In this document: positions 1-28,146 of the stretch, piece by piece
Numbering within the stretch: the first letter of the stretch is position 1
Layout of the letters: the number at the start of each line of letters is the position of its first letter
From: a bacterium
GTDB lineage: Bacteria; SM23-31; JAUVVT01
Assembly (NCBI GenBank): GCA_030616165.1
Contig: JAUWXV010000021.1
Location: 1 to 28,146, forward strand
Direction of reading: 5' to 3'
Length of the DNA stretch: 28,146 nt
Program-made: the position numbers and the translations under genes
Notes under the pieces: model-generated
Told to the model about the DNA's origin: nothing
Databases searched by the model: none
Seen by the model: only the letters and a program-made list of their open reading frames with translations

Positions 1-118
1 GCCTATTATCAATAGATTTCATATGAATTAGCGGACTTTAAATTTTTTTTTAAAAATTGCAAACTATGAAATTTACTAAAGTTCAGTAAATTAAATAAAC
101 TAACTTAATTTGGTAATC
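1..118. other. AT-rich non-coding flank downstream of the thiI-like gene
   Basis: No gene is visible here. The only structure is an 8-bp perfect inverted repeat, AATTTACT (70-77) and AGTAAATT (85-92) with a 7-base loop, just past the stop of the minus-strand gene ending at 119. It has no GC and no good uridine run after it, so it is at best a weak terminator. Confidence 0.3.
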
Positions 119-1153
119 TTATATTCTAAATTTATCTAAAAGGTTTCTATCTAAAGGTTTAACCTTTAGAATTTCTGTTTTTTCATTTTTTATAAGTTCA
201 ATTTTAACATAATTTTCATTTTTACCATCTGAATAAAGAGCTGTTATTGCAGCGATTAGATTAATTTCTTCATTAACTGGAGTTCCATCGACAATTGTAA
301 TAGGACCAGCGATATCAACCGTTTTGAATTTTATTAATCCGTCCGAAAAGCATTCAAGATACATATTTTCCCCTTCATCCCTTCCCACAATTATTTTAGT
401 CTTATCAGATATTCTGAAATGTCTTCCTACTTTAAGAAGATTTAGATTTTCAAATGTGATATTTTCTTTTCCTTTATATCTGATCAGGTCTTTGAATCTT
501 TTAGCGAAGTTTTGGTCTGTCAGAAAACAGCATCCTCCAGCAGGCTGGGAGAAACATTTAATTCCCATTTCATTGGCTAATCTTAGTTGATGTTTTCTTG
601 ACCTCCCGGAAATATCATATAGTTTATCCCTATTTATCCATCCATTTTCTTCAGGAATTGTTTCTGGCAGAAGTTTTGCTGATAAAGGTCGAAGAATTAA
701 TCTTTTTAGTCCACTCTCTTTTTCAATTAAAAATAAAGTTTGTCTAAACTGTGACATTGGTCTTTGACTAACAACCTCGCCAGTTATGATGAAACTTGCA
801 TCTTTTTCCTGCATCAGGTTCTTTGCTCTTTTTAACATAAATATACGGCAGTCAATACAAGGATTCACATTTGACCCATATCCATATTTCGGATTCAATA
901 ATACATCAAGGTATTCTTTTGATATGTCGATTATATCAACTGGAATACCAAGTCTTTCTCCACTTTTCAAAGCGTCATTTATAAATATTCCATTTTTACT
1001 TTTTCTGAAAAACTTGTGATGCAAATTCAAGCAGAATCCTGTAGAAAAATTAATCCCCTCTACTTGAATACCCTGGTCTTTTACTATTTTAACAGCAAGG
1101 GTGCTGTCGAGTCCTCCTGATAATAATGCAAGAGCTTTAATTTTCATTTTCAT
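119..1153 (-). CDS. ThiI/MnmA-like PP-loop tRNA sulfurtransferase
   Basis: Predicted cytoplasmic ATP-pyrophosphatase that adenylates a tRNA uridine for sulfur insertion. The N-terminus carries the PP-loop motif SGGLDS (residues 12-17). It is followed by a CxxC pair (C99, C102), the block GEVVSQRPMSQ near 125-135, and FSQPAGGCC with C200, C208 and C209, which could hold a persulfide or Fe-S cluster. The C-terminal part has VGRHFR and IVGRDEGEN, typical of the NFACT-R-like domain fused to this ThiI-related branch. It differs from classical MnmA and from THUMP-containing ThiI. An AGG lies about 8 bases before the third codon, so the start may be the ATG at 1147 rather than 1153. The gene follows the SufT-like gene by 15 bases and is probably cotranscribed with it. 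The exact modification (s4U, s2U or other) cannot be read from the sequence. Confidence 0.8.
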   Translation of the reverse strand: MKMKIKALALLSGGLDSTLAVKIVKDQGIQVEGINFSTGFCLNLHHKFFRKSKNGIFINDALKSGERLGIPVDIIDISKEYLDVLLNPKYGYGSNVNPCIDCRIFMLKRAKNLMQEKDASFIITGEVVSQRPMSQFRQTLFLIEKESGLKRLILRPLSAKLLPETIPEENGWINRDKLYDISGRSRKHQLRLANEMGIKCFSQPAGGCCFLTDQNFAKRFKDLIRYKGKENITFENLNLLKVGRHFRISDKTKIIVGRDEGENMYLECFSDGLIKFKTVDIAGPITIVDGTPVNEEINLIAAITALYSDGKNENYVKIELIKNEKTEILKVKPLDRNLLDKFRI

Positions 1154-1168
1154 AACCTATAAATAGAA

Positions 1169-1474
1169 TTATAAGAACCCGAGTTTTTGTTTTGCTTCAT
1201 CACTCATCATATTTGGGTTCCAGGGTGGATCCCATACTACTTCAACATTTACTTTACCAATGCCTTCAATTTTTTCTATTTTTGATTTTGCATCTTGAGA
1301 AATAAGTGAATGCATAGGACAACCGGGCGCAGTTAGTGTCATCTTTATGTTAACATCATTGTTCTCATTAACTTCTACATTGTAAATTAATCCAAGTTCC
1401 ACTAAGTTAACTATTGGAATCTCGGGATCATAGCAGTTTTTCAATGATTCAATCACTTGCTCTTTTGTTATCAT
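1169..1474 (-). CDS. SufT/MIP18-family (DUF59) Fe-S assembly factor
   Basis: Small protein of the MIP18/PaaD/SufT family (101 residues, normal length) that assists iron-sulfur cluster maturation in the cytosol. The N-terminus shows the family signature DPEIPIVNLVELGLIY, the middle has TAPGCPM with the conserved Cys at residue 52, and the tail VWDPPWNPNMMSDEAKQKLGF is typical of the SufT-like branch. A strong ribosome binding site, GGAGG, sits 7 bases before the ATG. It lies upstream of the ThiI-like gene and downstream of a Crp-like regulator, with a long inverted repeat in the gap. Mrp, which carries its own copy of this domain, lies two genes upstream, so a joint role in Fe-S delivery is a reasonable inference. 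Confidence 0.88.
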   Translation of the reverse strand: MITKEQVIESLKNCYDPEIPIVNLVELGLIYNVEVNENNDVNIKMTLTAPGCPMHSLISQDAKSKIEKIEGIGKVNVEVVWDPPWNPNMMSDEAKQKLGFL

Positions 1475-1520
1475 AATTTATCCTCCAGATAAATTTATAT
1501 TAAATTTAAAATATTTCCTA

Positions 1521-1569
1521 AAATCAGGAAATTGAATCTGAAATAGATGCTAATTAAATTTCCTGATTT
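1521..1569 (-). promoter_or_regulatory. 13-bp inverted repeat with a competing hairpin, crp-sufT gap
   Basis: AAATCAGGAAATT (1521-1533) and AATTTCCTGATTT (1557-1569) are perfect reverse complements around a 23-base spacer. The same left arm can instead pair with TTTCCT (1514-1519) through AGGAAA (1526-1531), so two hairpins exclude each other. The element lies after the crp-like stop and 47 bases before the sufT-like start. It could be a terminator, an attenuator or an operator. There is no strong uridine run behind it. Confidence 0.5.
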
Positions 1570-1628
1570 CTTATAATCAATTTATACAGATAATGAACTT
1601 TCCTTACTTCTTGTAATCAATTTATACA
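1568..1628 (-). repeat. 21-base direct repeat at the crp-like 3' end
   Basis: Positions 1568-1588 and 1608-1628 carry the same 21-base word with one mismatch, offset by 40 bases. On the coding strand the copy nearer the stop is read in a different frame and supplies the TAA of the Crp-like gene, so the current C-terminus appears to be set by this small duplication. Confidence 0.65.
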
Positions 1629-2352
1629 ATTGATTAAAATATTGCAACATTTTTTCGTCAACATCTGTTAATTTGCTTTCTATTTTTTCTCCTGGCTTCA
1701 AAAAAGTTTTTATTGTAACATAATTTAAAAATTTCTCGAGCCTATCCTTGTCAGGAATCCAGGTCTTGCTCTCTAATTCATCACTTTCAATGAGATGAAC
1801 AAATTTCAATTCGCTCAACAACTTAATAATTTCTCTTTTTGAAATTCCCATAATAGCATGGATTTTTTCGATTATAAATTCTTTATTTATAGTAAGTTTT
1901 TCGTCTTCAATTGTCCCATATTTTTCCATAAGGAGATAAACAATATTTAAAACACTGAACTGAATACCCATTTTAAATCTTGATTTAATCATTCTATCCA
2001 TATTTCTTATTCTATTCACAAGGACTTTAAACATAGAAGAAAACCAGTCGGGAAGTTTTTTAAATTGGCTTCTAAGAATTATATCATTAATTACGATTGT
2101 TTCAGTAACTTCAATTGCTTTTATAGTTGCGGTTCTTTTTGAGTCTCCTAAAAGAGCCATTTCGCCGAAGAAATCCCCCCCTTTCAATCTTGCCAGGACG
2201 ACCTCGTCATCTTCAATACTTTTTATTACTGCAACTAAACCAAACTTAATTATAAACATTTCCTTACCTGTTTCTCCTTCTGAAAAAATAATATCCCCTG
2301 GCTCAAATCTTTTTAGATTTCTTTGAGAAGTAGATTGAGAAGATTTTTGCAT
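1582..2352 (-). CDS. Crp/Fnr-like cyclic-nucleotide-binding transcription regulator
   Basis: One-component regulator with an N-terminal cNMP-binding beta-barrel (about residues 15-110) and a C-terminal winged helix. The barrel shows FEPGDIIFSEGETGKEMFII and the phosphate-binding cassette FFGEMALLGDSKRTATI. The later segment KIHAIMGISKREIIKLLSEL looks like the DNA-recognition helix pair. At 256 residues it is somewhat longer than Crp (about 210), with an extended linker and tail. No N-terminal cysteine cluster of the Fnr kind is seen, so a nucleotide or other small ligand is likelier than an Fe-S sensor. AGAGGT before the ATG serves as ribosome binding site. It follows mrp by 141 bases that contain a palindrome. 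Its targets are unknown; the flanking Fe-S and tRNA-sulfur genes are candidates. Confidence 0.85.
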   Translation of the reverse strand: MQKSSQSTSQRNLKRFEPGDIIFSEGETGKEMFIIKFGLVAVIKSIEDDEVVLARLKGGDFFGEMALLGDSKRTATIKAIEVTETIVINDIILRSQFKKLPDWFSSMFKVLVNRIRNMDRMIKSRFKMGIQFSVLNIVYLLMEKYGTIEDEKLTINKEFIIEKIHAIMGISKREIIKLLSELKFVHLIESDELESKTWIPDKDRLEKFLNYVTIKTFLKPGEKIESKLTDVDEKMLQYFNQLYKLITRSKESSLSV

Positions 2353-2432
2353 TTTATATACCTCTTATAATTATTGCAGAATTTCCAATTCATCCCGAAT
2401 ACATAGAATGAATCATAAATTATTTTAAGATT

Positions 2433-2454
2433 ATGTTCCGCCTTATGCGAACAT
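2433..2454. promoter_or_regulatory. 22-bp palindrome upstream of the crp-like gene
   Basis: ATGTTC (2433-2438) and GAACAT (2449-2454) form inverted arms. The pairing extends inward by GC/GC if one base is bulged. It lies between the mrp stop (2494) and the crp-like start (2352). It could be an operator, possibly for the regulator itself, or a hairpin after mrp. No good uridine run follows on the minus strand, which favours an operator. Confidence 0.4.
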
Positions 2455-2493
2455 ACTTTCTTTTTCAAAAGACAGTAATATATTTTAATTAGT

Positions 2494-3573
2494 TTAATAT
2501 TTTAGGTTAATTATTTTTTCGGCAATTTTATTAAATGCTTTTGAAACAACTGATTCTTTATCACTAAGTACGATTGGTCGTCCAGTATCTCCAGAAACTC
2601 TTACCATAGGATTTATAGGAATTTCTCCGAGAAAAGGGACATTTATTCTGTTGCTTTCTTTTATTCCACCTCCGTATCCAAATATTTCTGTCTTTTCTCC
2701 ACATTTCGGGCAAATAAAATAACTCATATTTTCCACAATCCCAATAATAGGCACATTCACTTTACGAAACATCTGCACTCCTTTGACTGCGTCAATCAAA
2801 GCAAGATCCTGTGGAGTAGTTACAATAATCGCTCCAGAAAGATTCAATAACTGCGATATGCTGAGTTGAGCATCTCCAGTCCCTGGTGGAAGGTCAATTA
2901 TTAAATAATCCAAATCTACCCACTTGACATCTTCTAAAAATTGCTGAATCGCTTTCATAACCATAGGTCCTCTCCAGATCAACGGTGTATCTTTTTCCAG
3001 AAAAAAACCAATAGACATTAGTTTAATCCCATATTTTTCAATAGGGATAATTTTATTGTTTTCCGTAGAAACCTGATTAGATTTAACGTTCAGCATTGTT
3101 GGAATACTTGGACCGTAAATATCGGAATCGAAAAGACCTACCTTGTATCCCTTTAAACCAAGCGCTACGGCGAGATTAACAGCTACTGTGGATTTCCCTA
3201 CTCCCCCTTTTCCACTTGCAACTGCTATCTTATATCTTATTTGCGGGACTAAATCTTTGTACTCAACATTAAGCTCTTTCTTTTGAGAATCTTCAGGAGG
3301 ATGAATATTAATATTGATTTTCAAATCAGAAATCTCATTGATTTCACTTAACTTATTTCGAATATCATTTTCTAATTTTTTCTTAACGGAATATTCTTTG
3401 GTAGTTATATCTATATTGATTATCACATTTGAATCTTTAATAATAATATCTTTTACAAATCCAAATGAAACAATATCCCTGCTTAATCCAGGATAGGAAA
3501 TTTCCCTCAGTAGTTCAATTATTTTTTCTCTATTAAGATGCTTTTCACTCTTAAACATATTCTTTTGATTCAT
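2494..3573 (-). CDS. mrp: Mrp/NBP35-family Fe-S carrier ATPase
   Basis: Cytosolic P-loop ATPase (ApbC/Mrp) that binds and transfers [4Fe-4S] clusters to apo-proteins. Residues about 15-95 are a DUF59/MIP18 domain (SRDIVSFGFVKDI). The ParA/MinD-type ATPase domain follows, with the deviant Walker A SGKGGVGKST (120-129), FDSDIYGPSIPTML, the Walker B region LIIDLPPGTGD and the cluster-binding pair CPKC (C288, C291). The length of 359 residues is normal for the DUF59-fused form. It lies downstream of the potassium channel and upstream of the Crp-like regulator and SufT-like protein, whose domain matches its own N-terminal domain. No Shine-Dalgarno sequence is obvious before the ATG. Confidence 0.93.
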   Translation of the reverse strand: MNQKNMFKSEKHLNREKIIELLREISYPGLSRDIVSFGFVKDIIIKDSNVIINIDITTKEYSVKKKLENDIRNKLSEINEISDLKININIHPPEDSQKKELNVEYKDLVPQIRYKIAVASGKGGVGKSTVAVNLAVALGLKGYKVGLFDSDIYGPSIPTMLNVKSNQVSTENNKIIPIEKYGIKLMSIGFFLEKDTPLIWRGPMVMKAIQQFLEDVKWVDLDYLIIDLPPGTGDAQLSISQLLNLSGAIIVTTPQDLALIDAVKGVQMFRKVNVPIIGIVENMSYFICPKCGEKTEIFGYGGGIKESNRINVPFLGEIPINPMVRVSGDTGRPIVLSDKESVVSKAFNKIAEKIINLKY

Positions 3574-3667
3574 TATAGTTGTTATAAAAATTTATTTCAA
3601 ATCTTAGATTTTATTTGTATTAATGTTTTTGTCAATTTTCCAATATATTTTCTTTCGAGTTTTATGT

Positions 3668-4735
3668 TTAACTCATGTTATTTTCATTTTTTAATTCATC
3701 AATATTGATATGCCCATCAGCAAGGTCTCGGAGGATTTCTATATCTTCAACTTCCCCCTGCACTATTATTATCATATTCTCTTTTATTGTATCTTCCGGG
3801 AGAGGTAAGAAATTTGAATCATATTCACCATCTATTGGTCTCATTATTTCAATAACAATCAGTTTAAGTCTCTTTGGAAAGTCAACTTCACCGAGAGTCT
3901 TTCCAATCAGATGTGAATTTCTTTTTATTTTTACCTCTTCAACCCTGTATATACCATCTTTTTTATAAAGCATTCTGTCTAAATGATTCACCACACTTGG
4001 TCTTTTTGCAAGAGAAGCAAGTCTCATAGCACACATAAAATGTGGATTTACAACATGATTTATTCTTTTTTGCATTATAGGAGCATAAGATGATTCCTCA
4101 CTGACAGATAGAATCTTGATTTTGGGATTCTTTTCTCTGATTAAATCGGCTGTTATATGGTTTTTTTCATCATTTCCAAGGTCTATTATGGCGGTTATCG
4201 CATCCTTTACTTTTACCTTTTCAAATATTTCATCTGTAAAATATCTTTTCGGATAGTGAAAAATAATCAATCCTTTATATTTACTTGACAGTTCTGTTAA
4301 AGTTCCTTCAGTATGAGTTACAACGCAAAACGAAGTTTTTGTTTTATAAAATTCGTTAATAATGTGTGGAGCAACGTGGTTTACTCCAAAAATTACATGG
4401 TGTTCACGTTTAAATGTCATTTTTACGGTCATAATTACCTCCCAGACGGCTCTGTTTATTTTTGATTGAACAAAAAATGATACAAAAGCCGCAGCGGTTA
4501 TTGCAAGAGCAATAAGACATATAGTCATAAAGATTGTTCCGTAAAACTTCTGAATTTGTGTTGAACCAAAACCAGTATCTGTATATCCTATTGATGAGAT
4601 TGTTAGTATTGTGTGATAAAACGCATCAATCCAACTTCTCTCCTCTCCCCCAAAATATTTATATCCAATTGCCCCTAATATTATTACTAATAATAAACAA
4701 AGCAGAACTATTGTTAACTGCCTTTTGGCTTCCAT
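3668..4735 (-). CDS. Two-helix K+ channel with cytoplasmic RCK (TrkA-N/TrkA-C) module
   Basis: Inner-membrane ion channel of the MthK/Kch type. Transmembrane helices lie near residues 6-28 and 62-90, with a pore helix and selectivity filter between them. The filter reads SSIGYTDTG (S47-G55) instead of the usual TVGYGD. After the second helix comes an RCK-N domain starting around HHVIFGVNHVAPHII; the glycine-rich nucleotide loop is degenerate, having Asn and Pro where GxGxxG is usual. A TrkA-C domain (HLIGKTLGEVDF to IIIVQGEVEDI) closes the protein. Conduction is probably gated by a ligand bound to the RCK ring. Thr in place of the second filter Gly still occurs in some K+ channels, so K+ selectivity is likely but not certain. 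No Shine-Dalgarno sequence is obvious. Confidence 0.85.
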   Translation of the reverse strand: MEAKRQLTIVLLCLLLVIILGAIGYKYFGGEERSWIDAFYHTILTISSIGYTDTGFGSTQIQKFYGTIFMTICLIALAITAAAFVSFFVQSKINRAVWEVIMTVKMTFKREHHVIFGVNHVAPHIINEFYKTKTSFCVVTHTEGTLTELSSKYKGLIIFHYPKRYFTDEIFEKVKVKDAITAIIDLGNDEKNHITADLIREKNPKIKILSVSEESSYAPIMQKRINHVVNPHFMCAMRLASLAKRPSVVNHLDRMLYKKDGIYRVEEVKIKRNSHLIGKTLGEVDFPKRLKLIVIEIMRPIDGEYDSNFLPLPEDTIKENMIIIVQGEVEDIEILRDLADGHINIDELKNENNMS

Positions 4736-4818
4736 AATTATTGATCAAAATGTTAATTGCTTTTTTAAATTTGCTGCTTTTTCAAAAAAAAACTGCACAT
4801 CTGCCATAGTGGAAAATT

Positions 4819-4853
4819 ATTTTTAATTCTTTATTTCATAATGAATTAAAAAT
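4819..4853 (-). terminator. AT-rich hairpin at the end of the MBL-fold gene
   Basis: ATTTTTAATTC (4819-4829) and GAATTAAAAAT (4843-4853) form an 11-bp perfect stem with a 13-base loop. The right arm includes the stop codon of the metallo-hydrolase gene. The stem has few GC pairs and only a short T stretch follows, so it is at most a weak terminator before the channel gene. Confidence 0.35.
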
Positions 4854-5469
4854 TTATAAAAGGGTTATTTATTTTTTCATATCCTATAGTTGTTTTTTGA
4901 CCATGTCCGGGATATACAATAGTATTATCATTTATAGTAAACAATTTTTCATTTATCGACTTTATAATTTTAGTATAAGAACCTCCCCAGAGGTCTGTTC
5001 TTCCAATTCCCATATTAAAAAGTGTGTCTCCAGAGAATAATATGTTCCCGATTTTAAAACAAACACTCCCCGGTGAATGACCTGGAGTATGAATTATTTC
5101 TATGATTATGCCATTAAAGTTAATTTTATCTCTATCCTCAAAAAATTCGTCTATTAAAGGAGGTTTGTCCAGTATCATTCCAAACGCTTCTCCCTGAACC
5201 CTCAGATTCTCATATAAGGAAAGATCATCCTTATGTAAAAATGTCTTTGCGCCTGTTATTTCCTTAGTTTTTGCTGTTGCTCCAATATGGTCTATATGAC
5301 CATGTGTATGAAGGATATATCTTATGTTAAAGTTATTTTCCCCAATGAGTTTTAATATTTTTTCCGACTCATCACCAGGATCAATTATTATACCGTTAGA
5401 ATTTTCTTTAAACCCAATTACATAACAATTAGTCTGAAATTGACCCACTACTATTGAATTTACAATCAT
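4846..5469 (-). CDS. Metallo-beta-lactamase-fold hydrolase (glyoxalase II-like)
   Basis: Cytoplasmic Zn/Fe-dependent hydrolase of the GloB/YcbL group, 207 residues (normal). Metal ligands are visible: THGHIDH (H56, H58, D60, H61), HTPGHSPGS, SGDTLF with the bridging Asp, and YPGHGQKT near the C-terminus. The block GIGRTDLWGG after the Asp is characteristic of the short glyoxalase II-like branch. The likely substrate is a thioester such as S-lactoylglutathione or an analogue, but the long substrate-binding C-terminal domain of true GloB is absent. It lies 71 bases downstream of the small membrane protein of the symporter pair. No strong ribosome binding site is visible before the ATG. Confidence 0.88.
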   Translation of the reverse strand: MIVNSIVVGQFQTNCYVIGFKENSNGIIIDPGDESEKILKLIGENNFNIRYILHTHGHIDHIGATAKTKEITGAKTFLHKDDLSLYENLRVQGEAFGMILDKPPLIDEFFEDRDKINFNGIIIEIIHTPGHSPGSVCFKIGNILFSGDTLFNMGIGRTDLWGGSYTKIIKSINEKLFTINDNTIVYPGHGQKTTIGYEKINNPFINF

Positions 5470-5540
5470 TATAAGGTAAATCTAAATTTTTTCAAATAAA
5501 AAATATAGTACTTTTTATATTAACTATAATAACTATTTTA

Positions 5541-5756
5541 TTATTCTACTTTCTTCGGGACATTTTTAATTATAAAAAATAATCCAAATATTGTCATAAG
5601 AATTCCCCACCAAATACCGGCGTGAAGATACCCCGCCACAATATTAATAGGACGAACAAACCAATAAATTCCACTTATAAATACAACCAATCCATATATT
5701 GTAAGTAAAATTCCAACAAAAAACCACACAGGAATCATCTTTTTTTGAGAAATCAT
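5541..5756 (-). CDS. Small two-helix membrane protein paired with the symporter
   Basis: Inner-membrane protein of 71 residues with two predicted helices (about 9-30 and 45-65), Trp/Phe-rich and with a basic C-terminus (NVPKKVE). I chose the ATG at 5756 because GGAGGT lies at 5761-5766, four bases before it. The reading frame is open 12 codons further up, to 5792, but that would overlap the ribosome binding site. It follows the sodium:solute symporter by 42 bases and has its own strong ribosome binding site, so it is probably cotranslated from the same transcript as an accessory subunit or regulator. I do not recognise a named family. The pairing of a SSS transporter with a short two-helix protein recalls the YhdT/PanF and DUF485/ActP arrangements, but the sequence is not clearly either. 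Confidence 0.75.
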   Translation of the reverse strand: MISQKKMIPVWFFVGILLTIYGLVVFISGIYWFVRPINIVAGYLHAGIWWGILMTIFGLFFIIKNVPKKVE

Positions 5757-5798
5757 ACATACCTCCAGTGCGTATTTACTTTTTACTGTCAAGAAATT

Positions 5799-7472
5799 CT
5801 AAAAGAAAATTATATTCAAAATCAAGAAAGCAACTAAAGATATGCAAGCCCAGAAAGATGGTCTGTGAAAAAGTGAATAAGAACTTTCTTTTTCAAATTT
5901 AGTAATTCCATAAACTAATCCAACCAATTCTTCGTCTGATTTTGGTTTCCCGAACTTTGAAACGATAACAGTAATTATAATAGTAATGCACCATGCCCAC
6001 CATGCACGCCACATATTTTGAGCCATAGCGCTTGCATCATTTGAAAAAGCCAACCATTTTCCTTCAATCAGGTTGAATTTTAAAAGCAGGAACATAGAAA
6101 TTGAGGAACAGGTTCCTGTTAAAAGCCCCCAGAAACCTCCCCAGTCTGTAGCTTTTCGCCAGAACATCCCTAAAAAAATAGTACCAAAAAGTGGTGCAAT
6201 AAAAAATGAAAAAAGAGCCTGCATATAATCCATTATACTTGCAAATTGCATCACAAGATATGCACTTCCAATGCTTATAATAATACCAACGACTGTGCAT
6301 ATTCTTCCCATATTTAAATAACTGCGATCTGTGCCTTTTTTATATATAACCGAGCGGTAAATGTCATAAGTCCAAACTGTAGCAAAAGCACTTATATTTC
6401 CAGCCATTCCCGACATAAAACCAGCAATCAGAGCAGTAACACCTAAACCAAGAAGACCTGGTGCAAAGTATCGCTTAATGAGTAAAGGAAGAACGGCATT
6501 GTAAGAATTTAAACTAAATGTGCCAGAATCTGCTGGTTTAAGTTCTGGAAGGACAGCAATTCCTATTAGTCCGGGAAGAATAACAATAAAAGGGATAGCC
6601 ATTTTGAAAAAGGAAGCAATAATAGGAGCCATTTTTGCACTTCGCATATCCTTTGCAGCGAGAACCCGCTGTACTACTAAAAAATCTGTAGTCCAGTATC
6701 CGAAAGAGACAACCCATCCAAGACCAAGAACAATACCCAGCCAATGAAGCCCCATAGGATTGTCGGAATATCTCCCCATAGATGACCATAAGTGCATAAA
6801 TTCTCCGGTCTTTCCCATTTCTGCTGTTCGCTGACTAACCATTGCTACCAGATTGTCCCAACCACCAATCTCAACAAGCCCGATAATAGGGATTAATAAA
6901 GCACCGCACCAAATCAAAAAGAATTGAATAATCTCGGTAAAAATTGCAGACTTGAGACCGGCAAAAGCAACATATACCGCCACAGTTCCGGCAGATAAAA
7001 TAATGCAGGTATTAAAGTCCCATCCGAGCATTGTTGCCAGAACAAGTCCCATTGAATACATACTTATTCCAGAAGCCAGAAGGGTCATTACTGAAAAGGA
7101 TACTGCACTTAAAAGGCGTGTGGGCTCATTATAGCGCAGTTTCAAAAAACCGGGAACTGAGTGGGTCTTGCTGACATGGTAAAATGGCATCATAAATATA
7201 CCCAAAAAAAGCATTGCTGGTATCGCACCTATCCAGTACCAGTGAGTTGCGATAATTCCATACTGATATGCACTCGCAGACCATCCTAAAAGTTCAAGTG
7301 CACCCATGTTCGCTGCAAGAAATGATAATCCTGCTACCCAGGATGTGCATTCCCTCCCTGCCAGAAAAAAATCTTTTCCTGTTTTAGTAAATTTTTTAAG
7401 ATACCAACCAACTGAGAGAACAAAAATGAAGTAAAAAATGATTATCGAAAGGTCAAGCCAGCTTAACTGCAT
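5799..7472 (-). CDS. Sodium:solute symporter (SSS family)
   Basis: Inner-membrane Na+-coupled transporter of the solute:sodium symporter family, LeuT fold, 557 residues with roughly 13-14 hydrophobic helices. Family landmarks: the first-helix region with GRECTSWVAGLSFLAANMG, GYWTTDFLVVQRVLAAKDM in the middle, the Na2-site stretch GFMSGMAGNISAFATVWTYD followed by IYRS, and GMFWRKATDWGGFWG near the late helices. The pattern GYWTTDFLVVQR and FLAANMGALELLG is closest to SGLT-like sugar or polyol symporters. The actual substrate cannot be fixed. Ribosome binding site AGGTAGGA precedes the ATG, and a TATAAT box lies at 7492-7497. The small two-helix protein follows it directly. Confidence 0.9.
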   Translation of the reverse strand: MQLSWLDLSIIIFYFIFVLSVGWYLKKFTKTGKDFFLAGRECTSWVAGLSFLAANMGALELLGWSASAYQYGIIATHWYWIGAIPAMLFLGIFMMPFYHVSKTHSVPGFLKLRYNEPTRLLSAVSFSVMTLLASGISMYSMGLVLATMLGWDFNTCIILSAGTVAVYVAFAGLKSAIFTEIIQFFLIWCGALLIPIIGLVEIGGWDNLVAMVSQRTAEMGKTGEFMHLWSSMGRYSDNPMGLHWLGIVLGLGWVVSFGYWTTDFLVVQRVLAAKDMRSAKMAPIIASFFKMAIPFIVILPGLIGIAVLPELKPADSGTFSLNSYNAVLPLLIKRYFAPGLLGLGVTALIAGFMSGMAGNISAFATVWTYDIYRSVIYKKGTDRSYLNMGRICTVVGIIISIGSAYLVMQFASIMDYMQALFSFFIAPLFGTIFLGMFWRKATDWGGFWGLLTGTCSSISMFLLLKFNLIEGKWLAFSNDASAMAQNMWRAWWAWCITIIITVIVSKFGKPKSDEELVGLVYGITKFEKESSYSLFHRPSFWACISLVAFLILNIIFF

Positions 7473-7744
7473 TGACAGTTCCTACCTTTTGATTATACTC
7501 GTAGATTATCGGGTTTTTTTCTATTACTATTTTCAATTTAATATTTTATACAAAACAATCAGTAGTAAGAATATTAGATTTTTTGTACTTAAATTTATTT
7601 AATTTAATTAATTTTTATCAGAAACTCAAAGGTTTTTTGAAGGTAGTTTTTTTCTACTATTGGGAAAATTGCAAATAAGAATGTAAAGCCTGTTACTATA
7701 TTTTAATTTCTAAAATTTACTTGTTAGAATAATTGATGAGAAGT
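7473..7744 (-). promoter_or_regulatory. Symporter 5' region with TATAAT box
   Basis: A gap of 272 bases between the endonuclease V stop and the symporter start. A perfect minus-strand TATAAT occupies 7492-7497, giving a short leader with AGGTAGGA as ribosome binding site. No recognisable -35 hexamer sits 16-18 bases upstream; that position is a run of A. The rest of the gap is AT-rich, with no gene or RNA that I can support. Confidence 0.35.
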
Positions 7745-8428
7745 CTAACTTTTAATAAAATTTTTTCTAACGATATTAACCATGTTGTGTGTTTTTCTTA
7801 TCGGTTCAGGGATTCTATACTTTTTACAGCAGTTAAGAATTATTTCTCTCGAAAAATTTATTCCAATCTTGTATCCCTGAGAAACAAACACAGGTTTAAC
7901 ATTTTTTCTTGTCCTCAAAACAATTCCAATATTTTTATTACCATAGGAGATATAAGAATAATCCCCTTTACTGTTCCCAATTTCAGAATATTCACCAAAT
8001 AACCTCTTTTTTGCACAACCAATAGTATGAAGGTCAAGAATCAATCCCAGATGAGAAGCAAGCCCAATCCCCCTCGGATGTGCTATTCCGTGTCCATCGC
8101 ATATGACAATATCTGGAATATTTTTTATTTTATCAAACGCCTTCAAAAGGGCGGGAACTTCCCTGAAACTCAAAAGCCCTGGAACGTACGGAAATGTGCT
8201 TTCCATAACTTCTGTTTGTTCTTCAATTACATTCATATCAGGATAACTTAAAACTATTGCTGCTGAAAAAAGTAGATTTTTCCCTCTATCATAAGATACG
8301 TCTGTTCCGCAGATTTTATCTATTATAAATTTTCCGTCATTAAAAATTAGCTTCTTCTTGAGCCTCTTTTGGACTTCTATCCCTTCTTTTGGAGTGATGT
8401 TCCAAGGGTGTAAATTTTTATATTTCAT
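7745..8428 (-). CDS. nfi: Endonuclease V (deoxyinosine 3' endonuclease)
   Basis: DNA repair nuclease that cuts the second phosphodiester bond 3' to deoxyinosine and related deaminated bases. At 227 residues it has family length. Key residues match the Thermotoga enzyme almost position for position: D43 in GTDVSYD, Y81 and E90 in YVPGLLSFRE, and D111 in DGHGIAHPRGIGLASHLG. The tail RLPEP-like segment is present as RIPEPIRKTHN. The ATG at 8428 has no evident Shine-Dalgarno sequence. The frame is open 17 codons further upstream, but that stretch is the tail of a decayed hicB gene and has no start codon of the usual kind, so 8428 is preferred. No other repair gene besides recD2 is nearby. Confidence 0.93.
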   Translation of the reverse strand: MKYKNLHPWNITPKEGIEVQKRLKKKLIFNDGKFIIDKICGTDVSYDRGKNLLFSAAIVLSYPDMNVIEEQTEVMESTFPYVPGLLSFREVPALLKAFDKIKNIPDIVICDGHGIAHPRGIGLASHLGLILDLHTIGCAKKRLFGEYSEIGNSKGDYSYISYGNKNIGIVLRTRKNVKPVFVSQGYKIGINFSREIILNCCKKYRIPEPIRKTHNMVNIVRKNFIKS

Positions 8429-8593
8429 AATATGCGTATATTGTATTTGATTTTCCTTAAGACAAAGTTCTATGACTTCCTAAATCCCTGGATAGAGTTT
8501 CTCAAAAGTTTTAACTTGCGTATAACAACTCTTTAAAGATGTGACTGTGGCAACATAATACCCATCTTCATCTTGCTCAATCAAAACTGTAAA
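8429..8593 (-). pseudogene. Decayed HicB-family antitoxin remnant
   Basis: Minus-strand translation from 8593 reads FTVLIEQDEDGYYVATV, then SLKSCYTQVKTFEKLYPGI, a TAG stop at 8482-8480, and EVIELCLKE in the same frame. This matches the HicB antitoxin pattern (VxIExDEDGYYVAxVPxLPGCxTQGxTxEEALxNIxEAIELxLE) along its whole N-terminal domain, with a nonsense codon exactly where NIxE would continue. A second stop (TAA, 8596-8594) directly precedes the matching part and no start codon is left. There is no frameshift; the damage is point mutation. No hicA toxin gene and no C-terminal HTH are visible, so this is either a relic of a toxin-antitoxin locus or of a lone HicB-like protein. It lies between recD2 and endonuclease V. 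Confidence 0.8.
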
Positions 8594-8662
8594 TTAATAA
8601 TCCTTCAATATTTTTCTACATTTCTTTTTTGATTTTAAATTAATTTTTCAAATTAATAATAT

Positions 8663-10804
8663 TTATAATTTAATTAACCTTTCGGTAAGATAAGTATATC
8701 TCTCCGATACCTTATTATTTCTCACAGCGATATTTATTGCTTTTGCTGTTCCGATGAGTATCATAAGTTCTTTCGCACGTGTAATTGCGGTGTAAAGGAG
8801 ATTTCTTTGAAGCATCATGAAGTGCTGCGTTGTGATGGGCATAATTACTGCTTTATATTCACATCCCTGAGATTTGTGGACTGTTGTTGCATATGCCAAA
8901 ATTATATCGTCAAGTTCCTTGAAGTTGTAACTCACCCTCCTCGAATAATAATCTACTTCAAGTAATTGATATTCAAGGTCAATAGATTTAATCCTTCCTA
9001 TGTCACCATTAAAGATATCTTTTTCGTAATTATTTCTGACCTGCATAACCTTATCTCCAACTCTGAACATCTTCTCCCCTCTTTTTAATTCTTTTCCGAA
9101 CGAGTTGAGCGACTCCTGAAGAATCATATTAAGATTATTTGCACCTGTCTCCCCTTTATACATCGGTGTTAAAATTTGAATATCTTCAAACGAATTATAA
9201 TTATATTTATTGGGAAGCCTTTTAAGACATAATTCTTTAATAATCCCGGGAATTCTGGAAGGCTCACTCTCTTTTATGAGAAAAAATGTGTCTTCCATAC
9301 GGTTGCCAATCATGGGGAATTCGCCACAATTAACTCTGTGAGCATTTGATACTATGTCACTCTTTTCAGTCTGGCGAAAAATTTGGTCGAGTTTTACAAC
9401 TTCAACAATTTTGGAATTAATAATATCCCTGAGAACATTTCCTGGTCCGACCGAAGGTAGTTGGTCAGCATCGCCCACAATTACAAGCCTCGATTTGACC
9501 GAAATCCCATTAAGAAGGTCACTCAGAAGATAAGTATCTATCATAGAACCTTCGTCAATTATAATTAAATCTTCAGAAATGGGATTATCGGCACATTTGA
9601 AAAATTTCCCTTCTCTTGGATTATACTCCAATAATCTGTGGATAGTTTTTGCTTCTCTACCTGTAGTTTCTTCAAGTTTTTTAGCTGCTCTTCCAGTTGG
9701 AGCCCCAAGAGACATTCTCATTCCCATATTATAGAAAAGGTCAATTATCCCTTTGATAGTCGTTGTTTTACCTGTTCCGGGACCTCCAGTCATAACAAGC
9801 ACACGATTATTGAAACTCTTAATTATGGCTTCTTTCTGTTTATATGTAAATTTAATATTCTGAAAAGCTTCTATCCGTTCCATCTCTTTTTTCAAAACCT
9901 TGGAATCCATCTTTTTAACCGGAATTTGCATCATCCTTTTTAACTTTTCCGCTATTGAAACCTCTGCTCTGAATAAACTGGGAAGAAATATCCTTTCTGA
10001 CTCCTGGATAATTCTCTTTTCATCTATCAGTTGTTTTATCCCCTCATTGATAAAAGACTCATCCACTGAAAGCAGTTCTTTTCCCCTTTTTATTATTTCT
10101 TCCTCTGTGAGATAAACATGCCCCTCATCTGTCGAATCAAATAATAAATAACTGATTCCTGCCTTGATTCTACTAATCGATTTTTCGTCATATCCAATAT
10201 CTTTTGCTATCTTATCTGCAGTCTTAAAACCTATTCCTTGAATTTCATATATTAACTGATAAGGATTATTTTTAACAATATCAATTGATCTTTTTCCGAA
10301 CCTATTAAAAATTTTTATCGAATAATTCGTACTTATATTGTAAGATGAAAGAAAAATCATAACATCCTTAATAGCCTTATGTTCTTCCCACCCACTTCGT
10401 ATCATCTCGATGCGCTTCGAGCCAATTCCATCCGCTTCGGAAAGTTTATCGATATTATTCTCTATTATATCCAGTGTTTTCGACTTGAAATGACTAACAA
10501 TCCTCTTGGCTGTAATTGGACCAATTCCCTTGATTATTCCTGAACCTAAAAATTTCACAATTCCAGAAATCGTAACAGGATATATTGTATTATATTCACG
10601 AGCATTGAATTGATAGCCATACTGCGGATGATTAATCCATTCTCCTTCTACTTCAATTGTTTCTCCAACATTTATGGTCGGGAAATAACCCGTAATTGTA
10701 ACAATCTTTTTCGGATGATTTGTAATTTCAATCTTCAATACTGTATAGTTATTCTCCGGATTCTGGTAGGTAATTCTTTCTATTATCCCTTTCAGTTTTT
10801 CCAT
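8663..10804 (-). CDS. recD2: RecD2-type 5'-3' DNA helicase (SF1B)
   Basis: ATP-dependent RecD-like helicase of the RecD2 branch, which acts without RecBC in DNA repair. 713 residues. The N-terminal half contains an OB-like segment and tandem helix-hairpin-helix motifs (GIIKGIGPITAKRI near 89-102, GIGSKRIEMI near 126-135, GIGFKTADKIAKDIG near 190-204). The motor begins with Walker A GGPGTGKTTT (340-349). It continues with GAPTGRAAKKL, Walker B LIIIDEGSMID (D417, E418), GDADQLPSVGPG, DQIFRQ, and the SH3-like C-terminal domain ending in ATTVHKSQGCEYKAV and LLYTAITRAKEL. All helicase motifs look intact. It starts 37 bases after the SPOR-protein stop, so the two are probably cotranscribed. Confidence 0.95.
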   Translation of the reverse strand: MEKLKGIIERITYQNPENNYTVLKIEITNHPKKIVTITGYFPTINVGETIEVEGEWINHPQYGYQFNAREYNTIYPVTISGIVKFLGSGIIKGIGPITAKRIVSHFKSKTLDIIENNIDKLSEADGIGSKRIEMIRSGWEEHKAIKDVMIFLSSYNISTNYSIKIFNRFGKRSIDIVKNNPYQLIYEIQGIGFKTADKIAKDIGYDEKSISRIKAGISYLLFDSTDEGHVYLTEEEIIKRGKELLSVDESFINEGIKQLIDEKRIIQESERIFLPSLFRAEVSIAEKLKRMMQIPVKKMDSKVLKKEMERIEAFQNIKFTYKQKEAIIKSFNNRVLVMTGGPGTGKTTTIKGIIDLFYNMGMRMSLGAPTGRAAKKLEETTGREAKTIHRLLEYNPREGKFFKCADNPISEDLIIIDEGSMIDTYLLSDLLNGISVKSRLVIVGDADQLPSVGPGNVLRDIINSKIVEVVKLDQIFRQTEKSDIVSNAHRVNCGEFPMIGNRMEDTFFLIKESEPSRIPGIIKELCLKRLPNKYNYNSFEDIQILTPMYKGETGANNLNMILQESLNSFGKELKRGEKMFRVGDKVMQVRNNYEKDIFNGDIGRIKSIDLEYQLLEVDYYSRRVSYNFKELDDIILAYATTVHKSQGCEYKAVIMPITTQHFMMLQRNLLYTAITRAKELMILIGTAKAINIAVRNNKVSERYTYLTERLIKL

Positions 10805-10841
10805 TTATGATAAATCTTTTATTTATAGAAAAATAAATTTT

Positions 10842-11555
10842 TTATTCACTATTAACGTCTACAATCATATAATCGATTCTCAATTTTTGTTTTAAAAGTT
10901 CTCCATATCTCTTTGCGGAAGTTTCATTGTCAAAGTTTCCAAGCCAGACCTTATAAAGTGGTCTTCCAAGGACAACCTCTGTATTGATTCTGACATTACT
11001 ATAACCTTTTTCATTCAAAAATTTTATTATTTTTTGTGCATTCTGTTTAATACCAAAAGCTCCCAATTGAACCACAAACTTGCGCTCTTCTTTATAGGGC
11101 TTTATTGTCTGTTTGTCTTTTTCACCAAATACTTCATTAATAATATCCAATTCTTCTTTTGCTTTTCTTGCGTACAGCGTTCCGGGAAAATTAACAATAA
11201 TCTGCCTCAGGACATCTGAAGATTTTATATATAATCCTTTGATGTAATAATACTGTGCCACTCTCCATAAAGATCTTTCGGCAGTAATACTTTCTGAATC
11301 TGATTCAATTATCTTGTTATAAATCGCTAAAGCTTTATCTCCATCCTTTTCTATCAGCGCTTTTAGATACAATGCTGCTGCTGTTTCCTTCTCTTCACCT
11401 TTAAGCTTTTGGATTGCCTCCTCAAGTTTATCAAACTGATTAGTGTCTGCATAATTCATTAGTAATTTTAAATCCTGTGAATATGAGTCTAAAATAAATA
11501 TATTAAAGACTATTATTAGTATAAATAATTTAAAATATAATTTTGATACTATCAT
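10842..11555 (-). CDS. Exported TPR-like protein with C-terminal SPOR domain
   Basis: Predicted periplasmic or outer-membrane-associated protein, 237 residues. An N-terminal hydrophobic signal (about 1-24, ending LDSYSQ) is followed by TPR-like helical repeats (LYLKALIEKDGDKALAIYNKII, and the ILRQIIVNFPGTLYARKAKEEL segment, which resembles the BamD/YbgF type). A SPOR domain spans about 160-235 (FVVQLGAFGIKQNAQKII ending in YMIVDV). SPOR domains bind septal peptidoglycan lacking stem peptides, so a role in envelope assembly or division is plausible. A purine-rich GGGGGTGA stretch serves as ribosome binding site, and a 9-bp hairpin (11578-11597) sits just upstream. Its presence argues for a Gram-negative-type envelope. 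Confidence 0.85.
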   Translation of the reverse strand: MIVSKLYFKLFILIIVFNIFILDSYSQDLKLLMNYADTNQFDKLEEAIQKLKGEEKETAAALYLKALIEKDGDKALAIYNKIIESDSESITAERSLWRVAQYYYIKGLYIKSSDVLRQIIVNFPGTLYARKAKEELDIINEVFGEKDKQTIKPYKEERKFVVQLGAFGIKQNAQKIIKFLNEKGYSNVRINTEVVLGRPLYKVWLGNFDNETSAKRYGELLKQKLRIDYMIVDVNSE

Positions 11556-11577
11556 ATTAATAATTCACCCCCACTCT

Positions 11578-11682
11578 GTTTCTTTTAAAAAAGAAACTTT
11601 AAATTCTTTCCTCATTCCATGCTGGGTAAGGAATGAGGAATAATAGTAAGTTTTCTTGCTTCTTCTTTTTCAAAAGAAGAAG
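11578..11682. other. Three consecutive hairpins upstream of the SPOR gene
   Basis: Three perfect inverted repeats follow one another: GTTTCTTTT/AAAAGAAAC (11578-11597, 9 bp), TTCCTCATTCC/GGAATGAGGAA (11608-11618 with 11630-11640, 11 bp, 11-base loop) and CTTCTTCTTTT/AAAAGAAGAAG (11659-11669 with 11672-11682, 11 bp). Together with the terminator at 11701 they fill the 233-base gap between miaB and the SPOR gene. The middle one has terminator-like GC content. No gene is seen here. Confidence 0.6.
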
Positions 11683-11700
11683 ATTTATTTTCATAATGAA

Positions 11701-11728
11701 AAAAGCCGAATCAATTGACCCGACTTTT
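11701..11728 (-). terminator. Intrinsic terminator of the trpS-to-miaB cluster
   Basis: On the minus strand AAAAGTCGGGTC and GATTCGGCTTTT pair over 12 bp (GU pairs included) around the loop AATT. The 3' side continues as TTTTTT (11704-11699). It lies 60 bases after the miaB stop. The A-rich 5' arm means it could also act in the other direction. Confidence 0.75.
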
Positions 11729-11788
11729 AATTTTAAATTTGATTTTTTGCCATAAGAACTTTACCCAAGAAATTGTAAATATCAATTA

Positions 11789-13090
11789 TTAAGTTTCTTT
11801 GGACTCCACAACTTTTCCAAATAAAGTATGACTTGTTGCATCCGTGGTAAGAACATTAACAAAAGTTCCAATAGAAAAATTATTCTGCCTTAATATAACC
11901 TTTTTAAAGCCATCAGTCCTTCCGAAAACTTTGGAATCTGATTTTCTACTTTTCCCTTCTATCATGATTTCTGTTATTTTTCCTATCCATTCTCTATTCT
12001 TTTTTAAGGAAATTTCTCTTAATATTTCACTTATTTCTTCAAGTCGTTCAATCTTAACATTTTCTGGGACATCATCTCCATATTTATAAGCATCGGTTTT
12101 CTCTCTGGGGGAATATTTGAAAGTAAAACCACTATCAAATTTCACTTTTTTTACAAGGTCCACAGTTAGTCTATGGTCATTTTCTGTTTCACCTGGAAAT
12201 CCTGATATAATATCCGTTGTAATAGTTAAATCTTTTATCTTTGATTTTGCTTTTTCTACCAGATTGATATATTTCTCTTTAGTATAATTTCTTCTCATTG
12301 TTTTGAGTATTTTATTTGAACCAGATTGAACAGGAAGATGAAGATGGGGACAAATGTTCTTCCTTTCTTTCATGACATCAACAAGACCGTCTGATAAATT
12401 CATAGGATGTGATGTTGCAAATCTCACTCGTTTTAATCCCTCAATTTCACTTACTTTCTCTAAAAGTCCTGGGAAATCAACGTCCTGATAGTTATAAGAG
12501 TTCACATTCTGACCGAGAAGAGTGACCTCTTTAAAACCTTCATCTAAAAGTCGTTTTATCTCATCTGTGATGCTTTTTACGGAACGACTTCTCTCTCTGC
12601 CCCGGGTATAAGGCACTACACAATATGAACAATCTTCATTGCACCCCCTTGAAATAGCAACCCATGCACAAACACCTTTCTTCTTTAAAGGGAATATATC
12701 GCTGTAATTTTCATATTCTCTTGTAAAAATATCTTCACATCTTTTCTTATCTTTTAAAATTTCAGGAAGTTTCCGATAAGAGTCGGGACCTAAAACTATG
12801 TCAACAAAAGGATTATCTTTAATAATTTTGCTGCCAAGATACTTTGACATACAGCCTAACACACCTAAAATTACCTCTGGTCTTCTCTTCTTTAAATTCT
12901 TAAGCTGTCTTATGTTGCTCAATGCTCTGTTTTCTGCATGTTCTCTAACAGCGCATGTATTTATAAGTACAGCATCTGCTTTTTCAATATCATCAATGAT
13001 ATCAAAATTACCACACCTGAGTATTCCAGATATGAGTTCCGAATCATATTTATTCATTTGACAGCCATATGTCCTGATATATACTTTCAC
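11789..13090 (-). CDS. miaB: MiaB, tRNA A37 methylthiotransferase
   Basis: Radical-SAM enzyme that adds the 2-methylthio group to i6A37 of tRNAs reading UNN codons, using two [4Fe-4S] clusters. 433 residues, normal length. The N-terminal UPF0004 domain carries C10, C46 and C80. The radical-SAM motif is C150xxxC154xxC157 in SRGCNEDCSYCVVPYTRGRERSR, and a C-terminal TRAM domain ends the protein. The signature RTYGCQMNKYDSE at the N-terminus separates MiaB from MtaB and RimO. Translation starts at a GTG (13090-13088); no alternative ATG fits the family N-terminus. It follows its paralogue mtaB by 56 bases and is the last gene before the terminator at 11701. Confidence 0.95.
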   Translation of the reverse strand: MKVYIRTYGCQMNKYDSELISGILRCGNFDIIDDIEKADAVLINTCAVREHAENRALSNIRQLKNLKKRRPEVILGVLGCMSKYLGSKIIKDNPFVDIVLGPDSYRKLPEILKDKKRCEDIFTREYENYSDIFPLKKKGVCAWVAISRGCNEDCSYCVVPYTRGRERSRSVKSITDEIKRLLDEGFKEVTLLGQNVNSYNYQDVDFPGLLEKVSEIEGLKRVRFATSHPMNLSDGLVDVMKERKNICPHLHLPVQSGSNKILKTMRRNYTKEKYINLVEKAKSKIKDLTITTDIISGFPGETENDHRLTVDLVKKVKFDSGFTFKYSPREKTDAYKYGDDVPENVKIERLEEISEILREISLKKNREWIGKITEIMIEGKSRKSDSKVFGRTDGFKKVILRQNNFSIGTFVNVLTTDATSHTLFGKVVESKET

Positions 13091-13146
13091 AATGATTTTA
13101 TCTTTCTCAATAAACTTGCAAATTTAGTGTTTAACGCTAATTTAGT

Positions 13147-14430
13147 TCAATTCAGAATTTCACCCGTTACAAATAAATCTTCAGATTTAACTATTTTCAC
13201 TCTCTTTAATTTATTTCGTAAATCCTCACCCTTGCATTTTACTCTGATATAATTGGATGAAAATCCAGAAAAAATCTTTTCTTCTTCTGATTCAAAAACT
13301 ACCTCCTCTATTCTTCCAACATTTTCATATAAAAAACTCTTTTTCTTTTCTCTGGCAATATCCCTCAAAATCTGACTTCTCTCTTTAATTTCATCAGGAT
13401 TAACATTGTCGGGAAGATTTTCTGCTTCTGTTCCACTTCTTGGAGAAAAACCAAAAACATGAATATATGAAAATGGTAACTCTTTGATAAATTTTAAGGT
13501 ATTCTCAAAGTTTCCTCTTTTCTCTCCGGGAAATCCCACCATAACATCTGTTCCAATACCAATTTCAGGTATTTTTTTAACTATTTTATCTATTTTTCTT
13601 TTATAGTATTCTGGAGTGTATTTTCTTTTCATTAAAGATAAAATTTTGCTGTCACCACTTTGCAGAGGACTGTGCAAATGCTTGCAGATTTTTTCTGAAC
13701 TGGTTATTAAATTTATAAATTCATCATCGATTTTATTAACTTCGATAGAACTAAGCCTTATTCGTGGAACATTATTTATATTTATCAACTTTTCTACTAA
13801 TGATGTAAGATTGCAATCATCATAATATTCAGCAAGATTAACACCAGTAAGGACAATCTCTTTAAAACAGGAATTTGTAAAATTAGCAGCCTGATTGATA
13901 ATATTGGAAATACTTCTACTGCGGCTTTCTCCCCTTACATAAGGAACTATGCAGTATGAACAGAAGTAATTGCAACCATCCTGAACCTTGAGAAAAGCTC
14001 TTGTTCTATCTGTAAAATATCCATTTCCTTCTTCTTTATATAATCCACAACTGTTAGAAGATTTTTTTATAAATATTTTATCTGTTTTATTTAAACCATC
14101 AAGGAAATCTAACACTTTAAATTTCTCTTCAGAGCCAAGAATCATATTTACGCCAGGAATCCTACTTATATCTTCATCATTAATTTGAGCATAACAACCA
14201 ACAACTATAATAAATGCTTGTGGAGAATATTTAATTGCTCGCCGAATCGTCTGGCGAGACTTAAATTCTGCCTTCTGTGTCACTACACAGGTATTAACAA
14301 TTGATATATCTGCTTGTTTCCCAAAGTTTACCACAGAATAACCACTTTTTATAAACTTATCTCTTATGTTATCTGTTTCATATTGATTTAATTTACATCC
14401 CAGTGTATAAAATGAAACTCTTTTTTTCAT
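13147..14430 (-). CDS. mtaB: MtaB, tRNA t6A37 methylthiotransferase
   Basis: Radical-SAM methylthiotransferase that converts t6A37 to ms2t6A in tRNAs reading ANN codons. 427 residues. UPF0004 cysteines are C12, C48 and C79. The radical-SAM motif is C153xxxC157xxC160 in QDGCNYFCSYCIVPYVRGESRSR. The start YTLGCKLNQYETD is diagnostic for MtaB (YqeV type) rather than MiaB (GCQMN). The C-terminal region has the TRAM-like fold (VVFESEEEKIFSGFSSNYIRVKC). It lies between rpsA and miaB on one strand with short gaps (73 and 56 bases), so both position-37 methylthiolases should be made from one message. Confidence 0.93.
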   Translation of the reverse strand: MKKRVSFYTLGCKLNQYETDNIRDKFIKSGYSVVNFGKQADISIVNTCVVTQKAEFKSRQTIRRAIKYSPQAFIIVVGCYAQINDEDISRIPGVNMILGSEEKFKVLDFLDGLNKTDKIFIKKSSNSCGLYKEEGNGYFTDRTRAFLKVQDGCNYFCSYCIVPYVRGESRSRSISNIINQAANFTNSCFKEIVLTGVNLAEYYDDCNLTSLVEKLININNVPRIRLSSIEVNKIDDEFINLITSSEKICKHLHSPLQSGDSKILSLMKRKYTPEYYKRKIDKIVKKIPEIGIGTDVMVGFPGEKRGNFENTLKFIKELPFSYIHVFGFSPRSGTEAENLPDNVNPDEIKERSQILRDIAREKKKSFLYENVGRIEEVVFESEEEKIFSGFSSNYIRVKCKGEDLRNKLKRVKIVKSEDLFVTGEILN

Positions 14431-14503
14431 TTATTTGATAAAACAAATTTTAATTAGTTTAAAATAATTTTTTTGTGGAAAACTTTTTAAATTTCAAATC
14501 ATT

Positions 14504-16492
14504 TTATTCATTTTTTTTATTTTTCTTTTCTGATTTAGGCTCGTCCTCCTTACTTGACTTTTTTTCTATCTTTATATCTTCTTTTTTTTGTTTTTCACCA
14601 TCTGTTTTTTTACTGAAACTTTTTGAAGGTTCCAATTCACTCGTCTTTTTTAGAATTTTCTCATCATCTTTCTTGAATATATCTCCAATTGTGCTCTTCT
14701 TCTGTTCCTCTTGTGATTTAACAAATTCCTTAACCTCTTTTTTTTCTTTATCAATAATATAACTATTATAAGAAAGAACTATTTTCTTTTGATTTTTGTC
14801 AAACTCAATAACTTTTAAGGGTATTTCTATTCCCTGTTCAAATGATTTTTCTTTATCTTTATTTTTGCTATTGATTTTTGTTAGCTGAGAGAATGGAACA
14901 AATCCTTCAACATTTTCCGGCAACTCAATTATTATTCCTTTTTCTATTGAACGCACTATCTTGCCTTTAGTTTCAACACCTTTTTTATATATCTCTTCAA
15001 ATCTATCCCATGGATTAGATTCTATCTGTTTATGGCCTAAAGAGACCCTTCTATCATTTTTTGAAATACCCAAAATTACTACATTAATTTCATCACCTCT
15101 ATTAACTATTTCACTAGGATGTCTTACTTTTTTTGTCCATGATAAATCTGATATATGTATTAATCCATCCACACCTTCCTCCAATTCAACAAATACACCA
15201 AATTTAGTAATATTTCTTACCTTTCCCTTATGCTTTGAACCGACAGGATATTTTTCCTCAATTGTCAGCCATGGGTCAGGTTCAATCTGTTTCAGCCCAA
15301 GAGAAATTTTTTTCTCTTGTTTATCAATATTCAGTATAACTACTTCAAGTTCCTCTCCTATTGATATAAACTTTGAGGGGTGTTTGATATGCTGAGTCCA
15401 CGACATTTCTGATATATGCACAAGACCTTCGATTCCATTTTCCAGTTCTACAAATACTCCATAGTCTGTAATACTTACCGCCTTTCCTTTAACCCTCTGG
15501 CCGACTTGATATTTTTCATCAATCTTTTCCCATGGGTGAGGTGTAAGTTGTTTTAATCCAAGGGATATCCTTTCTTTATTATCGTCGAAATCAAGAATTA
15601 TAATTTTTATTTTCTCATCAAGCGAAACTATTTCAGAAGGATGTGAAACCCTTCCCCAAGAAAGGTCAGTGATATGTAGAAGACCATCTGCACCACCAAG
15701 GTCAACAAAAACTCCGAAATCGGTAATATTTTTAACAATACCCTCCATAACTCTCCCTTTCTGGATTTCTTTTAATATTTTTTCTCTTTGTTCAGCCTGA
15801 TTTCCCTCTATTAGCGCTCTTCTAGAAACGACTATATTTTTCCTTAGATTATTAACCTTAACAATTTTAAACGGTAATGTCTGTCCGATAAAAGCGTCAA
15901 AGTCTCGTATAGGTTTTACATCTATCTGAGAGCCAGGTAAAAATGCATCAATGCCCATAAGGTCAACAACAATCCCTCCTTTTATTCTCCGCAGACACCT
16001 TCCTTCAATTACCTCACTTTTTTCGTATTTTTCCATTAATTTCTCCCACACCCTTGTAAAATCTGCTTTCTTTTTAGACAAAACAAGTTGCCCATCTTTA
16101 TCCTCCACACTATCCAGAAAAACCTCAATCTCATCTCCAACTCCTAAATTCTCTAATGAATCAAATTCAGATGCAGGAATAGTCCCTTCAGATTTAAATC
16201 CAATATCTACTGTAATCTCTTTGTTACTTATAGACAGTATCCTTCCGGTTACAATTTCTCCTTCATTTATCTCTTTTAGAGTCTCTTCATATAATTTCAG
16301 ATATTCACTATACTCTTCATCCGAATACTCTTTCTCTTCAATTATATTTTCTTTTCTTATTACAGGTCTTGGAGTTCTTTTTTTTGTTTCATTTGTATTA
16401 TCATTTAATGTTAATTGAGCATCACCTCCTTCATTAACTTTACCCTCGGAATTAACTTCTTCATTTGCCTTATCGTTAACAATTTTTACCAT
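14504..16492 (-). CDS. rpsA: 30S ribosomal protein S1 with charged C-terminal tail
   Basis: RNA-binding ribosomal protein needed for initiation on structured mRNAs. 662 residues, longer than the E. coli protein (557). After an acidic/Asn-rich leader (about 1-70) six S1 domains follow. The first two are divergent (GEIVTGRILSISNKEITVDI, and GRCLRRIKGGIVVDLMGIDAFLPGSQ, the ribosome-binding pair). Domains 3-5 are near-repeats with GVFVDLGGADGLLHITDLSW, GVFVELENGIEGLVHISEMSW and GVFVELEEGVDGLIHISDLSW. Domain 6 is divergent (GIIIELPENVEGFVPFSQL). The last roughly 85 residues are a Lys/Glu/Ser-rich low-complexity tail. AAAGGAGGT 8 bases before the ATG is a very strong ribosome binding site, as expected for a highly made protein. 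Confidence 0.95.
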   Translation of the reverse strand: MVKIVNDKANEEVNSEGKVNEGGDAQLTLNDNTNETKKRTPRPVIRKENIIEEKEYSDEEYSEYLKLYEETLKEINEGEIVTGRILSISNKEITVDIGFKSEGTIPASEFDSLENLGVGDEIEVFLDSVEDKDGQLVLSKKKADFTRVWEKLMEKYEKSEVIEGRCLRRIKGGIVVDLMGIDAFLPGSQIDVKPIRDFDAFIGQTLPFKIVKVNNLRKNIVVSRRALIEGNQAEQREKILKEIQKGRVMEGIVKNITDFGVFVDLGGADGLLHITDLSWGRVSHPSEIVSLDEKIKIIILDFDDNKERISLGLKQLTPHPWEKIDEKYQVGQRVKGKAVSITDYGVFVELENGIEGLVHISEMSWTQHIKHPSKFISIGEELEVVILNIDKQEKKISLGLKQIEPDPWLTIEEKYPVGSKHKGKVRNITKFGVFVELEEGVDGLIHISDLSWTKKVRHPSEIVNRGDEINVVILGISKNDRRVSLGHKQIESNPWDRFEEIYKKGVETKGKIVRSIEKGIIIELPENVEGFVPFSQLTKINSKNKDKEKSFEQGIEIPLKVIEFDKNQKKIVLSYNSYIIDKEKKEVKEFVKSQEEQKKSTIGDIFKKDDEKILKKTSELEPSKSFSKKTDGEKQKKEDIKIEKKSSKEDEPKSEKKNKKNE

Positions 16493-16558
16493 TAAATTAA
16501 ACCTCCTTTATTATTTTTTAAATCTGGTTATAGATTCTCTTATTGTTATAATTTGACA

Positions 16559-17272
16559 TCAAACTACTAATTTTTTTAAACTCTCCACCTCCCCTTTTGT
16601 AAGATTTCTCCAACTGCCGGGTTTAAGTTCATCCTTTTTAATTCCTGCAAATTCTATTCTCTCCAATTCTAAAACATTATATCCAAGTGCACTAAACATC
16701 CTCTTTATCTGTCTTTTTTTACCAGTATGAATTTTTATTATTACCATGTATTTACTATATTTATTCTCAATAATTTTTACATCACCAGATACAACTTCAT
16801 CTTTTCCAATAACCACTCCTCTTCTAAGTTTTTCAATATACTTTTCAGAGATTTTCTTATCTAAAACAACATTATAAATTTTATCAATTTGATATCTTGG
16901 ATGACTTAAACAATATGCAATCTCTCCATCATTTGTTAAAAGCAATACTCCAGTTGTATTAATATCTAACCTTCCTATTGGGAATAATCTTTCCTTCACA
17001 TTAATGTAATCTATAATCTTTTTTCTCCCTTTTTCATCTTTTAATGTAGTGACACAGCCTTTAGGCTTATTCAAGATAATATACTTGTATTTTTCTCTTA
17101 AAACAATCCTTTTATTATTCAGAAACACTTCATCCTTTTTTTCATCTATTTTATAACCTGGATTGTCAATCTTTTTCCCGTTGACAAAAACCATACCGCT
17201 ATAAATGTACTGATCACATTTTCTTCTGGCTAACATCCCAGCTTTTGCAAGGAACTTATTCAGTCTCATCAT
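16559..17272 (-). CDS. rluB: RluB/RsuA-family pseudouridine synthase
   Basis: Isomerises a uridine in rRNA to pseudouridine; by its scpB neighbour and length (237 residues) it is most likely the 23S enzyme RluB. The N-terminus is an S4 RNA-binding domain (MRLNKFLAKAGMLARRKCDQ, GMVFVNGKKI). The catalytic motif GRLDINTTGVLLLTNDG contains the nucleophile D103. Further family blocks are NKPKGCVTTLKDEKGR and GKKRQIKRMFSALGYNV. The gene overlaps the scpB 3' end by 17 bases, implying translational coupling. Two consecutive ATGs (17272 and 17269) could serve as start. RsuA (16S) cannot be fully excluded. Confidence 0.88.
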   Translation of the reverse strand: MMRLNKFLAKAGMLARRKCDQYIYSGMVFVNGKKIDNPGYKIDEKKDEVFLNNKRIVLREKYKYIILNKPKGCVTTLKDEKGRKKIIDYINVKERLFPIGRLDINTTGVLLLTNDGEIAYCLSHPRYQIDKIYNVVLDKKISEKYIEKLRRGVVIGKDEVVSGDVKIIENKYSKYMVIIKIHTGKKRQIKRMFSALGYNVLELERIEFAGIKKDELKPGSWRNLTKGEVESLKKLVV

Positions 17273-17825
17273 TCACAACAACCTCTCTTTTGTCAACAAT
17301 TTCACTGATTTCTTTAAGATTTGGAAGGTCTGAAATATCATTCAGGCCAAAATATTGAAGGAATTCGGGAGTAGTAGAATAAAGCAGAGGTCTGCCTGGA
17401 CCTTTTCCTCTGCCAGAAATAGTAATCAATCTCCTTTCGAGTAGAGTATGTATTACACCATCTATATTTACACCTCGTATAGACTCTATTACAGGCCTGT
17501 TTATGGGCTGTTTGTAAGCAATTATTGAAAGGGTTTCAAGAGCAGCTCTGGAAAGTTTAGGCTTTCTTCTGGATTTAAATAACTCTTTTAAATAAGAATA
17601 ATATTTCTTTAAAGTAAAAAACCTATATCCTCCCCCAATCTGAAGAATTTCAAGCGATCTACCTGTTTCTCTATATTCTTTATTTAGAATATTGATTATT
17701 TTTCGAATATTATCAATATTGCCTATTTTAACAATCTCGGAAATCTTCTCTACAGTAATAGGATAATCTGATGCAAATATCAAAGCTTCAACAATCTGCT
17801 TCAAATCTTCTCTTTCTAATGTCAT
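17256..17825 (-). CDS. scpB: ScpB, SMC-kleisin accessory winged-helix protein
   Basis: Subunit of the bacterial condensin SMC-ScpA-ScpB that compacts and segregates the chromosome. 189 residues made of two winged-helix domains. Diagnostic blocks are IVEALIFASDYPITVEKIS at the N-terminus and LSRAALETLSIIAYKQPINRPVIESIRGVNIDGVIHTLLERRLI with GRGKGPGRPLLYSTTPEFLQYFGL. A GGAG about 15 bases before the ATG is rather far for a ribosome binding site. It is placed between scpA and rluB, the common bacterial order. Confidence 0.93.
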   Translation of the reverse strand: MTLEREDLKQIVEALIFASDYPITVEKISEIVKIGNIDNIRKIINILNKEYRETGRSLEILQIGGGYRFFTLKKYYSYLKELFKSRRKPKLSRAALETLSIIAYKQPINRPVIESIRGVNIDGVIHTLLERRLITISGRGKGPGRPLLYSTTPEFLQYFGLNDISDLPNLKEISEIVDKREVVVNDETE

Positions 17826-17877
17826 AAAAGTTTAAAATCACTCCTTTATTTCAAATTTTAATAATTAGAATATTATA

Positions 17878-18588
17878 CTAATTCCATCTACATATCAAAA
17901 TATCTTTAAACGGATGGACCTGAAATAACCTGACTAGTTTTCTTTGTGATAATTCAAGAACAGCAAGAAATGTTGCTATTATAAATATCTTGTCATTTCT
18001 GCGAGAAACAATTTCCAGAAAAGATATTTTTTCATTAGATTTAATTAAATTTAAAATAAATTTTATATGTTCTTCTATATGAATTTTCTCTTTCTTAATA
18101 CTATAATAGTCTTTTTCTGGTGTTTTTTCAAGAACATTTTTTAGAATTGTGATAAAATCAAAAATTGTATATTCTGAAGGATAAGGATAATCATCTGGCT
18201 TTAAATCCTGTTCGTATGAAAAATTTCGTGTAAATCTTTTCCTTTCTTCATATTCTATATCGGAAAGTTCCTCAGCGGTTTCTTTAAACCTTTTATATTC
18301 TATGAGACTTCTAACAAGTCCATCTTTTAGTTCCTCTACTTCTTCACCATTTTCTCCTTCAGAAGGAAGCATCATTTTAACCTTTATCCTCATCAAAGTT
18401 GCCGCCATAAGAATAAACTCTCCTGCAATCTCAAGGTCAAGCATCTGCATTAATTCTATATATTCAAGATATTGCTGAGTAATTTTTGCTATTGGTATAG
18501 AATAAATATCGATTTCTTCCTTTTTTATGAGGAAAAGAAGAAGGTCAAGCGGCCCTTCAAAAGTTTGTAATTTAACATGATAAGACAT
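17878..18588 (-). CDS. scpA: ScpA, bacterial condensin kleisin
   Basis: Kleisin that bridges the SMC head domains. 236 residues. The N-terminal signature FEGPLDLLLFLIKKEEIDIYSIPIAKITQQYLEYI is unmistakable. The middle has AGEFILMAATLMRIKVKMMLP and an acidic linker (EGENGEEVEELKDG). The C-terminal winged helix (IIATFLAVLELSQRKLVRLFQ) binds SMC. The start is 7 bases after the trpS stop and scpB follows by 52 bases. No smc gene lies inside the window. Confidence 0.94.
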   Translation of the reverse strand: MSYHVKLQTFEGPLDLLLFLIKKEEIDIYSIPIAKITQQYLEYIELMQMLDLEIAGEFILMAATLMRIKVKMMLPSEGENGEEVEELKDGLVRSLIEYKRFKETAEELSDIEYEERKRFTRNFSYEQDLKPDDYPYPSEYTIFDFITILKNVLEKTPEKDYYSIKKEKIHIEEHIKFILNLIKSNEKISFLEIVSRRNDKIFIIATFLAVLELSQRKLVRLFQVHPFKDILICRWN

Positions 18589-18595
18589 ATTTTTA

Positions 18596-19597
18596 TTATC
18601 CTAAATTCATTGTTTTGTGAACATCATTCATAGTTTTAACAGCAATTTCTCTTGCCCTTTTTTCTCCTTGTAGAAGAATATCTTTTATCTCATCTAAGTG
18701 CTCAAGAAAATATGCTCTGTTTTCTCTGAATGGTTCCATGAAGTCAATTAATTTTTTACTCAATCTTTTTTTACATTCCACACATCCCAGAGCCCCACTT
18801 CTGCAGTCTGCTGCAATCTCATCACGTTCTTCAGTATTAAATTTTGAATGATAAGTATAGACGACACAAATTTCTGGTCTTCCGGGATCACCTAATTTTA
18901 TCTTTTGAGGGTCTGTAATTGCCGACATAATCTTTCTTTCGATTTCTGCAGGTTCATCGGTAAGCAATATAATATTTCCCAAAGACTTACTCATTCTTTT
19001 TCCATCTGTTCCTGGAAGACGACTGAATTCTGTCAATTTCACTTCTGGTATTGGAAATACTTCTCCATGAAGATTATTAAATCTTCGTGCGATTTCTCTT
19101 GTAATTTCAACATGGGGCTTTTGGTCTTCTCCAACCGGAACCAAATTTGCCTTGTATATCAAGATATCAGCAGCTTGAAGCACTGGATATCCAAGATGCC
19201 CATAACTGACTTTTTCTTCAAGATGAAGTTCTTTTATCTGTTCCTTTACGGTGGGATTCCTTTCCAATCTGTTTAGTGTAACAAGCATCGAAAATATAAG
19301 ATGCAATTCAGCATGCTCTTTAATTTTTGATTGAATGAACATCGGACTCTCTTCAGGGTCTATGCCAGCCCCTATCCAGTCAATTACCATATCAATTGTG
19401 TCATTTGCGATGTTTCTTGTATTTTCATAATTTGTAGTTAGAACATGCCAATCTGCAACAAGGTGAAAATTCTCATATTCCTTCTGCAACTTTACCCAAT
19501 TCTCTAAAGCACCAGTGTAATTGCCAAAATGCAGTCTCCCTGTGGGACGCATCCCACTTAATATTCTTCCTTTTTTATTTTTATCTGCTACTTTCAA
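18596..19597 (-). CDS. trpS: Tryptophanyl-tRNA synthetase
   Basis: Class I aminoacyl-tRNA synthetase charging tRNA-Trp, 333 residues. The HIGH-equivalent lies in SGMRPTGRLHFGNYTGAL (residues 14-31), GYPVLQAADILIYKA is the tryptophan-binding region, and KMSKS appears as GKRMSKSLGN. The only start that keeps the family N-terminus (ILSG before MRPTG) is a TTG at 19597. A weak AGGA lies upstream, and the next ATG would cut into the beta-strand preceding the HIGH loop. It is the first gene of the cluster reaching to miaB. A promoter-like pair lies about 90 bases upstream. Confidence 0.94.
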   Translation of the reverse strand: MKVADKNKKGRILSGMRPTGRLHFGNYTGALENWVKLQKEYENFHLVADWHVLTTNYENTRNIANDTIDMVIDWIGAGIDPEESPMFIQSKIKEHAELHLIFSMLVTLNRLERNPTVKEQIKELHLEEKVSYGHLGYPVLQAADILIYKANLVPVGEDQKPHVEITREIARRFNNLHGEVFPIPEVKLTEFSRLPGTDGKRMSKSLGNIILLTDEPAEIERKIMSAITDPQKIKLGDPGRPEICVVYTYHSKFNTEERDEIAADCRSGALGCVECKKRLSKKLIDFMEPFRENRAYFLEHLDEIKDILLQGEKRAREIAVKTMNDVHKTMNLG

Positions 19598-19687
19598 TAA
19601 TTTTAAATTTCCTATGCCACTTTTTCTAAGAAATACGAAATAACGAACCTAAAGTAAAACTTTTAATGAAAAATATAACTTTAATAA

Positions 19688-19716
19688 ATTACAGTAATTA
19701 TTAATGTATTCTTCAA
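19688..19716 (-). promoter_or_regulatory. Probable sigma-70 type promoter for trpS
   Basis: Minus-strand TTGAAG (19716-19711), 17-base spacer, TGTAAT (19693-19688). Transcription would begin near 19681, giving a leader of about 84 bases. The rest of the 179-base gap is AT-rich. A near-perfect inverted pair, AAAGTAAAACTTT near 19651 and AAAGTTTACTTTA near 19736, flanks the promoter. Confidence 0.45.
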
Positions 19717-19776
19717 TAATAATATAAAGTTTACTTTAAAAATTTATTTTAATATATAATTTCTACTCAAAAAAAA

Positions 19777-20292
19777 TCAGTTCATAAAAAGATAAGGCTT
19801 CCATTTTTCGTTTTTCACACCGAGAAAATACCGTATAAAAGAAAGATGATTTGGTTTTCTTGGTTTTCTTAAAAGTCTCATATTTGCTTGTTCTGCAGTC
19901 CTATTCCCCTTTTTATTATTACACTCTACACAAGAACAAACCAGGTTTTCCCATGAATCGTTTCCTCCAAAATTTTTAGGAATCACATGGTCCACGGTCA
20001 TAGGAACACTCTGATCTCCGCAGTATTGACAGACGTGACCATCCCTTTTAATAATATTCTTTCTTGAAAGAACTATTCTCTTTGATGGTACACGAATATA
20101 CACTACAATTCTAACAACCAAAGGAAATGGTATAGAAACTCTGACAGACCGAATAAATCCAGAATCTTTCTCTATAATTTCAGCCTTACCAAGATAAATT
20201 AGAATTATTGCCCTCCTCACATCACAGACACTCATAGGCTCATAATTCTGATTTAATACCAATACTTGTTTATTTAATTTAGATTCTAACAT
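19777..20292 (-). CDS. HNH endonuclease family protein
   Basis: Cytoplasmic protein of 171 residues with a C-terminal zinc-stabilised HNH domain. CQYC (C88, C91) is followed by the catalytic region VDHVIPKNFGGNDSWENLV (D101, H102, N116) and the second zinc pair CVEC (C121, C124) with NNKKGNRT. The N-terminal half, LVLNQNYEPMSVCDVRRAIILIYLGKAE, is the conserved lead domain of a widespread stand-alone HNH group found in free-living bacteria. That group is not tied to restriction or intron homing; its function is unknown. The promoter-like TATAAT lies almost at the ATG, so the message may be leaderless. It follows the NlpC gene by 65 bases. Confidence 0.88.
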   Translation of the reverse strand: MLESKLNKQVLVLNQNYEPMSVCDVRRAIILIYLGKAEIIEKDSGFIRSVRVSIPFPLVVRIVVYIRVPSKRIVLSRKNIIKRDGHVCQYCGDQSVPMTVDHVIPKNFGGNDSWENLVCSCVECNNKKGNRTAEQANMRLLRKPRKPNHLSFIRYFLGVKNEKWKPYLFMN

Positions 20293-20296
20293 ATAT

Positions 20297-20323
20297 ATTA
20301 TATATATTTACAAATTTTAACAA
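20297..20323 (-). promoter_or_regulatory. Possible leaderless promoter for the HNH gene
   Basis: TTGTTA (20323-20318) is followed by TATAAT (20302-20297, 15-base spacer) or TAATAT (20300-20295, 17-base spacer). The ATG starts at 20292, so transcription would start at or inside the start codon. No Shine-Dalgarno sequence is present, which fits. The stretch is so AT-rich that a chance match is quite possible. Confidence 0.3.
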
Positions 20324-20332
20324 ATATTTATG

Positions 20333-20354
20333 TTTATCGCAAAACTTCGATAAA
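20333..20354 (-). terminator. Weak hairpin after the NlpC/P60 gene
   Basis: TTTATCG (20333-20339) and CGATAAA (20348-20354) form a 7-bp stem with an 8-base loop, beginning four bases past the NlpC stop codon. No uridine run follows, so termination would be inefficient. Confidence 0.3.
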
Positions 20355-20357
20355 TTT

Positions 20358-21377
20358 CTAAATAACTGATCTACTTTCAATAAATGTCTCTTTTAAATAT
20401 TTATCATAATATTTATCACTTTCATCAAAACTATTAATTCTAACAAATCCCCTTGAATGGATAACCCTTTTTCTTCCTATATAAATTCCGACATGAGAAA
20501 TTTCATTTTTACCAAAAAATAGAAGGTCTCCCTTTTTCATACTTCTTCCAGTTTTTTTTGCATATATAAACTGCATATCAGAATCCCTTGGCAAAGAAAT
20601 TCCAATCAGTGCATATACTGTCTGCACAAATCCTGAGCAATCAAAACCCATAGGAGACTTACCTCCCCACAAATACGGAATACCAAGGAATTTCATCGAA
20701 GATAAAACAATTTTTTCTCTGATACTTTTTCCCTTTTCATCCAGCCATTTAAATTCGGTTCTATTTTTTACCCATCCTTCAGATTTATCAGGAAGTTTTA
20801 CTTTGACCCATTCTCCTTTTTTATTTAAGAAAGGGAGTTTAGATCCAATTAATATTTGCCTTAAAGAAATTGAAAAATCATTCGGATTTTCTTTTATACT
20901 ACCAATAACATCCTGAAACAAAAATAATTTATTATTCTGCCATCGTGATATTTCCTTATCGCTGTATAATACTACCTGAAAGCCATTTATCCAGCCAATA
21001 TATCCATCCTCACACTCAATTCTTAGCCAGTTCCCGCTTGTTTGTAATACATTAACCTTTTCTCCTAAAAGTGACTGTGTTAACATACAACTTTCAAAAG
21101 TTGGAGAGCTGACAACTGATGCTGCACAAACATTAATTAATCCATATACATTCTTCTTATCTGGAAGAATAGCAAATTTAACCTTCTTGTTTATGCTTAA
21201 TGGTAAATTTGCAAGATCATTTTTAAAACTCTCCATTAAACTACTATCAGAAAAAATAACCTTTATTTTCAAAGAACCCTTAGTTCGATAAAAGTCATAT
21301 TCAAATACGGTTAATCTTTGGTCAATATTTTTTTTTACTCTAAAATTTTCAAAAAAATCAGAAAATTTCTTATACAT
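20358..21377 (-). CDS. NlpC/P60 cysteine peptidase with two SH3-like domains
   Basis: Predicted gamma-D-glutamyl-diamino-acid endopeptidase that cuts peptidoglycan stem peptides or recycled muropeptides. 339 residues. Two bacterial SH3 domains (about 80-135, with GNWLRIECEDGYIGWI; and 155-210, with GEWVKVKLPDKSEGWV) precede the catalytic domain. That domain has YLWGGKSPMGFDCSGFVQ (nucleophile C247), SHVGIYIG (H295) and VIHSRG (third residue H307). The order SH3-SH3-NlpC resembles YkfC-type dipeptidyl peptidase VI. No N-terminal signal peptide is visible (MYKKFSDFFENFRVKK), which favours cytoplasmic recycling over wall hydrolysis. It sits between tyrS and the HNH gene. Confidence 0.88.
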   Translation of the reverse strand: MYKKFSDFFENFRVKKNIDQRLTVFEYDFYRTKGSLKIKVIFSDSSLMESFKNDLANLPLSINKKVKFAILPDKKNVYGLINVCAASVVSSPTFESCMLTQSLLGEKVNVLQTSGNWLRIECEDGYIGWINGFQVVLYSDKEISRWQNNKLFLFQDVIGSIKENPNDFSISLRQILIGSKLPFLNKKGEWVKVKLPDKSEGWVKNRTEFKWLDEKGKSIREKIVLSSMKFLGIPYLWGGKSPMGFDCSGFVQTVYALIGISLPRDSDMQFIYAKKTGRSMKKGDLLFFGKNEISHVGIYIGRKRVIHSRGFVRINSFDESDKYYDKYLKETFIESRSVI

Positions 21378-21472
21378 TAATTAATATAAATTTTCAATTT
21401 AAATCAAAATTATTTAATTGTCAAGTTATTTTACCTATCAATCTGATTAATATTATTAAATTTCAATAAATT

Positions 21473-22696
21473 TCATTTTGGAACAATTTTCAGAAACTTT
21501 CTCTTTCCTACTTTTAATATAATTTCTTTATTAATTATTATATCAATTTCAGGGTCATTTATTTTATTTCCATCTATACTCACCCCTCCTTGTTTAATCA
21601 ATCTTCTTGCTTCGCTTGATGATTTACACATATTTGTCAGAGTGAGAAGTCTAACAATCCAAATCTTTTCATTATTATCTACTTTAAATTCATTTATTTC
21701 TGTCGGAGTTTGTTTCTTAACAAATATTTTATCGAATGCTTCTTCTGCTTTAATTGCTTCTGATTTTTCATGATAAAGAGAAACAACTTCTCTTGCCAGT
21801 CTTCTTTTTAAATCTCTTGGATTGACATTATCATCTTTAAGGTCTTTTTCAAATTTCTTTATTTCTACATCTGGTACTTCAGTAGCAAAAATGAAATAAG
21901 GAATAATCAAATCATCAGTAATTGAAAGAATTTTCCCGTATATCTCAGAAGGAGGCTCATTTATTCCAATATAATTTCCAAGACTTTTACTCATTTTCTC
22001 CACTCCATCCGTTCCCAGAAGAAGGGGCATAGTGATAATCACCTGAGGATCAATTCCATATCTTTTTTGTATATTTCTTGCGGTAAGCAGATTAAATTTT
22101 TGATCTGTTCCCCCTAATTCTACATCTGCTTTTAATGCAACCGAATCATATCCCTGTAAAAGACAGTATAAAAATTCAATAATACTTATATCTTTTTTAT
22201 TATCATATCGCTTCTTGAAATCATCCCTTTCGAGCATCCTTGCAACAGTATATTTCGACGAAAGTTCCATAAAATCATAAATAGTCAAATTACCAAGCCA
22301 TTCGCTGTTAAATCTTATAATAGTTTTATGAGAGTCTAACACTTTATATATTTGTTCCTTATAAGTTTGCACATTTTTTCCCATCTCTTCTCTGCTCATC
22401 ATTTTTCTTGTTTCCGATCTGCCCGATGGATCACCAACTAAACCTGTAAAATCCCCAATGAGAAAAACCACAGTGTGTCCAAGATCTTGAAATTGTTTTA
22501 ATTTTCTGATTGTAACCATATGTCCTATATGAAGGTCAGGTGCTGTGGGATCAAAACCCTCTTTTATTACCAGTGGTTTATTAAATTCTATTGACTTTTC
22601 AATCTTTTTAACCATTTCATCTTCAGGTATTATCTCCTTTACACCCCTTTTAATAATATCCATTTGTTCATTAACACTTGGAAACATATATTTCAT
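21473..22696 (-). CDS. tyrS: Tyrosyl-tRNA synthetase
   Basis: Class I synthetase charging tRNA-Tyr. The Rossmann domain has HIGH as LHIGHMV (about residues 55-61) and KMSKS in [10 protein letters not shown] (about 234-238), with [14 protein letters not shown] between them. A C-terminal S4 domain ([24 protein letters not shown]) binds the tRNA. I place the start at the ATG at 22696, because GGAG lies 8 bases before it; a TTG at 22708 would swallow that ribosome binding site. The result is 407 residues, typical of the longer TyrZ-like form. A promoter-like pair lies upstream in the 133-base gap after smpB. Confidence 0.94.
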
Positions 22697-22741
22697 ATAC
22701 TTCTCCAATATCTATTTCTAATTTTTCTAAAATTATTTATA

Positions 22742-22770
22742 TTTACAGTTAAAAAATGTTTTACATTCAA
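22742..22770 (-). promoter_or_regulatory. Possible promoter for tyrS
   Basis: Minus-strand TTGAAT (22770-22765), 17-base spacer, TGTAAA (22747-22742). The layout and hexamers resemble the pair upstream of trpS (TTGAAG-N17-TGTAAT). Transcription would start near 22735, about 40 bases before the ATG. Confidence 0.35.
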
Positions 22771-22829
22771 AGAAAAGGAATTATAAATTTAAATACTTAA
22801 TGAAGTTTCTCAATATTGTGAAAAATAAA

Positions 22830-23312
22830 TTAAAACATACCTTTCCATTCTCTTAACTTCTCTCTTTCGAAATCTCTCCTTGCTATATCTTCCCTTTTAT
22901 CATATACTCTTTTACCTTTTGCTAAAGCTAATTCAACTTTAACTCTCCCTTTTTTAAAATATAACTTAAGCGGAACAAGAGTCATACCTTTTTCTTCTAC
23001 CTTGCCTAAAAGTTTTCTTATTTCCTTTTTATTAAGCAAAAGTTTTTTATCCCGCATGGGTTCATGATTAAATATATTCCCTTGATTATACGGGCTTACA
23101 TGCATATTTAACAAAAAAACTTCACCATTTTTTGTAATTGCGTAGCTATCTTTCAAATTAACATTTCCATTTCTTATAGATTTTACTTCTGTCCCTTTCA
23201 AGACAATTCCAGCTTCATATGAATCAATTATATGATAATCATGTTTTGCTTTTCTGTTTGTGGCAACTATTTTTTCTATTTCTTTCTCATTTATGTTTTT
23301 TATCATTTTCAT
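22830..23312 (-). CDS. smpB: SmpB, tmRNA-binding protein
   Basis: Partner of tmRNA in trans-translation; it brings tmRNA-alanine to stalled ribosomes. 160 residues. The family core is clear: [68 protein letters not shown] and [20 protein letters not shown], with the basic C-terminal tail [14 protein letters not shown] that enters the decoding site. ATG at 23312 or the third codon could start translation; neither has a clear Shine-Dalgarno sequence. tmRNA (ssrA) itself is not in the window. A good promoter lies 61 bases upstream. Confidence 0.95.
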
Positions 23313-23372
23313 CTATAATTATAATAAATTATCTATAAAAAAAGCCAATAAGTTTAAATATTGACTAAGTTT

Positions 23373-23401
23373 AGTATACTTATTTTTATCCAAAAAATCA
23401 A
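23373..23401 (-). promoter_or_regulatory. Promoter for smpB
   Basis: Minus-strand TTGATT (23401-23396), 17-base spacer, TATACT (23378-23373). The transcript would start near 23366 with a leader of about 54 bases. Its -35 block is mirrored by that of the divergent tRNA promoter. Confidence 0.55.
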
Positions 23402-23438
23402 GGAAAGATTAAATCAATGTTAATTTAAAATTCAAATC

Positions 23439-23467
23439 TTGATTTTTCTTTCCAATTTTATTAAATT
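23439..23467 (+). promoter_or_regulatory. Possible promoter for tRNA-Leu
   Basis: TTGATT (23439-23444), 17-base spacer, TAAATT (23462-23467), with the start expected only a few bases before the tRNA at 23477. CTTGATTTTT here is the exact reverse complement of AAAAATCAAG at 23393-23402, which holds the -35 box of smpB. Confidence 0.35.
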
Positions 23468-23476
23468 GAAGATATA

Positions 23477-23562
23477 GCCGAAGTGGTGAAATTGGTAGAC
23501 GCGCACGGTTCAGGGCCGTGTCCCGATTACTCGGGATGTGGGTTCGAGTCCCACCTTCGGCA
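23477..23562 (+). tRNA. tRNA-Leu (anticodon CAG)
   Basis: Acceptor GCCGAAG pairs with CTTCGGC; the discriminator base is A and CCA is not encoded. The D arm contains GTGAAATTGGTAGACGC. The anticodon stem-loop is CACGG-TTCAGGG-CCGTG, giving CAG, which reads CUG. A long class II variable arm TCCCG-ATTACT-CGGGA follows, then the T arm GTGGG-TTCGAGT-CCCAC. All features of a functional tRNA-Leu are present in 86 bases. It is the first plus-strand gene of the window, transcribed away from smpB. Confidence 0.97.
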
Positions 23563-23565
23563 CAA
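23513..23565 (+). repeat. 53-bp direct repeat, copy 1 (inside tRNA-Leu)
   Basis: The 3' part of tRNA-Leu, from the anticodon loop to three bases past the discriminator, is repeated without a mismatch at 23900-23952. The spacing of 387 bases encloses the GIY-YIG gene, as an att-type or target-site duplication would. Confidence 0.95.
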
Positions 23566-23605
23566 AGTCTGACAACTTAGACATTTCTTTTAAAATTAAG
23601 TAACA

Positions 23606-23884
23606 ATGTATTGCACATATATTCTAAGTAGTGAGAAAGATGGTTCCTATTATATAGGATTTACAAATAAATTGCAAAAACGCATCAGTCAGCATAATTC
23701 AGGTAAATCAAAATATACATCAAAACATCAACCTTATAAATTAATTTATTACGAACCTTTTGAAACGAAAACAGAAGCCATTCAAAGAGAAAAATATTTC
23801 AAAACAAAGGAAGGACGTGATTTCTTCCTCAGAAAAATAGAAATAGTGAAATTGGTAAAGTCGAAGACCTCGCGCGCACGCTAA
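23606..23884 (+). CDS. Stand-alone GIY-YIG nuclease running into a tRNA-Leu copy
   Basis: Small UvrC-N-terminal-like GIY-YIG domain protein, 92 residues. The family core is present: YILSSEKDGSYYIGFTNKLQKRISQHNSG (the two motif tyrosines, the catalytic Arg and the His), then LIYYEPFETKTEAIQREKYFK with the metal-binding Glu. Related proteins usually end shortly after GRDFFLRK. Here about 12 more residues (VKLVKSKTSRAR) are encoded by sequence derived from tRNA-Leu: GTGAAATTGGTA (23846-23857) and CGCGCACG (23873-23880) match its D arm and anticodon stem. The ORF starts 43 bases after the intact tRNA and ends 16 bases before the 53-bp repeat. It may be a tRNA-targeting homing-type element; such a role is inference. 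Start codon ATG, with no strong ribosome binding site. Confidence 0.8.
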   Translation: MYCTYILSSEKDGSYYIGFTNKLQKRISQHNSGKSKYTSKHQPYKLIYYEPFETKTEAIQREKYFKTKEGRDFFLRKIEIVKLVKSKTSRAR

Positions 23885-23949
23885 TCCTTCGGAGTTCAGG
23901 GGCCGTGTCCCGATTACTCGGGATGTGGGTTCGAGTCCCACCTTCGGCA
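23846..23949 (+). pseudogene. Broken second copy of tRNA-Leu
   Basis: From 23900 the sequence is identical to the 3' half of tRNA-Leu. The 5' half survives only as patches (GTGAAATTGGTA, CGCGCACG, GTTCAGG) separated by unrelated insertions, one extra G follows the anticodon region, and the anticodon stem no longer pairs. GTCGAAG at 23860-23866 could still pair with the acceptor CTTCGGC (one GU), but the D loop lacks the GG pair, so a functional tRNA is unlikely. Confidence 0.8.
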
Positions 23950-23952
23950 CAA
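23900..23952 (+). repeat. 53-bp direct repeat, copy 2
   Basis: Perfect repeat of 23513-23565, the 3' half of tRNA-Leu plus three following bases. It closes the segment that carries the GIY-YIG gene. Confidence 0.95.
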
Positions 23953-24199
23953 GGAGCCTATCTTAAATGATGGGATTTTTTTTGGGGGATTTTGTTTAGA
24001 TTTTGTGGGAAAAATGTGCCAAAATTCCCATTTTTCCCATATATGTGAGTTTCTGGGAATTTTGTGTCAGGGTTAATTTGTTTATAATCAAGGATTAAAG
24101 GTAATATTTAGTTAAAAAAAACCAGATTTTTTTGGGGGATTTTTATAATTTTATATTTTTTGATTTTCATTTTAATTTAATAATACAAAAAAATAGTGA

Positions 24200-24233
24200 G
24201 GACAGAACCCACAGGGCAAGCAATGTTCTGTCC
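24200..24233. repeat. REP-like palindrome
   Basis: GGACAGAAC (24200-24208) and GTTCTGTCC (24225-24233) form a 9-bp perfect stem over a 16-base loop, and the stem is GC-richer than its surroundings. It looks like one unit of a dispersed intergenic palindromic repeat, but only one copy lies in the window. Confidence 0.5.
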
Positions 24234-24274
24234 CTACAGGCAATATAAATACATATCAAAAGACTTAATACCTC

Positions 24275-24284
24275 ACGCCGGCGT
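24275..24284. repeat. 10-bp perfect GC palindrome
   Basis: ACGCCGGCGT reads the same on both strands and stands out in a very AT-rich stretch 37 bases past the stop of the HTH gene. It could be a protein-binding site or the remnant of another dispersed repeat. Confidence 0.35.
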
Positions 24285-24320
24285 TATTATGTATATATTT
24301 ATTTTAAAATTACAAATTTT

Positions 24321-24704
24321 TTAAATGGAATTTCCATTTTTAAGTTTTTTGTTTTGTACACTAATTCGGGCTAAATTGATTAACTGGTCAGGAGTCAATT
24401 CTTCTGATTTTTTAACGGCGTCATATCTTTCGAGATAGAGTTTTATTGCTCTTACATCTCCCTGACGAGCCTTTTCAAATAAAGCGACCTCTAATTCGTG
24501 TATTTGTTCTTCGTTTTCCACAGCATTTTCTTCTTCAGCGAGGTCCAAGAGTTTTTCATCCCTGAGCCACCTGTAAAATGTTGATTTGCTTATATCGAGT
24601 TCTTTCATAATTTTTACCGAATCGGGTTTTTTATAATTTATTGTTTTTAAGAAACCGACAAATTTTCTCTTTTGAGGAGAAAGTTTTTGTTTATTATGGT
24701 TCAT
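24321..24704 (-). CDS. phBC6A51-like HTH protein, terminase-small-subunit type
   Basis: 127 residues. The N-terminal half, LSPQKRKFVGFLKTINYKKPDSVKIMKELDISKSTFYRWLRDEKLLDLAEEE, has the shape of the phBC6A51 helix-turn-helix family found in phage terminase small subunits and transposon-linked proteins; SKSTFYRWL is the recognition helix. The second half, VALFEKARQGDVRAIKLYLERY, is the conserved segment that follows the HTH in terminase small subunits (KARxGDxxAIKxxLER). No large terminase, portal or other phage gene is present, so this is either a stranded phage gene or a domesticated DNA-binding protein. No Shine-Dalgarno sequence precedes the ATG. Two palindromic boxes lie 51-99 bases upstream. 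Confidence 0.72.
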   Translation of the reverse strand: MNHNKQKLSPQKRKFVGFLKTINYKKPDSVKIMKELDISKSTFYRWLRDEKLLDLAEEENAVENEEQIHELEVALFEKARQGDVRAIKLYLERYDAVKKSEELTPDQLINLARISVQNKKLKNGNSI

Positions 24705-24754
24705 AAGTAATTAATATACAGAATATTATATTTATTTAAAACATGTAAACAGAT

Positions 24755-24803
24755 GTTATTTTATATAATAACAATTATAGTATTAGTTATATATAAATAT
24801 AAC
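24755..24803. promoter_or_regulatory. Two GTTAT-N8-ATAAC boxes upstream of the HTH gene
   Basis: GTTATTTTATATAATAAC (24755-24772) and GTTATATATAAATATAAC (24786-24803) share the form GTTAT-N8-ATAAC. Their centres are 31 bases apart, about three helical turns, so two dimers would sit on the same face of the DNA. They lie upstream of the HTH gene starting at 24704, which suggests an operator for autoregulation or for phage-type control. Confidence 0.5.
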
Positions 24804-24860
24804 AAATTTATCGGGGGAAGTCAAGGATTATTTTTATGGGAGTTAAAATAAAAGATGAAC

Positions 24861-24904
24861 CACAGAGGGCACAGAGAAAAAAGAAAGAAAGAGAGAACAC
24901 AGAG
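24861..24904 (+). repeat. CACAGAG-type purine-rich repeat
   Basis: CACAGAG occurs at 24861-24867, 24870-24876 and 24898-24904 within a purine-rich stretch beginning GAACCACAGAGGGCACAGAG. Sequences of this kind are scattered in intergenic regions of many environmental bacterial genomes and give spurious NHRGHRE-type translations. Confidence 0.5.
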
Positions 24905-25119
24905 AGAGGAAGATGTTGGAAAAGAGTTCAATTATAAGGAATGGATTGACGCAGGTATATATGTAAATATATGGAATGAGCAAAGTAAAGATGTTTCCTG
25001 GTGCCTGGTTTGTAATCTGGTATGTTTTGTTTATGGTAAGATTGGTGTAAATGGTTATGTTGTTTGAATGGGTGTGGGGTAACTGAATTTAATAAAATAG
25101 ATTAATGATTAAAATACTT

Positions 25120-28100
25120 CTAAATTATTTTTTGTGCTTTGATCCAGGTATCTAAGGTAAAGTTAAAAGAATTTACAATATTAGGAAGTACTAAAGGTGA
25201 AAATATTTTATTTTTTTTATTTTTAATATTAGTTATTATAAAATTTTTATGGCGTTCAGAAGTAATGGAATTTAAAATTGTATTAGTCCAAGTTACCTTA
25301 GAATTTAAAGGAATACTTTCAATCCAAAGCCATTTTAAAAAATAAATTGTCAAAATTATTAATCTATTCACATCATTGTCTTTATGCCTCAAAGAGTTGA
25401 AAGGAATAAGACTACGTTCATTCGGGAAGAAACTTGTAGAATCTACAGCGGTAATAAGTGTTTTAACGGTAATTGATATAAAATGATAATTAAGAGAAAG
25501 AAGACTAATCAATAATTCATTGTATTTTTTTTCTGTGATGAAATTTTTTTTCAAAAGAACTTCAAGTAATGGCTGAATACTAAATACTTTCACATTAAAC
25601 TCATTTTCCGCTAATATTTTTATAAAAAAATCATCAACATATAATGTTATAGACCTAGATTGGCTCTCAAGTATTGGTTCCATAACTTCATTTCCCAAAA
25701 TTTTTATTAGTTTCTTTATCTTATCATCATTAATTTTACTATGTCTTTTTATACTTTTTCCGATAATTCTTACTTTGTCATTGCTTTTAATAAAATTAAC
25801 TATATCTTCAAGAAAAGTTATTTCTTTTCTTATATATTCTGGAGAAATATCTATTGTATATATTTCACCTCCACTAGTTACTAATGAGGTATAACCATGT
25901 TTAACCATAATATTTTTTAAAGAAATTAATTTTTGAAATTCATCAAAAACGGATTGACATATGTAAATTTCATTAAAAACTTTTGGCAATAATTCTAATA
26001 GATTTAATTTTTTAAGTGTTAATAATGAAATAATATCTATAACAATTGATGTCGATTTATCTGCAATATCTCTTTCATTTTGATATTCGATAGTTTGACC
26101 TGATGATATCCATAATTTTAACATTTTGTGAGAAGTAATAAAAGACCATGTTGTAATTATATCTTTACCCAACGAATGTGCAAAAAAACCAAGTGGTAAT
26201 CGGTCACTGTTATAAATTCTTTCCACTTCTTCAATTCTATTAGATTTTGTTTCAAGAAGATTTTCTATTTCAGCTTTGAACTTTTTAGGATCTTTAGAAA
26301 TTGTATATTTTTCAAGACCTTTATTATCTGGGAATCTTTTATTAAAATTATTTATGGTATCTTGGAATAATGTTATATATTTATTATTTATTTTAGATAA
26401 ATTATTTTCAGAATGTAAAAATGTGCCAAAATAATGTAGGTGCAAGTTTGGATCTTTGGGGTCCTTTTTTAATGCTTTATAAGCTAATTCCAAAGAATCC
26501 TCAAATTTGCCATAATGAGAATAAACAGAACTGATAAATGCGAGATCTTGAGCAGAACCATTAAGTCTTTTTTCAGCTAATCTAAGTGCATCAACAGCTT
26601 CATTAACTTTTCCGAGCCTAAATAAGCAATTTCCATAATTCATTAAATAATTAATTTTATTAGGATATTTTTGGTATAATATTTTAAAAATTACGCTTGC
26701 TGGGTCATAATTTTCTAATTTAAAAAAAATAGCCCCTTCTAGTTCTATATAAAAATCATCGTAAAAATGGATTTCTTTTATTTTTTGACATAATTTAAAG
26801 CACTTTTCAAATTGATTAGAATTATACAAAGAAGATAAGTATCTTTTTAAAATTTCATCATTAATATATATACTGCAAAGAGATTCATATAATTTTGCAG
26901 CTTTTTTAAAATCATTTTTTTCTCTTCTATCACATAAAATATCAGCAAGTAAGATTTTAATTAGTAATTTTGTTTTATTTTTTGACTTTTTAAAAGCATT
27001 ATCTAAAATATTAATTGCTTCATCATACTTTCCTAACAATCTTAAATGTTTTGCCTTTGCTAAAATGATTTCCGGTATAAATCCAAATTGTTTTTCAAAT
27101 TCATCTAATTTATCTTCTGATTTCTTTGTCTGAATGTTTTTGTCATATGCATCAATTAAAAGATTATGAAATATAAAATCTGGAAATTTAAGGTTTTGTT
27201 TTTTTATTTCATCTTCAAGAATGGGGATAGCATTTTGAGGATTTCCCATAAAAATATTAATTTGAGATTCTATTAATTTAGGTTCAGAATCTTCAGGTTT
27301 AAGTCTTTTAAATTGTTGAAGGTATTTTAATGCACTATTATAATTACCATTTGCTGTTAAGGTTAAAATTAAATTTCTAAGTATTTCTGGGTCTTCATTT
27401 AATAATTCATTTGCATTGATAAAATCTGACTCACCTTTTTCAAAATCACATATTAAAACATATATAAGACCTCTGTTAGAATAAGCTTTTGAGAGAATAC
27501 CTTTTTGTTCTTTTTCATCAAAATCATTTATAACCTTAGACAATTGTTCTAATGCAGTATTTATATATTTATAATTATTTTCTGTAATTTTTTTATTGTT
27601 TTTTAATAAATTCTGTATAGAAGAAATAACAATATCTCCATACAATAAATACGCAGCAAAATAATTTGGCTTATTTTTTATAACTTCATCTATACTTTTC
27701 AATGCTGATTGGAAGTCATTTAATTTACTTTCCACGAATGATTTTATATATAGAATATCAGATTCTTTATTTAAATCTTCATCTTGAAAAAGATTAATTG
27801 CTTCTTGAGGTTTATTATCTAATACTAATAAATTTGCTTTAATATCTATAGATTGAATATTCTTAGGATTTATTTTCAATGCTTTATCTATGATTTCTAA
27901 ACCTTCAGAAAATGTACCTTCAAATAAATGTATTAATGCTTTGTATTGTAATTTTCTTTCTTCATATTTACAATTTTTAATAGATTCAATTAAATATGGA
28001 ATAGCCTTTTCTTGTTCAAAAAAAGAATTTATATAAGTTTGAGCTATATAAACATTAGCTGAATATAAAATCTCTTTATCTTCAGAGCTTTGTACTTTTA

Positions 28101-28146
28101 ATTGTCTAATTAGATTGATTGCCTTATTTCTTGCAGAATAATTTTT
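25120..28146 (-). CDS. Large TPR-PIN protein (TPR-GreAB-C-PIN-like), 5' end missing
   Basis: The frame is open from the window edge to the stop, so at least 1008 residues are encoded and the true start lies beyond 28146. A TTG at 27879 is not a credible start, because the TPR pattern continues upstream of it (ALIHLFEGTFSEGLEIIDKALKI). About 600 residues of tetratricopeptide-like repeats follow (for example AYSNRGLIYVLICDFEKGESD, and NYLMNYGNCLFRLGKVNEA ahead of VDALRLAEKRL). Next comes a linker with IYNSDRLPLGFFAHSLGKDI and a C-terminal PIN-like nuclease domain. Candidate metal-binding acids are D in SIVIDIISLL (codon 26037-26035), D/E in SVFDEFQKL (25944-25939) and DD in LYVDDFFIKIL (25635-25630), followed by FSIQPLLEVLL. 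This order matches the TPR-GreAB-C-PIN conflict proteins, but no clear GreA/GreB C-terminal domain is seen. A role as an RNase effector in defence is inference. Confidence 0.72.
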   Translation of the reverse strand, partial: KNYSARNKAINLIRQLKVQSSEDKEILYSANVYIAQTYINSFFEQEKAIPYLIESIKNCKYEERKLQYKALIHLFEGTFSEGLEIIDKALKINPKNIQSIDIKANLLVLDNKPQEAINLFQDEDLNKESDILYIKSFVESKLNDFQSALKSIDEVIKNKPNYFAAYLLYGDIVISSIQNLLKNNKKITENNYKYINTALEQLSKVINDFDEKEQKGILSKAYSNRGLIYVLICDFEKGESDFINANELLNEDPEILRNLILTLTANGNYNSALKYLQQFKRLKPEDSEPKLIESQINIFMGNPQNAIPILEDEIKKQNLKFPDFIFHNLLIDAYDKNIQTKKSEDKLDEFEKQFGFIPEIILAKAKHLRLLGKYDEAINILDNAFKKSKNKTKLLIKILLADILCDRREKNDFKKAAKLYESLCSIYINDEILKRYLSSLYNSNQFEKCFKLCQKIKEIHFYDDFYIELEGAIFFKLENYDPASVIFKILYQKYPNKINYLMNYGNCLFRLGKVNEAVDALRLAEKRLNGSAQDLAFISSVYSHYGKFEDSLELAYKALKKDPKDPNLHLHYFGTFLHSENNLSKINNKYITLFQDTINNFNKRFPDNKGLEKYTISKDPKKFKAEIENLLETKSNRIEEVERIYNSDRLPLGFFAHSLGKDIITTWSFITSHKMLKLWISSGQTIEYQNERDIADKSTSIVIDIISLLTLKKLNLLELLPKVFNEIYICQSVFDEFQKLISLKNIMVKHGYTSLVTSGGEIYTIDISPEYIRKEITFLEDIVNFIKSNDKVRIIGKSIKRHSKINDDKIKKLIKILGNEVMEPILESQSRSITLYVDDFFIKILAENEFNVKVFSIQPLLEVLLKKNFITEKKYNELLISLLSLNYHFISITVKTLITAVDSTSFFPNERSLIPFNSLRHKDNDVNRLIILTIYFLKWLWIESIPLNSKVTWTNTILNSITSERHKNFIITNIKNKKNKIFSPLVLPNIVNSFNFTLDTWIKAQKII

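Follow-up and report, generated by a model that had tools for sequence, protein, structure and literature searches.

The GIY-YIG nuclease gene beside tRNA-Leu in the window (the whole stretch of DNA analysed, 28,146 nucleotides) is probably a copy of a widespread single-gene element of the homing type, which would target structured RNA genes and above all those for tRNA and tmRNA. Sequence comparison leads to this reading: the recurrence of the gene beside RNA genes, its co-orientation with them, the partial RNA gene copies around it, the empty sites in relatives and the conserved catalytic residues together fit a free-standing homing-type gene that leaves one intact RNA gene. That the arrangement recurs at many different tRNA genes, across at least 27 bacterial families, suggests a minimal and hitherto unrecognised selfish gene specialised in tRNA genes.

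A nuclease gene between two copies of tRNA-Leu

The features of the locus are as follows.

22830..23312, reverse strand: smpB, encoding the SsrA-binding protein (Pfam/NCBIfam SmpB), the synteny landmark of the tRNA locus
23477..23563, forward strand: intact tRNA-Leu, anticodon CAG (ARAGORN; Rfam RF00005, 49.3 bits)
23513..23565, forward strand: first copy of a 53-nt direct repeat, inside the intact tRNA plus 2 nt (repeat comparison)
23564..23605, forward strand: spacer of 42 nt from tRNA-Leu to the nuclease start codon (sequence)
23606..23884, forward strand: GIY-YIG nuclease gene, 92 aa, UPF0213/Slx1-like (PF01541, E 1.7e-19; profile match to 1zg2, UPF0213, 2.3e-22, and also to SLX1)
23840..23952, forward strand: disrupted second tRNA-Leu copy, from tRNA position 4 to the 3' end, plus AA (alignment of the two tRNA copies)
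23846..23884, forward strand: final 12 codons and stop of the nuclease ORF, VKLVKSKTSRAR and stop (tRNA-copy alignment and ORF translation)
23900..23952, forward strand: second copy of the 53-nt repeat, 3' part of the disrupted tRNA, 100% identical (repeat comparison)

The tRNA-Leu(CAG) at 23477-23563 is the only intact tRNA in the whole window according to ARAGORN and Rfam, and neither calls the disrupted copy at 23840-23952 a tRNA. A preliminary description of this DNA had reported an intact tRNA-Leu, a GIY-YIG gene of only 279 bases and a broken tRNA copy sharing a perfect 53-nt repeat with the intact one. All of this holds: positions 23513-23565 recur exactly at 23900-23952, which cannot be chance, and the ORF is 279 bases long with the stop counted and matches PF01541. 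The same description had taken the flanking copy for a mere 3' half of the tRNA, and this we correct. The second copy, whose first base is 23840 (GAAATAGTGAAATTGGT...), follows the tRNA collinearly from position 4 as far as the 3' end, so that it is a nearly full-length, disrupted tRNA, with 8, 5, 13 and 1 extra nt in the D-arm and anticodon arm in the same alignment. The last 12 or so codons of the nuclease ORF and its stop are read from the 5' half of this disrupted tRNA, which bears out the earlier statement that the C-terminus is a read-through of tRNA sequence. The T-arm is whole in both copies in the window, and the T-arm break described below is therefore seen only in relatives.

No integrase gene was found in the window, four ORFs of which were profile-searched and the remaining ones judged from the ORF list. 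The GIY-YIG ORF is the sole ORF between the two tRNA-Leu copies, and the integrase of a tyrosine-recombinase element is thus absent from that interval. Nor was any intron family, group I or group II, matched in the window at Rfam gathering scores. The nuclease ORF stands alone in intergenic DNA beside a tRNA, outside any intron or intein, as free-standing homing endonuclease genes do. Further along the window, outside the repeat-bounded unit and just past the broken tRNA copy, lies a small ORF matching HTH_Tnp_1_2 (PF13022; 24321-24704, reverse strand), and a large TPR protein with the PIN domain of the TPR-GreAB-C-PIN system (PF20698) is encoded at 25120-27879 on the reverse strand.

Association with tRNA and tmRNA genes across bacteria

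The survey comprised 146 distinct genes from about 300 diverse genomes, many of which are draft assemblies. Two kinds were separated by C-terminal motif: kind A, which resembles the window gene (98 genes scoring at least 60 bits were counted), and kind B, ending in NPxWxDL and similar motifs (n = 40). An intact tRNA or tmRNA gene lies within 300 nt of 50 of the 98 kind-A genes and of 0 of the 40 kind-B genes (Fisher p 4e-10), where some of the loci depend on ARAGORN calls that take in disrupted tRNAs (L007, L036). Homologs spread randomly, with no association to tRNA, would have spoken against the earlier proposal, and this is not the distribution found. The 50 RNA-adjacent kind-A genes span 27 family codes and 30 genera, and the RNA genes used include 17 tRNA isotypes, tRNA-Sec among them, as well as tmRNA. 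Almost every adjacent RNA gene (54 of 55; 34/35 upstream and 20/20 downstream) is on the same strand as the nuclease gene. Several genomes contain three to five copies, each at a different tRNA (up to five per genome). Counting against a homing element, about 45% of the kind-A genes lack any RNA gene inside 300 nt, though some of these are located at contig ends or inside 23S rRNA. Two genes follow tRNAs that are cut off by contig ends.

A tree of the family, which rests on few columns and is poorly resolved, has tRNA adjacency clustered on it, with 19 changes compared with 41 in shuffles. L123 is the only scanned relative with a group I intron nearby. A scan of genome contigs with the single protein gave only one distant fragment. 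Relatives in phages are few, and near the one inspected, in Rhizobium phage RHph_Y65, no tRNA is annotated.

Some other settings were observed in the survey. Two GIY-YIG genes (L030:1467-1765 and L108:1190-1509) are located inside 23S rRNA genes, like intervening sequences, with inverted repeats at their boundaries that measure 18 nt (100%) in the former and 24 nt (96%) in the latter. In a subgroup ending in GSGRAFxxRHFW (L094/L110 and L107, at tmRNA; L126; L142), the leader that separates the ORF from the RNA gene is rich in palindromes and contains TGGCAGGCCA-like motifs, and in L094/L110 two such genes stand in tandem behind tmRNA. A CATGGCARG leader motif was considered as the mark of one subgroup and rejected, being present in only 2 of 18. 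The kind-B genes (L002:123-489, L003:1397-1828, L018, L047, L050 and others) often have REP-like palindromic or direct repeats at their flanks (e.g. TGTCATTCCTGCGAAAGCAGGAATCC) and never a tRNA within 300 nt in the survey set; kind B is possibly a GIY-YIG counterpart to REP/RAYT systems.

The window protein has the complete catalytic set of the GIY-YIG superfamily (PF01541), with the invariant Y, YxG, R, H and E. The catalytic G, R and H are kept in 98 of 98 kind-A domains and the two Y and the E in 96-99%, and this conservation indicates that the kind-A genes are maintained and are not debris. Members of the family are about 80-95 aa long. The nearest solved relatives by profile are the UPF0213 proteins 1zg2 (BH0048) and 1ywl (EF2693), followed by SLX1; a single-sequence structure model, itself weak (pLDDT 66), also has UPF0213 1zg2 as its top fold match. 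The protein is a single domain with no separate DNA-binding domain, which counts against a homing role.

Partial tRNA copies and their layout

The preliminary description had suggested searching the same genome and its relatives for this family beside duplicated tRNAs, and the arrangement does recur. At 41 of 57 tRNA-adjacent loci the neighbouring tRNA has a partial second copy, compared with 2 of 40 control tRNAs without the gene, drawn from six of the gene-bearing genomes (p 1e-11); the two scans differ slightly, covering both strands at gene loci and the plus strand for controls.

Two mirror layouts occur in the family: either the intact tRNA lies upstream and the gene is followed by a 3' remnant, or the gene is preceded by a 5' remnant and the intact tRNA lies downstream. 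The window locus has the former, its downstream remnant reaching the tRNA 3' end. This was the single layout described earlier, which stands for the window and part of the family and has to be extended by the mirror order. Where the intact tRNA is upstream, 14 of 17 fragments stop no more than 2 nt from the tRNA 3' end. Where it is downstream, 14 of 17 rows have an upstream fragment that starts at position 1-2, and in 12 of 17 its end falls from -2 to +15 nt of T54; usually it stops 3-25 nt ahead of the coding domain. The gene typically abuts the T-arm break in relatives. In six loci the ORF enters the downstream intact tRNA, its stop being the TAG of the tRNA or, in L104, a TAA overlapping the anticodon. 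In L139, tRNA-Pro is duplicated in tandem together with its terminator and the gene, the second gene being decayed.

Remnants that span the tRNA middle have mostly lost the anticodon arm, so that most of them cannot decode, and often a palindrome is found in its place. Palindromes in broken copies were considered as a diagnostic feature or as element ends and rejected, since intact anticodon and variable arms also score (29/74). Because of this, and because palindromes of the form TCCCGA..TCGGGA are dispersed in some genomes, we treat them as decay or secondary insertion. Across whole genomes, TCCCGA-N2..8-TCGGGA occurs 239 times in G006 and 84 times in G000, compared with 0 and 1 for a reversed control pattern. 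Upstream of tRNA-Glu in L114 are tandem truncated tRNA-Glu copies about 107 nt apart, in each of which a palindrome (TTCCCGATTTCATCGGGA in most) replaces the anticodon arm.

Empty sites and other copies in the same genome

Comparison with related genomes for an empty site, also suggested earlier, was fruitful. In three genomes of the same class (G002, G004 and G005), smpB adjoins tRNA-Leu(CAG) and has, as read from the sequence, the tyrosyl-tRNA synthetase gene as its other neighbour; there is one intact tRNA, and the sequence read behind it contains neither a nuclease gene nor a second copy. Within a single genus, the gene is found behind tRNA-Gln in G090 and is absent in G230, whose tRNA-Gln is 95% identical to that of G090 and whose flank is 83% identical. 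Presence and absence at one site are thus seen among relatives at class distance for tRNA-Leu and within one genus for tRNA-Gln. Judged by eye, G230 (L173) does carry, about 200 nt downstream of the intact tRNA-Gln, a short fragment of its 3' end with no nuclease gene. This could be a scar left after gene loss, or possibly an independent duplication. Since a tRNA duplication without the gene had been named beforehand as evidence against the proposal, we count this one case against our explanation; among the controls only the 2 of 40 tRNAs mentioned above had a partial copy.

The window's own genome contains four GIY-YIG genes above the Pfam cut-off. L004, one of the four, comes immediately after the tmRNA gene; behind L004 is a copy of the tmRNA 3' end, broken at its T-loop by a run of three small palindromes. 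G005 (L060) has, at a contig edge, the same gene with a tmRNA end interrupted in the same way. The remaining two genes of the own genome are of the sister kind and flanked by repeats (73-nt direct and 31-nt inverted).

The core idea of the preliminary description, a putative minimal mobile unit associated with tRNA that has no integrase and keeps one working tRNA, is strongly supported by these genome comparisons through recurrence, strand bias, gene-specific partial copies and empty sites. The part that did not stand concerns the second copy, which is a disrupted whole tRNA.

Alternative explanations

The gene could instead be leftover cargo between att-like repeats of a tyrosine-recombinase element, and not their cause. 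tRNA 3' ends are common integration sites, and the fragments of tRNA that integrated elements leave behind are well known (PMC9897764). The likeness is evident, with an intact tRNA on one side and a 3' tRNA fragment on the other; in several loci the distal fragment comprises only the final 15-22 nt of the tRNA, much like an att site, and G230 carries a fragment without the gene. However, the repeat-bounded unit in the window holds this single small gene alone (about 0.3 kb) with no integrase seen, the mirror layout with a 5' fragment before the gene and the intact tRNA behind it is not att-like, and neither is an ORF that merges into the tRNA. Passive cargo also sits poorly with control tRNAs that are mostly free of fragments, and with RNA-gene adjacency in half of the kind-A genes and none of the sister kind. 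We therefore regard leftover cargo as unlikely.

A nuclease that reads no tRNA sequence and cuts hairpins or cruciforms in the manner of Slx1 would settle at the stems of tRNA, tmRNA and rRNA and, for the sister kind, at REP-like palindromes. The similarity to Slx1, the inverted repeats around the two genes in 23S rRNA, the palindromic repeats that often flank kind B and the palindromes found instead of the anticodon arm in most broken copies all point this way. Yet the breaks cluster in the T-arm and not at any stem, and palindromes of the same type are dispersed anyway in some genomes (G006 and G000), so that purely structural targeting appears quite unlikely. Very unlikely, in our judgement, is a tRNA-coupled RNase, regulator or abortive-infection effector that acts on tRNA transcripts or shares the tRNA promoter, with the duplications as by-products. 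The strict co-orientation with the tRNA and the ORFs ending within it are in its favour, whereas GIY-YIG enzymes are classically DNases, the nearest solved relatives beyond UPF0213 are the Slx1 DNA nucleases, and the patchy presence, the empty sites and the locations at tmRNA and 23S rRNA are easier to reconcile with mobility than with a fixed function.

A possible mechanism

For the homing-type element that we favour, we propose that the nuclease would cut a tRNA gene, in most cases in the conserved T-arm/T-loop (G-GTTCGA) or close to it. Repair may then proceed by recombination with a copy bearing the nuclease gene and a tRNA segment, or alternatively by an unequal process that duplicates a tRNA segment. 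Either way, one complete tRNA would be regenerated, upstream or downstream of the gene, and the other copy would be free to decay, its anticodon arm giving way to a short palindrome in most relatives. In the form with the intact tRNA downstream, the ORF often ends inside the tRNA and borrows the stop codon of that sequence. RNase P, on freeing the 5' end of the tRNA, might then cut the nuclease mRNA short and so limit expression. Recognition of the target is perhaps partly structural, as the nearest solved relatives after UPF0213 are the branched-DNA nucleases of the Slx1 type.

Relation to known systems

The nearest precedent is SegB, a free-standing GIY-YIG homing endonuclease of phages T4 and T6. 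SegB is a larger protein than the members of the window family. The likeness, drawn from published descriptions, lies in a stand-alone GIY-YIG gene among tRNA genes with no intron or intein. In T6 escapers, SegB drives tandem amplification of tRNA-Tyr and segB, the 5' end of the tRNA sharing microhomology with the 3' end of segB (PMC13096335; PMC2988022), a close parallel to the ORFs that end in tRNA 5' sequence here. SegB differs in belonging to phages and to one tRNA cluster, whereas the present genes are found on bacterial chromosomes at many isotypes, tmRNA and 23S rRNA, encode about 80-95 aa and are flanked by broken tRNA copies. In CPR bacteria, GIY-YIG ORFs with no recognisable intron have been described inside rRNA genes, at the tops or bases of stem-loops (PMC11270868). 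These insertions are sparse and were judged to lie outside homing, in a text that does not use the term "tRNA gene" (PMC11270868); L030 and L108 match their pattern. The UPF0213 or prokaryotic Slx1-like single-domain GIY-YIG proteins (BH0048, 1zg2; EF2693, 1ywl) are alike in domain size, in sequence and in the fold of the low-confidence model. We know of no report of tRNA association or mobility for BH0048 or EF2693.

In the literature searched, which leaves most subscription journals outside it, there was no report of GIY-YIG genes associated with tRNA or tmRNA genes in bacterial chromosomes; given this coverage, the absence is no proof of novelty. We are evenly divided about the broader proposal that many bacterial lineages carry minimal mobile genes, undescribed in that literature and consisting of one small GIY-YIG gene each. 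Such genes would invade tRNA, tmRNA and rRNA genes by cut-and-repair at their most conserved element and regenerate one RNA gene, while the spare copy would lose its anticodon arm and the ORF could end in the host tRNA.

Implications

If the reading as a homing-type element is correct, a specialised selfish gene would inhabit the tRNA and tmRNA genes of many bacteria, as the chromosomal counterpart of phage SegB, and its predicted nuclease target is the conserved T-arm. It would account for some of the pseudo-tRNAs and tRNA fragments that trouble annotation and for which integrases are usually made responsible. Furthermore, it would offer a simple experimental system for a nuclease that invades an essential gene without death of the host, and may represent a source of tRNA gene duplication in evolution.
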